Assembly (NCBI RefSeq): GCF_009912395.1
Contig: NZ_WNDO01000024.1
Span: 1-64,000 of the forward strand
Direction: 5' to 3'
DNA length: 64,000 nucleotides
Source: Luteibacter sp.
GTDB lineage: Bacteria > Pseudomonadota > Gammaproteobacteria > Xanthomonadales > Rhodanobacteraceae
The notes below the pieces were generated by a model. It saw only the letters and a program-made list of their open reading frames with translations, was not told the origin of the DNA and ran no database searches. Of the stretch, positions 1 to 64,000 are shown piece after piece (within the stretch, counting starts at the first letter, position 1; every line of letters begins with the position of its first letter). The position numbers and the translations under genes are program-made.

Positions 1-292
1 GCGCGAGCACCGCGCCCTGTTGGAGCAATACGCTTTGATCGCCAGCATGAGTGCCAGAGGCAACTGCTACGACAACGCAGCAATGGAGAGTTGGAACCAC
101 AGTCTGAAGGTCGAGGCCATCCATGGTGAACACCTCGCCACACGGGAGCAGGCCAAGGCTCATGTGTTTGACTACATTGAGGTTGACTACAATCGGATCC
201 GGCTGCACTCGACCCTGGGCTACCTCAGCCCAGAGCAGTACGAGCTGGCCAATGTCGCTTAGATAGGTGTCCGTAAATCAGGGGCAAGATCA
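1..292 (+). mobile_element. Right end of an IS3-family insertion sequence (cut by window start)
   Basis: The window opens inside the transposase gene of an IS3-family element. The gene stops at 262, and 268-292 reads as a terminal inverted repeat: taken from outside inward on the minus strand it starts TGATCTTGCCCCTG, with the family's terminal TG/CA. The left end lies outside the window, so the target duplication cannot be seen. The element ends exactly where the body of a glutathione S-transferase gene begins without its first codons, so it sits inside that gene. Confidence 0.85.
2..262 (+). CDS. IS3-family transposase OrfB, C-terminal part (partial)
   Basis: This is the C-terminal end of the DDE integrase-type transposase of an IS3 element; the reading frame is open to the window edge. 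Visible are the motif SARGNCYDNAAMESW, whose Glu is the last acidic residue of the DDE triad, followed by LKVE and the closing block YNRIRLHSTLGYLSPEQYE, all typical of IS3-group OrfB. The enzyme cuts and joins the ends of its own element. Only about 87 residues are present, so whether the full copy is intact cannot be judged here. Confidence 0.9.
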   Translation, partial: REHRALLEQYALIASMSARGNCYDNAAMESWNHSLKVEAIHGEHLATREQAKAHVFDYIEVDYNRIRLHSTLGYLSPEQYELANVA

Positions 293-941
293 TACCTCAC
301 CCCTGGCCTGTTCCAGCGCGGCCCACATGATGCTGCTCGAACTGGACATCCCTCACGAGATCCGGTTTGTCGATATCTACGCGCAGCCGCATGTCCTGCT
401 AGATGACGTCGTGCCTTTCGTCGACGTCAATCCCAAGAATGCCGTCCCGGCACTGCGACTCGATACCGGCGAGGTGCATACGGAGATCGGCGTCATTCTC
501 CAATACATCGTCGACCTGAAGAGCCATTCCAGTCTGTTGCCAAGACCGGGCACCCAGGAGCGTTATCGCGTCATGGAATGGTTGAGCTACGTGGGCTCCG
601 ACGTGCATAAGACGATCGGGCCGTTATTCCACCCGCACATGCCGGAGGTGGCCAAGGATATCCATCGGCAGAACCTGCATCGCAGGCTGTCGTATATCGA
701 AGCGCAGCTTGCGGATCGCCCCTATCTGACGGGCGAGAACTTCACCGTCGCCGATGCCTATCTGTTCGTGATGATCGGATGGGCGCCGTACTTCAAGTTT
801 GACCTGACGCCTTATCCCAACCTCTCGGCCTTCCATGCGCGGATCGCGTCCAGGCCATCGTTCGATCTTCTGATGCAGGGCATCGCGCCGGCGCTAGGGC
901 GGATGCGGCTGCCAGTGTTTTCCGGTACGACGTCTCCCTGA
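293..941 (+). pseudogene. Glutathione S-transferase missing its first codons (IS-truncated)
   Basis: This is a GST-fold protein from the first beta strand onward. TSPLACSSAAH matches the start of bacterial GSTs (usually M-x-L-Y-x-S-P-x-A-C-S), with the Cys/Ser typical of the beta class. The NPKNAVPAL block binds the gamma-Glu part of glutathione, and FTVADAYLF is the N-capping box of the helical domain. The native start and RBS are gone because the IS end abuts codon 3-4. A GTG at 267 inside the IS repeat opens an in-frame fusion (SVNQGQDH + TSPLACS), but it has no ribosome-binding site. The next in-frame ATGs, near 327, would remove the active-site strand. It is probably inactive or weakly expressed. 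Confidence 0.75.
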
Positions 942-951
942 TCCGCCTGGC

Positions 952-1854
952 TCAGGCTGGCCCTAGTCGTTCCCGAAGCTCGTCCAGCAACGATCGCCCC
1001 GCCGGACCGAGCGTGCGGTCCCGTCGATGTGCCGCGTAGATCGTGAGGCCGTCGCGGGGCGTGGGATCGTTTTCGATCCGGAAGCGCACGAGCTGTCCCT
1101 TGGCGACGGCATCGGCGACCAGATGCTGCGGCATACGGCACCAGCCGAATCCGGCCAACAGAAAATCGAGCCGCCGACCGAGATCCACGAAACGCCATGG
1201 CTTGGCGGTCGCCACGCCGTAGTTCGCGCTGTCCGTGTCGACGGGGTCCGAAAGGACGAGTTGGACATGCGGCTCAAGGTCGCCCCGCGATGCCGGCCCC
1301 GGCAGTTTGGCAAGCGTGTGGTCGGGAACCACGTAGGGTTCCATGTCGATCCTCAGCACGGGGTAGGCGACGATGTCCTCGGGCACGGCGGGCAGCAGGA
1401 GGCAGATGGCGAGCGCCGCCGAGTCGGAACGTAGCCTTCGCAGCGAGCCGCCGAGTCCTTCCGTGGAGAAACTGACGGGCAGGTCGGGGAAGCGCTGGTT
1501 CAGTGTCCGCAGGCTCTCGATGAGCGGGGCGGTCGGCACGAGGGGATCGATGGCGATGGTCAGCTCGGCTTCGAGGCCGGCGCGCGTGTTCGCCGCCACC
1601 GCTTCGAAGCGAGCCGCGCTGCCCAGGACAAGCCGCGCCTGCTCGACCAGGACCTTGCCGGTCTCGGTCAGTTGCGGGCGATGGCCGCCACGGTCGAACA
1701 ACTGGACGCCTTGCAGTTCTTCCAGGTTGGCGATGGCCTGGCTGATCGCCGACTGGACACGGCGCAGCTTGCGGGCCGCCGCCGAGAAGCTGCCTTCGTC
1801 CGCGATGCTCACCAGGACGCGCAGGTGATCGAGGCTGAGATGTCCGATCGCCAT
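952..1854 (-). CDS. LysR-family transcriptional regulator
   Basis: This 300-residue LysR regulator has an N-terminal winged helix-turn-helix at about residues 6-65 ([19 protein letters not shown], then the LFDRGG segment). A periplasmic-binding-protein-like effector domain fills the rest. It is divergent from the azoreductase gene, with 104 bp between the starts, and a dyad at 1866-1884 lies just upstream of its ATG. By the usual LysR arrangement it probably controls itself and the azoreductase in response to a quinone-, azo- or thiol-reactive compound. The effector is not predictable from sequence. Its 3' end lies 10 bp from the truncated GST gene, which is convergent. Confidence 0.9.
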
Positions 1855-1865
1855 GTATCACCAGA

Positions 1866-1884
1866 ATCGATGGAAAGTATCGAT
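1866..1884. promoter_or_regulatory. Candidate LysR operator, ATCGAT-N7-ATCGAT
   Basis: Two ATCGAT hexamers separated by 7 bp lie in the divergent lysR/azoR intergenic region. The adjacent AT-rich ATTATAT stretch at 1885-1891 could be a -10 region. Position and symmetry fit a LysR binding site; nothing more is shown. Confidence 0.4.
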
Positions 1885-1958
1885 ATTATATCTCTTCCAG
1901 GAATGGGTTCGCCCTCGCATCATGCGGCCACGTCTTTACCTGTTCCCGGAGAAACCCC

Positions 1959-2573
1959 GTGACCCAGCTCCTCGTCATTGAAACCAGCCCGCGTGGCGAG
2001 ATGTCCGTCTCGCGCCATATGGCCCGCCGCTTTGTCGCGCAGTGGGAGGCCGCCCACCCGGAAGGCGCCATCGTTCGCCGCGATCTGGCACAGACCGAAC
2101 TGGCCTTCGTCACCGCGCCGTGGTTGCACGCCTACTTCACGCCAGCCGACCAGCATTCATCGGAGATGCGTGAGGCGCTGCGCTTATCGGACGAACTTGT
2201 GGCCGAGCTCCTGGCCGCCGACCACATCGTCATCGCGACCCCGGTCTACAACTACAACGTCCCCGCTGCGTTGAAGGCGTGGATCGACCATATCGTCCGC
2301 AAGGGCATGACGCTGGGTTTCGACGGCAAAGGGCTCGTCACCGGAAAAAAGGCCACCGTGCTGTTCGCCTCCGGGGGCGTCTACACCGAAGGTTCGCCCA
2401 TCCGCGATCGCGATATCGCTCACCAGTACCTCAAGCTGATCCTCAACGTCATCGGGATCACGGATGTGAACATCGTTGCCGGCGGCGGCGCCAAGGCGGT
2501 CGACCTGGGCGACGACACCATGGATGGCTTCGTCGGCAAGCTCGATGTCCACCTGCGGCAGGCGGCCGCCTGA
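1959..2573 (+). CDS. azoR: FMN-dependent NADH-azoreductase
   Basis: This 204-residue flavodoxin-fold enzyme of the AzoR/AcpD family matches the usual length of about 200. It reduces azo bonds and quinones by two-electron transfer from NADH through FMN, acting in the cytosol against electrophile stress. Diagnostic blocks are [13 protein letters not shown] (phosphate loop of FMN binding), [18 protein letters not shown] and [14 protein letters not shown]. The start is GTG at 1959 with GGAG about 9 bp upstream; no closer ATG fits the family N-terminus. The divergent LysR gene is its likely regulator. Confidence 0.93.
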
Positions 2574-2595
2574 TCGCGGCCTGGCGAAAACCGGG

Positions 2596-3231
2596 TTACA
2601 TCGTCAGCAACACGCTCTTTTCCCTTTCGAGCGCACGCCGGGCCGCCGGTCGTTCGATCAGCCGGTTCTTCATGGCCGCGATGTTCGCAAGATCACCGAT
2701 CGGCAAGCCGAGCTCACGACCCCACGGATAGAACACCAGGGCGTACGCGTCGGCGACCGTAAAGCGATCGCCCATCATCCATGGGCGATCCGCCAGCCGG
2801 GTGTCGATGTCCTGCAGGCAGGTCCAGTACTGCGCTTTCGCCTGCGTCCGGATAGCGTCGTGCATGCTCGTATCCGGGGCGACATGTTCTGGATGGAGGA
2901 AGTGCTTGAAGGTGGTGTGGACGGTTCCTGAAAGCCACGCACAGGTGGCTAGGGTGCGCGCCTGGTCGAGCGGGTCGGCACCCAGCAGGTCGTTGTCGGG
3001 ATAGGTGTGGCCGATCCAGCCGAGGATGGCCACGGTTTCCAGCAGCACGCGTCCATCGTCGAAACGCAGGGCAGGGACCTTGGCGCGGGGATTGATCGCC
3101 AGATAGGCAGGATCGAATTGCTCGCCCTTGAAGATGTTCACCTTGCTGGTATCGAAGAGGGCGCCGGCTTCTTCCAGCGCGACGTGCGATGCCATGGAGC
3201 AGGCGTAAGGGCAGTAATAAAGAGTCAACAT
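2596..3231 (-). CDS. Glutathione S-transferase family protein
   Basis: This 211-residue GST conjugates glutathione to electrophiles or has a related thiol-transfer role. It begins MLTLYYCPYACSMASHVALEE, with the beta-class Cys in YACS. It continues with NPRAKVPALRFDDG (glutathione gamma-Glu contact) and FTVADAYALVF in the helical domain. The frame stays open further upstream, but the ATG at 3231 is preceded by AAGGA and gives the canonical N-terminus. A LysR gene is divergent 99 bp away and is the likely regulator. The substrate is not inferable. Confidence 0.9.
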   Translation of the reverse strand: MLTLYYCPYACSMASHVALEEAGALFDTSKVNIFKGEQFDPAYLAINPRAKVPALRFDDGRVLLETVAILGWIGHTYPDNDLLGADPLDQARTLATCAWLSGTVHTTFKHFLHPEHVAPDTSMHDAIRTQAKAQYWTCLQDIDTRLADRPWMMGDRFTVADAYALVFYPWGRELGLPIGDLANIAAMKNRLIERPAARRALEREKSVLLTM

Positions 3232-3279
3232 GACGTGCGGTCCTTGGTGTTCATGCCAAGATAGACAGCTCGCGCCCGA

Positions 3280-3290
3280 CCAACAATTGG
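3280..3290. promoter_or_regulatory. Short dyad CCAA-CAA-TTGG between GST and lysR
   Basis: An 11-bp perfect dyad lies in the 99-bp divergent spacer between the GST gene and the LysR gene. It is a candidate LysR contact, but short enough to occur by chance. Confidence 0.25.
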
Positions 3291-3330
3291 CTGGAATCGA
3301 GGAACACCTGCGCACGAAATGAGGAAGTCG

Positions 3331-4242
3331 ATGGACAGGCTGGAGGCGATGTCGTTGTTGCTCGATACCCTGGATGCGGGGAGCTTTTCGGCCGCCGCGC
3401 GGCGGCGCGGCATTCCGGTCGCCACGGTCACGCGAAAGATCGGGCAGTTGGAAGAACAATTGGGCACCGTGCTTCTCATCCGGTCCACCCGGCGACTGGC
3501 ACTCACGGACGCGGGGCAACGCTATGTCGCGGGCGCCCGGCAGGTGCTCTCGCAGATCGACGAGATCGAGCGCGATGCGGCCGGCGAATTCGTCGAGCCG
3601 ACGGGGCGCCTAGTGGTGAGCGCGCCGCGTATGTTCGGGCGATGCCATGTGCTGCCCCTCATCGGCGACTTCCTGAGGCAGCACGAAGGCATCACCGTCG
3701 ATCTTCAACTCACCGACAGCAACGTCGATCTGGCCGCCGGCGCCGCCGATCTCGCCTTGCGTATCGGCGTCCTTCCGGACAGCGGCCTGATCGCCACCCA
3801 ATTGGGCACCATGCGATTGTTGATCGTCGCGAGTCCGGCCTTGCTCGAACGCTATCCGGAGCCCACGGATCCCCGTGGTCTTGCCGAACTGCCGGAAGTG
3901 ATGGTCGATATCCTTCCACCCGGCGTCGCGTCCCGCCTTCATGCGGCGACGACGGATCGGTCCACGCGTCATGTACGCCTCTCGGTATCCGGTGCCGAAG
4001 CCGCCGTGGATGCGGCCGAAGCGGGCATCGGCTTTGCGCGCCTGTTGCACTACCAGGTGGTCGATTCGCTACGTGCCGGCCGGTTGCGCGTATTGCTGGA
4101 AGCGCACGAAGGCGAGGCGTTCCCCGTGCATTTCATCCATGCGCCGGTCGCGCAACTTCCCCTGAAAACCCGGCGTTTTCTGGATCATGCGACCGATCGG
4201 CTGCGAGCGTCACTGCGAGTGATCGCCGCGACGGTTTCATGA
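3331..4242 (+). CDS. LysR-family transcriptional regulator
   Basis: This 303-residue LysR regulator has an N-terminal HTH (FSAAARRRGIPVATVTRKI) and an effector domain from about residue 90 (GRLVVSAPRMFGRCHVLPL). That domain start resembles the large DsdC/PecT-like subgroup in which G-x-L-x-V-S-A-P is typical. A start 12 bp upstream is possible (ATG 3319), but AGGAAG sits just before the ATG at 3331, which also gives the usual N-terminus MDRLEAMSLL. It is divergent from the GST gene at 2596-3231. Its last 6 bp overlap the end of the convergent LysR gene at 4237. Confidence 0.88.
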   Translation: MDRLEAMSLLLDTLDAGSFSAAARRRGIPVATVTRKIGQLEEQLGTVLLIRSTRRLALTDAGQRYVAGARQVLSQIDEIERDAAGEFVEPTGRLVVSAPRMFGRCHVLPLIGDFLRQHEGITVDLQLTDSNVDLAAGAADLALRIGVLPDSGLIATQLGTMRLLIVASPALLERYPEPTDPRGLAELPEVMVDILPPGVASRLHAATTDRSTRHVRLSVSGAEAAVDAAEAGIGFARLLHYQVVDSLRAGRLRVLLEAHEGEAFPVHFIHAPVAQLPLKTRRFLDHATDRLRASLRVIAATVS

Positions 4243-5181
4243 TTGGCTGGAGTGAATGCCGTCGTGCCCCAGGGTTTTCCGTCCGGTGCGCTTCGGTGAC
4301 GGCAGGGGAAGGATCGCGCCATCCTTGATAAGCGCGGCGCAGATGTCCTTGATCGCCTCCAAGGCTTCCTGCGTCGCACGGCTGGTCCGTCGCCCGCGAG
4401 GCAGCGCGGCGACGCGATCGGCGCCCATCCATGGCAACAACGCGGCCGACAAGCGCCCCTGCCGCACCTCCTGCTGGATACCCGATGACGGCAGGATGCC
4501 GTAGCCGATGCCCAGGGCGGCGATCTGCTTCATGGGCGTGCTGCCCTCGACCAGCACCGATGCAGGCACATTCGCGGGAAACAGGCTGCGACCGAAGGGT
4601 GCTATCGCATTCGACAGGCCTTCGAAGGCCTTGCGTGTCAGCTTGCCCGATTGCAGCAGGGGATCGCCCGGCGGCCCGAAGAGGAAGACTTGTTCGGTCA
4701 CCAGCTTCTCATAGGCGAGATGTCTGTTCGTTGGGGGCGAGGTGACGATGGCGATATCCACGTCGCCGCGCAGCAACCGGTCGCACATCACGTCCGTCAG
4801 TCCTTCGCTCAGTTCCAGGCGCACGCGCGGAAAGCGCGTCGCGAAGACCTGGGCGAGCGGGGCGTAGAACAGTTCCGCGAGGCTTGCCGGTGCGCCGATG
4901 CGTACGGTGCCGCTGGGTTCGCGGTTCTCGGTGCGGACTTCTTCCCGGATGTCGCCCAGTGTGCTGAGCAGCCAGCGTCCGCGTTCCAGCAGGAGCTTTC
5001 CGGATTCCGTCGGCACCACGCCGCGCGCACCGCGTTCGAGCAGGTCGCCGCCGAGTTCGTCTTCCAGGTCCTTCACGTGCCGGCTCAGCGCCGATTGGGC
5101 GATGTTGAGCGCACTTGCCGCGGCGCTGAAGCTGCCGCGTTCGGCGATGGTGACGAAGTAGCGCAGCTGGCGAAGATCCAC
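4237..5181 (-). CDS. LysR-family transcriptional regulator
   Basis: This 314-residue LysR regulator opens MDLRQLRYFVTIAERGSF, typical of the CynR/NAC-like branch, and has the HTH NIAQSALSRHVKDLE. The effector domain starts near residue 92 (GTVRIGAPASLAELF). Translation starts at GTG 5181, right after a strong AGGAGG. It is divergent from the CocE-type hydrolase gene, and a perfect dyad at 5192-5208 contains the LysR T-N11-A core. Autoregulation and control of the hydrolase are therefore likely; the ligand is unknown. Confidence 0.9.
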   Translation of the reverse strand: MDLRQLRYFVTIAERGSFSAAASALNIAQSALSRHVKDLEDELGGDLLERGARGVVPTESGKLLLERGRWLLSTLGDIREEVRTENREPSGTVRIGAPASLAELFYAPLAQVFATRFPRVRLELSEGLTDVMCDRLLRGDVDIAIVTSPPTNRHLAYEKLVTEQVFLFGPPGDPLLQSGKLTRKAFEGLSNAIAPFGRSLFPANVPASVLVEGSTPMKQIAALGIGYGILPSSGIQQEVRQGRLSAALLPWMGADRVAALPRGRRTSRATQEALEAIKDICAALIKDGAILPLPSPKRTGRKTLGHDGIHSSQS

Positions 5182-5191
5182 GAAAACCTCC

Positions 5192-5208
5192 TATCTCGAA
5201 TTGAGATA
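5192..5208. promoter_or_regulatory. Candidate LysR box TATCTC-GAATT-GAGATA
   Basis: This perfect 17-bp inverted repeat contains T-N11-A, the LysR recognition core. It lies 10 bp upstream of the lysR GTG, over its RBS and leader, in the divergent spacer to the CocE-type hydrolase. A looser AT-rich dyad (ATCTT...AAGAT) follows at about 5215-5235 on the hydrolase side, which resembles the two-site layout of LysR promoters. Confidence 0.55.
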
Positions 5209-5335
5209 CCTTGCATCTTAAATATGTATTTGAAAGATATCAGCTTCTCGTTTGGAATGATGGCGGGAGGGGCGAACGGCCCGGCGCGTGTCGCTACCGG
5301 CCACCCTGCAGCTGTCACGTACGAAGGAGAACGTC

Positions 5336-7090
5336 ATGGATCAACTCACCGATACGGGTCGCATGGAGAACATCCTGGGCATGCGCGTCATTTGGGACGT
5401 GCCCATCCCGATGGACGATGGCATCGTGCTTCGTGCCGATATCTTCCTGCCCGAGGACGAGGGTCATTACCCGGCGATCGTCACCACCGGGCCCTACGGC
5501 AAGGGGCTGGCGTTCCAGGATGGCTACAAGAGCAGCTGGGAGCGCATGGTCGCGTCCTACCCGGACATCGAGGAAGGCTCGACCTGCGCCTTTCAGGTTT
5601 GGGAGCTGGTCGATCCGGAGAAGTGGGTGCCCGATGGCTATGCCTGCGTGCGTATCGACGGGCGTGGCTCGGGACGCAGTCCCGGCAAGATCGAGCTGAT
5701 GTCGACGCGCGAGATCAAGGACTTCCACGACTGCATCGAATGGGCGGCGGCCCAGCCCTGGAGCAACGGCAAGATCGGCCTCAACGGCATCTCCTACTAC
5801 GCCATCAACCAGTGGCTCGTCGCCGCAACGCAGCCGCCGCATCTTGCCGCGATCTGCGTCTGGGAAGGCGCGACCGACTGGTATCGCGACTGGTCCCGTC
5901 ATGGCGGCATCCTGAGCCAGTTCGACCAGGTCTGGTACAAGGGGCAGGTGGCCTCTGTCCAGCACGGCGTCGGCGCACGCGGTGCGCGGAGCAGGGTGAC
6001 GGGCGACCTCGTTTCCGGGCCGGAGACCCTGTCGCAGGAAGTCCTGGATGCCAATCGCATCAACTGCTATGACGAAGAAGTGAAGCGGCCGCTGGACGGA
6101 CCCTACTACCGCGAGCGTACGGCGGACCACGCGAAGATCGCCGTACCGCTGCTGTCCGCAGCGAACTGGGGCGGGATGGGCTGCCACCTGCGCGGAAACA
6201 TCGAGGGTTATCTCGCCGCCGGCTCGGCGCAGAAGTGGCTGGAGGTGCATGGCAACACGCATTTCGCGCCGTTCTACCGTACCGACGGCATCGAACTGCA
6301 GAAGCGTTTCTTCGGCCATTTCCTGAAGGGTGAAGACACGGGCTGGGATCGCCAGCCGCCGGTGCAACTTGCTGTCCGCCACCCCGGCGAACAGTTCACC
6401 ACGCGCGCCGAGCAGGAGTGGCCGCTGGCGCGCACGCAATGGACGCGTTTCTATCTCGACGCGGAGTCGCGCGGGTTGTCGACAAATCCCGAGCCGGCGG
6501 CGCCAGTCGAATACGACACCATGGGCGAGGGCCTGATGTTCTCGCTGCCGGTATCGGACAAGGAGGTCGAGATCACCGGCCCGATCGCCGCGCGGTTGTT
6601 CGTGTCGTCCGATACGACGGACGTCGACGTGTTCCTGGCCTTGCGGTTGTTCGACCCGGAGGGCAAGGAGGTGTTGTTCATCGGTGCCAACGATCCGCGT
6701 ATGTGTATCGCCTTGGGATGGCTGCGCGCCTCGCATCGCAAGCTCGACACCGAGCGCAGCCTGCCGTATCGCCCGTACCACACGCACGACGAGGCGTGGC
6801 CGCTGGTGCCGGGTGAGCCGGTCGAACTTATGGTCGAGATCCTTCCGACCTGCATCGTGATTCCGCCCGGTTATCGCCTGGCATTGAACATTCGCGGCAA
6901 GGACTACGCGCATGACCAGGGCGACGCCCGGGGGCCGGATGATATCTACACAATGACGGGCGTCGGCCCGTTCCTGCATGCCGAGCCGCGGGACCGTCCA
7001 CTCTCGGTGTTCGGTGGGAAGAATCGCCTGCATCTGGAGGCAGGCAAGGAGCCGTACCTCCTGCTTCCCATCATCCCGCCAGCGAAGTAA
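5336..7090 (+). CDS. CocE/NonD-family serine hydrolase (X-Pro dipeptidyl-peptidase S15 fold)
   Basis: This 584-residue hydrolase has an alpha/beta S15 catalytic domain (about residues 20-310) and a C-terminal beta-sandwich (PepX_C, about 330-580), the layout of cocaine esterase and glutaryl-7-ACA acylase relatives. The nucleophile elbow is GISYYA with Ser153, where the family usually has G-x-S-Y-x-G. VRIDGRGSGRSPG and the upstream TTGPYGKG oxyanion region also fit. ATG 5336 is chosen because GAAGGAG precedes it. It has no evident signal peptide, so it is probably cytosolic. Substrates in the family are esters or amides; the one here is unknown. The divergent LysR gene is its likely regulator. 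Confidence 0.87.
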   Translation: MDQLTDTGRMENILGMRVIWDVPIPMDDGIVLRADIFLPEDEGHYPAIVTTGPYGKGLAFQDGYKSSWERMVASYPDIEEGSTCAFQVWELVDPEKWVPDGYACVRIDGRGSGRSPGKIELMSTREIKDFHDCIEWAAAQPWSNGKIGLNGISYYAINQWLVAATQPPHLAAICVWEGATDWYRDWSRHGGILSQFDQVWYKGQVASVQHGVGARGARSRVTGDLVSGPETLSQEVLDANRINCYDEEVKRPLDGPYYRERTADHAKIAVPLLSAANWGGMGCHLRGNIEGYLAAGSAQKWLEVHGNTHFAPFYRTDGIELQKRFFGHFLKGEDTGWDRQPPVQLAVRHPGEQFTTRAEQEWPLARTQWTRFYLDAESRGLSTNPEPAAPVEYDTMGEGLMFSLPVSDKEVEITGPIAARLFVSSDTTDVDVFLALRLFDPEGKEVLFIGANDPRMCIALGWLRASHRKLDTERSLPYRPYHTHDEAWPLVPGEPVELMVEILPTCIVIPPGYRLALNIRGKDYAHDQGDARGPDDIYTMTGVGPFLHAEPRDRPLSVFGGKNRLHLEAGKEPYLLLPIIPPAK

Positions 7091-7250
7091 ACGGTTCGGG
7101 CAAGACATTTCTCAGCGACACTATGTCCATCGCCGAGGTTCCACTTTGGAAACCGTAAGTGACTAGGATGGCATGCGACATCGTCCGAAGGGGGCGGTGT
7201 CGCATGGCTTGCCCTGGCAGACGGGTTTCCCAAGGAACAAGGAACGACGC

Positions 7251-9020
7251 ATGTACTACAGCAGCGGCAACTACGAAGCGTTTGCCCGCCCACGCAAGCC
7301 CGAAGGCGTGGACACCAAGACCGCCTGGTTCGTCGGCTCCGGCCTGGCCTCGTTGGCAGGCGCCGCCTTCCTTATCCGCGATGGGCATATGCGCGGCGAG
7401 CGCATCACCATCCTGGAGCAGCAGCACCTGCCCGGCGGTGCGCTCGACGGCCTGGACGTGCCGGAGAAGGGTTTCGTGATCCGCGGCGGCCGCGAGATGG
7501 AAGACCATTTCGAATGCCTGTGGGATCTGTACCGCTCGATCCCCTCGCTGGAGATCGAAGACGCCAGTGTGCTCGACGAGTTCTACTGGTTGAACAAGGA
7601 CGACCCCAATTACTCCTTGCAGCGCGCGACCATCAACCGGAGCGAGGACGCCCACACCGATGGCCTGTTCACCCTGAGCGAGCAGGCGCAGAAGGACGTG
7701 ATCAAGCTGTTCCTCGCCACTCGTGCGGAGATGGAAAACAAGCGCATCGACGAAGTGCTGGGTCGCGATTTCCTGGACAGCAACTTCTGGCTCTACTGGC
7801 GCACGATGTTCGCCTTCGAGGAGTGGCATTCGGCGCTGGAGATGAAGCTCTATCTGCATCGCTTCATCCACCACATCGGCGGCTTGCCGGACTTCTCCGC
7901 GCTGAAGTTCACGAAGTACAACCAGTACGAATCGCTGGTGTTGCCCTTGGTGAAGTACCTGCAAGGCCATGGCGTGGTCTTCCAGTACGCCACGGAGGTG
8001 ACCGATGTCGACTTCGACATCCAGCCCGGCCGCAAGCAGGCCACGCGCATCCACTGGCGACGCGACGGCGTGGAGGGTGGCGTCGATCTCGGCCCGGACG
8101 ACCTGGTGTTCATGACCATCGGCTCGCTCACCGAGAACTCGGACAACGGCGACCATGCCACCCCGGCTCGGCTGGACGAGGGTCCCGCGCCGGCCTGGGA
8201 TCTGTGGCGACGTATCGCGGCACGCGATCCCGCGTTCGGGCGACCCGACGTATTCGGTGCCCATATTCCGCAGACCAAGTGGGAATCGGCCACCGTCACG
8301 ACGCTGGACGCCCGCATTCCCGAGTACATCCGCAAGATCGCCAAGCGCGATCCCTTCAGTGGCAAGGTCGTCACCGGGGGCATCGTCAGCGTGAAGGATT
8401 CCCGTTGGCTGTTGAGCTGGACGGTCAACCGCCAGCCGCACTTCCGCAACCAGCCGAAGGACCAGATCGTGGTCTGGGTGTATTCGCTTTTCGTGGACAC
8501 GCACGGCGACTACGTGAAGAAGCCCATGCAGGCATGCACCGGCGAGGAGATCACCCGCGAATGGCTCTACCACCTGGGCGTGCCGGTAGAGCAGATCGAC
8601 GAGCTGGCCGCGACCGGCGCCAAGACGGTGCCGGTGATGATGCCGTACGTCACGGCCTTCTTCATGCCGCGCCAGGCCGGCGATCGCCCCGACGTGGTGC
8701 CCGAGGGCGCGGTCAACTTCGCCTTTATCGGCCAGTTCGCCGAATCGAAGCAGCGCGACTGCATCTTCACCACGGAGTATTCGGTGCGTACGCCGATGGA
8801 GGCGGTGTACACGCTCCTGAACGTGGAGCGTGGTGTGCCGGAGGTGTTCAACTCCACCTACGACGTACGCACCTTGCTTGCGGCGACAGGGCGCTTACGC
8901 GACGGCCAGGCGCTGGACATCCCGGGGCCGGCATTCCTGCGCAACCTGCTGATGAACCGACTGGACAAGACGCAAATCGGCGCCTTGCTACGTGAGTTCA
9001 GGCTGGTGACGCAGGACTGA
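7251..9020 (+). CDS. ohyA: Oleate hydratase (myosin-cross-reactive antigen family)
   Basis: This 589-residue FAD protein of the MCRA/oleate hydratase family adds water to the cis-9 double bond of oleate or linoleate to give 10-hydroxy fatty acids, which serves in fatty-acid detoxification. It begins MYYSSGNYEAFARP as in the family. The dinucleotide-binding segment is FVGSGLASLAGAAF, followed by LPGGALDG and the RGGREMEDHFECLWDL block. ATG 7251 has AAGGAACGACGC upstream; the extra open codons 5' of it look nothing like the family. It sits alone between the CocE-type hydrolase and a convergent FAD monooxygenase. No dedicated regulator is adjacent. Confidence 0.95.
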   Translation: MYYSSGNYEAFARPRKPEGVDTKTAWFVGSGLASLAGAAFLIRDGHMRGERITILEQQHLPGGALDGLDVPEKGFVIRGGREMEDHFECLWDLYRSIPSLEIEDASVLDEFYWLNKDDPNYSLQRATINRSEDAHTDGLFTLSEQAQKDVIKLFLATRAEMENKRIDEVLGRDFLDSNFWLYWRTMFAFEEWHSALEMKLYLHRFIHHIGGLPDFSALKFTKYNQYESLVLPLVKYLQGHGVVFQYATEVTDVDFDIQPGRKQATRIHWRRDGVEGGVDLGPDDLVFMTIGSLTENSDNGDHATPARLDEGPAPAWDLWRRIAARDPAFGRPDVFGAHIPQTKWESATVTTLDARIPEYIRKIAKRDPFSGKVVTGGIVSVKDSRWLLSWTVNRQPHFRNQPKDQIVVWVYSLFVDTHGDYVKKPMQACTGEEITREWLYHLGVPVEQIDELAATGAKTVPVMMPYVTAFFMPRQAGDRPDVVPEGAVNFAFIGQFAESKQRDCIFTTEYSVRTPMEAVYTLLNVERGVPEVFNSTYDVRTLLAATGRLRDGQALDIPGPAFLRNLLMNRLDKTQIGALLREFRLVTQD

Positions 9021-9031
9021 GGGCACGCGGT

Positions 9032-10285
9032 TCACGGCGGCGGGTGCGATCCCGGCAGATCGGGAAGCACCCAGCCGCCGTCGCGGTCCTCTTTGGAAAA
9101 ACGGGCGATCAGCTCAGGGATGCGCAGGCGTGTGGCCAGTCCAGCCAATGTGAGCAGCACGCCGACACCTGTTTTCGTCCTCGGCATGCCCAGGCGCAAC
9201 AGCCCGGTTTTCACCGCCTGGATCTCGTCGACGAAGGGGCGCAACGTCGTCTCGTAACCGGCGAAGGCTTCGACGTGATTCCCGGCATGACGTGCGATCT
9301 CCGACGCCAGCACATACGCGCCGACCAGGCCGCCCGAGATGCCCATGCCGCTGAAGGGCGACGCGCAGTGGGCGGCATCGCCGACTAGCACGACCCGTCC
9401 CTTGTGCCAGTGGTTCGCACGCACCTGCACCACTTCCTGGGAATAGAAATTGGGTGTGTTCGCCATGCCGTCGATGAATCGTTCCATCTGCCAACCGGCA
9501 TTGCGGAAACGGCTGGCCCAGAACGCCTGCTGGTCCTCAACCGATGCCCGATGGATGGACGAGGCCTCGTCGGAGCTTTCGCGAAGGATGAAGTAGACCT
9601 GCGTGTCGGTGGCGTTATGGCTACGCCGCATGACCATCCGTCCACCGGGTGCGATATACGTCTGCCGAAGCCTGCCGGCGTCGGCATCGGTGCGCGGTAT
9701 AAACCAGTACGCCATGTGGATGCCCATGCGCAGGTACGGCTCCGGCGCATCGGGCGGCAGGATGCTTCGGCGGATACGCGAGCCCTGTCCATCGGCTCCG
9801 ACCAGCAGGTCGAACGTGTCCGATGTGCCATCGGAGAAATGGGCCGTCACGCCATGTTCGTCCTGCGCGATGCGCTCGACGGATGTCCCGAAATGGTAGG
9901 CCACGTCATCCCGCGTGGCGTCGTGCAGGATGCGCACCAGGTCGCCACGCATGATCTCGTACTCGGACGTGAGCGATTGCGCGCCGTGGCCGGAGCGGTT
10001 GGCCAGGATGGTCGCTCGCGTGCGTCCCCGAGCATCGACGAACGCCACGCCGTCCTCGTCGACGAGGTGGCGCCGCACCGTATCGAGCAGCCCCATGCGT
10101 CGGATCGCCTCGATGCCTTGCCCGCGAAGGTCCACCTGGGCGCCGGTGGCTCGCAGGGCGGGAAAGCGCTCGACCACGACGACCTGATAGCCGGCCCTGG
10201 CGAGCCACCAGGCCAGGGCGGGTCCGGCGATGCCACCGCCACAGATGAGGATACGAAGGGGGCGCGGGTAGCTCGGGACCGACAT
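9032..10285 (-). CDS. FAD-dependent monooxygenase, TetX/PHBH-like
   Basis: This 417-residue class A flavoprotein monooxygenase has the ADP-binding GGGIAGPALAWWLARAG near residue 15, the R-G-DLVRIL motif that contacts the flavin and NADPH, VGADGQGSRIR, and GDAAHCASPFSGMGISGG. The same architecture is seen in TetX tetracycline monooxygenases and in many antibiotic- or aromatic-hydroxylating enzymes. The substrate is not predictable. Its promoter has the layout of a tetA promoter: TTGACA abutting the first of two tetO-like dyads (see 10294-10345), with the ATG at 10285 a few bases after the second. No tetR gene adjoins it. It is convergent with oleate hydratase. Confidence 0.88.
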   Translation of the reverse strand: MSVPSYPRPLRILICGGGIAGPALAWWLARAGYQVVVVERFPALRATGAQVDLRGQGIEAIRRMGLLDTVRRHLVDEDGVAFVDARGRTRATILANRSGHGAQSLTSEYEIMRGDLVRILHDATRDDVAYHFGTSVERIAQDEHGVTAHFSDGTSDTFDLLVGADGQGSRIRRSILPPDAPEPYLRMGIHMAYWFIPRTDADAGRLRQTYIAPGGRMVMRRSHNATDTQVYFILRESSDEASSIHRASVEDQQAFWASRFRNAGWQMERFIDGMANTPNFYSQEVVQVRANHWHKGRVVLVGDAAHCASPFSGMGISGGLVGAYVLASEIARHAGNHVEAFAGYETTLRPFVDEIQAVKTGLLRLGMPRTKTGVGVLLTLAGLATRLRIPELIARFSKEDRDGGWVLPDLPGSHPPP

Positions 10286-10293
10286 GGGAACAC

Positions 10294-10345
10294 CAATCTA
10301 TCAATGATAGGGAGTCGAGAAGACTTCCCTATCATTGATAGATTG
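10294..10345. promoter_or_regulatory. Double tetO-like operator in perfect 20-bp inverted arms
   Basis: Two 20-bp arms are exact reverse complements separated by 12 bp. Each arm holds a 13-bp dyad, CTATCAATGATAG (10298-10310) and CTATCATTGATAG (10329-10341), with centres 31 bp apart. The second matches the core of Tn10 tetO1, and TCCCTATCA also matches tetO2. Tn10 operator centres are 30 bp apart. The pair occupies the promoter of the FAD monooxygenase gene read leftward. Confidence 0.85.
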
Positions 10346-10349
10346 TCAA
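10344..10349 (-). promoter_or_regulatory. -35 element TTGACA of the monooxygenase promoter
   Basis: On the minus strand TTGACA overlaps the outer edge of the right-hand tetO-like arm by 2 bp, exactly as in the Tn10 tetA promoter. A -10 about 17 bp on would fall at AAGTCT, which is a weak match. A repressor bound to this arm would cover the promoter. Confidence 0.6.
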
Positions 10350-10373
10350 GGCAGAAGGCGTTTCGTTCGGGCT

Positions 10374-10790
10374 CTAGGCGGGGCCGCGCCCATCGAATTC
10401 GGCTCTCGCTGCCTCCACGCGTCGACGGTTGTCGACGGCCCACCGCGCCAGGTCGCCGACTGGTGGAAGAACGTCCTTGCCCAGGGCGGTCAGCTCGTAA
10501 TCCACGCGTGGCGGAATGGTTGGCGTCACCGTGCGCAGGACATAGCCATCGCGCTCGAGCCCCCGCAGCGTGGACGTAAGCACCTTCTGGGAAATGGCGC
10601 CGAGGCTGCGCTTCAGTTCGGTGAAACGCATGCTGCCCTGGGCAAGCATGGCGATGGTCAGCAGCGACCACTTGTCGCCTACGCGCGCGAGCACGTCGCT
10701 GACGGACTGGCATATCTCCGTGGGCAACTGACCGAAGTGGGTCGCGCACTGCGGTTCGGCAGGCACCTTGGGGTGGGTCGGTTTCTTCAA
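10374..10790 (-). CDS. HxlR-family transcriptional regulator
   Basis: This 138-residue one-domain winged-helix regulator has the HxlR signature: a Cys near the start (EICQSVSDVLARVGDKWSLL), FTELKRSLGAISQKVLTSTLRGLERDG and the wing YELTALGKDVL. Family members often sense electrophiles or aldehydes through that Cys. The start is read as TTG 10790 because AGAAGG lies 5-10 bp upstream; a GTG further up is the alternative. It is divergent from the extended SDR at 10869, and an inverted repeat between them is a likely operator. Its 3' end is 28 bp from the tetO-like pair. Confidence 0.88.
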   Translation of the reverse strand: MKKPTHPKVPAEPQCATHFGQLPTEICQSVSDVLARVGDKWSLLTIAMLAQGSMRFTELKRSLGAISQKVLTSTLRGLERDGYVLRTVTPTIPPRVDYELTALGKDVLPPVGDLARWAVDNRRRVEAARAEFDGRGPA

Positions 10791-10833
10791 AGTGCCTTCT
10801 TGTGGGGCAGTGGCGGTCACCCACAGTATCTCA

Positions 10834-10848
10834 GTATCCAAGGGATAC
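10834..10848. promoter_or_regulatory. Candidate HxlR operator GTATCC-AAG-GGATAC
   Basis: This perfect dyad with 6-bp arms lies in the divergent hxlR/SDR spacer, with an extra half-site AGTATC just before it at 10825-10830. Dyads built on GTATCC/GGATAC are a common HxlR-type recognition pattern. The site would let one repressor control both genes. Confidence 0.55.
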
Positions 10849-10868
10849 CAAAGAGGCGGTGATCGATC

Positions 10869-11909
10869 GTGAGCGATATCGAGGGCGAGAACGTGGTGCT
10901 GGTGACGGGGGGCTCGGGTTACCTGGCGGGCTGGATGATCGTGGGCCTGCTGCGCAAGGGATTTTCCGTGCGGACCACGCTGCGCGAGCTGGGCAAGCAA
11001 GCGGTGGTGAGAGGCGCCATCGAGAAGCAGGTCGGGGGCGTGGGCGATCGCCTGTCGTTTGCCAAGGCCGATCTGCTGCGCGACGAGGGCTGGATGCAAG
11101 CGGTGCAGGGATGCCGTTACGTGGTGCATGTGGCGTCGCCGATGGGGCAGGCAGATCCCAAGGGAACGGATCTCGTCGGCCCGGCGCGCGAAGGTACGCT
11201 GCGCGTACTCAAGGCCGCCTCGGCGAGTGGGGTGGAACGCGTCGTCTGTACCTCGTCGGGCTTCGCCGCGCAGGCACGTACCGTGCGCGGTGGGATGCAG
11301 CCGGTGGCGGACGAGACGACATGGACCGATCCCGACGAAAAAGGCATCGGTGAGTACGCAAGATCGAAGATCCTGGCCGAACGTGCGGCATGGGCCTTCA
11401 TCCGTGACGATACGTCGGGGATGACACTCTCCACGATCCTGCCGGGCTTGATCCTCGGCGGGGCGATGACCAAGACGGTATCGCCATCGCTGGAGATCGT
11501 GGCGAGGCTGCTTGCCGGCAAAGTCCCCGCGTTGCCGCACGTCGGCTTCTGCATGACCGATGTGCAGGATCTCGTCGAGTTGCATATCCGTGCGATGACG
11601 AGTCCCGACGCGGCCAACCAGCGCTTCATCGGTGTCGGCGATTTCCTCTGGTTCAGCGAAATCGCGGAAGCCTTGAAAAAAGCCTTTCCCGATCGTTCGG
11701 CTCGCATTCCGACGAAGCGCGTCCCCAGCTGGCTCATGCGTCTATCCGCCCTGTTCAAGGACGAAGCCCGTTTCATGCTGCCGATGCTGGGCATCCGGCG
11801 GGAGTTCGACGCGAGCAAGGCCGCGATGCTGCTGCAATGGACGCCTAGGCCCTCTCGCGACGCGGTGGTTCGATGCGCGACGAGCCTGATCGACCGCGGA
11901 TTGGCTTGA
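10869..11909 (+). CDS. NAD(P)-dependent extended SDR (dihydroflavonol/cinnamoyl reductase-like)
   Basis: This 346-residue extended short-chain dehydrogenase/epimerase-family protein has the Rossmann motif VTGGSGYLAG at residues 11-20, VHVASPMG, a Ser pair in VCTSSGF, and the catalytic YARSK. The match is best to bacterial relatives of dihydroflavonol-4-reductase that reduce carbonyl groups of aldehydes or ketones with NADPH; the true substrate is unknown. The start is GTG 10869 after GAGGCGG. It is divergent from HxlR, which suggests induction by a reactive carbonyl or quinone. Confidence 0.88.
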   Translation: MSDIEGENVVLVTGGSGYLAGWMIVGLLRKGFSVRTTLRELGKQAVVRGAIEKQVGGVGDRLSFAKADLLRDEGWMQAVQGCRYVVHVASPMGQADPKGTDLVGPAREGTLRVLKAASASGVERVVCTSSGFAAQARTVRGGMQPVADETTWTDPDEKGIGEYARSKILAERAAWAFIRDDTSGMTLSTILPGLILGGAMTKTVSPSLEIVARLLAGKVPALPHVGFCMTDVQDLVELHIRAMTSPDAANQRFIGVGDFLWFSEIAEALKKAFPDRSARIPTKRVPSWLMRLSALFKDEARFMLPMLGIRREFDASKAAMLLQWTPRPSRDAVVRCATSLIDRGLA

Positions 11910-11915
11910 GACGCG

Positions 11916-11933
11916 AGGTGCAGGCGTGCACCT
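11916..11933. terminator. Hairpin between convergent SDR and araC genes
   Basis: AGGTGCA-GGCG-TGCACCT is a perfect 7-bp stem with a 4-base loop between the SDR stop (11909) and the araC stop (11933-11935). There is no strong T-run, so it is a modest candidate for a two-way terminator. Confidence 0.4.
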
Positions 11934-12742
11934 TATCCGGCGCCCTTGGCGATGTAGCGTCCTGGCGAGGTGCCGAGTGTCTTGCGGAACATGGTCACGA
12001 AGCTTCCGGCGCTTTCGTAGCCCAGTGCGTCGGCGATGCGCTGCACCGTCATGCCGGCGCCCAGCCATTGCACCGCCAGCATGATCTGCAACTGCTGGCG
12101 CCACCGTCCGAAGCTCATGCCGGTTTCCTGCGTCAATAGACGTGCCAGTGTGCGTTCACTGGTGCCGACACGACGCGCCCAGCCCTGGATGGTGCCGCGG
12201 TCGGCCGGGTGCTCCATAAGCATGTCCGCGATACGACGTAACCGGGCATCGGTGGGCATCGTGAGGTGCAGGTTGCCGATGGGCGCGGCTGCGAGTTCTT
12301 CCAGTAGCAGGTTCACCACGTGGGATTCGAAACCGCCTTCGGGGTAGAGCAGGGGAAACGATGCCGAGCGCAGCAGCAGTTCGCGCAGCAAGGGTGACGC
12401 GGTGACCGCGCAGCACGCCTTGGGAAGCCGGGATGCCACGTCGGGATCGATGAAGGACACATAGCAGTCCATCGTTCCGGAGGCCTTGATCCGATGCAGC
12501 ATGTCGCCCGGCACCCAGATCGCGCTCTGCGGAGGGACCATCCACAGTCCGCTTTCCACCTCGCAGGTGAGTACGCCGCGCAGCGTCAGCATGAGCTGGC
12601 CTTTACGGTGACGGTGGAAGTCGGTTTCCTTTTCCTCCGGCGTGAGGCTTGCCGTGTCGACATCCGTCACGCCGACGGTGACGACCGGACGCGGAATCGC
12701 GTCTAGGTCGATCCATTCGGGCGGCGGCAGGTGCTCGCTCAT
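11933..12742 (-). CDS. AraC-family transcriptional regulator with N-terminal cupin
   Basis: About 269 residues. The N-terminal half is an RmlC-like cupin (FHRHRKGQLMLTLRGVLTCEV and WVPGDMLHRI) and the last 100 residues form the double HTH (GWARRVGTSERTLARLL; IADALGYESAGSFVTMFRKTLGTSPGRY). The layout matches NimR/YeaM-like regulators, which control neighbouring exporters. ATG 12742 (MSEHLPPPEW) is preferred, but GTG 12784 and ATG 12751 are also open and none has a clear RBS. The divergent neighbour is an O-methyltransferase gene 146 bp away, which may be a target. Confidence 0.85.
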   Translation of the reverse strand: MSEHLPPPEWIDLDAIPRPVVTVGVTDVDTASLTPEEKETDFHRHRKGQLMLTLRGVLTCEVESGLWMVPPQSAIWVPGDMLHRIKASGTMDCYVSFIDPDVASRLPKACCAVTASPLLRELLLRSASFPLLYPEGGFESHVVNLLLEELAAAPIGNLHLTMPTDARLRRIADMLMEHPADRGTIQGWARRVGTSERTLARLLTQETGMSFGRWRQQLQIMLAVQWLGAGMTVQRIADALGYESAGSFVTMFRKTLGTSPGRYIAKGAG

Positions 12743-12888
12743 GATCGGCATGGGAGGCGCGTTCCAGTTTGGCAGGATTGCCACATATCTTGACCAGATA
12801 ACCCGATGCTGCCAATGGCGGCGCTACCTAGCATGGGCGCCAAGGCGGTACGGAATGTCCCGAGACCGCGTCTTTTGGAGCGCAGATC

Positions 12889-13584
12889 ATGAATTCACTC
12901 GATACGGGGCGTGTCGCCCAGACCCTGGCGCGCCTGTTCAAGGAAGCCGACAAGGCGGACGGTGCCTTGATGGCGCAGTTCGCCGAAGTCATGGCGTCGG
13001 AAGAGAACATGCAGGAGGTGCTCGCCGGGCACTTGGCGGAAGAGCGCCGCGATCTTCGGGGAGTTTATCGAGGCTACGTCGACAACTTCCTCAACGTGCA
13101 GCCGGAGTACGGCCGGTTCCTGTACCAGTGCGCCCGCACGCGCGGCGCCCGGCGGATCGTGGAGTTCGGCACGTCGATGGGCATTTCCACCATCTATCTC
13201 GCAGCGGCACTACGCGACATGGGCGGTGGCCGACTTATCGGCACCGAGCTGGAACAAAGCAAGGCCGAGCGGGCCATGGCCCATCTGGAAGAGGCCGGCC
13301 TGTCCGATCTGGTGGAGATCCGCGTGGGGGATGCGCGCGAGACGCTGCTCGGTCTCGAAGGGGATATCGACCTCGTGTTGCTGGATGGCGCCCTGAGCCT
13401 TTACCTGCCGATCCTGAAACTGCTGGAGCCTTCGCTGACCGCCGGCACCCCCATCCTTGGGGAAAACGCCGATCTCGACGGCGATTACCTGACCTATGTG
13501 CGCGAACCGACCAATGGCTACATGTCGCAGCCACTTCCTATCAGCGAGGGGCGGGTCAGCGAGTACACGATCGTTACGTGGTGA
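12889..13584 (+). CDS. SAM-dependent class I O-methyltransferase
   Basis: This 231-residue methyltransferase has a Rossmann-like fold of the Methyltransf_24/O-MT type. SAM-binding motif I is VEFGTSMGISTIYLA, the acidic motif II is IGTELEQSKAERA, and DLVLLDGAL follows. An N-terminal helical cap of about 75 residues is present, as in catechol- and caffeoyl-CoA-type enzymes. GGAG lies 8 bp before the ATG. It is followed 48 bp later by a GST gene in the same direction, so the two may form a small detoxification operon. The substrate is unknown. Confidence 0.85.
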   Translation: MNSLDTGRVAQTLARLFKEADKADGALMAQFAEVMASEENMQEVLAGHLAEERRDLRGVYRGYVDNFLNVQPEYGRFLYQCARTRGARRIVEFGTSMGISTIYLAAALRDMGGGRLIGTELEQSKAERAMAHLEEAGLSDLVEIRVGDARETLLGLEGDIDLVLLDGALSLYLPILKLLEPSLTAGTPILGENADLDGDYLTYVREPTNGYMSQPLPISEGRVSEYTIVTW

Positions 13585-13632
13585 GGACAGGTCTGGATGT
13601 ACATTCCGTCGTCGAGCGAAGGGAGAGACGGA

Positions 13633-14289
13633 ATGAGCGAACTGATCCTGACCACGTTCGACTGGGTACCCGAGATGCCTCGCGGTTTCGTTCGCGACGT
13701 GCGCGTGCGCTGGGCGTTGGAAGAAGCGGGATTGCCTTATCGCGTGGAAAGCGTGCCCTTTCGGGATCGCGGTCCATCCCACTTCGCCCACCAGCCATTC
13801 GGGCAGGTACCGTGGCTGATCGACGGCGATGTTTCCTTGTTCGAAAGCGGGGCGATCCTGCTCCATCTGGGCCACCGTAGCGAGGTGCTTATGCCGGTCG
13901 AGCCACGCGCGCGTGCGGAAACCATGGAATGGATCTTCGCGGCGCTCAATTCCGTCGAGATGGCGAGCCTGCCCTGGGGGCTTCTCAAGTTTTCGGACGC
14001 GACGGGCGATGGCCCAGGGTGGGCGTTCATCGATGGATTCCTCCAGGCCCGGTTGAGGCATATGGAAACGATTCTGGCGGGCAGGGAATGGCTGACGGAT
14101 CGATTTTCTGTTGCCGACATCCTCATGGCCGATGTATTGCGCCTGGTCGATCGTTTCGACGGCCTGGCGTCGTATCCCCTATGCCGCGCCTATGTCGGCA
14201 GGGCGACGAGCCGCCCGGCCTTCGAAAAGGCGCGGGCGGACCAGATAGCGCATTTCGCCGCGGCGGATCGAAAGATCAGCCGGGATTGA
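13633..14289 (+). CDS. Glutathione S-transferase family protein
   Basis: This 218-residue protein has an N-terminal thioredoxin-like domain (WALEEAGLPYRVESVPF, FGQVPWLIDGDVSLFESGAIL) and a C-terminal helical domain (DRFSVADILMADVLRLVDRF). It is the third GST-like gene in the window and not close to the other two. It lacks the Cys of beta-class enzymes at the usual place: the segment is TTFDWVPEMPRGFVRDVRV. It may therefore use Ser/Thr or be non-catalytic. GGGAGAG precedes the ATG. It ends in a 14-bp overlap with the convergent SDR gene. Confidence 0.85.
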   Translation: MSELILTTFDWVPEMPRGFVRDVRVRWALEEAGLPYRVESVPFRDRGPSHFAHQPFGQVPWLIDGDVSLFESGAILLHLGHRSEVLMPVEPRARAETMEWIFAALNSVEMASLPWGLLKFSDATGDGPGWAFIDGFLQARLRHMETILAGREWLTDRFSVADILMADVLRLVDRFDGLASYPLCRAYVGRATSRPAFEKARADQIAHFAAADRKISRD

Positions 14290-15055
14290 TCGCGGCATAC
14301 ATCTCGTCGTAGCGACCTTCGCGCTCGGCCCGTCGCCGGGCCATGTCGCGCTCCACCAGTACTTCGCCGTTCGGATGCCTGCCCATCGCCAGCAATTGCA
14401 TCACCTCGGTGACGTAGTCGGCAAGCGGCATGGCCCGAGGGTCTTTGGCCTGGTGTTCTCCGGTCAGTTCCGTCTGGACGTAGGGCGGGGACAGTTCCAG
14501 CACGGTTACCGGCACGTTCCGCAACTGATGGCGAAGCGACTGTAGCCAGGAGTGGAGGAAGGCCTTGCTGGCGCAGTAGGTCGGGTAGTCGGCGCGAGGG
14601 ATGAAGGCGAGGTTGGAGCTGGTCGCCATGATCGCCGCATTGGGTCGCTTGCGAATCATGGGCAGGAAGGCGGCCGTGACGCGAAGGACACCCATGATGT
14701 TCGTGTCGACGATGGAGGCCGCGACGGAGGCGTCCCAGTCATCCGACCCCATGTCTTCCGCTTGCGAGATGCCCGCATTGGCGATGAGCATGTTCAGGTC
14801 GGGAAACTGTGAGCGAAGGGTTTCCGTGAGCCGCGCGAGCGAATCGGGGTTGCCGACATCGAGGGGAAAGCCGACCAGGCCGGGACGCTCCCGCATCATC
14901 GCGTCGAGCAGGGCTTGTCGCCGCCCCGTGACAATCACTTGGTTGCCCAGGTCGTGGAAGGCTTCGGCGAGCGCGCGGCCGATACCGCTCGTGCCGCCGG
15001 TGATGAGCAGGGTGTTATCGGAAAGGGAAATCGGGCGTACGTGTGGTGTGGTCAT
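14276..15055 (-). CDS. Short-chain dehydrogenase/reductase (DltE-like)
   Basis: This 259-residue classical SDR has the cofactor loop LITGGTSGIGRALAE, NAGISQAE (NAG motif), a Ser in MATSSNLAF and the catalytic YCASK. It probably uses NADP(H), since the residue after strand 2 is an Arg pair (TGRRQ). It resembles the DltE/YdfG-type oxidoreductases. ATG 15055 follows AGGAGC with good spacing, although the frame is open further upstream. The alpha/beta hydrolase at 15293 is divergent across a 237-bp spacer with no clear regulator beside it. Confidence 0.86.
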   Translation of the reverse strand: MTTPHVRPISLSDNTLLITGGTSGIGRALAEAFHDLGNQVIVTGRRQALLDAMMRERPGLVGFPLDVGNPDSLARLTETLRSQFPDLNMLIANAGISQAEDMGSDDWDASVAASIVDTNIMGVLRVTAAFLPMIRKRPNAAIMATSSNLAFIPRADYPTYCASKAFLHSWLQSLRHQLRNVPVTVLELSPPYVQTELTGEHQAKDPRAMPLADYVTEVMQLLAMGRHPNGEVLVERDMARRRAEREGRYDEMYAAINPG

Positions 15056-15292
15056 CCGGATGCTCCTTATGAGCCGAGACCTCCCTGCTGGGATCCCCTC
15101 GACGGAAGGATGCGTTGGATGACGGTAACGCCTACGACAGCGCGGATGCGACTGCAGGCGCAGGCTAATGTGGGGTCCGGTGGTTGTCAATCGTGAAAAG
15201 GGGGCGGCCACAACACGGTACTATGGTTGCAAAACGAAACCTCATGGAATAACGTTCGTCATCACTCCTGTTTTCCGACTGGACGCCCGCTC

Positions 15293-16231
15293 ATGATTCC
15301 CGCCTACGCCGATTTCGCCGGTACGTTTCCGTTCGCCCCGAATTTTTCCGAAGCTCCCGGTTTCCGCATGCATTACGTAGATGAAGGGCCGCGTAACGGC
15401 GAGGTCGTGCTCTGCCTGCATGGCGAGCCCACCTGGGGCTATCTGTTCCGGCATCTGGTACCGGCGTTGGCGACGACCCACCGGGTGATCGTTCCGGACC
15501 ATATGGGCTTCGGCAAGAGCGAGACGCCAGCGTCGCGGACGTATTGGCTACAGGACCATGTCGACAACCTGGAGCACTTCGTGTTGTCGCTCGGCCTGCG
15601 TGATATCACGCTGGTGATGCACGACTTTGGTGGTCCGGTGGGCATGGGTCTGGCGGCCCGTCATCCGCAGCGCATACGCCGCGTGATATCGACGAACGGA
15701 CCCACGCCCTACGGACAAGCGGATCTTTTCGACCGGCTCGCGGGTAATGCGCAGGAAGCGCCCTGGTTTCGCTGGATCGCGAAGGCCGAATCGGAGGGGC
15801 GGCTGGAGCCAGTCCTTGGGGAACTGGGGTTCCATATCCTGAGTACGCTCAAGCTCAATGGTTTCGAAGATCACTCGGTGATCGACGACACATGGATCGA
15901 GGCCTACGGTATGCCCTTTGCCACGCCGTCCGAATGCCTTGGCGCAATCGGTTGGGCGAAAGGCTTCCCAGCGGGAACACATCGATTCGAGGCGCCGGGC
16001 GAAGACGAAAAAATGGCGATGGCCGGCAAGCCCTCCCTGGCCATCTGGGGCACGGCGGATCGGACATTGCGTGCGAAGTGGTTCCTTCCCCTGTTCACCA
16101 CCGTGTTTCCGCGTGGGCGTATCGAGGAACTGGCCGGTGTCGGTCACTACTGCCTTGAGGACGCACCGACACGCATCGCAGAACTCATCCGCGCGTTCCT
16201 GGACGAGAAAGAGGCGGTCTTCGGTCAATGA
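15293..16231 (+). CDS. Alpha/beta hydrolase, haloalkane dehalogenase-like (Asp nucleophile)
   Basis: This 312-residue alpha/beta hydrolase has the dehalogenase/epoxide-hydrolase type of active site: HGEPTW (43-48) forms the oxyanion side, VMHDFGGPVG carries the nucleophile Asp111, Asp256 lies in WGTADRTL and His285 in GVGHYCLED. Haloalkane dehalogenases usually have Trp right after the nucleophile to bind halide; here it is Phe112. Either the halide site is built differently or the enzyme works on another ester or epoxide substrate. ATG 15293 is chosen by family length. The gene stands alone, divergent from an SDR. Confidence 0.8.
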   Translation: MIPAYADFAGTFPFAPNFSEAPGFRMHYVDEGPRNGEVVLCLHGEPTWGYLFRHLVPALATTHRVIVPDHMGFGKSETPASRTYWLQDHVDNLEHFVLSLGLRDITLVMHDFGGPVGMGLAARHPQRIRRVISTNGPTPYGQADLFDRLAGNAQEAPWFRWIAKAESEGRLEPVLGELGFHILSTLKLNGFEDHSVIDDTWIEAYGMPFATPSECLGAIGWAKGFPAGTHRFEAPGEDEKMAMAGKPSLAIWGTADRTLRAKWFLPLFTTVFPRGRIEELAGVGHYCLEDAPTRIAELIRAFLDEKEAVFGQ

Positions 16232-16377
16232 CAGTCATGGGTGAATTCGGCAAGCGTCTACAGGTGGCTGATGTCCATGGAATTTGTTTTCCTATATAGA
16301 CCCTAAGACGTATGTCGTGACGTGAGGTGGCGTGGTTAGCATGCGTCCACATCATCGTCCTTCGGGGGAGGGACATC

Positions 16378-17934
16378 ATGCGTATCGTTTCCGCTTGGCC
16401 TATGGCGATCGCGGCGGGAGTCGCGTGTTTTCTTTCCAGCGCCTGCACGACGCATCTTGTCGCGGATCGCTCGGGCGCAGGACCGTTCATGGCGCTAGGG
16501 GCGTCGGGTCCTGCGGATGTGGGAGCCGTGTATGGGCTGCCCATGCTGCAGTTCCAGATGACGGTGCAACGCAGGCTGATCCAGTGCGAGGAGGGTGGGA
16601 AGCCGCGAATCCGCTTTTTGACCAAAGTGGATGTGCTTCCAAGCTATGTGGTCGGCGAGCGTTTTGTGGTCGATTACCAGGCGATGACTGGCTTGAGCAA
16701 GACATCGTCCTTCGAAATGCAGACGTTCGATAGTGGCACGCTCAAGAGCATCAACGCCGAAGTAGCGGATCAGACCAAAGGCATTCTCGGCAACGTTGTC
16801 GCCAGCGGCATCGGGTTGCTCAGCCTGTCTACGGGAACACCATTCAAGGTTCCCGGATACCACTCGCTTCCCCCACCCGGGTCGACTTACGTGTGCGATG
16901 AGTCGACGGTCGCCTTGCTGAAGGGTATCGAGGGCGGTACCGCCGACCTGAAAAAAGCCGCTGAGACATTGGGCGTCCTGAATGCCGAAATCAGCCGGGC
17001 GGAACGCCTTGCCGGTATGGCCGCCCTCACCGATGACATGAAGAAAGCGCTATCCGACAACCAGAAAAGCGCTGCCGAACAATCCAGGCGCGTGGAAGAG
17101 CTTGACAAGAATTTGGCATCACTCATGGACAAGGCCTCTGCCAGCGAGCAAATCGTATGGCCGCGGCGGATGGACGACCGGCTTTTGGACGCCTCACCGA
17201 ATGCTGCATCCGAACGCTTTTTGAAGGCATTGTTCAAGAAAGGTGATCATGGCTATTCCTCAGGCGAGTTGGCCGGGACGATGGCCCTTAAAGCGAAGCT
17301 GGTGGCGGTGACCGATCTGGTGGCTGTCCCATCGTGCAATCAAAGTGAAGACGGGTGCCGTCGTTTCCAGGTGAAAGATACTCACTCGGGTGGCCTTCTG
17401 TACCGGACGCCGGTACCCGCCCGCTTGCTGGTGTGCCAGGTGGCAAGCGATGCGGATTGCGATCTCGCAACAACGGCAGGCAAGCTGACCGGGGCATCCA
17501 ACGTCCTCGTCAGCGCGAGTGTGATGGCTCCGCAACTGGGTTCATTGCACGTCCTTCCTTATCGGAATGCAGCGTTCCAGAACAATGTCCTCAAGGTGTC
17601 CTTCAGGGAAGATGGAACGATTGCGCTTCTGGATTATGCAGACAAGGTCGCACGTGGTGCAGAGTTGTCGGGTGCGGTATCCCAGGGGCTGGCACAGGTG
17701 AGCGCGTACAAGGATGCCAAGCGACAGGCCAATATGAAGCAGCTCGATGACGAGGTGGATCGACTGGAGAAGAAAAAAAAGATCGATGACCTCAATACGC
17801 AGATGAGCCAAGGGGCGTCGGTATCCGATATGCAGGTCGAGACGGCGCGCCTGGACGCGAAGCTGGCCCTGTTGGAGACGCTTCGCAAAGTGGCCGATGC
17901 ACAAGCCGCGCTGGACAAGGTCGGATCGCCATGA
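16378..17934 (+). CDS. Lipoprotein with coiled coils, family not recognised
   Basis: This 518-residue protein has a lipoprotein signal peptide (lipobox LSSAC, lipidated Cys about residue 22), so it is anchored on a membrane facing the periplasm or outside. After the anchor comes a GAVYGLP segment that recalls the start of DUF4831-type proteins. A central helical region rich in Glu, Lys and Ala (about 185-270) and a C-terminal highly charged coiled coil (about 430-515) follow. There are several Cys pairs, such as CNQSEDGC. GGGAGG precedes ATG 16378. Its stop overlaps the matrixin-like gene by 4 bp (ATGA), so the two are co-translated. Base composition is visibly less GC-rich than its neighbours. 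Function unknown. Confidence 0.75.
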   Translation: MRIVSAWPMAIAAGVACFLSSACTTHLVADRSGAGPFMALGASGPADVGAVYGLPMLQFQMTVQRRLIQCEEGGKPRIRFLTKVDVLPSYVVGERFVVDYQAMTGLSKTSSFEMQTFDSGTLKSINAEVADQTKGILGNVVASGIGLLSLSTGTPFKVPGYHSLPPPGSTYVCDESTVALLKGIEGGTADLKKAAETLGVLNAEISRAERLAGMAALTDDMKKALSDNQKSAAEQSRRVEELDKNLASLMDKASASEQIVWPRRMDDRLLDASPNAASERFLKALFKKGDHGYSSGELAGTMALKAKLVAVTDLVAVPSCNQSEDGCRRFQVKDTHSGGLLYRTPVPARLLVCQVASDADCDLATTAGKLTGASNVLVSASVMAPQLGSLHVLPYRNAAFQNNVLKVSFREDGTIALLDYADKVARGAELSGAVSQGLAQVSAYKDAKRQANMKQLDDEVDRLEKKKKIDDLNTQMSQGASVSDMQVETARLDAKLALLETLRKVADAQAALDKVGSP

Positions 17935-18701
17935 ATAACCGCGGGAAGCGCGTCGACCGCCGAACGTCAGTTTGGATGTTCCTTGTCGGCGGTATCGCCG
18001 CGGGGTTGGCATTGCCATTATCGTTAGGCGCGCAGTCACGCCCGGCAGGCTCGATGGAGCTGATGAGAGGTTGGTGGCCGGATGCGCTCCGGTCCCGAAT
18101 GACGCCTCAAGGCGCCGTGAGGGTTTCAACGGTATGGAAGAAGCCTGGCTGGACCCCGGCGGGGGAAAAGCCCATCCATGTCTGCTGGGAGCGACTGCCC
18201 GATTCCACGCCGGAACAAAGAGCGTTGGTACGGGATGCCGTCGCCGGGACGTGGGCCAGTTATGGCATGGTGTCGTTCGTGGGCTGGGACGCTTGTAACG
18301 CAGGCGATCGAGGAATCCGCATCGGTATCGTGCGAAGCAATTCGCACACGATGCACCTGGGTAGTGGGCTCGACGGTGTTCCTGACGGCATGCAATTGCA
18401 GATGGATTTTTCCGGGGCAGATGAGTGCGAGCATCGCAACGATTTCTGTGTTCGCGCCACCGCGGTACATGAATTCGGTCATGCGTTGGCATTGACACAC
18501 GAGCAGAATCGTCCCGATGCACCCGCCTGGTGTCGCTCCGAGTTCGCGGAGACGGAATGGTGGGCCATTCCGGATTCGAATATAACTACCTATGATCCTC
18601 AGTCGATCATGAATTACTGTAATGCTCATTGGAATAACGAAGGCCTGCTCAGCGCACGGGATATCGAAACCGTGGGCGTTCTCTACGGTGCCCGTCGCTG
18701 A
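17931..18701 (+). CDS. Matrixin-like zinc metalloprotease (metzincin), exported
   Basis: This 256-residue protein has an N-terminal hydrophobic export segment (MFLVGGIAAGLALPLSLGA, about residues 16-34) and then a metzincin catalytic domain. HEFGHALALTHEQ carries the three zinc His and the catalytic Glu (HExxHxxxxxH), and SIMNYC is the Met-turn. The usual Gly of HExxHxxGxxH is Leu here. Four or more Cys in the mature part suggest disulphides and a periplasmic or secreted location. It probably cleaves peptides, but the substrate is unknown. The 4-bp overlap with the lipoprotein gene points to a functional pair, for instance protease and membrane-anchored partner or inhibitor. Confidence 0.82.
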   Translation: MNNRGKRVDRRTSVWMFLVGGIAAGLALPLSLGAQSRPAGSMELMRGWWPDALRSRMTPQGAVRVSTVWKKPGWTPAGEKPIHVCWERLPDSTPEQRALVRDAVAGTWASYGMVSFVGWDACNAGDRGIRIGIVRSNSHTMHLGSGLDGVPDGMQLQMDFSGADECEHRNDFCVRATAVHEFGHALALTHEQNRPDAPAWCRSEFAETEWWAIPDSNITTYDPQSIMNYCNAHWNNEGLLSARDIETVGVLYGARR

Positions 18702-18718
18702 GGCAGGCCTGTTGGTCT

Positions 18719-20275
18719 CTAATTCATCGGCATGGCAACGTCGTGCAGTGCGAGGGTCAAGGCTGCCGCTGGATCAGAGGGCATGCCAGGGCTTCGCCAC
18801 GCCACGATACCGTCCGGGCGTATGAGAGTCGCCCCCGTCGCGTCGATGCCGAAACACGATGCAAGAGTGACATGCCCTGGAAAAACGATGTCCTCGCCGA
18901 TCCTCACCGTAATGATGTCCGCCTCTGGCATGACGGCGCATGCAGCGGACCACCGTTCGTCCTCAAAGAGCAGAACCCATCCTTTGCCGAAAAGATCGAG
19001 TGTCGAGAGGGTCCGTTCGCCCTGTGTTATCCAGATATGCGGGGCGCGTGTTCCGGGTTGCCCTTGCCATGCATCGGGATGCGCCGCCGGTGGTAATTCC
19101 GGGCCTGCACCGATGATGGCCTCCGAGCGAAGCAGTTGGCCCAACTCCATCGCTTCGTCGCCGAGTATGGTTTCGTCCTTCAATGCATGATCGGTCCAGC
19201 GCGCGTAGTCCGGGCGGGCGAAGGTCTGCTGGTGGCGAAGCCAGCCGATGGGTTGGCGTTCCGCGCTATAGGTTTCCAGGAGTCGTGGCGATGATGCCCC
19301 CCGGAGCACGCGGTCCAGCTTCCACGCCAGGTTGTAGGCATCGTCGATGCCCGTGTTCGCGCCGAAGCCGCCCCGCGTCGGTGGCAACTGATGCGCGGCG
19401 TCGCCGGCCAGGAAGATCCGGCCCTCGCTGTAGCGTTCGGCGATCAATCCTGCCATGACCCAGCGCCCGGTGGTGATGATGCTGAAGTCGGCATCATCGC
19501 TGCCCAGGGCGCGACGCACGGATGCTTCGAGTTCGGCCGTGTCGCGCTCGCGATCGTCGTCGAACATCAGCACCCAGCGTCCATCGCCATAGGTGGTGAG
19601 GAAGGCATGGAATCCGTCCTGGTTTATCTCGAACTGCTGGATGCCGCGTTCAAGGTATCGATCGGCCTCGGCGCAGCGGAACAAGACGCTGCGCAGCGTC
19701 CGCAGGTACCCGACACCCTGGCGACGAATGCCAAGTGCTTCGCGGATGCCGCTGTCCGCGCCATCGGCCGCGATCAGGTAGGCACCGCGGAGCGTCTCTT
19801 CTTGCCCGGTGTCCCGGTCGCGCACGACGACGGTCACGCCGTCTTGGTCCTGGACGAAGGAAAGCATCTCGCAGCCGAGGCGAAACAGCGCCCCACGTTC
19901 CCGGGCGGTGTCGCGCAGGATCGGTTCGAGCTTGTCCTGTGGAATCGCAGCGCCCGTGCAAGGCGATACCTCACCGCGACGTTCGTCGGGCTGGCCGGGT
20001 GTCCATGGCGTCTCGTCGTGCCAGGTGCCGGCTAGGCTTTCCACGCGTGCGCGGCGCAGGCGGGTACCGGGGGCGACTTGCGGCACCGCGTCGCCCAGGC
20101 CGACTGCGCGGAAGTATTCGAGCGTGCGCTCGGTGAAGCCCATCGCGCGTGGATGTGGTGAGCTGCCGTGGTGCTTGTCGACGACGATGTTGGCGACGCC
20201 GCGCGAGGACAGGAACAGGGAGGCGGACAGGCCGACGAGGCTGCCGCCGATGATGATGACTTGCGTGTGCTGCAT
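18719..20275 (-). CDS. FAD-dependent aromatic hydroxylase-like monooxygenase
   Basis: This 518-residue group A flavoprotein has the FAD_binding_3 domain (IIIGGSLVGLSASLFLSSRG at residues 7-26; ADGADSGIRE; GDAAHQLPPTRGGFGANTGI). A C-terminal thioredoxin-like domain ends it (about 400-518), as in MhpA and polyketide hydroxylases such as PgaE/RdmE. Such enzymes put an oxygen on phenolic or polyketide rings with NAD(P)H and O2. ATG 20275 is set by the family N-terminus. It is preceded by an unusual 289-bp leader with two inverted repeats and converges with the matrixin gene. Substrate unknown. Confidence 0.87.
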   Translation of the reverse strand: MQHTQVIIIGGSLVGLSASLFLSSRGVANIVVDKHHGSSPHPRAMGFTERTLEYFRAVGLGDAVPQVAPGTRLRRARVESLAGTWHDETPWTPGQPDERRGEVSPCTGAAIPQDKLEPILRDTARERGALFRLGCEMLSFVQDQDGVTVVVRDRDTGQEETLRGAYLIAADGADSGIREALGIRRQGVGYLRTLRSVLFRCAEADRYLERGIQQFEINQDGFHAFLTTYGDGRWVLMFDDDRERDTAELEASVRRALGSDDADFSIITTGRWVMAGLIAERYSEGRIFLAGDAAHQLPPTRGGFGANTGIDDAYNLAWKLDRVLRGASSPRLLETYSAERQPIGWLRHQQTFARPDYARWTDHALKDETILGDEAMELGQLLRSEAIIGAGPELPPAAHPDAWQGQPGTRAPHIWITQGERTLSTLDLFGKGWVLLFEDERWSAACAVMPEADIITVRIGEDIVFPGHVTLASCFGIDATGATLIRPDGIVAWRSPGMPSDPAAALTLALHDVAMPMN

Positions 20276-20564
20276 GGGATACGCCCTTGGAATGAAGCCG
20301 CATGCGCGGCAAGGGGCGTTGTCGGATTCGGACGGGCGCGGGCGAGCGGAAAGGCGTGGGTCGAAGGCGTGCCATCCGGTCGTCGCCTCCGACAGAAAAC
20401 GGCATACGCCCGCCTTCTGTCGTGGTCCGCGGCCCCTGCGGGCTGGATTGTGGCTTTCCTTGAGGAGGAAAGCTGACCGGGGCTCACCACGCCGGTCCAC
20501 CATTTTCGACCTGCGCAGGATAGCAGAAGGCACGGACGGCGCCAGGCCGTCCGTGCCACGGCGT
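20276..20564 (-). promoter_or_regulatory. Long leader of the aromatic hydroxylase gene
   Basis: This 289-bp stretch has no convincing gene. It holds CGACAGAA-N17-TTCTGTCG (20390-20422) and a hairpin GCTTTCCT-TGAGG-AGGAAAGC (20453-20473), both perfect, between the SDR terminator and the hydroxylase ATG. They may be an operator and a leader structure; no -35/-10 pair was convincing. Confidence 0.35.
20529..20557 (-). terminator. Hairpin after the SDR gene
   Basis: GGCACGGACGGC-GCCAG-GCCGTCCGTGCC is a perfect 12-bp GC-rich stem with a 5-base loop, 8 bp past the SDR stop. A weak T-rich TTCTGCT follows on the minus strand. It is a likely intrinsic terminator. Confidence 0.6.
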
Positions 20565-21458
20565 TCAGCCGCGGAAGTAATGCAACGCCATGTCGTCGAG
20601 CAGTCCGGGGTGTCCCGCCTCGCTCCAGCCGAGGGCTTCCCGGGTCTTCGCCGATGCGGTGGGCACGTCCAGGCCGGTGAAGCGAGCGAACCAGCCGAAG
20701 TGCGCGGCGACATCGTCGCCATCCAGGCGCTTCACGGGCACGCCCAGCCCTTGGCCGATCGCTTCGGCGATATCGCGGAACGGCACGCCCTGTTCGGTAA
20801 CGGCGTGGTACCGCGCACCACGCGTGCCGCGCTCGACGGCGAGGCGATAGACGCGGGCGGCGTCGAAACGATGCACGGCGGGCCAGTGGTTCGAACCGTC
20901 GCCGACATAGGCGGCGAGGCCTTTTTCGCGTGCCGTGTTCACGAGGATGGGCACAAAACCGTGATCGCCATCGCCGTGCACCGTGGGCGGCAGGCGCACC
21001 ACCATGGCGTTGATGCCGCGTGCGGCGACTGCCTCGGCGGTGGCTTCGGACGCGCGTGGATAGGCGGCCGAGACGGGCAGGGACGGCGAGTCCTCGGTGG
21101 CCAGGCGGCCGGACTCCATGTGGCCCACGCCGGAGGTGATGACGAACGGCTTGTTCGTTCCCTGCAATGCCTCGCCGATCGCCTCGATGGCACGCCGATC
21201 CAGCTCGCAGTTGTCGAGGAAGCGGGAGAAGTCGTGATTGAAGGCGGTATGGATCACGGCATCCGCGCCGGTGGCGCCCTGGCGCAGGCTGTCGAGGTCT
21301 TCGAGCGAGCCGCGGACGACGTGGGCACCGGATTGGGCGAGGGCGGCGGCGCTGGCGTCGGAGCGCACGAGGCCGGACACCTCGTGGCCGTTGGCGAGCA
21401 ATTCCTTCACGACGGCGGAGCCGACGAATCCCGTGGCACCGGTAACGAAAACATGCAT
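20565..21458 (-). CDS. NAD(P)-binding SDR, atypical/extended (NAD-dependent epimerase-like)
   Basis: This 297-residue protein begins MHVFVTGATGFVGSAVVKEL, the extended/atypical SDR nucleotide-binding motif. It goes on with VIHTAFNHDFS and VVRLPPTVHGDGDHGF. The usual YxxxK has become YPRASEATAE, with the Tyr kept but Ser at the Lys position, a feature of this branch of predicted reductases or epimerases. It is a common partner of MmyB-type XRE regulators, and one is divergent 94 bp away. Function beyond NAD(P) use is unknown. Confidence 0.82.
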   Translation of the reverse strand: MHVFVTGATGFVGSAVVKELLANGHEVSGLVRSDASAAALAQSGAHVVRGSLEDLDSLRQGATGADAVIHTAFNHDFSRFLDNCELDRRAIEAIGEALQGTNKPFVITSGVGHMESGRLATEDSPSLPVSAAYPRASEATAEAVAARGINAMVVRLPPTVHGDGDHGFVPILVNTAREKGLAAYVGDGSNHWPAVHRFDAARVYRLAVERGTRGARYHAVTEQGVPFRDIAEAIGQGLGVPVKRLDGDDVAAHFGWFARFTGLDVPTASAKTREALGWSEAGHPGLLDDMALHYFRG

Positions 21459-21552
21459 GGTGGAACTCCCATCGGTGGTCGATGGCGTTACTCTTGTGCC
21501 ATGGCTTATCGGGGTAAAGTAGTGACGGTATACGGGTATAAGGACTAACAGG

Positions 21553-22389
21553 ATGGCGACGACACCCGAATCTGTCGATCTGCTCGGCGCGTTCCTTAAA
21601 GACCGTCGGGCGAAACTCGATCCGGTGGCGCTGGGTTTCCAGACCTCACGCCGCCGCACGCCCGGCCTGCGCCGCGAAGAAGTGGCGCAAAGGGCGAGCA
21701 TCAGCGCGACCTGGTACACCTGGCTGGAACAGGGGCGTGGCGGTGCGCCTTCCGCCGATGTGCTCGAACGCATCGCCCAGGCCCTGATGTTGACCGACGC
21801 CGAGCGCGAACACCTTTTCCTGCTGGCCCTGGGCCGACCACCCGAAGTGCGCTACCTGCCCACCGAGGGCGTGACGCCACGCCTGCAACGCGTGCTCGAC
21901 GCTTTCTCGCAAGGCCCTGCCTTCGTAAAGACCGCGATGTGGGACGTGGTGGCCTGGAACCGCGCAGCGACCGTCGTGCTCACCGACTACGGCAAATTGC
22001 CCCCGGAAAAGCGGAACATCCTTCGCCTGGTCTTCCAGGAAAACCGCGTGCGCGATGCGCAATTCGACTGGGAGGGCGTTGCGCGCTTCGTCGTGGCGGC
22101 GTTCCGTGCCGACGTCGCCCGGGTGGGCATGGCCTCGAAGGTGGAGGGTTTCATCGACGAGTTGCGCACCACCAGTCCCGAATTCGACGCGATCTGGCGC
22201 AGCAACGACGTGCGCGGCTACGGTGACGGACTCAAGCGATTGCGACACGAACTGCTTGGCCCCATGAGCTTCGAGTACTCGTCGTTCATCGTGGATGGTC
22301 GGCCGGATCTCAGCCTCGTGGTGTACAACCCGGCGACGCCGGAAGACGCGCAACGCCTCGCCTCGTTGATGAAGGATATGCCCGGCTGA
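21553..22389 (+). CDS. XRE-type regulator with MmyB-like ligand-binding domain
   Basis: This 278-residue protein has an N-terminal helix-turn-helix (GLRREEVAQRASISATWYTWLEQGR, near residues 40-64) and a C-terminal MmyB-like PAS-type domain (VKTAMWDVVAWNRAATVVLTDY; FRADVARVG). In MmyB relatives this domain binds a fatty acid. The RRRTPGLRREEVA motif is the family signature. It is divergent from the SDR gene at 20565-21458, the usual arrangement where the regulator represses the neighbouring oxidoreductase. A TATAC-GG-GTATA dyad lies just upstream of its start. Confidence 0.9.
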   Translation: MATTPESVDLLGAFLKDRRAKLDPVALGFQTSRRRTPGLRREEVAQRASISATWYTWLEQGRGGAPSADVLERIAQALMLTDAEREHLFLLALGRPPEVRYLPTEGVTPRLQRVLDAFSQGPAFVKTAMWDVVAWNRAATVVLTDYGKLPPEKRNILRLVFQENRVRDAQFDWEGVARFVVAAFRADVARVGMASKVEGFIDELRTTSPEFDAIWRSNDVRGYGDGLKRLRHELLGPMSFEYSSFIVDGRPDLSLVVYNPATPEDAQRLASLMKDMPG

Positions 22390-22392
22390 CGA

Positions 22393-23286
22393 TCAAGCCG
22401 CGTCGCAAGCCTCGCGCACGCAGGCGCGTACCCAGGCGTGCACGCTGTCGCCGTCCATGCGCGGATGCCAGAGCATCGAGATGGTCATTTCGCGCAAGGC
22501 GACGGGCAGCGCGAAGGTATGCATGCCGTCGCGCAGCGCGCGGGTATGTTTCTCCGGCACGGTGGCGACCAGGTCGGAGTCGCGCGCAAGCGCGATGGCG
22601 GGGCCGAAACCGCTGACGATGGTGGCGATGTCGCGACGCATGCCATGGGCGGCCAGCGCATCGTCGATCACGCCCCGTTCCAGTTCGCGTCGCGAGACCA
22701 GCACATGCCGCGCGGCGGCGTAGCGTTCCGCACTGGGCTTGCCCCTGGCGAGGGGGTGGCCGGGGCGCACGACACCCACGAAGCGATCGTCGAAGAGCAT
22801 CCGCGTGCGGATCTCCGGACTGGTGCTGGTGCCGGCGACACCGGTCTCCAGATCGACGCTGCCGTCGCGCAAGGGGGCGCTTCCCTTGCGTACCTTCTGG
22901 ATGAAACGCAGGCGAAGACCTGGCGCGTCACGATTTACGCGAGCGATCAACGTGGCGCCGAAGCTTTCCACGAAGCCGTCGCTGCAAAGTATCGTGAACG
23001 TGCGAACCACGCACGAGAGATCCGGTGCATGCGCGGGGCGAAGCACGTCGTCGGCGTCGCGCACCAACTGGGCGACGCGCTCGCGGAGTTCCAGTGCGCG
23101 TGGCGAGGGAACCAGCTTGCTGCCCGCGCGCACGAGCAGGGGATCGCCCGTGGCCTCGCGCAGGCGGGCGAGGGCGCGACTCATCGCCGAGGGACTGAGC
23201 CGCAGGCGTCGCGCGGCGGCGGCCACGCTGCCCTCGGCGAGCAGGACGTCGAGGGTGAGCAGCAGGTTGAGGTCGGGCTGCGACAT
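22393..23286 (-). CDS. LysR-family transcriptional regulator
   Basis: This 297-residue LysR protein opens PDLNLLLTLDVLLAEGSVAA, with the HTH RLRLSPSAMSRALARLRE and an effector domain from about residue 90. It is clearly a paralogue of the LysR at 29201-30100, which shares most of the first 80 residues. It is divergent from the MFS transporter gene, 124 bp between starts, and is its probable regulator. The start at ATG 23286 gives the conserved N-terminus. Its end is 3 bp from the end of the MmyB-type regulator gene. Confidence 0.9.
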   Translation of the reverse strand: MSQPDLNLLLTLDVLLAEGSVAAAARRLRLSPSAMSRALARLREATGDPLLVRAGSKLVPSPRALELRERVAQLVRDADDVLRPAHAPDLSCVVRTFTILCSDGFVESFGATLIARVNRDAPGLRLRFIQKVRKGSAPLRDGSVDLETGVAGTSTSPEIRTRMLFDDRFVGVVRPGHPLARGKPSAERYAAARHVLVSRRELERGVIDDALAAHGMRRDIATIVSGFGPAIALARDSDLVATVPEKHTRALRDGMHTFALPVALREMTISMLWHPRMDGDSVHAWVRACVREACDAA

Positions 23287-23410
23287 GCGCGGACGATAGC
23301 ATGCGACATGGCGTGGGACGCACGAGGTCAATGCGGATGACGCGCCTTCCGCCATGCGCGTACCGGCACTACCTTGCGGTCATACCCCTGTAGCGAGATA
23401 TCCCTTGAAC

Positions 23411-24664
23411 ATGCCTTCCGTGACCGGAGACCTCTCCGGGCAGCGAACCCGTGCGCCTTCCGCACGATGGGCGCTGGCGACGCTGTCGCTTTCCATGCTG
23501 ATGTCCTCCCTGGGCACGAGCATCGCCAACGTGGCGCTGCCGACGTTCGCCGAGGTGTTCCATACGCATTTCCACGATGTCCAGGGCGTCGTGGTCACCT
23601 ACCTGGTCGCAGTCACCGTGCTTGTCGTCTTCGCGGGACGGCTGGGTGATCGCATGGGACATCGCCGCCTCCTGCTGGGTGGCCTGTCGCTCTATACGGC
23701 GGCATCGCTGCTCTGTGGCATGGTGTCGTCGCTGCCGTGGCTGCTGTTGGCGAGGACGCTGCAAGGTGCCGGCGCTGCTGTGATGATGGCGCTGACAATG
23801 GCCTTCGTGGCGGGCACCGTACCGAAGGAGCGGATCGGGCGTGCCATGGGCTGGCTGGGTACGACGTCGGCCATCGGCACGGCGTTGGGGCCTTCGCTTG
23901 GCGGCTTGCTGATCGCGACGCTGGGTTGGCGGGCGATCTTCCTCGTCACTGTGCCACTGGGGCTGGTGACGCTGGTGCTGGCCTGGTGCCACCTGCCGTC
24001 GGACGATGCCCATCGACACCACGCGATGACACCGCTGCTTGACCTGTCGCTGTTGCGCGACCATCGGCTTGCCGTGGGCTGCGTGACGAACCTGTTGGTC
24101 ACGACGGTGATGATCGCGACGCTCGTCGTCGGACCGTTCTACATGTCGGTCGGCCTGGGGCTCGCCACGGCAGGCGTCGGGCTGGCGATGTCCTGCGGTC
24201 CGGTGGTCTCTGCCATCACCGGCTTCCTCGCGGGGCATCTCGTGGACCGCCATGGTGCCAGCCGCGTGGGCGTTCTCGCGCTGGTACTCATGGTGATCGG
24301 GGCGGCGACCCTGGCGGCCGTTCCCTTGCGCTTGGGTATCGTCGGCTACCTGTTGCCGCTGCTGGTGATGACATTTGGCTACGCGACCTTCCAGGCGGCG
24401 AACAATACCGCCGTGATGGCCGGCGTCGCAGCGCACGGACGCGGCCTCGTGTCGGGCCTGCTCAACCTGTCGCGCAATCTCGGCCTCGTGATCGGCGCGT
24501 CCGCGCTGGGCGCCGTCTTCGCGTTCGGCGTGGGGCGCGAGGATATCGCCGCAGCGCAGCCCGGTGCCGTGGCGACCGGGATGCACCTGACCTTCGCGGT
24601 ATCCGCGGTGTTGCTCAGCGTGGCGTTGGCCTGCGCGGGGCTTGCGATGCGGAAGCCTCGTTGA
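23411..24664 (+). CDS. MFS transporter, DHA-type drug exporter
   Basis: This 417-residue integral membrane protein has about 12 hydrophobic segments. The MFS signature loop GRLGDRMGHRRLLLGG lies between TM2 and TM3. Motif C-like glycines in TM5 (GTTSAIGTALGPSLGG) mark an antiporter of drugs against protons. N-terminal SLGTSIANVALPTF is the DHA2/EmrB-like TM1. The divergent LysR gene is the likely controller. Its last 50 bp overlap the end of the convergent outer-membrane channel gene. Confidence 0.9.
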   Translation: MPSVTGDLSGQRTRAPSARWALATLSLSMLMSSLGTSIANVALPTFAEVFHTHFHDVQGVVVTYLVAVTVLVVFAGRLGDRMGHRRLLLGGLSLYTAASLLCGMVSSLPWLLLARTLQGAGAAVMMALTMAFVAGTVPKERIGRAMGWLGTTSAIGTALGPSLGGLLIATLGWRAIFLVTVPLGLVTLVLAWCHLPSDDAHRHHAMTPLLDLSLLRDHRLAVGCVTNLLVTTVMIATLVVGPFYMSVGLGLATAGVGLAMSCGPVVSAITGFLAGHLVDRHGASRVGVLALVLMVIGAATLAAVPLRLGIVGYLLPLLVMTFGYATFQAANNTAVMAGVAAHGRGLVSGLLNLSRNLGLVIGASALGAVFAFGVGREDIAAAQPGAVATGMHLTFAVSAVLLSVALACAGLAMRKPR

Positions 24665-26057
24665 CCGGCATGTCCCAGCCGGCGCCGAGCGCTTTGTAGA
24701 GGCCGATGCCCGCGTCGAGTTCGTCCTGGTCGTTGAGCAGGCGTGCATCGCGTACGGCGTTGAGCGAACGCTGCGCGGTGAGCACGGGTTGGTAGCCGCT
24801 CAGGCCCTGTCGGTAGAGGCGGGTGGCGCGGTCGAGCGCGGTACGGCTGTCGTCGATGGCGGCGACGAGATGGTCACGACGGCGGCATGCCGTGTCGATT
24901 CCCGTCAGGGCGTCCTCCACATCGCGCAATGCGCCGCGTACATCGCGTTCCCATGCCAGTAGTGCGGCCTGCGCTTCCGCCTCGGCGCGTTCGACGCCCG
25001 CGCGGTTACTTCCACCGTCGTACACGGTCTGGTTACCTGCGATGGCGGCGCTCCAGGAGGCGCTCGCCGCGGAGAACAGGTCATGGATCAGGTGGGCATC
25101 GGTGCCGATCGACAGCGGGATGCTGAAGCGCGGATAGCGGGCGGCCTCGGCCACGCCGATATCGGCCGTGGCGGCGGCGAGGCGTCGCTCATCGGCACGC
25201 AGGTCGGGGCGCTGGCGGATGACCTCCGAGGGCATCGCCAGGGGTAGTTCGGGTGGCAGCAGTGGCGCCGGGGCGGAGGTCAGCAGTGTTTCCTTCCAGT
25301 CGCCGGGAAAGCCGCCGGCCAGCACGCCGATGGCGTGGGTGAGGCGCGCCACGCCCGCTTCCAGTTGCGCCGGTTGGGCTTCGGCCGATTCGCGCTCCGC
25401 ACGTGCCTGCCGGTAGTCCGCCTCGGTGCCTAGGCCAGCGTGCCATGCGCGTTCGGCGATGCGTTCGCTATCGCGCAGCAGCCCGATGGTGTCGCGTGAC
25501 ACGGCAAGGCGTGCCTGGGTCATGCGCAACTGGCCGTAGTCGGTGGCGAGCTCGGCCAGCAGGCTGACGCGCAGCGCATGGCCATCGGCTTCGACGGCCG
25601 ATACGCGGGCATCGGCGGCTTCCACGCCGCGACGCAGGCCGCCAAACAGATCCAGCTCCCAGCGGGCATCGAGGCCCAAACCATAGGCTTGCGTGGTACC
25701 ACCGCCGGGCGGATCGGTGCGTCGGCTGCTGCGTAGCGCCTGGAGGTTGCCGCTGGCTCCGATCGTGGGGCCGAGACCCGCCGCGGCGATCGTGCGGTCG
25801 GCACGCGCCTGGCGTAACCGGGCGAGCGCGATGCCGAGGTCCTGGTTGTTGGCGAGCGCCTGGTCCACCAGGCGATCCAGCAGGGGATCGTCGAAGCGGC
25901 GCCACCAGGTGCGCAAGGTTTCAGTGTCCGCGTGGCGCGAGCCATCGTGCGCTTCGCTCCACGTCGCCGGCAGCGAAGGGCGTGGCGCCTGATAGTCGGG
26001 ACCCAGTGTGGTGCATGCAACCAGCAGGCACAGGGCGGGAGCGAGCAGGACTTTCAT
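24615..26057 (-). CDS. Outer-membrane efflux lipoprotein, NodT/OprM type
   Basis: This 480-residue TolC-like channel protein has a lipoprotein signal (LLVAC, lipid Cys about residue 15) followed by TTLGPDYQAPRP, typical of NodT/OprM proteins. Two OEP repeats follow: FDDPLLDRLVDQALANNQDL and IRQRPDLRADERRLAAATADIGVAEAARYPRFS. It forms the outer-membrane exit duct for the pump encoded just upstream, whose adaptor gene ends 2 bp before this ATG. An in-frame ATG at 26069, overlapping the adaptor gene, is an alternative start. E. coli aaeXAB lacks such a channel gene; here the operon supplies its own. Confidence 0.92.
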   Translation of the reverse strand: MKVLLAPALCLLVACTTLGPDYQAPRPSLPATWSEAHDGSRHADTETLRTWWRRFDDPLLDRLVDQALANNQDLGIALARLRQARADRTIAAAGLGPTIGASGNLQALRSSRRTDPPGGGTTQAYGLGLDARWELDLFGGLRRGVEAADARVSAVEADGHALRVSLLAELATDYGQLRMTQARLAVSRDTIGLLRDSERIAERAWHAGLGTEADYRQARAERESAEAQPAQLEAGVARLTHAIGVLAGGFPGDWKETLLTSAPAPLLPPELPLAMPSEVIRQRPDLRADERRLAAATADIGVAEAARYPRFSIPLSIGTDAHLIHDLFSAASASWSAAIAGNQTVYDGGSNRAGVERAEAEAQAALLAWERDVRGALRDVEDALTGIDTACRRRDHLVAAIDDSRTALDRATRLYRQGLSGYQPVLTAQRSLNAVRDARLLNDQDELDAGIGLYKALGAGWDMPVNEASASQAPRRPTPR

Positions 26058-26059
26058 GG

Positions 26060-26989
26060 TCACATCCATTCGTGCAGCCACGTGGTCAGACGACCACGCG
26101 CGCCCTCGCCATCGGCGGGATCGCCGACATCCACGCTGCCTGTCATGCCTGCGACGAGGATGACACCGGGCGGCAGTTCGCCAAGCTCGATACGTACGGG
26201 GATGCGTTGCGCGAGGCGAATCCAGCTGAAGCTCGGCTCCACGCTGGGCAGCCCGGTGGCGTCGGCCTGTTCGTTGGTGTCGGTGATGCCGCGACCGATG
26301 CTTTCCACCCGGCCGGGGATCGTGGCGTCGTAACCCATCAGGCGGATGCGTGCCGTCGCGCCGGGCCTGACCTGGCGCAGCTTGGTTTCCTCGAAGTACC
26401 CGGTGAACCAGAAGCTGTGCGCATCGAGCAACGCGAGGGCGGGCTGTCCGGCCACGGCGTAATCGCCTTCGCGCAGGCGAAGATGCGTAACGTAGCCATC
26501 GGCGGGCGCGTGCAGTTCGGAGCGCTTCAGGTCGAGGCGGGCGAGATCCAGTGCGGCCTGTGCCCGGCGCTGCGACGCGCGTGCGAGGGCGATGGCGCGC
26601 TGCGCCTGCTGGATATCTTCGCGTGGCACCAGGTCGTCCATGCCCTTGCGACGTCCGGCGTCCTCGATCTTCTGGGCCAGGCTCTGGCTCGCGGCATCGA
26701 GCGCGGCCTCGGCATCGTCCACGGCCACGCGAAACCGTTCCGGGTCGATGCGGTAGAGCACGTCGCCGCGCTTCACGTACTGGTTGTCGGCCACCGGCAC
26801 GGCGACGACGGTGCCGGACACTTCGGGTGCGATACGCAGGACCTGGGCACTGATGCGCCCGTCGCGCGTCCACGGCGCGAGCACATAGGCACGCCACAGG
26901 GCGGCGACGAGCATGACGGCGATCGCGACGGCGGCAAGGGTGAGCAAGGCGCGGGCGAGCCGCTTCAACAAGGGGATGGCGTCAGACAT
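26060..26989 (-). CDS. aaeA: HlyD/AaeA-like periplasmic adaptor of an aromatic-acid efflux pump
   Basis: This 309-residue membrane fusion protein is the same length as E. coli AaeA. One N-terminal TM helix (about 10-33) is followed by a split barrel/lipoyl domain (VLRIAPEVSGTVVAVPVADN), an alpha-helical hairpin rich in Ala, Gln and Arg (about 85-150), and the second lipoyl half (SELHAPADGYVTHLRLREGDY). It links the inner-membrane FUSC protein to the outer-membrane channel for export of compounds such as hydroxybenzoates. It overlaps the DUF1656 gene by 8 bp, so the operon is translationally coupled. Confidence 0.9.
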   Translation of the reverse strand: MSDAIPLLKRLARALLTLAAVAIAVMLVAALWRAYVLAPWTRDGRISAQVLRIAPEVSGTVVAVPVADNQYVKRGDVLYRIDPERFRVAVDDAEAALDAASQSLAQKIEDAGRRKGMDDLVPREDIQQAQRAIALARASQRRAQAALDLARLDLKRSELHAPADGYVTHLRLREGDYAVAGQPALALLDAHSFWFTGYFEETKLRQVRPGATARIRLMGYDATIPGRVESIGRGITDTNEQADATGLPSVEPSFSWIRLAQRIPVRIELGELPPGVILVAGMTGSVDVGDPADGEGARGRLTTWLHEWM

Positions 26990-27176
26990 GGAGGATCAGC
27001 AACGAAAGCAGGATGAGGGAAAGCGCGAATTCGAACAGCGCGGGATGCCATGCCTGGCGGAGCACGCCCAGGCGGGTGAGCACGTGACGGAGCACCACGA
27101 AGGCGAGACCCGCCACGCAGGCGTAGACGAAGAAGGGCGGCAGGTAGATGCCGCCGAGATTGAATTCACTGAGCAC
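26982..27176 (-). CDS. aaeX: DUF1656 small membrane protein (AaeX-like)
   Basis: This 64-residue membrane protein has two hydrophobic helices (about 8-27 and 45-64) and the family's WHPALFEFAL block. AaeX-type proteins accompany AaeA/AaeB pumps, and their exact role is unknown. The start is read as GTG 27176, which overlaps the end of the FUSC gene by 11 bp. No clear RBS is seen, which fits coupling to the gene before it. Confidence 0.85.
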   Translation of the reverse strand: MLSEFNLGGIYLPPFFVYACVAGLAFVVLRHVLTRLGVLRQAWHPALFEFALSLILLSLLILHV

Positions 27177-29097
27177 GGGTGTGTGGCGTGGTGGCGAAGA
27201 AGTAGGTGGCGTGTCGTTCGAGCAGGCCGGCGATGTCGTCGAAGGCCTCGGCGGCTCGCGGTGCATAGGTCAGCAGTCGACCTGCGGTGCGGCGCGCATG
27301 GCGCACCGCCATGACAGGGGTATCCATGCGTGCGGCGACACGGTCGAGGCCAACACGGATGCGGCGCGCGATATCGGGCGATGCGCGTAACGAGCGCAGG
27401 CGGAACAGGTCGCGACCGAGATGCAGGCTGGCCAGGGCGTCGGCCATCGCGATGTCGTGGAGGTCGGGTCGTGCTTTCAGCATGCCGCCGAGCTGGGCGA
27501 GACGGTGCTGCTGTCGCCAGCGCCACGGGGCCTCGGCGGCTTTCGTACGACGGAGCAGGGCCACGCTGGCATCGCGGATGCGCAGGCGAAGTCGTTCCAG
27601 GTCCTGCGCGTGTCGCTTGGGCAACACAACGCGGAAGGCCAGCACCACGAAGGCCGTGGCGACCACCCAGGCCAGCGCCCAGTTGAGGAACTGCGCCAGG
27701 TCGTAGTGCATCGGGTTGCTTGCGCCCGTGAGCGTGTTGAAGCCGACGAGGTAGGCCAGCGCGGCAAGGCCGTGACGCGGCAGGGTGGTCGCGTACACGC
27801 CCGGTATCCAGAACAGGGCGAGCGACACCAGAAGTAACGGCATGCCATCGATATGCGGCAGGATGCCGAAGGTACAGATGAAAGCGGCAGGCACGGCGAC
27901 GACCGTCCCCTTGAAGAAACCATACGCGCCAGCGGCGGGATCGGGAGCCAGAGCCAGCAGCGCGCAGTAGGGCGCGACGAGCAGCAGCATCATGTCGCCC
28001 GCGTTCCAGCCCGTGACGATCCACAGTGCACCCGCCAGCACCAGCGTAAGTGCCGCGCGTAGGCCGTTGCGCCAGGCGCCGCGATAATCGCGATGGAAAG
28101 CGACCGCGGCCGCGTTACGGGGCAGGGGCCGGTGCAGGCCGTCGATGCCGTCCAGTGCGGCCAGGAAGTCATCGACCTGGTCGCTGAGGCGCCAGTGGGC
28201 GATATCGCCATGGTCCAGTCGACGGCGCGCGCGATGCAGGGCCCCTCGGGCGACATCGATGCGACCGCTATCAAGGGCATCGGCGGCGTCTCGCCAGTCC
28301 TCGGCGAGACCGAGGGGCGCACGGGTCTCATCTTCGACGGACGCCGCTACCAGTGACACCATGGCGTAGCGGATCGAGGCGGCACGCCGTGCGATGTCCT
28401 CCGATTCGGCCTTGCCGAGCGAGAGCAGATCGTCCACGCCGTAGATGTCGCCGAGCGGTACAGCGTGTTTGCGCGACCGTGGTTCGTCTGCCTGGTCGAG
28501 ATGTCGGGAAACGCCGCGCGCCACTTGCGCGGCAAGGCGCGACAGTAGCGCCTCCAGGCGCCCGCGCACGCTGCGGGTTCCCGTAAGCGCGAAAACCAGC
28601 GCCAGGCAGACGACGCCGACCAGCACCGTGGAACCGCGGCCGATGATGTGCTCGAAGGCATGCTCCGGATGTTGAAGCGCGCCGAAGGTGGCTAGGCCTA
28701 TGGTGTAGCCGGCCACGACCGCACCCGTGCCGCGGAAGTGGCGCAGCACGCTCATGCCGGCGACACACAGGCCGAGCCACGTGCCGAAGCCGATGACGAA
28801 CAACCACGGTTTCTGCGCGAACGCCGCCAGCAGCACGAAGGACGCCAGCATGCCCACCAGCGTACCGATGAAGCGCCACGCGCCCTTGCCGATGGCGGCG
28901 CCCTGCACGGGGTTCACCACGAGCAGCACGGTGGATGCCGCGGAATAGGGCGATTCCAGTTCGAGCAGGTAAGCGACGGTGATGGCCAGCCCGGCGGCCA
29001 GCACCGAGCGCATCACATAGCGGGCACGCGGGGTGCCGAGGTCGAGCCAGCTCAGCGAGTCGGCGAGGGCATGGGTGGAAGCGACGAAGGAACGCAC
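27166..29097 (-). CDS. aaeB: FUSC-family inner-membrane transporter (AaeB-like)
   Basis: About 643 residues, against 655 in E. coli AaeB. It has the FUSC double layout: an N-terminal block of about six TM helices (VMRSVLAAGLAITVAYLLE, SPYSAASTVLLVVNP), a cytosolic helical region, a second TM block (YRGAWRNGLRAALTLVLAG) and a C-terminal soluble part. It is the pump subunit for export of aromatic carboxylic acids and similar anions. No ATG is available, so GTG 29097 is taken as the start; the RBS is weak. It is first in the FUSC-DUF1656-HlyD-OMF operon, 103 bp after a LysR gene in the same direction. Confidence 0.87.
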   Translation of the reverse strand: MRSFVASTHALADSLSWLDLGTPRARYVMRSVLAAGLAITVAYLLELESPYSAASTVLLVVNPVQGAAIGKGAWRFIGTLVGMLASFVLLAAFAQKPWLFVIGFGTWLGLCVAGMSVLRHFRGTGAVVAGYTIGLATFGALQHPEHAFEHIIGRGSTVLVGVVCLALVFALTGTRSVRGRLEALLSRLAAQVARGVSRHLDQADEPRSRKHAVPLGDIYGVDDLLSLGKAESEDIARRAASIRYAMVSLVAASVEDETRAPLGLAEDWRDAADALDSGRIDVARGALHRARRRLDHGDIAHWRLSDQVDDFLAALDGIDGLHRPLPRNAAAVAFHRDYRGAWRNGLRAALTLVLAGALWIVTGWNAGDMMLLLVAPYCALLALAPDPAAGAYGFFKGTVVAVPAAFICTFGILPHIDGMPLLLVSLALFWIPGVYATTLPRHGLAALAYLVGFNTLTGASNPMHYDLAQFLNWALAWVVATAFVVLAFRVVLPKRHAQDLERLRLRIRDASVALLRRTKAAEAPWRWRQQHRLAQLGGMLKARPDLHDIAMADALASLHLGRDLFRLRSLRASPDIARRIRVGLDRVAARMDTPVMAVRHARRTAGRLLTYAPRAAEAFDDIAGLLERHATYFFATTPHTRAQ

Positions 29098-29200
29098 GAG
29101 GGGGCCGGGGAAACGAGGTCCCGACCATGGTCGTCGTTGAGAATCGTTCGCAAAAGTGATGCTTCCGCACGCCACGCGTGCGTCTGGCGCAATGGTGGAT

Positions 29201-30100
29201 TCAGTGGCCGCAGAGTTCGCGGATCGTGCGGCGCAGCCAGCGATGTGCGGGATCGTTCTGCCAGCGCGGATGCCAGGTCTGGCTGATCGGCACGGGCTCC
29301 AGGGGCACCGGCAACTCGAACAGCCGCACGGCCAGCCCGGCCTCGGCGACGCCTTCGGCGAGCTGGTTGGGCAGGGGCAGGATGAGATCGGAGTGCAGCA
29401 GGGCGAATACGCCCGCATAAGGTGTCGACACCACCATCGGCACGCGCCGGGACAGGCCCATTGCCTCCAGCGCATCGTCGATAGGGCCACGCGTACGCCC
29501 GCGTCGCGACACGCCCACGTGCTGCCACTGGACGAAGCGTTCGGCGGTGGCGGGGCCGTCGAAGAACGGATGGTCCTGGCGTGCGATGCCGATGAAGCGC
29601 GTGGTGAACAGCGGTTGCACGCGCATCTCCGGACCCACGGGCCGATAGGGATTCACCAGCAGGTCGATCCGGCCATTGCGCAGCGCTTCGCCGTCGAGGT
29701 CGTCTTCCTCCGGTGTGAAGCGCAAGGTGGCTCGCGGCATCTCGCGTGTCATGGCGTCGAGCAACTGGCCGCCATACATGCCGACGAAGATGTCGTTGGC
29801 GCGCACACTGAAACGCCGTTCGATGCCGGTCAGGTCGACATCCATGCCGGGTACCAGCAGCGACGAGGCGTCCTCGACCGCCTGGCGCACGCGTTCGCGC
29901 ATCTCCAGCGCGCGGGGCGTCGGCACCATGGTACGCCCGGACTGCACGAAGACCGGATCGCCCAGCGCGTCGCGGATGCGACCGAGGGTGCGGCTCATGG
30001 CCGGGGCACTCAGGTTCATGCGACGGGCGGCGCCGGCCACGCTGCCCTCGGTGAGCAACGCGTCGAGGGCGATGAGGAGGTTGAGGTCGGGTGTTGCCAT
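29201..30100 (-). CDS. LysR-family transcriptional regulator
   Basis: This 299-residue LysR protein begins MATPDLNLLIALDALLTEGS, with the HTH RRMNLSAPAMSRTLGRIRD. It is a close paralogue of the LysR at 22393-23286. It lies between the efflux operon (same strand, 103 bp downstream) and the divergent OYE reductase gene (105 bp upstream), so it could control either or both. E. coli aaeR, by contrast, is divergent from its pump. The effector is unknown. Confidence 0.9.
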   Translation of the reverse strand: MATPDLNLLIALDALLTEGSVAGAARRMNLSAPAMSRTLGRIRDALGDPVFVQSGRTMVPTPRALEMRERVRQAVEDASSLLVPGMDVDLTGIERRFSVRANDIFVGMYGGQLLDAMTREMPRATLRFTPEEDDLDGEALRNGRIDLLVNPYRPVGPEMRVQPLFTTRFIGIARQDHPFFDGPATAERFVQWQHVGVSRRGRTRGPIDDALEAMGLSRRVPMVVSTPYAGVFALLHSDLILPLPNQLAEGVAEAGLAVRLFELPVPLEPVPISQTWHPRWQNDPAHRWLRRTIRELCGH

Positions 30101-30205
30101 GCCTTTTATAGTGAACCACCGGAATCATCGCGTACAGGAAGACTTGTCCGTAACGGTTTTGGCGCCATAGTCGACCCATCTTTTTCCTGCTTCCCGGAGA
30201 TACCC

Positions 30206-31366
30206 ATGGCCCAACCCAGGCTGTTCACCCCGCTGCGCATCCGCGATCTCGAACTGGCCAACCGCATCGTCATCGCCCCGATGTGCCAGTACTCGGCGCA
30301 GGACGGCCAGATGAACGACTGGCACCTGATCCATCTCGGGCAACTGGCGCTTTCGGGCGCCGCGCTGCTGACCATCGAGGCGACGGCGGTGCTGCCCGAG
30401 GGGCGTATCACGCATGCGGACGTGGGCCTGTGGGACGACGCGACGGAAGCCGCCATGCGTCGCGTGCTCGACGGCGTGCGTCGCTGGTCGACCATGCCCG
30501 TCGGCGTACAGCTCGCCCATGCGGGTCGCAAGGCCTCCACGGCGGTGCCCTGGGTGGGCGGCCGGCAGATTGCGCCGAATGCCGAAAACGGCTGGCAGGC
30601 CGTATCCGCGTCGGCGGTGCCGTTCCATGAGGACGACGTGGCACCCGTGGCGCTCGACCGCGCGGGCATGGATCGTATCCGCGACGCCTTCGTCGAGGCA
30701 GCGAAGCGCGCCGACCGCCTTGGCATCGACCTGGCGCAGATCCACGCCGCCCATGGCTATCTCATGCACCAGTTCCTCTCGCCGCTGTCGAATCAGCGCC
30801 ATGACGAATACGGCGGCTCGCTCGAAAACCGCATGCGCTTCCCCTTGGAAGTGTTCAAGGCGGTGCGCGAGGCGTTCCCTGCCAACAAGCCGGTGACGGT
30901 GCGCGTCTCCGCGACCGACTGGCACGACGGTGGTTGGGACGTCGAACAGACGGTCGTTTTCGCCAAGGCACTGGAAGCACTCGGCTGCGACGCGATCCAT
31001 GTATCCAGTGGCGGCCTGCACCAGCATCAACAGATCGCCGTCGGTCCGAGCTACCAAGTGCCGTTCGCCCGCGCGGTGAAGCAGGCCGTGTCGATTCCCG
31101 TGGTGGCCGTGGGCCTGATTACGGAGGCCCAGCAGGCCGAGGCGATCGTTTCCACGGGCGACGCCGATGTGGTGGCGCTGGCCCGTACCGTGCTCTACGA
31201 CCCGCGCTGGCCGTGGCATGCCGCGGCGGAACTGGGTGCCACGGTGCGCCCGCCGAAGCAGTACCTGCGTTCGCAGCCGTCGCGCTTCCGCCACCTGTTC
31301 GAGGCGGAGGGTCCGCTGGAGGCCGCGCCGTATTGGGCTCCCGGAAAGGACGGACGACTGGTCTGA
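30206..31366 (+). CDS. Old yellow enzyme family NADH:flavin oxidoreductase (XenA/YqjM-like)
   Basis: This 386-residue FMN-binding TIM-barrel reductase saturates activated C=C bonds of enones and reduces nitro compounds with NAD(P)H. Features of the XenA/YqjM (thermophilic-like) subclass are APMCQYSA with the redox-tuning Cys27, the substrate-binding HAAHGYL pair of His, and SLENRMRFPLEVF. The C-terminal YWAPGK region includes the Arg/Trp-type subunit contact seen in the subclass. CGGAGA precedes ATG 30206. It is divergent from the LysR gene, which probably regulates it. Confidence 0.93.
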   Translation: MAQPRLFTPLRIRDLELANRIVIAPMCQYSAQDGQMNDWHLIHLGQLALSGAALLTIEATAVLPEGRITHADVGLWDDATEAAMRRVLDGVRRWSTMPVGVQLAHAGRKASTAVPWVGGRQIAPNAENGWQAVSASAVPFHEDDVAPVALDRAGMDRIRDAFVEAAKRADRLGIDLAQIHAAHGYLMHQFLSPLSNQRHDEYGGSLENRMRFPLEVFKAVREAFPANKPVTVRVSATDWHDGGWDVEQTVVFAKALEALGCDAIHVSSGGLHQHQQIAVGPSYQVPFARAVKQAVSIPVVAVGLITEAQQAEAIVSTGDADVVALARTVLYDPRWPWHAAAELGATVRPPKQYLRSQPSRFRHLFEAEGPLEAAPYWAPGKDGRLV

Positions 31367-31385
31367 GGCGGTCGGGGCGAGCCTC

Positions 31386-31413
31386 TTGAATCCAGTGTAC
31401 CAATCAGTACAAT
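31386..31413 (+). promoter_or_regulatory. Sigma70-type promoter TTGAAT-N16-TACAAT
   Basis: Near-consensus -35 (31386-31391) and -10 (31408-31413) hexamers with 16-bp spacing lie 31 bp before the DUF1348 ATG. The promoter is almost completely covered by the inverted repeat at 31388-31419. Confidence 0.65.
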
Positions 31414-31419
31414 GGATTC
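31388..31419. promoter_or_regulatory. Operator dyad overlapping the DUF1348-tetR promoter
   Basis: GAATCCA-g-TGTAC-caatca-GTACA-a-TGGATTC: 13-bp arms with one mismatch around a 6-bp centre. It spans from within the -35 to past the -10 of the promoter. Occupation would block RNA polymerase, so it is the expected operator of the TetR encoded by the second gene of this operon. It has no T-run and is unlikely to be a terminator. Confidence 0.7.
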
Positions 31420-31443
31420 ACTTCGGTACGAAAGGCTCTTCCC

Positions 31444-31905
31444 ATGACCGCGCTCATCCCTCCGTTTACCCACGACACCGCCGTGGCCAAGGTCCGCCTG
31501 GCCGAAGATGGCTGGAACAGCCGCGACCCGAACAGGGTATCGCTGGTCTATACCCCGGACAGCCAGTGGCGGAATCGGGCCGAGTTCGTGACGGGCAGGG
31601 AGGCGATCGTCGCCTTCCTCACGCGCAAGTGGGCGAAGGAACTGGACTATCGCCTCATCAAGGAGCTGTGGGCGTTCACCGGCGAGCGCATCGCGGTGCG
31701 CTTCGCCTACGAATGGCACGACGACAGCGGCAACTGGTTCCGTTCCTTCGGTAACGAGAACTGGGAGTTCGACGACGCCGGGTTGATGCGTCGTCGTTTC
31801 GCCTGCATCAACGACCTGCCGATCCGCGAGAGTGAGCGTCGTTTTCATTGGCCGCTGGGCCGCCGTCCCGACGACCACCCGAGCTTGTCGGACCTGGGCC
31901 TGTAA
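31444..31905 (+). CDS. DUF1348 / NTF2-like (SnoaL-fold) protein
   Basis: This 153-residue protein belongs to the DUF1348 branch of the NTF2/SnoaL fold, a cone-shaped alpha+beta barrel. Marks are [21 protein letters not shown], the [19 protein letters not shown] block and [13 protein letters not shown]. No catalytic role is established for the family. It lies directly upstream of a tetR-family gene whose ATG shares one base with this gene's stop (TAATG), so both are made together from the operator-covered promoter. Confidence 0.87.
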
Positions 31906-32459
31906 TGGCACGACTGGTCTACGAGCGCGCCGACGTGGTGCCGATGCTCGCGGAAGTGTTTCGCGAACTCGGCTACGATGGTGCGAGCATGGCGCGCATC
32001 CACGAGCGCACGGGCCTGGGCAAGGGCAGCCTCTACCACTTCTTTCCGGACGGCAAGGAAGACATGGCCGCCGCCGTGCTTGCCGATATCGACACATGGT
32101 TCGACCGCCAGGTATTCGCGCCGTTACGTCTGGATCCGCCGGAAAAAGCCATCGATGCGATGTGGCGCACGGTTACGGAGTACTTCCAAGGAGGTGGTCG
32201 TGTCTGTCTCGTGGGCGCCTTTGCGCTCGACGGCACGCGCGACCGTTTCGCGATCGCCGTAGCGGGTTACTTTCAGCGCTGGATCGACGCGCTGTCCGAC
32301 GCGCTTGTGCGTAGCGGACGCGATAGTCGGTTGGCGCGAGACGCGGCGGAGGAAGCGGTGTCCGGCATCCAGGGCGCGCTCGTGTTGTCGCGGGCACTGG
32401 ACGATCGGGAAACCTTCGCCCGCGCCATGACGCGGCTGGCGCGGCGGTTGCGCGACTGA
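31905..32459 (+). CDS. TetR-family transcriptional regulator
   Basis: This 184-residue TetR-type repressor has the N-terminal HTH (AEVFRELGYDGASMARIHERTGLGKGSLYHFF, about residues 15-46) and a helical ligand-binding domain. The short form with KEDMAAAVL after the HTH resembles LfrR/YxaF-type regulators. It is the second gene of an operon with DUF1348 and probably represses its own promoter through the dyad at 31388-31419. The ligand is unknown. Confidence 0.9.
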   Translation: MARLVYERADVVPMLAEVFRELGYDGASMARIHERTGLGKGSLYHFFPDGKEDMAAAVLADIDTWFDRQVFAPLRLDPPEKAIDAMWRTVTEYFQGGGRVCLVGAFALDGTRDRFAIAVAGYFQRWIDALSDALVRSGRDSRLARDAAEEAVSGIQGALVLSRALDDRETFARAMTRLARRLRD

Positions 32460-32525
32460 CCTCGACGCGATGCGCGTGGCGTGGAATGCTTGGCGCCGCA
32501 TTCCACGCAACACCCCGAGGACACC

Positions 32526-33080
32526 ATGGACACCGACGTACGACGCTGCGCCTGGACCGGCGCCGATCCGCTCTATCGCGATTACCACGACGAGGAGTGG
32601 GGTGTTCCGCTGCACGATTCGCGCATGCTGTGGGAACAGCTGATGCTCGAAGGGTTCCAGGCAGGGCTGTCGTGGATCACGATCCTTCGCAAGCGCGAGT
32701 CTTTCCGCAAGGCCTTCAAGGATTTCGATCCGGCGAAGGTCGCCCGCTTCGGCGAAAAGGATGTCCTGCGCCTGCTCGACGACGCAGGCATCGTGCGTTC
32801 GCGCGCAAAGATCGAAGCGACGATCAACGGCGCACGCATCTACGAAACGATGCGCAAGGCCGGTGAGGATTTCGACAGCTACTGCTGGTCGTTCACCGGC
32901 GGCAGGGTGATCCGTGGCGACGGACGCCATTTCCCGACGCAGACGCCGCTCTCCGTCACCATCTCCAAAGACATGAAGAAGCGCGGCTTCAAGTTCGTGG
33001 GACCGACGATCGTCTATGCGTGGATGCAGGCCGTTGGCATCGTCGACGACCACGCGCACGACTGCTTCCGCCGCCGCTAG
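32526..33080 (+). CDS. tag: DNA-3-methyladenine glycosylase I
   Basis: This 184-residue base-excision enzyme removes 3-methyladenine from alkylated DNA. The N-terminal RRCAWTGADPLYRDYHDEEWG holds the first zinc Cys and His, and the C-terminal DDHAHDCF holds the other His and Cys, together the zinc snap of Tag. LEGFQAGLSWITILRKRE is the conserved substrate-pocket block. It has its own start after GAGGACACC. It overlaps the convergent CMD-family gene by 4 bp. Confidence 0.95.
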   Translation: MDTDVRRCAWTGADPLYRDYHDEEWGVPLHDSRMLWEQLMLEGFQAGLSWITILRKRESFRKAFKDFDPAKVARFGEKDVLRLLDDAGIVRSRAKIEATINGARIYETMRKAGEDFDSYCWSFTGGRVIRGDGRHFPTQTPLSVTISKDMKKRGFKFVGPTIVYAWMQAVGIVDDHAHDCFRRR

Positions 33081-33541
33081 GCCTTGCGCGCCAGGCGGCT
33101 CGCCGCGACGGGAACGTTGCGGAACGCCACGCCCAGGCGATTGAAGGCGCTCATCAACGCGATGGCCACGGAGAGATCGGCCAGTTCCTTGTCGTTGAAC
33201 ACGGCGGCCGCCGCCGCGTAATCCTCGTCGGGAACGCCTGTCTGGTCCACGCGGGCGACGGACTCGGTCCAGGCCAGGGCGGCCTGCTCGCGCGGGCTGA
33301 AGACCTCGCCGGCCTCGCGCCAAGCGGACGTCAGGATCAGCTTTTCGAAGGGCGTACCGAGCTTGTGCAGGTCCTGCGAATGCATGTCGATGCAGTACGC
33401 GCACTGGTTGATCTGCGACACGCGCAGGTAGACCAGGTCGACGAGGTCGCCCAGGCCGCTGGCCTTGAGGTAATCGTGTACGGCCACGAAGCCCTTGATG
33501 CTGTCGGGGGCCACCGCGTAGTAGTTGATGCGCTTGCTCAT
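33077..33541 (-). CDS. Carboxymuconolactone decarboxylase/AhpD-like protein
   Basis: This 154-residue all-helical protein has the AhpD motif CAYCIDMHSQDL (Cys-x-x-Cys and His), the peroxidase relay of alkylhydroperoxidase-like proteins. It probably reduces peroxides or handles a small electrophile, using the Cys pair. ATG 33541 gives the family start MSKRINYY. It is divergent from a MocR-type regulator 100 bp away, a pairing seen in many genomes, so it is probably that regulator's target. Confidence 0.9.
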   Translation of the reverse strand: MSKRINYYAVAPDSIKGFVAVHDYLKASGLGDLVDLVYLRVSQINQCAYCIDMHSQDLHKLGTPFEKLILTSAWREAGEVFSPREQAALAWTESVARVDQTGVPDEDYAAAAAVFNDKELADLSVAIALMSAFNRLGVAFRNVPVAASRLARKA

Positions 33542-33641
33542 GAGGGGACACTCTCGGGTTGTCGGGATAAGGCCAGCATGCGCCGTGGACGGTATCCCCG
33601 AAAGGGCCAAGTCCTGCGAATCCGGATGTACCATTCGCGGC

Positions 33642-35051
33642 ATGGACGGCTCATTCGGCATCTCGATCGATCGCGGCGGACGGCTATCGCTGTCCGAGCA
33701 GATCGCGGACGGCATCCGCGCGGCGATCCGCGAGGGGCGTTTGCCGCCCGGTGCCCGCCTGCCGTCTTGGAACGATCTGGCGACCCAGCTTGGCGTGGCT
33801 CGGGGCACTGTGCGCAGCGCCTATGAAAGCCTGGCCGATGGCCAGTTCGTGATCGCAGCCGGCGCGGCGGGTACGCGCGTGGCGAAGCGGCCGCCAACCT
33901 CGCGGATCGTGCCTGAGCCTGCAAAGGGCAAGGAATCGTTCGGCCCCTTTCCGGGCGGTGCGACCTCTCCGCTGCCGTTCCAACTCGGCGTGCCGGCGAC
34001 GGACCTGTTCCCGGCAGCCCTGTGGTCGCGCAAGCTCGCCCAGGCGGCGCGCGACGCGATCGCGGTGCCCACGGGCTATCCCGACGCGGCGGGCGAACCC
34101 GGACTGCGTGCCGAGATTGCCGGCTATCTCGCGGTGGCGCGCGGGCTGGCGTGCCGGCCTGCGCAGGTCTTCGTCACCCAAGGGTACGCGGGCGCCTTCA
34201 GTCTCGTGATGCGCATGATTCGCGCCCACGGGAGCAAGGCGTGGGTCGAGGATCCGGGCTATCCCTTCGCACGCACCGCGTTGGGCTGGTCGGGCGTCGA
34301 GGCGGTGGGCGTACCGGTGGATCGAGACGGCCTCGATGTCGCAGCTGGCATCGCGAAGGCTCCCGATGTCGCTTTCGCCCTGGTGACCGCGGGCCAGCAG
34401 GCGCCGCTCGGTCACACGATGTCCCTCGAACGCCGGCATGCCTTGCTCGATTGGGCGGCGGGCAGACGCTGGATCGTCGAGGACGATTTTCTCGGTGAAC
34501 TGCAACTCGTGCGGCGTGCCGCGCCGGCGCTCGCGTCGATGGACGCTCGTCGCGTGCTGCATATCGGCAGCTTCAGCAAGACCATGTCGCCGTCGCTTCG
34601 CATGGGCTTTCTCGTGGTGCCCATGGATCTCGTGGATGCGGCCACCCAGGTCGCCGGTACGCTGGAGCCGGCGCCTCCGCCCGTGGTGCAGATGGCGCTG
34701 GAATCCTTCTTGCACGAAGGGCATTACCTGCGCCACCTGCGTCGCATGAAGCGGGCCTATGCCGAGCGTCGCGAAGCGGTTATGGGAGCGCTGGCGGCGC
34801 GCTCGTTCGCTTGCGAGGCCAGTGGCCTGTCCGTGCGCCTGCCTCTTGCCGATGGCGTGGACGATGGTGCATTGGCCCGCGAGGCCATGGCGGTGGGCCT
34901 GTCGCCGGTGCCCCTGTCGCCCTGGTTCGTTTCGGATGCCATGCGGTGTTCGGGCCTGCTGCTGGGTGTCACCAACGTACCGGTTGACCGGGCCACTGCC
35001 CACGTAAACGCCTTGCTGGATGTCCTCGCGCGGAGGGGTGTGAGGCCTTGA
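33642..35051 (+). CDS. MocR-type regulator (GntR HTH plus PLP aminotransferase-like domain)
   Basis: This 469-residue protein has a GntR winged helix at about residues 13-80 (LSEQIADGIRAAIREGRLPPGARLPSWNDLATQLGVARGTVRSAY) and then a fold-type I aminotransferase-like domain. The PLP Lys lies in GSFSKTMSPSLRMG. MocR proteins use PLP or its adducts as effector, as in PdxR and GabR. It is divergent from the CMD/AhpD-like gene, its likely target. ATG 33642 is chosen over in-frame codons upstream because the HTH starts right after it. Confidence 0.9.
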   Translation: MDGSFGISIDRGGRLSLSEQIADGIRAAIREGRLPPGARLPSWNDLATQLGVARGTVRSAYESLADGQFVIAAGAAGTRVAKRPPTSRIVPEPAKGKESFGPFPGGATSPLPFQLGVPATDLFPAALWSRKLAQAARDAIAVPTGYPDAAGEPGLRAEIAGYLAVARGLACRPAQVFVTQGYAGAFSLVMRMIRAHGSKAWVEDPGYPFARTALGWSGVEAVGVPVDRDGLDVAAGIAKAPDVAFALVTAGQQAPLGHTMSLERRHALLDWAAGRRWIVEDDFLGELQLVRRAAPALASMDARRVLHIGSFSKTMSPSLRMGFLVVPMDLVDAATQVAGTLEPAPPPVVQMALESFLHEGHYLRHLRRMKRAYAERREAVMGALAARSFACEASGLSVRLPLADGVDDGALAREAMAVGLSPVPLSPWFVSDAMRCSGLLLGVTNVPVDRATAHVNALLDVLARRGVRP

Positions 35052-35059
35052 GGGTATGA

Positions 35060-36420
<1,361 letters not shown>

Positions 36421-36429
36421 GGGACGGGA

Positions 36430-37212
36430 CTATAGCCGAAGCGGGTCCACGCTCGCGCGAAGAACCGCCAGAAGGCGCGCCGCGTCGTCGCCGAACTGAC
36501 GGATGGCCTCGTCCAGGCGTGCGCTTCGGCCATGCACGATGATTTCGTCCTCCAGGCGCTGGCCGATATCGGCCAACGTGGTCGCCTCGGCCAGCCCCAG
36601 CACACCGGCCACCCGGTGTAGCCATGCCTGCAACGGTGTCGCTTCGCGGGCCGCGAGCAGTGGGCCGAGGGCTTCCAGGTCGCGGGCCAGGGTTTCGTCG
36701 AGCAGGCGTACGAGGGTGCGTAGGGCTTCCTGGCTACCCAGCGAAGCGCGTAGCGCGTCGATATCGACATCGAGCGTGGCGAAGGCGATCGCCATCTCAA
36801 GGATCACGTGCCGCCGTCCGTCGTCGTCTACCTCCCGAAACAGCATGCCGCCGTGGCGTTTGGCCAGCGCGACCGAGCGTCGCCAGGTGCGCAGCGACAT
36901 GGGACGCGTGCCGGCGAGGGTGATGTGGATGCGTTGGTACGCCGGATCCTCGACGACGACATCGGCGTAGAGCGCGATGTGCCGGCGGCCGTGCAGTCGT
37001 CCCTTGCTCACCAGCCGCACGACGATGGCGCGAATGCCGTCGAAGGGACCGCGCAGGGCGGGTGAGAGTGCGGGATCGGTTTCCACCAGGACGATGGCAG
37101 GATGGTCGCGGAAACGAAGGAGCAGGGCGGGGAGGTTGCCGCGATGCGCGGATGTGCCGCGATGTGATCGCCGTCGACCCAGATACCGGCACAATCGTGA
37201 CAGGATCGGCAT
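36430..37212 (-). CDS. HPt-domain protein of unknown N-terminal domain
   Basis: This 260-residue protein has a C-terminal part (about 150-255) that reads as a histidine phosphotransfer domain: LQAWLHRVAGVLGLAEATTL with the candidate phospho-His199, then IGQRLEDEI. The N-terminal 145 residues match no domain I recognise; they look like a mixed alpha/beta soluble unit. There is no kinase domain. The gene is divergent, 80 bp away, from an RcsB-like response regulator, so it probably feeds phosphate to or from it, as RcsD does to RcsB, with the kinase elsewhere. It starts at ATG 37212, although the frame is open upstream. Confidence 0.72.
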   Translation of the reverse strand: MPILSRLCRYLGRRRSHRGTSAHRGNLPALLLRFRDHPAIVLVETDPALSPALRGPFDGIRAIVVRLVSKGRLHGRRHIALYADVVVEDPAYQRIHITLAGTRPMSLRTWRRSVALAKRHGGMLFREVDDDGRRHVILEMAIAFATLDVDIDALRASLGSQEALRTLVRLLDETLARDLEALGPLLAAREATPLQAWLHRVAGVLGLAEATTLADIGQRLEDEIIVHGRSARLDEAIRQFGDDAARLLAVLRASVDPLRL

Positions 37213-37292
37213 GATTGTGCTCAACTTCCGGCCCCTTTGGCCATGGCAGGCCAGCACGCACAGACGGACACGGCAATGGAGGAAGGACACTC

Positions 37293-37937
37293 ATGGGATA
37301 TCGCGTCATCGTCGCCGACGATCATCCCGTGGTGCTCAAGGGCGTGGCACTGGCCCTGGCCAGGAACGAGCTGGCCGAAGTGGTGGGCGAGGCGCTGACC
37401 CCCGAGGCCCTTCTCGACCTTCTGGCCACCGTGCCATGCGATGCCCTGATCACCGACTTCAGCATGCCCGGAGAGCAGGAGGACGGTTTCGCCTTGCTGG
37501 CGGAGATCGGCCGCCGGCACCCCGACTTGCCCGTCATGGTGATCACCACCCGCGCCAATCCGGCCTTGTATCGGGAAATTCTCGCCACGGGCGTGCGCGC
37601 CTTGATCGGCAAGGCCGGCGATACACGGGATATTCCGGAGGCGCTGTTCCGGGTCATGGCCCGGCCGACCTATACCTATGTCGGCTCGTCGGTCAGGGCG
37701 CTGCTCGAACAGCGCTATGAGCTTCCCCAGGGAAGCCCGGGTACGCTGGCGGCGCTGTCGCCGCGCGAGGTGGAGATCCTGCGGCTGTTCGCCGCGGGCA
37801 ACAGCGTCACGGACATCGCCCGCGCCACCGGTCGCGGGCTGTCCACCATCAGCCAGCAGAAATCCAGCGCGATGCGCAAGCTGCGGCTGGATTCCGATGC
37901 GGAAATCTTGGAGTACATCGACCATCTGCGTTTCTGA
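37293..37937 (+). CDS. Response regulator, NarL/FixJ family, RcsB-like
   Basis: This 214-residue protein has a receiver (1-125) with ADDHP acidic pocket, phospho-acceptor Asp55 in ITDFSMPG, Thr in VITTRA and Lys in LIGKAG. The LuxR-type HTH (about 150-214) is LSPREVEILRLFAAGNSVTDIARATGRGLSTISQQKSSAMRKL; the last part closely recalls RcsB (TISxQKxSAMxKL). It binds DNA as a phosphorylated dimer. AGGACACTC precedes the ATG. The divergent HPt protein is its obvious phosphorelay partner; targets are unknown. Confidence 0.92.
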   Translation: MGYRVIVADDHPVVLKGVALALARNELAEVVGEALTPEALLDLLATVPCDALITDFSMPGEQEDGFALLAEIGRRHPDLPVMVITTRANPALYREILATGVRALIGKAGDTRDIPEALFRVMARPTYTYVGSSVRALLEQRYELPQGSPGTLAALSPREVEILRLFAAGNSVTDIARATGRGLSTISQQKSSAMRKLRLDSDAEILEYIDHLRF

Positions 37938-38117
37938 GGCCTCCCCGTGCGTGAGGGGCGCAAGATAGCCAGCGCGCCAGGGGGCCTGACATGGAAGAAA
38001 TCTCAAAAATCGGTCCTTTTTCGGACCCGTCATCCACGCCCGGTTGACCTCGGAGTCAGGTCGGCGAATTACAATGCCCCCCTTGCGTGCCATGGGGCAC
38101 CGACAGGAGACGCCTTG

Positions 38118-39758
38118 GTGAGTGCGAAGATCAACCCGTTGGCGGGCAAACCGGCGACGGAAGGCAAGCTCGTCGACCTTGGCGCGCTGGTCGCGGCCTA
38201 CGCCGACTTGAGGCCCGATCCCTCGGTTCCCGAGCAGCGCGTGGCCTTCGGTACGTCCGGCCATCGTGGCAGCTCGTTCGAGCGCTCGTTCAACGAATGG
38301 CACGTGCTTGCCGTGGTCCAGGCCATCTGCGAGTACCGGAAGCAGGCCGGCGTGGACGGTCCGATCTACGTCGGCATCGACACCCATGCGCTTTCGCAGC
38401 CCGCGTTCGAGAGCACCCTGGAGGTGCTTGCCGCCAATGGCGTCGAGACCCAGGTCTCCACCGGCGGCGAGTACACGCCCACCCCGGCCGTGTCGCACGC
38501 AATCCTGGTGCACAACCGGGGGCGCCAGAAAGGGCTGGCCGATGGCATCGTCATCACCCCGTCGCACAATCCGCCCGACAGTGGCGGCATCAAGTACAAC
38601 CCCACCCACGGTGGCCCGGCCGATACGGATGCCACCTCGTGGATCGCGCGTCGCGCCAACGAATTGATCGAGGGCGGTCTGCGCGAGGTCAAGCGCATGC
38701 CGTTCGCGCAGGCCCTGAAAGCCGCGACCACGCGCGAGTTCGATTTCCTGCAGCGCTATGTGGGCGACCTTGGCGACGTGCTCGATCTGGACGTCATCCG
38801 CGCCCATGGCGTGAGGATGGGCGTCGATCCGCTCGGCGGTGCCGGCGTGCACTACTGGGCCGCCATCGGCGAGCGGTATGGCCTGAACCTGACGGTGGTG
38901 AGCGAGACGGTCGACAAGACCTTCTCCTTCATGTCGCTGGACTGGGACGGCAAGGTCCGCATGGACCCGTCGTCGTCCTATGCCATGCAGCGCCTGATCC
39001 ACCTGAAGGACCGCTTCGACGTGGCCTTCGCCTGCGACACCGACCACGACCGCCATGGCGTGGTCGCGCCCAGCACAGGCCTGATGCCGGCGAACCATTA
39101 CCTGGCCACGGCGGCCTGGTACCTGTTCCAGAACCGGCCGGGCTGGCGTGCCGACGCGGCGGTGGGCAAGACGGCCGTCAGCACGGGCCTGCTTGACCGC
39201 ATCGCGGCCGACCTGAAGCGTCCGCTGCGCGAGGTGCCGGTGGGCTTCAAGTACTTCGTGTCCGGTCTGTTCGACGGCAGCCTCGGCTTCGGCTGCGAGG
39301 AAAGCGCCGGCGCATCCTTCTTGGCGAAGGACGCCTCGGCGTGGTCCACCGACAAGGACGGCATCGTCGCGGCGCTGCTCGCCGGCGAAATGACCGCTCG
39401 CTTGGAGCAGGATCCGGGCAAGATCTATCGCAGCATCACCGACAGGCTCGGCGATCCGGCCAACGCGCGCATCGACGCACCGGCCAGCCACGCGCAGAAG
39501 CAGAAGCTGTCGAAGCTGGCGCCGGAGCAGGTGGCCTCGACGACCCTGGCCGGCGATCCCATCGTCGGCGTGACCAACCAGGCTGGCGGCCAGTCGATCG
39601 GCGGCATCAAGGTGATGTCGGAGCACGGTTGGTTCGCGGCGCGCCCCTCCGGCACCGAAGACATCTACAAGGTGTACGGCGAAAGCTTCCGCGGCAAGGA
39701 GCACCTGGCGAAGGTGCTGGAGGAAGCGCAGGCGATGGTCGACAAGGCGCTGGGCTGA
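38118..39758 (+). CDS. pgm: Phosphoglucomutase (alpha-D-glucose phosphate-specific)
   Basis: This 546-residue enzyme, the same length as E. coli Pgm, interconverts glucose-1-P and glucose-6-P between glycolysis and polysaccharide or glycogen synthesis. Blocks in order are FGTSGHRGSSFERSFNEWH, the phosphoserine loop ITPSHNPPDSGGIKYNP, the metal loop DTDHDRHG, the sugar loop GCEESAGASF and the phosphate loop ARPSGTEDIYKVY. The start is read as GTG 38118 after AGGAGA; TTG 38115 is also possible. yjjX follows after 5 bp and may be in the same operon. Confidence 0.96.
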   Translation: MSAKINPLAGKPATEGKLVDLGALVAAYADLRPDPSVPEQRVAFGTSGHRGSSFERSFNEWHVLAVVQAICEYRKQAGVDGPIYVGIDTHALSQPAFESTLEVLAANGVETQVSTGGEYTPTPAVSHAILVHNRGRQKGLADGIVITPSHNPPDSGGIKYNPTHGGPADTDATSWIARRANELIEGGLREVKRMPFAQALKAATTREFDFLQRYVGDLGDVLDLDVIRAHGVRMGVDPLGGAGVHYWAAIGERYGLNLTVVSETVDKTFSFMSLDWDGKVRMDPSSSYAMQRLIHLKDRFDVAFACDTDHDRHGVVAPSTGLMPANHYLATAAWYLFQNRPGWRADAAVGKTAVSTGLLDRIAADLKRPLREVPVGFKYFVSGLFDGSLGFGCEESAGASFLAKDASAWSTDKDGIVAALLAGEMTARLEQDPGKIYRSITDRLGDPANARIDAPASHAQKQKLSKLAPEQVASTTLAGDPIVGVTNQAGGQSIGGIKVMSEHGWFAARPSGTEDIYKVYGESFRGKEHLAKVLEEAQAMVDKALG

Positions 39759-39763
39759 GCACG

Positions 39764-40312
39764 ATGTCGAACCGTCCCATCAAGGTGATCGTCGGATCGC
39801 GTAACCCGGTGAAGGTCGGCGCGGTGCGTAACGCGCTGGTGCCGTTGTTTCCCGGTCGCACGGTGGATTGCGAGGGCATGCACGCGCCGTCGGGCGTGCC
39901 CGACCAGCCGATGACCCGAGCGGAGACCCGTGAGGGCGTGCTCAATCGCATGAACTACTGCCGCCAGCATGGCGGCGAGGCCGACTTCTACGTGGCGATG
40001 GAAAGCGGCGTGGACGTGACGGAGGACGGGCCAGGCAACTTCGGCTATGTCGCCATTGCCCACGCCGACCAGGTCTCCGTGGGCTGCACGGCATGGCTGC
40101 CCCTGCCGCCAGTGGTGTTCGAGGCGTTGCTCGACGGCGAGGAGCTGGGCCACGTCATGGACCGCCTGTTCGACACCGTCAACATCAAGCAGCAAGGTGG
40201 GGCGATCGGCCTGCTGACCGACGGCCATGCCACCCGTGAGGGTGCCTACACCCAGGCGATGACGCTGGCCATGTCGCCTTTCCTGCATCCGGACCTGTAC
40301 GGCGCGGATTGA
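39764..40312 (+). CDS. yjjX: Inosine/xanthosine triphosphatase
   Basis: This 182-residue house-cleaning NTPase of the YjjX/NTPase_I-T family hydrolyses ITP and XTP to keep deaminated purines out of nucleic acid. The N-terminal VIVGSRNPVKVGAVRNAL is the triphosphate loop. FYVAMESGVDV and QQGGAIGLLTDGHATRE hold the conserved acidic and Gly-rich motifs. It lies 5 bp after pgm and is probably co-transcribed; a strong hairpin follows the stop. Confidence 0.93.
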   Translation: MSNRPIKVIVGSRNPVKVGAVRNALVPLFPGRTVDCEGMHAPSGVPDQPMTRAETREGVLNRMNYCRQHGGEADFYVAMESGVDVTEDGPGNFGYVAIAHADQVSVGCTAWLPLPPVVFEALLDGEELGHVMDRLFDTVNIKQQGGAIGLLTDGHATREGAYTQAMTLAMSPFLHPDLYGAD

Positions 40313-40316
40313 AAAA

Positions 40317-40343
40317 GGGGAGCCTGGCGATGCCCGGCTCCCC
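40317..40343. terminator. Bidirectional hairpin between yjjX and SDR
   Basis: GGGGAGCC-t-GGC-gat-GCC-c-GGCTCCCC folds into an almost complete stem between two convergent stops. A5 precedes it on the plus strand, which gives a T-run on the minus strand, so it mainly serves the SDR gene but sits right for both. Confidence 0.7.
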
Positions 40344-40351
40344 TCAAAGGC

Positions 40352-41098
40352 TCAGCGCACGCCGCCCGATGCCCCGATCAGCTCGCCGGTGATCCAGCGG
40401 GCGTCGTCGGAGGCCAGGAAGGTCACGATCGGCGCGATGTCGTCCACCTGACCGATGCGGCCGAGCGACGCCTGACTGGCGGCCCAGGCCTCGAAATCCG
40501 TGCCCATGAAGCCGGCGGTATGGGTGCCCTCGGTCTCCACCATGCCCGGGTTGACGCTGTTGACGCGGATGCCACGGGCGCCGAATTCGCGGGAGAAGAC
40601 GCCGGTGATGGCGTCCAGCGCGCCCTTGGTGCCGGTATAGACCGCGCTGCCGGCCGGGGTGATGCGGCTGACCGCCGAGCCGATGTTGACGATGCTGGCG
40701 CCCTCCTTGAGGTGGCCGATGGCCGCCTGGGTCACGAGGATGGTACCCAACACGTTGATGTCGAACATGCGGTGGAACTGCTGCTCGGTGGTTTCTTCCA
40801 CGGGCGCCATCTCATAGACACCCGAATTGTTGACGAGGACGTCCAGACGTCCGAAATGCTCGATGGCGGCCTTCACCAGGCCCTCGGCCTCGGCCTGCTT
40901 CGAGACGTCGCCGCCCACCGCCACCGCCTTGCCGCCGGCCGCCTGGATCTCGGCGACGACCTTCTCGGCGCCAGCCTTGCTCGATGCGTAATTGACGATG
41001 ACGGCCGCGCCTTCGGCCGCCAGCGACCTGGCGATGGCGGCGCCGATGCCCTTGGACGCGCCGGTGACGATGGCGACCTTGCTGGAGAGCTTGCTCAT
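40352..41098 (-). CDS. Short-chain dehydrogenase/reductase (3-oxoacyl-ACP reductase-like)
   Basis: This 248-residue classical SDR has VTGASKGIGAAIARSL at the nucleotide site, NNSGVYEM, Ser in IGSAVSRI, catalytic YTGTKGALD and NPGMVETEGT. An Asn-Tyr-Ala-Ser sequence after strand 2 suggests NADPH. Such enzymes reduce ketones or aldehydes; the substrate is not clear. It is divergent from zwf with a 241-bp spacer that carries two dyads near the zwf promoter. Confidence 0.88.
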   Translation of the reverse strand: MSKLSSKVAIVTGASKGIGAAIARSLAAEGAAVIVNYASSKAGAEKVVAEIQAAGGKAVAVGGDVSKQAEAEGLVKAAIEHFGRLDVLVNNSGVYEMAPVEETTEQQFHRMFDINVLGTILVTQAAIGHLKEGASIVNIGSAVSRITPAGSAVYTGTKGALDAITGVFSREFGARGIRVNSVNPGMVETEGTHTAGFMGTDFEAWAASQASLGRIGQVDDIAPIVTFLASDDARWITGELIGASGGVR

Positions 41099-41223
41099 GG
41101 ATGCGTGTTCCTATCGAAGATGGAAAGGGGCAAGACGCCCCGTGGGACTTCGTGGTGAAGCCGCTGGACCCTGTCTTTGGGATGCATCTGCAGGCGTGTG
41201 ATAGGCGGTCGCGCACAACACCT

Positions 41224-41238
41224 TTGAGCGTGGCTCAA
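41224..41238. promoter_or_regulatory. Dyad TTGAGC-GTG-GCTCAA upstream of zwf
   Basis: A perfect inverted repeat with 6-bp arms lies 116 bp before the zwf ATG and about 22 bp upstream of the putative -35. It is a candidate activator or repressor site; it does not match the HexR consensus. Confidence 0.35.
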
Positions 41239-41249
41239 CAGTGCATGCA

Positions 41250-41287
41250 GTTTCAGAGCTTGAAACAGGCCCCGGGTACCCTATTCA
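41250..41287 (+). promoter_or_regulatory. Putative zwf promoter with overlapping dyad
   Basis: TTGAAA (41260-41265) and TATTCA (41282-41287), 16 bp apart, form a plausible sigma70 promoter. GTTTCA-GAGCT-TGAAAC (41250-41266) is an inverted repeat that covers the -35, as expected for a regulator of zwf. Confidence 0.5.
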
Positions 41288-41339
41288 ATGGGACGTCCCC
41301 ACGGCTTCGCGCCGTCACCTGAGCTTTTGGAACCCGAGC

Positions 41340-42821
41340 ATGAGCACGCAGACCTCCCTCGAACCGGTCGATACCTTCGACTACGTCATCTTCGGCGCCA
41401 CCGGCGACCTCACCATGCGCAAGCTGCTGCCGGCCCTGTATCGCCGGTTTGCCGAGGGGCAGGTGCCTGCGGAGTCACGCATCGTCGGTACGGCGCGGTC
41501 GGCGCTGGACGATGCGGCGTACCGCGAAAGGGCAGCGAAGGCGCTGGCCGAATTCATCGGCGACGATGAACGCGACGATGCGAAAGTGAACGCATTCCTC
41601 GGCATGGTTCACTATGTCAGCCTCAACGGCGCGGAGAGCGATGGCAACTGGGCCGGCTTGAGCGACGTGCTCGCGGGCGGCGAGGAACGGGTTCGCGTGT
41701 TCTATCTCGCCACGGCGCCCGCGCTGTATGGTGCGATCGCCGCCAACCTGGCGGAAAAGGGTTTCCGCACCGAATCGTCGCGCATCGTGCTGGAGAAGCC
41801 GATCGGCACCGACCTTGAGACCGCACGCAAGGTCAACGAGGACGTGGGCCGGCACTTCCCGGAGAACAGCATCTTCCGTATCGATCATTACCTCGGTAAG
41901 GAAGCGGTACAGAACATCATCGCGCTGCGCTTCGCTAATCCGATGCTGGAACGCATGTGGGATCGCGAGTCGATCGAGTACGTGCAGATCACGGCGGCGG
42001 AGACGGTCGGTCTGGAAGGTCGCGGCGGTTACTACGACGGATCCGGCGCCCTGCGCGACATGATCCAGAACCACCTGCTGCAGGTGTTGACCGTGGTCGC
42101 CATGGAGCGACCGTCGTCGCTGGACGCCGACGCGTTGCGCGACGAAAAGGTCCGCGTGCTGACGTCGCTGAAGCCGCTGGATCGCGACAACCTCGGTGCC
42201 AACGTGGCGCGCGGCCAGTATGTCGGTGGTACGAGTGGCGGTAAGTCCGTGCCGTCGTACCGTGACGAACTGCCGGATGGCACGCCAAGCAAGACCGAGA
42301 CCTTCGTGGCGCTGAAGGCCGAGATCGATACGCCGCGCTGGAAGGGCGTGCCGTTCTACTTGCGCTCAGGCAAGCGCATGCCGCGCAAGCTCACCGAGAT
42401 CGTCGTGCAATTCCGTGCCGGTGAGCCGGGCTTGTTCGGCGAGGCACGTCCGGGCAGTCGCCTGGTGATTCGCGTGCAGCCCAACGAAAGCGTCACCCTG
42501 CCGCTGTTCGTGAAGTTCCCGGGTAACGGTTTTGGGCTGGAAGAGGTCGACGCGTTGTCCAAGCTCGGCGATCCGGCGCGCATCCGTTTCCGCGACTCGT
42601 ACGAAGGCCTGATGCTGGATGCGGTGAAGGGCAGTCCGGCGCTGTTCGTGCGTAAGGACGAGACCGAAGCCGCCTGGCGCTGGGTCACCCCGATCCTGGA
42701 AGGCTGGCGTGAGGATGCGCAGGGCCCTGAGGCGTATGAGGCTGGCACCTGGGGCCCGGCCTCGGCGCGTGAACTCCTGGAGCGCGAAGGTCACGCCTGG
42801 GTAGAAGACGTGGCGGCCTGA
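41340..42821 (+). CDS. zwf: Glucose-6-phosphate 1-dehydrogenase
   Basis: This 493-residue enzyme carries out the first step of the pentose phosphate and Entner-Doudoroff routes, making NADPH from glucose-6-P. The N-terminal FGATGDLTMRKLLPALY binds NADP. RIDHYLGKE is the family signature with the substrate Lys, and the catalytic His follows in the YDGSGALRDMIQNHLLQVL region. ATG 41340 is set by homology. NADPH from this step would support the reductases and Msr enzymes nearby. A REP-type palindrome lies after the stop. Confidence 0.96.
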   Translation: MSTQTSLEPVDTFDYVIFGATGDLTMRKLLPALYRRFAEGQVPAESRIVGTARSALDDAAYRERAAKALAEFIGDDERDDAKVNAFLGMVHYVSLNGAESDGNWAGLSDVLAGGEERVRVFYLATAPALYGAIAANLAEKGFRTESSRIVLEKPIGTDLETARKVNEDVGRHFPENSIFRIDHYLGKEAVQNIIALRFANPMLERMWDRESIEYVQITAAETVGLEGRGGYYDGSGALRDMIQNHLLQVLTVVAMERPSSLDADALRDEKVRVLTSLKPLDRDNLGANVARGQYVGGTSGGKSVPSYRDELPDGTPSKTETFVALKAEIDTPRWKGVPFYLRSGKRMPRKLTEIVVQFRAGEPGLFGEARPGSRLVIRVQPNESVTLPLFVKFPGNGFGLEEVDALSKLGDPARIRFRDSYEGLMLDAVKGSPALFVRKDETEAAWRWVTPILEGWREDAQGPEAYEAGTWGPASARELLEREGHAWVEDVAA

Positions 42822-42863
42822 GGTACGTCCATCGCGGACACGGTCCGCTCCCACTCCTTCGGC

Positions 42864-42909
42864 TGTAGGAGCGCGCTTGCGCGCGATCGCGCGCAAGCGC
42901 GCTCCTACA
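42864..42909. repeat. REP-type 46-bp perfect palindrome
   Basis: Two 23-bp arms, beginning TGTAGGAGCGCG and ending CGCGCTCCTACA, meet with no loop. The GTAGGAGCGCGCTTGCGCGC-type sequence is a well-known repetitive extragenic palindrome in pseudomonads and xanthomonads, normally present in many copies and linked to RAYT transposases. Here it lies between the convergent zwf and MocR genes, where the RNA hairpin could stop transcription in both directions. No RAYT gene is in the window. Confidence 0.85.
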
Positions 42910-42959
42910 AGGGCGTGGGCAGCACGGGTGGTTCAGACCAGCACGTCAGGCCCTTCCTG

Positions 42960-44312
42960 TCACTCCAGCAACTGCGCCAGCCGATCGAGACCTTGCTTCA
43001 ACCGGTGACGCTCCTTCACTCCGCCCAGGGACACGCGTATGGCCTCGCCGCCGGACGGTTCGGGGCGGAACGCATCCGACGGTGTCACCGCCAGGCCTTC
43101 CCGTCGCGCTGCGGTGGTGAGCGCCGTGGCCGTCCAGTGTGAGGGCAGGTCGAGCCAGAGGTGGATGCCGCGCTGCAATGGTCCTTCCAGCGCTAGCGCG
43201 ATATGTGCGACGCGCTGGCGCTCTGCCGATTCCGCCCGCACGCCTTCAAGCACCTGTTTGGCGGTGCCGTCGTGAATCCATTGCGTGGCGATCGAGGTCA
43301 TCAACGGGGTGGCCATCAGGGTCACCGCACGCAGGTGGCTGAGGAAGGCCGAGCGCGCCGCACCATCGGGCACCGCGACATAGGCCGTCCGCAACCCGGG
43401 GGAAAGCGCCTTCGAAAGCGTGGCGATGTAGTGCGTATGGGCGGGTATGCGCCGGGCGAGCGGCGCGGGAGCGTCGCCTGCGAGCGCCCAATAGGGATCG
43501 TCCTCGATCAGCCGTAGTCCTGCCTTTTCAATCGCGGAGGCGATGGCATCTCGTCGCTGTTCCGGCATCGTGTCCGCCGTCGGATTGCGCAGGGTGGGAT
43601 TGAGATAGACCACCGTCGCGCCCGTGCGCTGGGCCATCTCGACCAGGGCCTCCGGCAACATGCCGTCACAGTCCGATGCCACCGTCGCCAGCGTTCTGCC
43701 CAGGCGCGCCGCGACAGCGAGGGTGCCGGGGTATAGCGTCGGCTCCACCAGGATGGTGTCGCCCGGCGCGGTCAGCGCCAGGACGATGCCGGCCAGCGCG
43801 GCCTGCGCCCCGGGGCAGGTGACGATCCGCTGCGTATCCACGGGGCCCAGCATCGGGTAGAGCCACGCCGCACCGGCGGACCGGTCGGCGTCGCTGCCGC
43901 CGCCGGGCTGGTAGCTCATCAGGGCATGGATGTCGGCATGGGTCAGCACCTGGTCGATGCCATGGCGGAGCAGGGTGGCCAGGTCGATGCCGAGCGGCGG
44001 GGGTGGCAGGTTCATGCCCAGGTCCACCACCTGTCCCGTATCGAAGCGCGGTGCGGACACGAAGCTGCCGAGCGCGCCACGCGCGTGCAGCAGGTTGCGT
44101 TCGCGGGCCTCGGTGTACGCGCGGGTCACCGTGGTCAGGTCGATGCCGAGCAGGTTGGCCAGTTCGCGCTGTGGAGGCAGGCGGTCGCCCGGGCGAAGCC
44201 TGCCGTCGGCGATTGCGCGTTCGATGAACCGCATTACCCGGAGATAGCGAGGGCCTTCCTCATCGAAAGCGGCCTTCCAGTCGATATCTTGTATGGATCT
44301 TGTCCGCGCCAT
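42960..44312 (-). CDS. MocR-type regulator (GntR HTH plus aminotransferase-like domain)
   Basis: This 450-residue MocR protein has the GntR HTH at about residues 20-85 (RFIERAIADGRLRPGDRLPPQRELANLLGIDLTTVTRAY). The PLP domain has NPTLRNPTADTM and the Lys in IATLSKALSPGLRT. It resembles the PtsJ/YdcR-like branch. It converges on zwf and has no divergent partner within 100 bp: the next gene upstream is a 65-residue DUF2384 protein on the same strand, separated by a strong terminator. Its target is not evident here. Confidence 0.9.
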   Translation of the reverse strand: MARTRSIQDIDWKAAFDEEGPRYLRVMRFIERAIADGRLRPGDRLPPQRELANLLGIDLTTVTRAYTEARERNLLHARGALGSFVSAPRFDTGQVVDLGMNLPPPPLGIDLATLLRHGIDQVLTHADIHALMSYQPGGGSDADRSAGAAWLYPMLGPVDTQRIVTCPGAQAALAGIVLALTAPGDTILVEPTLYPGTLAVAARLGRTLATVASDCDGMLPEALVEMAQRTGATVVYLNPTLRNPTADTMPEQRRDAIASAIEKAGLRLIEDDPYWALAGDAPAPLARRIPAHTHYIATLSKALSPGLRTAYVAVPDGAARSAFLSHLRAVTLMATPLMTSIATQWIHDGTAKQVLEGVRAESAERQRVAHIALALEGPLQRGIHLWLDLPSHWTATALTTAARREGLAVTPSDAFRPEPSGGEAIRVSLGGVKERHRLKQGLDRLAQLLE

Positions 44313-44377
44313 CGTGTGCTAATGCATGGGTATATTGGCGCATAGTATGCGCCGCATCCCGATTCGCATGCATACAA

Positions 44378-44409
44378 GAAGGCCCCGCCGTTCGCACGGC
44401 GGGGCCTTC
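44378..44409. terminator. Strong intrinsic terminator hairpin
   Basis: A 14-bp GC-rich stem (GAAGGCCCCGCCGT / ACGGCGGGGCCTTC) with TCGC loop. It lies just past the stop of the DUF2384 gene, which reads leftward, and has TTGTATG after it on that strand. On the plus strand it is followed by GTGTTTTT, so it can act both ways. Confidence 0.85.
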
Positions 44410-44416
44410 GTGTTTT

Positions 44417-44614
44417 TCAGCTCTGGCGCTTGTCGATGATCGATTCGAGCAGTTCGACCACGCGTTCGCCCTGGCCGTCGAACACCAGTTCCAGCGCGGT
44501 ACGCCCTTCGAGTTCTTCGATGGGCGTGTTGTTGATCCAATCCCACACCGCCTGGCGGCTCGGCTCGATGCCGTGCGCGAGGGTGGCGATGCGTCGCATG
44601 ATGCCAACGGCCAT
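44417..44614 (-). CDS. Small DUF2384-like protein (MbcA/ParS/Xre toxin-binding fold)
   Basis: This 65-residue protein matches the DUF2384 domain of Xre/MbcA/ParS antitoxins over nearly its whole length: WDWINNTPIEELEGRTALEL and the GQGERVVELLESI close, with the typical W-x-x-x-P-x-x-x-L-x-G-x-T-x-L-E-L pattern. It has no DNA-binding Xre part, and no RES toxin gene lies beside it. It starts 5 bp after the mipA stop, so it is probably co-transcribed with mipA. ATG 44599 is an alternative start. It may be a free-standing adaptor rather than an antitoxin. Confidence 0.68.
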   Translation of the reverse strand: MAVGIMRRIATLAHGIEPSRQAVWDWINNTPIEELEGRTALELVFDGQGERVVELLESIIDKRQS

Positions 44615-44619
44615 GATGG

Positions 44620-45399
44620 TCAGAACGTCCTGTTGATCGCGAGGAAGAAGCTCTTGGTGTCGTCGGCGTCGACCATCGGGCTGTTCTTGATGGTGTCCGG
44701 CAGACGGGAGTAGCGCACGCCACCGATCACCATCCACTTGGTGGTGAGGCGATAGGCGGCCGACATGGCGAGGTAGGGCGAGTTACCGCCGCCGGCCTTG
44801 TAATAGGGCAGGCCGCTGCGCGCGGCTTCCCGTGCGCTGATGCCGTAGTAGTAGTTGTTGAGGTTGCTGTCGCTGCGGGTGATACCGATCTTCGGCGTCA
44901 CGATGAGCTTGCCTGCCGTAATTGCGTAGCCATAGCCCAGGTCGAACTGCGTGCCGCCACCGTGGCCGGTAACCTTCTTGTTCGCCGTGGCCTCGACGAA
45001 GCCCCAGCTCGCATTGTGGCGCCAAGCTACGCCGGCCATGGCGCCGATATTGCGGTTGGAAAGCTGCTTCAGCTGCCGGTCGTTGGTGTCTTCGTGACGG
45101 AAGCGGTCGCCATTGGGCGACACGGCGATCGAGATCTCGTCCGACGGCGTGGAGAACAGGCGATAGCCGATGGTCGCGCCGCGGAAGTAGAAGGACTTGC
45201 CTTCGTAGTTCACCAGCGGCAGCGGCCACGCCTTGTTGTCATAGCGCTTGTACGGACTCGGACTCCAGGCGGCCGCGATTCCGAGCGACCAGCCCTGGGG
45301 ATGGGCGGCGTCCTCGGACTGTGCGTGTACGGTGCCGGCAACGCCCAGGCTGGCGGTGGCGGCCAGCAGGCAGAGCGAGCGGATGTGGCGGGTCGTCAT
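44620..45399 (-). CDS. mipA: MipA/OmpV-family outer-membrane protein
   Basis: This 259-residue protein has a signal peptide (SLCLLAATASLGVAGTVHAQ, cleavage near residue 27) and then beta-strand-rich sequence, GWSLGIAAAWSPSPYKRYD through FFLAINRTF with the terminal Phe of outer-membrane barrels. MipA in E. coli is a scaffold for murein hydrolase complexes; other family members act in permeability and stress responses. It is divergent from an OmpR-type two-component system and leads a two-gene unit with the DUF2384 protein. The direct repeat at 45458-45475 may control it. Confidence 0.88.
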   Translation of the reverse strand: MTTRHIRSLCLLAATASLGVAGTVHAQSEDAAHPQGWSLGIAAAWSPSPYKRYDNKAWPLPLVNYEGKSFYFRGATIGYRLFSTPSDEISIAVSPNGDRFRHEDTNDRQLKQLSNRNIGAMAGVAWRHNASWGFVEATANKKVTGHGGGTQFDLGYGYAITAGKLIVTPKIGITRSDSNLNNYYYGISAREAARSGLPYYKAGGGNSPYLAMSAAYRLTTKWMVIGGVRYSRLPDTIKNSPMVDADDTKSFFLAINRTF

Positions 45400-45457
45400 G
45401 TCGAAGGGGGCTCCATGGGGGGGGAATGGCGACATGGCGCAGGATCATGATTACGCC

Positions 45458-45475
45458 ACATTGCCGCAACATTGC
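45458..45475. promoter_or_regulatory. Direct repeat ACATTGC-N4-ACATTGC, 11-bp period
   Basis: Two identical 7-mers at 45458-45464 and 45469-45475 lie in the 133-bp spacer between mipA and the divergent response-regulator gene. An 11-bp spaced direct repeat of 7-mers is the shape of PhoB/OmpR-family binding sites, so it is the likely box of the adjacent regulator. Confidence 0.6.
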
Positions 45476-45532
45476 GTCGGCCGGAGGCCGTTTTGCACGT
45501 GTTAGCATCCCGGCCGACGACGAGGTGCACGT

Positions 45533-46219
45533 ATGCGGATACTGTTGGTGGAAGACGAACCGGAGATGGCCGCCGCGCTGCAATCCGGACTGCACAAGCA
45601 TGGCATGCTCGTAGACGTCGCACCGGATATCGCCCGGGCCACCGAAGCCCTGCAAAGCAAGGTGCACGATCTCCTGCTGCTCGATCGCCAGTTGCCCGAT
45701 GGCGACGGCGTTTCGCTTGTCGCGAAGGCGCGCGCGAACCAGGCCGACCTACCCATCATCGTGCTCACGGCACGTGGTTCGTTGCCCGATCGTATCGATG
45801 GTCTCGACCAGGGCGCCGACGATTACCTGGTCAAGCCCTTCGCCCTGGAAGAACTGCTCGCGCGTATCCGCGCGATTTCGCGTCGTCCCGCGAAGGTGGT
45901 GTTGCCGACGGTGAACGCCGGTCGTCTTCGTTACGATTTCGCCGCGCGCGAGGCCTTGGTGGATGACATGCCCTTGCGCCTGCCGCGACGACAGTTGCTG
46001 TTGCTCGAAGCCCTGGCGTATCGATTGGGACGTACCGTTCAGCGTGAAGTGCTGCTCGATGCGGTCTATGGTTTCGATGATGCCATCCAGTCGAACGCGT
46101 TCGATGCGCACGTATCCAAGTTGCGTCGTGCATTGACCGAAGCGGAGGCCGGTGTCGAGATCCACGCGATTCGCGGCATCGGTTACATCCTCCGCGAGGC
46201 GCCGAATGGCCGGCCGTAG
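45533..46219 (+). CDS. Response regulator, OmpR/PhoB family
   Basis: This 228-residue protein has a receiver (1-118) with VEDEP, phospho-acceptor Asp51 in LLLDRQLPDGDG, Thr in VLTARG and Lys in LVKPF. A C-terminal winged helix (about 125-225) follows: LPRRQLLLLEALAYRLGRTVQREVLLDAVYG, SNAFDAHVSKLRR, IRGIGYIL. It overlaps the kinase gene by 14 bp, so both are made together. The divergent mipA and the repeat between them are the best guess for its regulon. Confidence 0.95.
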   Translation: MRILLVEDEPEMAAALQSGLHKHGMLVDVAPDIARATEALQSKVHDLLLLDRQLPDGDGVSLVAKARANQADLPIIVLTARGSLPDRIDGLDQGADDYLVKPFALEELLARIRAISRRPAKVVLPTVNAGRLRYDFAAREALVDDMPLRLPRRQLLLLEALAYRLGRTVQREVLLDAVYGFDDAIQSNAFDAHVSKLRRALTEAEAGVEIHAIRGIGYILREAPNGRP

Positions 46220-47537
46220 CCGCTCGCTCACCGTCCAGCTTGCATGGCGACTGGGCGTGTTGCAGGTGGTGATCCTAATCGCGACCATCGCGGCCATCGT
46301 GTGGAGTATCAGCCAGCCACGCACGTCCTATATCGACGAAGACGTGGCACGCACCGTCGCAAAATCGCTCGTGGTGGAGCAGGGCAAGATGGTCTTCCGC
46401 CCGACGCCGGCGATGCGCGACCTGCTGAACGATGCGCCCGAAATGTGGTTCCGTGCCTCGGACGAGCGCGGACATGCGTTGTCGTATGGCAACGTGCCCG
46501 AGGTGTACCGTCCCCTCGCCGCATCGCTGAACCAGCTGGAAGCGTCGGAGATCCACGCCAACAGCCGTCCCGCCGAACTGACCATGCGCATCTACGCGGA
46601 GGATTCGCCCGACGGTCGCTTGCGCGTGATCGTCGGTGGCGGACCGTTGCTGGGTGTGGGAGTGGTATTCGTCAAGATCGCCATGTGGCTGAGCTGGCGT
46701 ATCGGCCTTCCCCTGGTGCTGGTGACCCTGATCGCCGTGCCCTGGATCATCCACCGCTCGATGGCCGGCGTGGGCAAGGTCGCGGAACAGGCCGAGGCGA
46801 TCGATATCGACAAGCGCGGTGCCCGGCTCGAGGACGGCGCGGTGCCGGGAGAGCTGCAACCGCTGGTTCGTACCTTCAATGCCACGCTGGAGCGGCTGGG
46901 CGAAGGCTACGAGGCGCGCGATCGCTTCCTGGCCGATGCAGCGCACGAATTGCGCGCGCCGATCGCGATCCTGGAGACGCGCCTGGACAGCCTGCCGCAA
47001 GGCGAAACCCGCACACGCCTGCTCACCGACCTGGGACGTCTTTCAAACCTCGCCGAGCAGTTGCTCGATCTCCAGCGGCTGGGCAAGCAGGAAACCGAAC
47101 TGGTGCCGATCGACCTGGTGAGCCTGTCGCGCGAGGTCAGCGCCGATGTCGCGCCCTTGGTGATCGACGCGGGCTACGAGCTCGCGATGGACGCGCCGGA
47201 CCAGCCGGTGGTGGTGCATGGCGACCGCATGTCGCTGTCCCGCGCCCTCACCAACCTGTTCCAGAATGCCATCGTCCACGCGGGTGGCCGGGGGCTCATC
47301 CATGTCCAGGTGACCCCGGGTGGCATCTTCGAGATCAGCGACCAGGGGCCGGGTATCCCGCACGAGCAGCGGACCCATGTGTTCACGCCGTTCTATCGCC
47401 TGCGTCCCAGCAGCGTCGGTACGGGCCTGGGCCTGCACCTGGTCAGCGAGATCGTGGCCCGCCATGGCGGCGATATCCGGGTGCTGGATGCTCCGGGCGG
47501 CGGTGCGCGGTTCCGCATCCAGCTCCGGCTGGTCTAG
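46206..47537 (+). CDS. Sensor histidine kinase of the OmpR-type system
   Basis: This 443-residue membrane kinase has TM1 (about 14-34), a periplasmic sensor of about 120 residues, TM2 (about 160-182), HAMP, HisKA with phospho-His247 in ADAAHELRAPI, and HATPase_c with the N box (ALTNLFQNAIVHA), DQGPGIP and GTGLGLHLV. It phosphorylates the regulator encoded just before it. The signal is unknown; the MipA context suggests an envelope stress or a cationic compound. Confidence 0.94.
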   Translation: MAGRSRSLTVQLAWRLGVLQVVILIATIAAIVWSISQPRTSYIDEDVARTVAKSLVVEQGKMVFRPTPAMRDLLNDAPEMWFRASDERGHALSYGNVPEVYRPLAASLNQLEASEIHANSRPAELTMRIYAEDSPDGRLRVIVGGGPLLGVGVVFVKIAMWLSWRIGLPLVLVTLIAVPWIIHRSMAGVGKVAEQAEAIDIDKRGARLEDGAVPGELQPLVRTFNATLERLGEGYEARDRFLADAAHELRAPIAILETRLDSLPQGETRTRLLTDLGRLSNLAEQLLDLQRLGKQETELVPIDLVSLSREVSADVAPLVIDAGYELAMDAPDQPVVVHGDRMSLSRALTNLFQNAIVHAGGRGLIHVQVTPGGIFEISDQGPGIPHEQRTHVFTPFYRLRPSSVGTGLGLHLVSEIVARHGGDIRVLDAPGGGARFRIQLRLV

Positions 47538-47611
47538 CCAGCTGACAAGGCCATTGCATCCCGGCGGGCGACCCACATTATCTTTGGGTCCCCCTCCTAC
47601 GGAGATGCACC

Positions 47612-48061
47612 ATGTCCCGATACGCCAAGACGCCCGAAGCCCTGGCCAGGCTCACGCCGGAGCAGTTCCGCGTGACCCAGCAAAGCGGCACCGAACGGCC
47701 GTTCCATAACGAGTTCCACGACAGCAAGGCGGCCGGGTTGTATGTGGACGTGGTGTCCGGCGAGCCGTTGTTCACCTCGCTGGACAAGTTTGACAGCGGC
47801 TGCGGCTGGCCGAGCTTCACCCAACCGGTCGAGGACAGCCACGTGCAGGAGCTGCGCGACGGCAGCCACGGGATGATCCGCACCGAGGTCCGTTCGACGC
47901 ATGGCGACAGCCACCTGGGTCATGTCTTCCCGGATGGCCCGCGCGATCGCGGCGGTCTGCGCTACTGCATCAACTCCGCCTCGCTGCGCTTCGTCCCCGT
48001 CGCCGACCTGGAGAAGGAAGGCTACGGCGACTACGCGAAGCTCTTCGGGGGTGCGGCATGA
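47612..48061 (+). CDS. msrB: Peptide-methionine (R)-S-oxide reductase, zinc-less type
   Basis: This 149-residue enzyme reduces methionine-R-sulfoxide in oxidised proteins. The catalytic Cys is in [11 protein letters not shown], and GCGWPSF and [17 protein letters not shown] are family blocks. The two CxxC pairs that bind zinc in E. coli MsrB are missing: where CxxCG is expected the sequence is VVSGEPLF. The Cys in SGCGWPSF could resolve the disulphide. GGAGATGCACC precedes the ATG. The gene ends in an ATGA overlap with msrA. Confidence 0.95.
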
Positions 48062-48558
48062 GCGCCCGTGCCGTCCTCGCCGGTGGTTGCTTCTGGGGCA
48101 TGCAGGACCTGATCCGCAAGCAGCCGGGCGTGATCGCGACGCGCGTGGGATACACCGGTGGCGACGTGCCCAACGCGACCTACCGCAACCACGGCACCCA
48201 CGCGGAGGGCATCGAGATCGAGTTCGATCCGGAGAAGGTCAGCTACCGGAAGATCCTGGAGTTCTTTTTCCAGATCCATGACCCGACCACGCGCGATCGG
48301 CAGGGCAACGACATCGGTACGAGCTATCGCAGCGCGATCTTCTACGTCAACGAGGCGCAGAAGGCCGTGGCGGAGGACACCATCGCCGATGTGGAAGCCT
48401 CCGGCCTGTGGCCGGGCACCGTGGTGACCGAGCTGGCGCCGGTCGGTCCGTTCTGGGAGGCCGAGCCGGAACACCAGGACTACCTGGAGAAGTATCCGAA
48501 CGGCTACACGTGCCATTTCATCCGTCCGGACTGGGTCTTGCCGCGCCGCGGCGCCTGA
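48058..48558 (+). CDS. msrA: Peptide-methionine (S)-S-oxide reductase
   Basis: This 166-residue enzyme repairs methionine-S-sulfoxide, complementing MsrB. The catalytic motif is GGCFWGMQD with the nucleophilic Cys; [13 protein letters not shown] and [19 protein letters not shown] are conserved substrate-site blocks. Its start lies inside the msrB stop (ATGA), which gives coupled synthesis. A 10-bp hairpin follows the stop. Confidence 0.96.
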
Positions 48559-48565
48559 CCGGGAA

Positions 48566-48591
48566 GGCCGGCTCTGGTATAAGAGCCGGCC
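48566..48591 (+). terminator. Hairpin after msrBA
   Basis: GGCCGGCTCT-GGTATA-AGAGCCGGCC is a perfect 10-bp stem 8 bp past the msrA stop. No T-run follows, so termination may need Rho, or the stem may protect the 3' end. Confidence 0.5.
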
Positions 48592-48640
48592 TCCGCTCGA
48601 TGCGGCGGTGACCGGGCGGGGGCCCGGGAAGGGGAGGTCG

Positions 48641-49720
48641 ATGCGTACAGGGGAACACCGCGCCGCGCCGGCGCGTTCGTGGATAAGGCGTTTCGCGCCC
48701 TGGCTATGGGTGGGCATCCTGCTGGCCATCGGGTTGCTGCGCGCCAGCAACCGTTACCTGGTGGGCGTGGCGAACGACCAGACGTCGCCTTTCCTGCCCA
48801 AGCTGATCGAGGAACTCACCGGGGCTTTCAGCTTCGGCGCCTTCCTGCCCGTGCTGTTCTTCGCGCTGAGGCGCATGCCGGCCACGTGGTATGCCCACCT
48901 GGGTCTGTTCGTCGGACTATCGCTGGCGCAGACCAGCCTGATGATCGGTGTCCGCTGGATCGTGTTCGGCATGCTCGACATGCCCGGCTACGCCTATCCG
49001 CCGACGGTATGGCGTTACCTGATGGAAGCGCCGACGCAGCTGTTCTTCTACGTGATGATCGCGACCGGCCTGTGGCTGGTAGACCGGTACCGTGAGGGCA
49101 AGGCGCGCGAACTGCGTTCGGCCCAGTTGGAATCGGCGTTGTCCGAGGCCCGGTTGGACGCCTTGCGCCTCCAGCTGAATCCGCATTTTCTGTTCAATAC
49201 GCTCAACGCGGTGTCGGAGCTGATGTACGACCGCCCGCGCGTCGCCGACGAGATGCTTTCACGCATCGGGGAGCTGCTGCGCGCGACGCTATCGGCGACG
49301 GCGCAGGAGCATCCGCTGGCGAACGAATGGCGATTGCTTTCGCTGTATCTCGACATCCAGCGTGCGCGTTTCGGCGAGGGACTGGACGCCGTAGTGGACG
49401 GCGATGCCTCCCTCGACGACATGCGTGTGCCGTTCCTTGTGTTGCAACCGCTGGTGGAAAACGCGATTGAACATGGCGGCACGGGCGACGACCGCCGTGT
49501 GCGCATCGGGGCGAACCGGGAGGGTGGCAAGCTGATCGTGCGCATCCGTGATTTCGGCGGCGGCGAGCCACGCGCCGGACACGGCATCGGCTTGCGTAAC
49601 GTGGATGCGCGACTGCGCCATCTCTATGGCGACGCGGCGGGAGTACGCCTCGATCCAGTGCCCGATGGCGGCAGCCAGGTCACGCTGTGGCTGCCGGCAC
49701 ACCGTTGGGAGCTGGCATGA
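48641..49720 (+). CDS. LytS/AlgZ-type sensor histidine kinase
   Basis: This 359-residue membrane kinase has about four TM helices in the first 150 residues (PWLWVGILLAIGLLRA, FSFGAFLPVLFFAL, HLGLFVGLSLAQTS, QLFFYVMIATGLWLV). The His_kinase domain follows, with phospho-His182 in LQLNPHFLFNTLNA, then HATPase_c (PLVENAIEHGG, GHGIGLRNVDARL). It is typical of kinases paired with LytTR regulators, such as AlgZ-AlgR and BtsS. GGGGAGG precedes ATG 48641. The stop overlaps the regulator start (ATGA). The signal is unknown. Confidence 0.92.
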   Translation: MRTGEHRAAPARSWIRRFAPWLWVGILLAIGLLRASNRYLVGVANDQTSPFLPKLIEELTGAFSFGAFLPVLFFALRRMPATWYAHLGLFVGLSLAQTSLMIGVRWIVFGMLDMPGYAYPPTVWRYLMEAPTQLFFYVMIATGLWLVDRYREGKARELRSAQLESALSEARLDALRLQLNPHFLFNTLNAVSELMYDRPRVADEMLSRIGELLRATLSATAQEHPLANEWRLLSLYLDIQRARFGEGLDAVVDGDASLDDMRVPFLVLQPLVENAIEHGGTGDDRRVRIGANREGGKLIVRIRDFGGGEPRAGHGIGLRNVDARLRHLYGDAAGVRLDPVPDGGSQVTLWLPAHRWELA

Positions 49721-50472
49721 CGTTGCGCGCGCTGGTGGTCGACGACGAAGCGCCGGCTCGCGCCAAGCTGCGCCGTTATCTCGCGGAAAGCGACGGCATC
49801 GCATGGGTGGGCGAAGCAGCCGATGGCGTGGAGGCCGCAGGACTGATCCGGCGAGAGAAACCGGACGTGGTGTTCCTCGATATCAGCATGCCCGGCATGG
49901 ACGGTTTCGCCTTGCTCCAGGCGCTTGGCGACCCGTTGCCCGCGGAAATCGTCTTTGTCACCGCGCACGACGATCATGCCGTACGCGCGTTCGAGGTCCA
50001 CGCTTTCGATTACCTGCTCAAGCCGGTGGGACCGGAACGTTTCGAACGCCTGGTGCGACGACTCGTCGGTCGCGTGGCGCCTTCGTCCTCCGCAAGGCTG
50101 GATGGCTTGCTCGGCGGACTGCCGGCCACCACCCATTACCTCGAGCGCCTGTTGCTTCCGTCGGGCGACGCCGCCGAACTGGTGCGCGTGGAGCGGATCG
50201 ATCGGATCGTGTCCGATCGCAATTACCTCCAGGTATTCGTCGAAGGCCATGCCTATCGCCTGCGGGGGACGTTGGACACGATGCTTGCCCGGCTGCACCC
50301 GTCGCATTTCGCTCGCGTGAACCGCTCGACCATCGTGCGACTGGACGCCATACGCGAGGTCCAGCCCTGGCCGGACGGCGAGCAACGCCTGTTGCTCGTC
50401 GATGGCGCCCGGGTCACCTGGACACGTCGCTACCTCGACGAGCTGCCACCCGGCATCGGCCTGCGGCCCTGA
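49717..50472 (+). CDS. LytTR-family response regulator (AlgR-like)
   Basis: This 251-residue protein has a receiver (1-125) with VVDDEAPA, phospho-acceptor Asp55 in VFLDISMPG, Thr in FVTAHD and Lys in YLLKPVG. The C-terminal LytTR DNA-binding domain (about 150-245) holds VSDRNYLQVFVEGHAYRLRGTL and SHFARVNRSTIVRLDAI. LytTR proteins bind direct repeats upstream of virulence, adhesion or polysaccharide genes. It pairs with the kinase just upstream; no target site was identified here. Confidence 0.93.
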   Translation: MTLRALVVDDEAPARAKLRRYLAESDGIAWVGEAADGVEAAGLIRREKPDVVFLDISMPGMDGFALLQALGDPLPAEIVFVTAHDDHAVRAFEVHAFDYLLKPVGPERFERLVRRLVGRVAPSSSARLDGLLGGLPATTHYLERLLLPSGDAAELVRVERIDRIVSDRNYLQVFVEGHAYRLRGTLDTMLARLHPSHFARVNRSTIVRLDAIREVQPWPDGEQRLLLVDGARVTWTRRYLDELPPGIGLRP

Positions 50473-50568
50473 GGTATTCGTCCCACTCCGGCCGTCCTTC
50501 GTCCCCGGACAGGCCCATGGGTATCGGGCGACGGCCCAGACTGCGTCCATCCCAACGGAGGAACAGCC

Positions 50569-51936
50569 ATGGCCCGTAGAATCCTTGTTGCGACGACTGT
50601 CGCGATCCTCGTCGGTGGCGGCGCCTGGGCGGTGTTTCGCCCGGACCAGGCCTTGCGCGTGGCCGCCGGCGTGGCGGCGCACCATGTCTGCTCGATGACC
50701 TTCGTGGGCGGCCAGGACCCGACGATGACGTTCCGCCAACTGGTCGTGCCGATGATCGGCAAGGTGGGCAGCTCGCTGCTGACGCCCAGGGTGCTTCGGG
50801 ACAGGCAGCGGGTCGAGGTGGATGGTCCGTTCCGCCTGTTGGCGGCGGCCGATTTCACGCCGGGCTATGGATGTCGCCTGGACCTGCCCGGCAATCGCCC
50901 GCTGACAGCCGATGCCACCCGGCATGCGCCTCGCCATGACAGCTTCGCGCCCGACGCTGTCGTGAAGCCTGAAGGCGGCCTGGCAACGGCCATGGATCGC
51001 GTTTTCGCCGAGCGCGACGGCGAGCCGCTGAAGCAAGTGAAAGCGGTGGTCGTGGTGAAGGATGGCAAGGTGGTCGCGGAGCGTTATGCCACCGGTGTCG
51101 ACGAGCGGTCTCCGCTGATCAGCTTCTCGGTCGCCAAGTCGTTCACCAATGCTTTCCTCGGCATGCTGGCGATGCGCGGGCGGTTGGACGTGACCGCGCC
51201 GCTGGACGCGCCGGAATGGCGCGGGCAGGGTGATCCGCGCGCCGTCATCACGGTCGAGAACCTCATGCGCATGAGCAGTGGGCTCGCGGCCGAAGAGGCG
51301 GAATCGGCGTTCAGCCCGGTGGCGAAGATGGAATTCCTGCACGCCGACATGGCGGGCTTCGCCGCGGCGCAACCGGCGAAAGAGGCGCCGGGTACGCGGT
51401 TCGAGTACACCTCGGCCGACACGGTGCTGCTCGACAGGATGCTGGGGGAACGTGTCGGCGGCGGGCCGGCCGGGCTGCGCGACTTCGCGCGGCACGAACT
51501 GTTCGACCGCCTTGGCATGGGCGACGTAACCATGGAAGTCGACGGGCAGGGTACGTTCGTCGGTTCGACCTACGTGTATGCGACAGCGCGCGATTATGCC
51601 CGCCTCGGGCAGTTGTACCTCGACGATGGCGTGGCGCCCGACGGCACGCGCCTGTTGCCGCAGGGCTGGGTGGCGTGGTCGCGACGCTCGACGCTCGGGG
51701 CGCCGTATGGCGCCGGATTCTGGACCAACGACGGCCCGAGCGATGTCGCGAAGGTGCGTGTCGACCGCGGCTTCCCTAAGGATGGTTTCTTCGCAAGCGG
51801 GGTTATGGGGCAGCGTATCTATGTCATCCCGTCGCAACGCCTCGTGGTGGTGCGTTTCGGCTACTCCGCACCGCCGTCCTATGGCATCGAGGACGACATC
51901 GGGCTGATTGCCGCGGCTATCGCGGCGTATCGCTGA
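50569..51936 (+). CDS. Serine hydrolase of the beta-lactamase/class C fold (NylB-like)
   Basis: This 455-residue protein has an N-terminal hydrophobic segment (about 4-22: RILVATTVAILVGGGAWAV) that exports or anchors it in the periplasm. The penicillin-recognising domain carries SVAK (Ser187, Lys190) and YTSAD as the second motif (YxS in place of YxN). The overall layout recalls 6-aminohexanoate-dimer hydrolase and EstB-type esterases more than true AmpC enzymes. It probably hydrolyses an ester or small amide. It is not clearly in an operon: 96 bp separate it from the LytTR gene and it is convergent with gph. Confidence 0.85.
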   Translation: MARRILVATTVAILVGGGAWAVFRPDQALRVAAGVAAHHVCSMTFVGGQDPTMTFRQLVVPMIGKVGSSLLTPRVLRDRQRVEVDGPFRLLAAADFTPGYGCRLDLPGNRPLTADATRHAPRHDSFAPDAVVKPEGGLATAMDRVFAERDGEPLKQVKAVVVVKDGKVVAERYATGVDERSPLISFSVAKSFTNAFLGMLAMRGRLDVTAPLDAPEWRGQGDPRAVITVENLMRMSSGLAAEEAESAFSPVAKMEFLHADMAGFAAAQPAKEAPGTRFEYTSADTVLLDRMLGERVGGGPAGLRDFARHELFDRLGMGDVTMEVDGQGTFVGSTYVYATARDYARLGQLYLDDGVAPDGTRLLPQGWVAWSRRSTLGAPYGAGFWTNDGPSDVAKVRVDRGFPKDGFFASGVMGQRIYVIPSQRLVVVRFGYSAPPSYGIEDDIGLIAAAIAAYR

Positions 51937-51940
51937 CGCA

Positions 51941-52612
51941 TCAGGCCGTGGCGGCAGCCTCACGCAGCCCCGGCACGTCCAGCAGTTCAGGCATGCTGTC
52001 GATCACCGCCAGCGCGCCGACGCCGTGGATGTCGAGCGACTTGCGGTAGCCATAGCTCACCAGCACCACCGGCACGCCAGCATCGTTCGCGGCCAGCAGG
52101 TCGCTCTCCGAATCGCCGACCATCAGCACGCGGTCGAGCGGCACGCTAGCTTCCTGGGCCAGGTGCTTCAACGGCACGCCGCTGGGCTTGCGTTCCGGTA
52201 GGGAGTTGCCGCCGACGATCCCGTCGATGTAGGGCAGCATGCCGCGCACTTCCAGCAAGGGGCGCACGAACTCCTCGTTCTTGTTCGTGCACACGGCGAG
52301 TTTCACGCCGCGCGCGTGCAGGGTGGCCAGCGTGTCGACGACGCCGTCATAGGCGATGCCGTCCAGCGCGGTGTCACCATAGTGTTCGAGGAATCCCGGC
52401 ATCACCTCGTCGATATCCACGTCGCTGCCGGCGTGGCGGAAAGCGTAGGTGATCAGCTTGCGCGAGCCCTCGCCGACCCAGCCCGTGATCTGCGCGACGT
52501 CGTAGGTGGGTAGTTTCCAGTCGTGCAGGGTGCGGTTCACGGCTTCGGCGATATCCGCCGCACTATCGACGAGCGTACCGTCGAGGTCGAAGATGACCAG
52601 GGAAAAGGGCAT
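51941..52612 (-). CDS. gph: Phosphoglycolate phosphatase (HAD family)
   Basis: This 223-residue HAD hydrolase has motif I FDLDGTLVDSAADI, motif II VCTNKN, the Lys in ERKPSG and motif III MVGDSESDLLAANDAG. A helical cap occupies residues 17-85. The VDSAADIAEAVN block and the length fit Gph, which clears 2-phosphoglycolate from DNA repair and oxidative damage; other HAD phosphatases are possible. ATG 52612 is chosen because the HAD motif must start within about 10 residues. Confidence 0.88.
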   Translation of the reverse strand: MPFSLVIFDLDGTLVDSAADIAEAVNRTLHDWKLPTYDVAQITGWVGEGSRKLITYAFRHAGSDVDIDEVMPGFLEHYGDTALDGIAYDGVVDTLATLHARGVKLAVCTNKNEEFVRPLLEVRGMLPYIDGIVGGNSLPERKPSGVPLKHLAQEASVPLDRVLMVGDSESDLLAANDAGVPVVLVSYGYRKSLDIHGVGALAVIDSMPELLDVPGLREAAATA

Positions 52613-52644
52613 GGGGAAGGCTCCTTGAGGCGTATCGGTGCATT

Positions 52645-53310
52645 CTACCCGGCGGGCGGTGGCGCCAAGCCGTGCCGCAGCAACGCCAGCGCGTGCCGCG
52701 TGATGTCCTCGGGCGTGATGTGGCCGCGCAGCGGGTCGCCCTTCCAGCGGCGCATCGCCGTCATGGGAAACACCGTGAGGCTCAGGATGCTGGTGGTGAT
52801 CAGGCAGGGATCGAGGTCGGGATTGAGTTTGCCCTCGCTTTGCCACCCACGGATCTGCTCCATCATGCGGTTGTGCTTGCTGCCGTCGATGCGGGTGCGC
52901 ATGTGCTGCTTGAACAGGTCGTTCTCGCTCAGCAGGTCGCCGAAGAACACGGGGCCCACCCACGGTTGCTCGATGGACAGCTCGACGAAGCGCTCCGCCA
53001 GCATCGTGAAGGCGGCGACCGGGTCGTTCGCGTTGGCCTGGAAGATGCCTTCGATGCGCGTGCGCATCGGTCCGATGTGCTCGTCGAAGATCGCGTCGAA
53101 AAGCTGCTCTCGGGTCTTGAAGTAGTAGTGCACGGCGGCCGGCGTCATGCCGGCCTCGCGGGCGACGGCGGCCAGCGTGGTCGCGACGTAGCCTTGGCGG
53201 GCGTAGAGCTGGAGGGTGATGCCGACCAGGCGCTCGCGCTGGTCCGGGCCGTCTGGCTGGGCCGGGGGGCGGCCGGGGCGGCGCCCTCGGCGGGGAGTGG
53301 AACTGACCAC
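52645..53310 (-). CDS. TetR-family transcriptional regulator of the adjacent MFS exporter
   Basis: About 221 residues. An Arg/Pro-rich N-terminal tail (RRGRRPGRPP) precedes the HTH (LYARQGYVATTLAAVAREAGMTPAAVHYYF), and a helical ligand domain follows. GTG 53310 is preferred since GGAGA lies 5 bp upstream; a GTG at 53349 is the alternative. It is divergent from an MFS multidrug exporter, the standard repressor-pump pair, and an imperfect dyad lies over the pump's start of transcription. Confidence 0.88.
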   Translation of the reverse strand: MVSSTPRRGRRPGRPPAQPDGPDQRERLVGITLQLYARQGYVATTLAAVAREAGMTPAAVHYYFKTREQLFDAIFDEHIGPMRTRIEGIFQANANDPVAAFTMLAERFVELSIEQPWVGPVFFGDLLSENDLFKQHMRTRIDGSKHNRMMEQIRGWQSEGKLNPDLDPCLITTSILSLTVFPMTAMRRWKGDPLRGHITPEDITRHALALLRHGLAPPPAG

Positions 53311-53362
53311 GGGGTCTCCGTCGGAACGTAAACGGGGGATGGATACCACGAGAGGGCTCCCA

Positions 53363-53406
53363 TTGACGATGCCTGGCGTTGATCCTTATATTAACTCACC
53401 ACTTAA
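53363..53406 (+). promoter_or_regulatory. MFS promoter (TTGACG-N18-TATATT) with operator-like dyad
   Basis: The -35 lies at 53363-53368 and the -10 at 53387-53392. TTAA-CTCACCAC-TTAA (53391-53406) overlaps the -10 edge and the expected start of transcription, followed by more AT-rich TTAATTA. It is a likely TetR site. Since the promoter is here, translation of the pump must begin downstream, at GTG 53427. Confidence 0.55.
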
Positions 53407-53426
53407 TTAATTACTGGTCACCCCCC

Positions 53427-54929
53427 GTGTCAGCGACCTCGACGCCCTCGCTTCGCCTGCTGTTTCCCGCCCTCATGCTGCTGGCGGCGCTCGACCAGAC
53501 CATCGTGTCCACGGCCTTGCCCACGATCGTGGGCGAGCTGGGCGGTTTCGACCGGCTGTCCTGGGTGGTGACGTCCTATCTGCTGACTTCCACGGTCGTC
53601 GTGCCGCTGTACGGCAAGTTCGGCGACCTTTACGGGCGCAAGGTGGTGCTCCAGTTCGCCATCGGCCTGTTCCTGCTCGGCTCCGTGCTTTGCGGCCTGG
53701 CTCAGGACATGACCCAACTGGTGCTGATGCGCGCCTTGCAGGGGCTTGGCGGCGGCGGTCTGCTAGTGATCAGCATGGCGGCGGTGGGCGACGTGATCCC
53801 TCCGGCCGATCGCGGCAAGTACCAGGGCCTGTTCGGCGCCGTTTACGGGCTGGCGACGGTGATCGGGCCGCTGATCGGCGGCTTCATGGTCGACCACCTG
53901 TCGTGGCGCTGGATCTTCTACGTGAACCTGCCGCTGGGCGTGATCTCGCTACTGGTGATTGCGGTCGCCTTCCATCCGCACGTGCGCCACGTGAAACACC
54001 GTATCGACTACTGGGGCGCAGGCTGGCTGACCCTGGCGCTGAGCTGCCTGGTGCTGTTCACCACCGAGGGCGGCAACGTGCTGCCGTGGTCGTCGGCGCA
54101 GCTGTGGTTCATCCTGGCCTTCGCCGTGGTTGGTGTTGTCGGCTTCATCTACGAGGAAGGCGTGGCGGAGGAGCCCATCATCCCGCTGCAACTGTTCCGC
54201 CATCGCACCTTCCTGCTCAGCTGCCTCATCGGCTTCTTCGTCGGTGCGGCGCTGTTCGGTTCCACGACGTTCCTGCCGCTCTACCTCCAGGTGGTGAAGG
54301 GCGTGTCGCCCACGGCCGCCGGCATGCAGCTGTTGCCGCTCATGGGCGGCGTACTGGTCAGCTCGATCACGAGCGGGCGGCTGATCAGCCGGATTGGCCG
54401 CTACCGGGTCTTTCCCATCGTCGGTACCTTCATCGCCACCGTGGCGCTGGTGCTGATGGGTACCCTGCGCGACGACATGCCCATCGCGGTGCTCTACGGC
54501 TACTCGGCCCTGTTGGGGCTTGGCCTGGGCATGGTGTTGCAGGTACTGATCCTCGCCACGCAGAACAGCGTCGAGATGAAGCTGCTTGGCGTCGCCACCT
54601 CCGGCGTGACGATGTTCCGTTCGATCGGCGGTTCGGTGGGCGTATCGGTGTTCGGGGCGATCTTCACGAACGGTCTGCAAGCGCGCACGGCGGACCTGGC
54701 CGGTTCGATGCCGATGTCGGCCCATGGTCTGGGGCCGGACGCACTGAAGAAACTGCCGCCCGCGACGCACGACGCGTACATCCATGCCTTCGGTTCGTCG
54801 CTGCATACCGTGTATCACGTCGCCGCCTGCGTCATCGCGGTCGCGTTCTGCCTTGCCTGGTGGATGCGCGACGTGCCGTTGCGCAAGGCGCCCCATGCGG
54901 CGGCGCCGGAAGCGGCGGAGGCGGGCTGA
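53427..54929 (+). CDS. MFS multidrug exporter, DHA2 (14-TM) family
   Basis: This 500-residue transporter has about 14 hydrophobic segments. [20 protein letters not shown] is the DHA2 motif D1 in TM1, [14 protein letters not shown] is motif A, and [16 protein letters not shown] is motif C of drug/H+ antiporters. Closest in style to LfrA/Mdr-type pumps, it exports amphipathic cations or dyes. GTG 53427 is favoured over an upstream TTG that falls in the promoter. The divergent TetR gene is its regulator. It ends 3 bp before a convergent LuxR-type gene. Confidence 0.92.
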
Positions 54930-54932
54930 GTT

Positions 54933-55634
54933 TCAGGGAGGCAGCAGGCCCATGGAGCGGGCCTCGAACACGGCGGCCGTGCGAGAGCGCACGGCCAGCT
55001 TGCGATAGATCGCCTTGGTATAGCCTTCGACCGTGAAATGCGAGAGACCGGTCAGCTCGGCGATCTCGCGATTGCTGAAGCCCTGGGCGATAAGGCGTAG
55101 CACGTCGATCTCGCGGGAGGAAAGCATGCCCGCGGAGGACTCGGATTCGCGCACCGGCACCGGTTCGGTCGACAGCGTGACGGGAATGTTCATCCCCTTC
55201 AGCAGGCGGTGGGCTACGAACGGGTCGATGGGAGCGCCACCGCGACGGGCGCTGCGTAGGGCCAATGCCAGTTCGACATCGTCGCGCTCCTTCAGCAGGC
55301 ATCCTCGCGCGCCGGCTCGCAGGGCCTGCACGGCTTCATCGTCACCGCCATCGACGAAGACGGCGATCACGGCGGTGTCCGGATGTCGTTGGGTGAGCCA
55401 CGCCACCAACTGGCAGCCTTGCCCATGCGGCGAGCCAACTTCGACCAGGGCGAGGGAGAAGCTGCGCAGCGCAAGACAGGCCATGGCATCGCTCGCGCCA
55501 TCGGCGACGTGCACCGAAGACGCCTTGTACCCGGCGTGTTGCAGCAACTGCCGCAGTCGTACCTGAGCCGATACCTGACGCTCGACGACGAGCACCTCGT
55601 CGCCTTCCGCGCATGTTTCCTGCGGCCAAATCAT
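54933..55634 (-). CDS. LuxR-type regulator with atypical receiver
   Basis: This 233-residue protein is laid out like a NarL/FixJ response regulator. The receiver-like domain (about 12-130) is altered: the acidic pair is reduced to VVERQ (Glu18), and the phospho-acceptor Asp is Glu65 in LALVEVGSPHG. The conserved Lys115 in GCLLKE remains. The HTH (about 165-230) is intact: LSSREIDVLRLIAQGFSNREIAELTGLSHFTVEGYTKAIYRKL. A Glu mimics phospho-Asp in some proteins, so it may be constitutively on or controlled by a ligand or partner. A CRP/Clp-like site lies 42 bp upstream of ATG 55634. No kinase is nearby. Confidence 0.88.
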   Translation of the reverse strand: MIWPQETCAEGDEVLVVERQVSAQVRLRQLLQHAGYKASSVHVADGASDAMACLALRSFSLALVEVGSPHGQGCQLVAWLTQRHPDTAVIAVFVDGGDDEAVQALRAGARGCLLKERDDVELALALRSARRGGAPIDPFVAHRLLKGMNIPVTLSTEPVPVRESESSAGMLSSREIDVLRLIAQGFSNREIAELTGLSHFTVEGYTKAIYRKLAVRSRTAAVFEARSMGLLPP

Positions 55635-56027
55635 GATTTTCCCCCGGAACGCCCTTTCCCCAATTGTGCATTCTACGTGACGAATCTCACAGTCGCACGC
55701 GCCGGGACGGTTTTGGCATTGACATTCGTGAAAATCCTTTTGTCGACCGTGCCCAGCGACGAAGGCCTGACGCCGATCCGTTGCCCCGGATCGGACGCTT
55801 ATCAAGGTGTTGCGACATGCCGTCGAAACCGGTGGCGTGGTCTTCGCGGATCGATACCGCAGTGCAGCTTGAGGGTAACGAACGCGGCGCTACACTGGGG
55901 AGATCACAGGTTCCTGGGCGTCACGGAGGCAACCTGGCGAGCTGATCCGTCATGGCTCCGGCTGTCATCGATCGCCTTGTCCGTTCCGTGCGCCCATTTT
56001 GCGGGTTAGCGTTTCGGAGACTGCACA
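55635..56027. other. 393-bp divergent spacer, no gene seen
   Basis: This stretch lies between the LuxR-type gene and the valine operon. Open frames in it lack an RBS and any recognisable protein pattern. It contains the CRP/Clp-like site at 55676-55691 and must hold the promoters of both flanking units. No clear -35/-10 pair for mmsA was identified. Confidence 0.5.
55676..55691. promoter_or_regulatory. CRP/Clp-like site CGTGA-N6-TCACA
   Basis: This matches nine of the ten fixed positions of the consensus TGTGA-N6-TCACA, with a perfect GTGA/TCAC core. In xanthomonads the CRP homologue Clp uses this consensus. The site centre is about 50 bp upstream of the LuxR-type ATG. Confidence 0.55.
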
Positions 56028-57551
56028 ATGAACAAGCTGGACACCGTGGCGACCGGCGTGAAAACGGTCAAGCTCCTGATCGACGGCGAATTCGTCGAAT
56101 CCACCACCACGCAATGGCGCGATGTCGTCAACCCGGCCACGCAGGCCGTGCTGGCCCGCGTGCCGTTCGCGACGCCCGCCGAGGTGGACGCCGCCGTAGC
56201 CGCGGCCAAGACCGCTTTCCGCACCTGGCGCAAGACGCCCATCGGCGCGCGCGCCCGCATCTTCCTGAAGTACCAGCAGCTCATCCGCGAGAACATGGCG
56301 GAACTGGCCGCGATCCTCAGCGCCGAACAGGGCAAGACGCTGCCCGACGCCGAAGGCGACGTGTTCCGTGGTCTGGAAGTGGTGGAGCACGCGGCCGCTA
56401 TCGGCAACCTGCAGCTGGGCGAGCTGGCCAACAACGTGGCCAACGGCGTTGACACCTTCACCCTGCTGCAGCCGCTCGGCGTCTGCGCGGGCATCACGCC
56501 GTTCAACTTCCCCGCCATGATCCCGCTGTGGATGTTCCCGATGGCCATCGCCACGGGCAACACCTTCGTGCTCAAGCCGTCCGAGCAGGATCCGATGGTG
56601 ACCATGCGTCTCGTGGAACTGGCCATCGAGGCCGGTATTCCGAAGGGCGTGCTCAACGTCGTCCACGGTGGCGAAGAGGTGGTCAACGCCATCTGCGACC
56701 ATAACGACATCAAGGCGGTGTCCTTCGTCGGCTCGACGAAGGTCGGTACGCATGTCTACAACCGTGCCTCGCTCGCGGGTAAGCGCGTGCAGTGCATGAT
56801 GGGCGCGAAGAACCACGCGGTGGTGCTGCCCGACGCGAATCGCGAACAGACCCTCAACGCGCTCGTCGGCGCGGCCTTCGGTGCGGCCGGCCAGCGCTGC
56901 ATGGCGGCGTCCACGGCGGTTCTCGTCGGTGAGGCGCGCGAGTGGATCCCCGACCTGGTCGCCAAGGCGAAGACGCTGCGCGTCAACGCCGGTAATGAAG
57001 CCGGCACGGATGTCGGTCCGCTGATCTCCTGCGCCGCGCGCGAGCGTGTCGAAGGCTTCATCGCCTCGGGCGTGGAGCAGGGCGCGACGCTGGACCTCGA
57101 CGGCCGCAAGCCGAACGTCCCCGGCTACGAGGACGGCAACTTCGTCGGCCCCACGATCTTCTCGAACGTGAAGCCGGGCATGCGCATCTACGACGAGGAA
57201 ATCTTCGGCCCCGTGCTGGTGATCCTCGGCGTCGAGTCGCTCGACGAGGCCATCGACCTGGTCAACGCCAACCCCAACGGCAACGGCACGGCGGTGTTCA
57301 CGCAGTCCGGTGCCGCCGCGCGTCGCTTCCAGGAAGACATCGACGTCGGCCAGGTAGGCATCAACGTGCCGATCCCGGTGCCGGTCCCGCTGTTCTCGTT
57401 CACCGGTTCGCGTGCATCCAAGCTCGGCGACCTGGGTCCGTATGGCAAGCAGGTGGTGATGTTCTACACGCAGACCAAGACGGTGACCCAGCGCTGGTTC
57501 GACGACGACACCCTCCATGTCGGCGTGAACACCACCATCAGCCTCAAGTGA
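56028..57551 (+). CDS. mmsA: Methylmalonate-semialdehyde dehydrogenase (acylating)
   Basis: This 507-residue aldehyde dehydrogenase has the MmsA features: [14 protein letters not shown] at the start, [14 protein letters not shown] (coenzyme A type in place of the usual PWNFP), [10 protein letters not shown] for NAD, the catalytic Cys in AAGQRCMA, and [16 protein letters not shown]. It turns methylmalonate semialdehyde into propionyl-CoA at the end of valine breakdown, with NAD and CoA. It is the first gene of the operon, with acyl-CoA dehydrogenase next. Confidence 0.95.
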
Positions 57552-57562
57552 CGGATGGCACC

Positions 57563-58726
57563 ATGGATACCCACGCACACGACCTGAGCGAAACCCAGGC
57601 CGCGATCCGCGAGGCTGCCCGCGATTTCGCGCAGGCCGAGATGGCGCCGTACGCGGCGCATTGGGACGCGGAAGGCGAGTTTCCACGCGAAGCGATCCGC
57701 AAGGCCGGAGAACTCGGCTTCTGCGGCCTGTACATCGACGAGGACGCGGGTGGCTCCGGCCTGACCCGCCACGATGCGACGATCGTCTTCGAGGAACTGG
57801 CGGCGGTGGATCCGTCCACCGCCGCGTACATCAGCATCCACAACATGGCCAGCTGGATGGTCGCGACCTTCGGTACGCCGACGGTCCGCGAGCAGTGGGC
57901 CGCCGAACTCGCCCGTGGCGAGAAGCTGGCGTCCTACTGCCTTACGGAGCCGGGTGCAGGCTCGGATGCGGCGTCCCTGAAGACCCGTGCCGAGCGCGAT
58001 GGCGACAGTTACGTGCTGAACGGCGCCAAGGCCTTCATCTCCGGCGCCGGCGCCACGGACATGCTCGTGGTGATGGCCCGCACGGGCGGTGAGGGAGCGC
58101 GCGGTATCAGCGCCTTCGCCGTGCCGGCGAACGCGGAAGGTGTCGGCTACGGTCGCAACGAGGAAAAACTCGGCTGGCACAGCCAGCCGACGCGTGCCGT
58201 CACCTTCGACGGCGTGCGCGTGCCGGTCGCCAACCGTCTGGGCGAGGAAGGCGAAGGCTTCCGCATCGCCATGAAGGGACTGGACGGCGGTCGCCTCAAC
58301 ATCGCGGCCTGCTCGCTGGGTGCGGCCCAGGGTTCGCTCGATGCGACGCGCCGCTACATGGGCGAACGCAGCCAGTTTGGCCGCAAGCTGGCCGACTTCC
58401 AGGCCTTGCAGTTCAAGCTCGCCGACATGGCGACCGACCTGGTGGCCGCCCGACAGATGGTGCACACGGCCGCGCGCAAGCTGGACGCCGGTCGTTCCGA
58501 CGCTACCGTGTGGTGCGCGATGGCCAAGCGCTTCGCGACGGATGCCGGCTTCGCCATCTGCAACGACGCGTTGCAGATCCATGGCGGCTACGGCTACATC
58601 CGCGAGTACCCCGTGGAGCGACTGCTGCGCGATGCGCGCGTGCACCAGATCCTCGAGGGCACCAACGAAATCATGCGCGTGATCGTGGCGCGTCACCTGC
58701 TGAACACCGAAGAGGAATTGCGATGA
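57563..58726 (+). CDS. Acyl-CoA dehydrogenase (probable isobutyryl-CoA dehydrogenase)
   Basis: About 387 residues. It has the ACAD N-terminal helical domain (AAIREAARDFAQAEMAPYAAHWD), the beta domain with CLTEPGAGSD and FISGAGATD (flavin contacts), and the C-terminal domain with RSQFGRKLADFQALQFKLADM. The catalytic Glu lies in LEGTNEIMRVIVAR at the short/branched-chain position. In this operon it should oxidise isobutyryl-CoA to methacrylyl-CoA with FAD. The start is ATG 57563; GTG 57548, overlapping the mmsA stop, is possible. The stop overlaps the next gene (ATGA). Confidence 0.92.
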   Translation: MDTHAHDLSETQAAIREAARDFAQAEMAPYAAHWDAEGEFPREAIRKAGELGFCGLYIDEDAGGSGLTRHDATIVFEELAAVDPSTAAYISIHNMASWMVATFGTPTVREQWAAELARGEKLASYCLTEPGAGSDAASLKTRAERDGDSYVLNGAKAFISGAGATDMLVVMARTGGEGARGISAFAVPANAEGVGYGRNEEKLGWHSQPTRAVTFDGVRVPVANRLGEEGEGFRIAMKGLDGGRLNIAACSLGAAQGSLDATRRYMGERSQFGRKLADFQALQFKLADMATDLVAARQMVHTAARKLDAGRSDATVWCAMAKRFATDAGFAICNDALQIHGGYGYIREYPVERLLRDARVHQILEGTNEIMRVIVARHLLNTEEELR

Positions 58727-59517
58727 GTGTCGCCGGCAAGACGTACACCGGACTGAAGCTGGAGATCGACGGGCATACCGCGATCGTCACCTTGAACAAT
58801 CCGCCGGCGCACACCTGGACGCGCGACAGCCTGTCGGCCCTGCGTGACCTGGTTCGCGACCTCGACGCGGAACGCGATGTCTATGCGCTGGTCGTCACCG
58901 GCGATGGCGAGAAGTTCTTCTCGGCGGGTGCCGACCTCAAGCAGTTCGCCGATGGCGACAAGGCGCTGGCCCGTGAAGCGGCGCGTCGCTTCGGCGAAGC
59001 CTTCGAAACCCTGTCCGCCTTCCGTGGCGTGAGCATCGCCGCGATCAACGGTTATGCGATGGGCGGTGGCCTGGAATGCGCGCTGGCCTGCGACCTGCGC
59101 ATCGCCGAGGAACACGCGCAGATGGCGTTGCCCGAGGCCAGCGTCGGCCTGCTGCCGTGTGCCGGCGGCACGCAGAACCTCGCGCGCCTGGTCGGCGAAG
59201 GCTGGGCCAAGCGCATGGTGCTGCTGGGCGAGCGCGTCGACGCCGCCACGGCGCTTCGCATCGGCCTGGTGGAGGAAGTGGTGCCGAAGGGCGAGGGCAG
59301 GGCAAAGGCGATCGCCTGGGCCAAGCAGGTCGAGAAGCAGAGCCCGACCAGCGTGACCGCCAGCAAGCGCCTGATCCAGTCCACCCGCAGCCAGACTCAT
59401 GTAGCCTCGCTGGTGGCCGAGCGCGAAGCCTTCGTCGACCTGTTCGACAGCCAGGACCAGCGCGAAGGCGTCACCGCGTTCCTGGAGAAGCGCGCTCTGG
59501 TGTGGAAGAACGCATGA
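58723..59517 (+). CDS. Enoyl-CoA hydratase (probable methacrylyl-CoA hydratase)
   Basis: This 264-residue crotonase-fold protein has the oxyanion-hole segments KFFSAGADLKQF and AINGYAMGGGLECALACD, and the catalytic Glu region MALPEASVGLLPCAGGTQ. In context it hydrates methacrylyl-CoA to 3-hydroxyisobutyryl-CoA in valine catabolism, though crotonases are broad. ATGA overlaps at both ends place it in a tightly coupled chain. Confidence 0.9.
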   Translation: MSVAGKTYTGLKLEIDGHTAIVTLNNPPAHTWTRDSLSALRDLVRDLDAERDVYALVVTGDGEKFFSAGADLKQFADGDKALAREAARRFGEAFETLSAFRGVSIAAINGYAMGGGLECALACDLRIAEEHAQMALPEASVGLLPCAGGTQNLARLVGEGWAKRMVLLGERVDAATALRIGLVEEVVPKGEGRAKAIAWAKQVEKQSPTSVTASKRLIQSTRSQTHVASLVAEREAFVDLFDSQDQREGVTAFLEKRALVWKNA

Positions 59518-60671
59518 ACGCGCCGGTGGACATCGAGCCATCCGTTCTCTTCGAGGAACGCACGGCGCATAACGGCAAGCGTATCGGCATCGCCACGCTC
59601 AACGCACCGAAGACCCTCAACGGCCTGTCGCTGGAGATGGCGACGCTGCTTACGGAGCGTTTCGACGCCTGGGCGGACGACGAGGATGTCGCCGTCGTGG
59701 TGTTGCAGGGTGCGGGTGAAAAAGCGCTCTGCGCGGGCGGTGACCTGCATGGCCTGTATCGCTCCATGCGTGAGTACCGCGAGGCCGGCAAGACCGACAT
59801 CCGCCAGAACACTTACGCGGCCGAGTTCTTCGAGGTGGAGTATCGCCTCGACCATCGCATCCACACCTACCCGAAGCCCGTGCTCTGCTGGGGCCATGGG
59901 ATCGTGATGGGTGGCGGCATCGGCCTCATGTCCGGCGCCAGCCATCGCGTGGTTACCGAGCGGTCCAAGCTGGCCTTCCCGGAAATCACCGTGGGCCTGT
60001 ATCCGGACGTCGGTGGCAGCTGGCTGCTCGCTCGCCTGCCGGATCATGGCGGCCTGTTCCTTGGCCTGACCGGTGCCTTGTTGAATGCATCGGACGCCAT
60101 CGCGGCGAAGCTCGCGGACTGGCAGTTGGCCGAGGCGGACCGCGAGACGGTCTACACCGAGCTGCTCTCCACGGCGTGGAAGGACGACGACGCGGTGAAC
60201 GCCACGCTGCTGGCCGAACTGCTCGGTGGCCGTGCCGTAACGCCCGAGCCGGGCCCGTTCCGCCGCCACGCTGCTCACATCGCGCAGCTTTGCTCGGCGG
60301 GCGACCTCGACGCCGTCATCGCGGCCATCCATGCGGACACCAGCGACGATCCCTGGCTCAAGGCCGCCCGCGACACGCTCGTGGCCGGTTCGCCGGGTTC
60401 GGCCCGCCTGGCTTTCGAGCTTCAGCGTCGGGCGAAGGACATGTCGCTGGCCGAGGTCTTCCGCATGGAATACGGCGTGTCGCTGCATTGCGCCGCCCAC
60501 GGTGATTTCGAGGAAGGCATTCGCGCCCTGCTGATCGACAAGGACCGTTCCCCACGTTGGAACCCGGCCACGCAGCACGAGGCCGATGCGCGCTGGAGCG
60601 AACGTTTCTTCACCTCCCCCTGGAACGGCGCGGACCACCCGCTCGCCGACCTGACCCCAAAGCACTCCTAA
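59514..60671 (+). CDS. 3-hydroxyisobutyryl-CoA hydrolase
   Basis: This 385-residue member of the HIBYL-CoA hydrolase branch of crotonases is longer than hydratases because of a C-terminal extension. Visible are LCAGGDLHGLYR, CWGHGIVMGGGIGLMSGASHR, FPEITVGLYPDVGGSWLLARL and the C-terminal FEEGIRALLIDKDRSPRW, which marks the family. It frees 3-hydroxyisobutyrate from CoA, the step before MmsB. It overlaps the upstream hydratase by 4 bp. Confidence 0.95.
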   Translation: MNAPVDIEPSVLFEERTAHNGKRIGIATLNAPKTLNGLSLEMATLLTERFDAWADDEDVAVVVLQGAGEKALCAGGDLHGLYRSMREYREAGKTDIRQNTYAAEFFEVEYRLDHRIHTYPKPVLCWGHGIVMGGGIGLMSGASHRVVTERSKLAFPEITVGLYPDVGGSWLLARLPDHGGLFLGLTGALLNASDAIAAKLADWQLAEADRETVYTELLSTAWKDDDAVNATLLAELLGGRAVTPEPGPFRRHAAHIAQLCSAGDLDAVIAAIHADTSDDPWLKAARDTLVAGSPGSARLAFELQRRAKDMSLAEVFRMEYGVSLHCAAHGDFEEGIRALLIDKDRSPRWNPATQHEADARWSERFFTSPWNGADHPLADLTPKHS

Positions 60672-60682
60672 AGGACATTCGC

Positions 60683-61573
60683 ATGAGCCATATCGCTTTC
60701 ATCGGCCTGGGCAACATGGGTGGCCCGATGGCCGCCAACCTCGCCAAGGCGGGTCACCAGGTGCGCGTGTTCGACCTCGTGCCGGCCGCCGTCGCGCATG
60801 CGGTCGAAGCCGGAGCCTCCGCCGCGAAGGACGCCGTCGACGCGTTGACCGCCGCGGAGGTCGTCATCACGATGCTGCCGGCCAGCCGTCACGTCGAAGG
60901 CCTGTTCCTGGGTGACAACGGCATCCTGTCGCACATCCCGGCCGGCGCCCTGGTGATCGATTGCAGCACCATCGCACCCGCCACCGCCCGCAAGGTCGCG
61001 GACGCCGCCGCGGCGCGCGGCCTGTCGATGATCGACGCCCCCGTCTCCGGCGGCACGGCCGGTGCTGCCGCGGGCACGCTGACCTTCATCGTCGGTGGCG
61101 ACGACGCCTCGTTCGAGCGTGCCAAGCCCGTGCTGTCCGCCATGGGCAAAAACCTGTTCCACGTCGGCGCGAGCGGGGCGGGGCAGGTGGCCAAGCTGTG
61201 CAACAACATGGCGCTGGGCGCCATCATGGCCGTGACCGGCGAGGCGATCGCCCTCGGCGTGGCCCATGGTCTCGACCCGAAGGTGCTGTCGCAGATGATG
61301 GCCGTGAGCACCAGCCGCAGCTGGGCGACCGAGGTCTGCAACCCGTGGCCGGGTGTGCTGGAGAACGCGCCGGCGTCGCGCGGCTATAGCGGCGGCTTCG
61401 GCAACGACCTGATGCTGAAGGACCTGGGCCTGGCGGCCGAAGCGGCGATGAGCGTGGGCGCGTCGATTCCGCTGGGCGAGTTGGCGCGCAATCTTTATGC
61501 CATGAACAGCCAGGCGGGCAATGGTAAACTGGACTTTTCCAGCGTCGTGAAGCTGGTGTCCGGAGAGAAATGA
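60683..61573 (+). CDS. mmsB: 3-hydroxyisobutyrate dehydrogenase
   Basis: This 296-residue beta-hydroxyacid dehydrogenase has the NAD loop [35 protein letters not shown] (substrate Ser/Gly), the catalytic Lys in [10 protein letters not shown] and [14 protein letters not shown]. It oxidises 3-hydroxyisobutyrate to methylmalonate semialdehyde, the substrate of MmsA. AAGGAC precedes the ATG. Its stop overlaps queH (ATGA). Confidence 0.95.
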
Positions 61574-62229
61574 GTTCGATCGAGCGCGAGAAACTGGTTC
61601 TGCCCAACAGCGGTGACAAACTGCTGATGCACTCGTGCTGCGCGCCGTGTTCGGGGGAGGTGATGGAAGCCTTCCTCGAATCCGGCATCGATTACACCAT
61701 TTTCTTCTACAACCCCAACATCCACCCGGTAAAGGAATACCTCCTGCGCAAGGACGAGAACATCCGTTTCGCGGAGAAGCACGGGGTGCCCTTCATTGAC
61801 GCGGACTACGACACCGACAACTGGTTCGCCCGCGCCAAGGGCATGGAAAACGAGCCGGAGCGCGGCATCCGCTGCACGATGTGCTTCGACATGCGTTTCG
61901 AACGCACGGCGTTGTATGCCCACGAACATGGTTTTCCGGTGATCACCAGCTCGCTGGGCATCTCCCGCTGGAAGAACATGGCCCAGATCAACGACTGCGG
62001 CCACCGTGCCGCGGCACCGTACGACGGCCTGGCCTACTGGGACTACAACTGGCGCAAAAACGGTGGCAGCCAGCGCATGATCGAGATCAGCAAGCGCGAG
62101 CACTTCTACCAGCAGGAGTACTGCGGCTGCGTCTACTCGCTGCGCGACACCAACCGGCATCGCCGGGCGCAGGGCCGCGACCGCATCCATCTGGGCGTCA
62201 AGTTCTACGGCGACGACGAGGCGGATTGA
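61570..62229 (+). CDS. queH: Epoxyqueuosine reductase QueH
   Basis: This 219-residue QueH (DUF208) protein catalyses the last step of queuosine synthesis in tRNA. Its cofactor-binding cysteines are visible: HSCCAPCSG near residue 21, CTMCFDMRF, and the C-terminal [19 protein letters not shown] is another family block. QueH replaces the B12-dependent QueG in many bacteria. The start lies within the mmsB stop, so it is translated with the valine operon although unrelated by pathway; 241 bp separate it from the next gene. Confidence 0.95.
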
Positions 62230-62470
62230 CGCTTTCTCCGCGCGGGATGAGAATGCGCCAGCCCATGGCGCATCCCTCGCCATGGCTTTCCTGTCCGATT
62301 CCACCGAGGCATATGGACGTTCACCCTTGCGGTGACGCCGGCCCCAGGCCGTTGTCGCCCTCTACATCGATAGCTTTCGGCGCACGCGCCGGACAGGTCA
62401 CCGTAGCCAGCTAGGCACGGCCGGCCCGCTCCGCGTGGCCGCCGTTGGCGCCGCAATAAGGAGATGGGCC

Positions 62471-64000
62471 ATGAAGGGCACCTTCGCACTGCTCGACATC
62501 GCCGGCTACGTGGCCCTGCTGCTGTGGGGCACGCATATGGTCACCAGCGGCGTGCTGCGTGGCTACGGCAGCGCGCTTCGCCGCTGGTTGGGTCGTTACC
62601 TGGCACACCGGCCGGCGGCGTTCGCCTTCGGCATCTGCCTCACCGCCGTCCTGCAGAGCAGCACCGCCACGGGCCTGATGGCCAGTTCGTTCGCCGCCAG
62701 CGGCTTCCTCGGCCTCGCGCCGGGCCTGGCCGTAATGCTCGGCGCCAATGTCGGTACGACCCTGATCGTCCAGGTCATGTCGTTCGACATCTCGATCATC
62801 GCCCCGGTGCTCGTGCTGCTGGGGTTCTCGATCCATCGGCGCAGCGACGATGCGCGCTACGAGAACCTGGGTCGTGTCGCGATCGGTCTTGGCCTCATGC
62901 TGCTTGCGCTGCACCTGCTGGTCGTGGCGCTGGCCCCGGTCGAGAACGCGCAAGCGTTGCGCGCCGTGCTTCAGGCCCTGGAGAGCGAGCCGGTGCTGGC
63001 CGTGCTGTGCTCGGCCCTGCTGACCTGGTTGTTCCACTCCAGTGTCGCCATGGTGCTGCTGGTGGGCTCGCTCGCCACGGCGGGCGTGATCGATGCCCCC
63101 GGCGCGTTGGCCCTCGTCCTCGGTGCCAACCTGGGCAGCACGTTGCCGGCGTTGATTGAGGCCCATACCCCCGTGGCGCGGCGCCTTCCCCTGGGGAACC
63201 TGCTGGTGCGTCTGGTCGGTTGCGTGGTCTGCCTGCCGTTGTTGCCGTTCATGGCCCACTGGCTGGCCCCGTTGGGCGACACGCCCGCGCGTATCGCGGT
63301 CAACTTCCATACGGCGTTCAACCTGGGCCTGGCCGTGGTCTTCCTGCTACCGGTCGAGCGGATGGCCCGCTTCCTCGTCCGCCTGCTGCCCGATCCGCCG
63401 CGCCCGGACGATCCGGGTGTGCCGCAATACCTCGACGAGAGCGCGCTCGACGCCGCCAACGTCGCCCTGGCCAACGCCGCGCGCGAATCCATGCGCATGG
63501 CGGACATGGTCGAAGGCATGCTGAAGGGCCTGGTGGAGGTCTTCGGCAAGGACGACCGCGTGCGCGCGGCGGCGATCAGCCGCGTCGATCCCTGGCTGGA
63601 CCGCCTGGGCATGGCGATCCGCGAGTACCTCGCCGAACTGGGCAACGAGGCGCTCAACGAGGAGGACGGCGAACGCAGCCAAGAGATCCTCGCCTTCGTG
63701 ATCAACATCGAGCACATCGGCGACATCACCGCGAACAACCTGATGGAGTTCGCGGCGAAGAAGGCCGAGCGTGGCCAGGATTTCTCGGCGGATGACATCC
63801 AGGACCTCGCCGCCATGCACGCGTTAGTGATGGAGAGCCTGCGCCTGGGCCTCACCGTGTTCCTGCGCGGCGACCTGCGTGCCGCCCAGCAACTTGTCGC
63901 TCGCAAGGAAACCTTGTGGCGTCTGGAAAACGAAGCCTCCGAGCGGCATATTCGCGGCATCCGCGAACGTCGCGACGGCAGCGGCGACGTCTACCTGCGA
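62471..64000 (+). CDS. Na/Pi-cotransporter family protein with PhoU-like tail (runs off window)
   Basis: At least 510 residues, open at the right edge. Two Na_Pi_cotrans repeats are seen: TAVLQSSTATGLMASSF with GANVGTTLIVQV, and WLFHSSVAMVLLVGSLA with GANLGSTLPALIEA, where the second QSS is changed to HSS. About eight to nine TM helices end near residue 300. A soluble helical region follows (AARESMRMADMVEGMLKGLVE, IEHIGDITANNLMEFA) that matches PhoU-like domains. It resembles YjbB/NptA, which move phosphate across the inner membrane. AAGGAG lies 8 bp before ATG 62471. The end of the gene is outside the window. Confidence 0.93.
   Translation, partial: MKGTFALLDIAGYVALLLWGTHMVTSGVLRGYGSALRRWLGRYLAHRPAAFAFGICLTAVLQSSTATGLMASSFAASGFLGLAPGLAVMLGANVGTTLIVQVMSFDISIIAPVLVLLGFSIHRRSDDARYENLGRVAIGLGLMLLALHLLVVALAPVENAQALRAVLQALESEPVLAVLCSALLTWLFHSSVAMVLLVGSLATAGVIDAPGALALVLGANLGSTLPALIEAHTPVARRLPLGNLLVRLVGCVVCLPLLPFMAHWLAPLGDTPARIAVNFHTAFNLGLAVVFLLPVERMARFLVRLLPDPPRPDDPGVPQYLDESALDAANVALANAARESMRMADMVEGMLKGLVEVFGKDDRVRAAAISRVDPWLDRLGMAIREYLAELGNEALNEEDGERSQEILAFVINIEHIGDITANNLMEFAAKKAERGQDFSADDIQDLAAMHALVMESLRLGLTVFLRGDLRAAQQLVARKETLWRLENEASERHIRGIRERRDGSGDVYLR

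What the first reader, a model, noticed from the sequence alone, without database searches (positions are those of the whole stretch)
10294..10349. Tn10-like tet promoter/operator in front of a TetX-like monooxygenase, with no tetR beside it
The sequence shows two exact 20-bp inverted arms, each with a CTATCA-N-TGATAG dyad, 31 bp centre to centre, with TTGACA abutting the outer one and the ATG just after the inner one. This is nearly the layout of the Tn10 tetA promoter (centres 30 bp apart, TTGACA abutting O1), as known from that system. A tetR would be expected across the operator. Instead the 3' end of an HxlR gene lies 28 bp away, reading toward the operator. I infer that a TetR-type repressor acts from elsewhere or was lost, leaving a constitutive promoter.
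Basis: partly seen in the sequence, partly recalled or inferred. Interest (0 to 1): 0.75.

Follow-up and report, generated by a model that had tools for sequence, protein, structure and literature searches.

The report
Tet operators without an adjacent repressor
A gene for a tetracycline-destructase-like enzyme lacks the repressor gene that sits beside it in most examined relatives but keeps a perfect pair of tet operators, and the only other place in this genome with the same operators is a tet repressor and tetracycline-pump pair, so one repressor probably now controls both.

Summary
Two exact CTATCA-N-TGATAG dyads lie 31 bp apart in 20-bp inverted arms, with TTGACA beside the outer one, ahead of a class A flavin monooxygenase. 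In 74 of 80 relatives read (the best 80 of 111) a divergent TetR lies across the same region, its start codon a few bases from TTGACA. In the window that TetR is missing up to the edge of the -35, and an hxlR gene stands upstream.

In the 5.39-Mb genome the core CTATCNNNGATAG occurs at four places: these two, and two between a divergent tetR and a Tet(A)/(B)/(C)-type efflux gene on another contig. That locus is collinear in a congener, so it looks resident. The monooxygenase has a strong match only in this genome among 398 of the order, and nests among alphaproteobacterial genes, so it looks acquired.

Best explanation: an acquired monooxygenase without its own TetR is repressed in trans by the resident tetracycline-type TetR, giving one regulon of efflux plus flavin oxidation. 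Binding, induction and substrate are not shown. HxlR control is unlikely; constitutive expression remains possible.

The parts
9032..10285 (-). FAD-dependent class A monooxygenase, 417 aa, downstream of the operators
   Evidence: Pfam FAD_binding_3 98.3 bits; NCBIfam tet_destruct 216 bits, below its cut-off of 550; 80 relatives read, most 64-73% identical
10298..10310 (.). inner tet-type operator dyad CTATCAATGATAG (arm 10294-10313)
   Evidence: conserved as the inner dyad in relatives
10329..10341 (.). outer tet-type operator dyad CTATCATTGATAG (arm 10326-10345)
   Evidence: conserved as the outer dyad in relatives
10344..10349 (-). TTGACA, probable -35 of the monooxygenase promoter
   Evidence: read; TTGACA within 9 nt upstream of the first dyad in 63 of 73 relatives with a dyad
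10321..10326 (-). AAGTCT, candidate -10, 17 nt from TTGACA, weak
   Evidence: read; the promoter scan found no match
10374..10790 (-). hxlR-type regulator gene, 138 aa, upstream in the same direction, in the place where relatives carry a divergent tetR
   Evidence: Pfam HxlR 87.8 bits (on a slightly longer reading); place matched at 10377-10790
10834..10848 (.). inverted repeat GTATCCAAGGGATAC between hxlR and the epimerase; possible HxlR site, not conserved in the two nearest hxlR loci read
10869..11909 (+). NAD-dependent epimerase-like gene divergent from hxlR, the more likely HxlR target
   Evidence: Pfam Epimerase 53.7 bits; inference from gene order

Best explanation
The monooxygenase came into this lineage with its own promoter and two tet-type operators but stands here without the divergent tetR that normally overlaps that promoter. 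The host already had a chromosomal tetR beside a Tet(A)/(B)/(C)-type efflux gene with the same operator core. I infer that the resident TetR binds both operators, blocks the monooxygenase promoter, and lets go when it binds Mg-tetracycline, so that efflux and a flavin monooxygenase form one two-locus regulon run in trans. Shown: the anatomy; the usual presence and the absence here of a linked tetR; the exclusive sharing of the operator core with the resident tetR-tet locus; that locus's collinearity in a congener; the isolated occurrence of the monooxygenase. Inferred: transfer, binding, repression, induction, substrate.
For: Linked divergent TetR in 74 of 80 relatives with conserved dyads and TTGACA. 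CTATCNNNGATAG at 4 places in the genome, two here and two at C13 tetR-tet; with one mismatch 36 sites against 54 for the control and no third close pair. The C13 MFS passes the Tet(A)/(B)/(C) model, 484.8 against 475; the C13 TetR's best PDB match is class A TetR, 169.4 bits, and it keeps H64, N82, F86, H100, T103, R104, P105, E147. The C13 locus is collinear in G004. Strong monooxygenase match only in the own genome among 23 of the genus and 398 of the order; it nests with seven alphaproteobacterial loci, support 0.97. An 18-bp stretch, ATCTATCAATGATAGGGA, is identical between the window arm and one C13 arm; the AAT/ATT centre is at both window sites, one of two C13 sites and both G004 sites but at 0 of 143 sites beside linked TetRs. 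All six relatives without a TetR hit lack the dyad, so keeping it without a linked TetR is unusual.
Against: No binding data. The C13 TetR has R-S at positions 37-38 where the 74 linked TetRs have E/Q-Q, so its affinity for this site is not certain. It scores 244.2, below the 265 cut-off of the TetR model. The operator centre match may be a single event or come from an unsampled donor. No base-composition break marks the monooxygenase (GC about 0.65, like its flanks), so transfer rests on distribution and tree alone. The -10 is poor.
Confidence: 0.62

Rival explanations
1. Relic operator: the linked tetR was lost on transfer or later, nothing binds the dyads, and the monooxygenase is expressed constitutively from TTGACA or by read-through from hxlR.
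For: No linked tetR and no remnant near the operator; no terminator between hxlR and the monooxygenase; a single genome, so the age of the loss is unknown.
Against: Both dyads are exact and the arms are 20 of 20 complementary, against at most 18 of 20 in 67 relatives; a TetR with the same operator core is in the genome.
Confidence: 0.22
2. HxlR control: the neighbouring HxlR protein binds the dyads and governs the monooxygenase.
For: Adjacency and shared direction.
Against: The dyads are conserved beside TetR genes; of 80 relatives an hxlR hit occurs in one (L044), about 1 kb beyond the monooxygenase. The two nearest hxlR genes in the family, G011 and G232, lie divergent from other redox-type genes (named by eye) and show no such dyad in the intergenic stretch read. 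In the window the divergent epimerase is the natural target.
Confidence: 0.05
3. RNA hairpin: the 20-bp inverted repeat acts in hxlR read-through RNA as a stem-loop ahead of the monooxygenase start.
For: The minus-strand RNA folds at -49.7 kcal/mol, z -5.74, 0 of 200 shuffles as stable; perfect arms.
Against: Any exact inverted pair of operators folds so. RNA from the gene's own promoter would lack the outer arm (inference). No terminator-like site.
Confidence: 0.08

Closest known systems
Tn10-type tetR-tetA regulation (details recalled)
   Same: Paired CTATC-N3-GATAG operators about 30 bp apart, TTGACA beside the outer one, TetR_C_1 repressor with conserved pocket residues in the genome.
   Different: The target here is a monooxygenase and no tetR lies across these operators; the tetR with this operator core is on another contig.
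MabTetRx-MabTetX of Mycobacterium abscessus (PMC6143652, section 8 read; original paper not held)
   Same: A flavin monooxygenase repressed by a TetR-family protein through a tetO, induced by tetracycline.
   Different: There the repressor gene is the adjacent upstream gene of the same operon with a 35-bp operator; here it is missing and the supposed repressor is unlinked. MabTetX was not aligned here.
Linked TetR-monooxygenase pairs of the 74 relatives (named; one such Streptomyces pair is recalled as a tetracycline-inducible promoter source, paper not held)
   Same: Same monooxygenase family, same operator pair and -35.
   Different: TetR linked and divergent; its pocket lacks H64 in 74 of 74 and has R104 in 9 of 74.
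Tetracycline destructases Tet(50)-Tet(56) and Tet(X)
   Same: Same class A monooxygenase superfamily; best PDB matches are Tet(51) and Tet(56), 191 and 189 bits.
   Different: Far below the curated cut-offs (216 of 550; 54.7 of 750); 6-hydroxynicotinate 3-monooxygenase chains score about as well (188 bits).

Membership tests
tet operator pair of the tetR/tetA kind | two CTATC-N3-GATAG dyads about 30 bp apart overlapping the promoter | tested here: met
   31 bp apart
tet operator pair of the tetR/tetA kind | divergent tetR across the operators | tested here: not met
   hxlR stands there; no TetR match near it
tet operator pair of the tetR/tetA kind | bound by a TetR and released by tetracycline | not testable with these tools
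   a candidate TetR with the same operator core exists at C13
Tet(A)/(B)/(C) efflux locus at C13 (partner, outside the window) | MFS over the curated cut-off with a divergent TetR_C_1 repressor and paired operators | tested here: met
   484.8 against 475; TetR_C_1 73.8 bits; dyads. The TetR itself is below its own model's cut-off (244.2 of 265)
tetracycline destructase (NCBIfam tet_destruct, Tet(X)) | score over the curated cut-off | tested here: not met
   216 of 550; 54.7 of 750
tetracycline destructase (NCBIfam tet_destruct, Tet(X)) | oxidises tetracycline | not testable with these tools
   needs an enzyme assay

The most novel reading that the evidence does not exclude
Regulatory capture with a change of signal: an acquired monooxygenase, once governed by a TetR cousin whose pocket lacks H64 and mostly R104 (so probably another Mg-chelating inducer), lost that repressor at the edge of its -35 and was taken over by the host's tetracycline-type TetR through a shared operator, the operator centre having come to match the resident sites and both copies having become identical. 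The enzyme thereby became tetracycline-inducible without gaining a regulator gene.
Probability: 0.33. Interest if true: 0.65.

Novelty: new variant of a known kind. Interest (0 to 1): 0.5.

Why it matters
TetR and its operator are usually met as one unit. Here the sequence suggests that the operator travelled with a gene while a resident repressor adopted it, a simple and testable route by which an acquired gene joins an existing antibiotic-responsive circuit. It also warns that the lack of a repressor next to a gene need not mean constitutive expression.

Tried and rejected
TetR remnant: tblastn of 75 TetRs (the C13 one and the 74 linked ones) against the window gave one weak hit, at 53068-53241, far from the operator; rejected. 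Another unlinked cognate TetR: PF02909 finds three genes in the genome; the C34 and C42 proteins match the linked TetRs less well (best 83 and 44 bits against 164 for C13), and the C34 gene has a different dyad nearby, TTATCACTGATAA; other TetR subfamilies were not searched for. A second operator locus in relatives: of 22 relatives asked for, 21 were held (L027 was not); 20 of 21 have the strict core; besides the monooxygenase loci there are 11 further sites, none of them a close pair; I read six of the 11 and found no TetR, monooxygenase or efflux match beside them (a seventh locus read was itself a monooxygenase locus). More TetRs of the R-S type: 369 genomes of the class gave only the own one at E <= 1e-35 (the congener G004 was found otherwise), so any link between R-S and an A/T centre rests on two genomes. 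Plasmids: 635 records matched the monooxygenase, none at 80% identity or more. Papers: eight searches ran; in their listings I saw no operator of this kind served by an unlinked TetR, but only titles and abstract starts were seen for most, and most subscription journals are not held. Read in part: PMC6143652 (passages and section 8), PMC10944477 and PMC2949611 (passages). PMC5971581 and PMC1140374 are not held. The genus name used was my guess and comes from no call. No structure was predicted.

Full report
Observation. The window has two exact CTATCA-N-TGATAG dyads at 10298-10310 and 10329-10341 inside 20-bp inverted arms. On the minus strand the order is TTGACA, outer dyad, inner dyad, ATG of a 417-aa FAD monooxygenase. 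An hxlR gene ends 28 bp upstream, reading the same way.

What relatives show. A scan of one genome per species for relatives of the monooxygenase confirmed 111 and kept the best 80 (31 were not kept). In 74 of 80 a TetR reads away from the monooxygenase just upstream. Of these 74 loci, 73 have at least one dyad of the relaxed form C[TA][TA]TC-N3-GATAG (143 sites in all; L011 has none) and 26 have two or more strict CTATC-N3-GATAG sites. First and second sites lie 30-32 bp apart in 59 of 67 loci with two or more. TTGACA lies within 9 nt upstream of the first site in 63 of 73. The typical stretch begins with CAT or CAC, the start codon of tetR on the other strand (start codons picked by my script), then a base or a few, then TTGACAATCTATC or close to it. 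In the window the likeness begins at TTGACA; upstream there is no start codon and no TetR, so the tetR is missing right to the promoter edge. The six loci without a TetR hit also lack this dyad. In five of them, all actinobacterial by title, another TetR_N protein lies downstream and a TTACT...AGTAA-type repeat lies ahead of the gene. The sixth, L005, has response-regulator genes nearby.

The genome as a whole. CTATCNNNGATAG occurs at four places in 5.39 Mb, the control at one: two here and two at C13:100392-100440 between a divergent tetR and an MFS gene. The MFS passes the Tet(A)/(B)/(C) efflux model (484.8 against 475); the TetR scores 244.2 against a cut-off of 265. With one mismatch there are 36 sites against 54 for the control and no third close pair, so near matches are background. 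The C13 locus is collinear with one in the congener G004, where two dyads are also present; exact CTATCANTGATAG dyads occur in 2 of 23 genomes of the genus. The monooxygenase has a strong match only in the own genome: of 23 in the genus four others match at 31-36% identity, and of 398 in the order, the own one included, no other passes E 1e-140. In a midpoint-rooted tree of 81 it falls with seven alphaproteobacterial loci, support 0.97. In G004 the place between the oleate-hydratase-like and AraC-like genes (names by eye) holds another AraC-like gene and a 40% identical epimerase, with no monooxygenase or hxlR match. Base composition shows no break, so acquisition rests on distribution and tree.

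The repressor. The C13 TetR keeps T27, R28, P39, Y42, W43, H44 and K48, but has R-S at positions 37-38 where the linked TetRs have E (73 of 74) and Q (74 of 74). In the pocket it has H64, N82, F86, H100, T103, R104, P105 and E147, with K at 116. The linked TetRs keep H100 and E147 in 74 of 74 but have A at 64 in 67 (H in none) and R at 104 in 9 (residue labels and roles are recalled, the numbering was carried over from the class A chain). If the resident TetR has taken over, the signal may have changed too.

The operator centre. The middle three bases are AAT/ATT at both window sites, at one of two C13 sites (the other is GAT/ATC) and at both congener sites, and at none of 143 sites beside linked TetRs, of which 6 have A or T in the middle. 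Fisher tests give 1e-4 for the triplet and 0.003 for the centre base, but they overstate the case: the sites are related by descent, and the two window sites are identical copies and perhaps one event. The window arm differs from the outer arm of L008 (Hyphomicrobium) at one base, the centre, and from one C13 arm at two outer bases.

Against my reading. Nothing here shows binding, and the R-S change lies in the DNA-reading helix. The -10 is poor and the scan found no promoter. The symmetry of the arms could have arisen by hairpin-templated copying, and a hairpin in read-through RNA is possible. The enzyme is far below the destructase cut-offs, its best-scoring NCBIfam model is another FAD-binding family (PRK07588, 244.1 against 454), and its best PDB matches mix tetracycline destructases with 6-hydroxynicotinate monooxygenases. 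The substrate is therefore open.

Known ground. A flavin monooxygenase repressed by an adjacent TetR and induced by tetracycline is described for M. abscessus (PMC6143652, section 8). The kind is known; what seems new is the separation of operator and repressor and the apparent adoption by a resident tet locus. The eight paper searches that ran did not list such a case, which is weak evidence given the library's limits.

Noticed in passing
L009, L010, L017, L020, L050, just upstream of the monooxygenase: Five relatives without the tet dyad carry a TTACT...AGTAA-type repeat (or a one-base variant) ahead of the gene and a TetR_N protein downstream: a second, different TetR-type control of the same enzyme family.
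   Followed up: partly
window 10294-10345: The two operator arms are exact inverted copies over 20 bp; in 67 relatives the best is 18 of 20, and the RNA folds into a strong hairpin.
   Followed up: partly
window 9032-11909 against G004:C14 (L118:4935-6999): Within an otherwise collinear gene row the slot between the oleate-hydratase-like and AraC-like genes (names by eye) holds different genes in the two species.
   Followed up: partly
L008:5993-7255 (-): In Hyphomicrobium a Tet-like MFS gene (49% identical to the C13 one over 347 aa) lies downstream of the tetR-monooxygenase pair.
   Followed up: no
window 10834-10848: Inverted repeat GTATCCAAGGGATAC between hxlR and the epimerase, a possible HxlR site; not seen in the two nearest hxlR loci read.
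   Followed up: partly
L001:2198-2210: TTATCACTGATAA, a tet-like dyad with changed outer bases, between another TetR_C_1 gene (C34) and a divergent dipeptidase-like gene (named by eye).
   Followed up: no
L003:2203-3363 (+): The third TetR_C_1 gene (C42) lies divergent from and overlapping an FAD monooxygenase-like gene (named by eye), without a tet dyad.
   Followed up: no
L031 and L038, upstream of the monooxygenase: Three tet-type dyads instead of two in these two Winogradskya loci.
   Followed up: no
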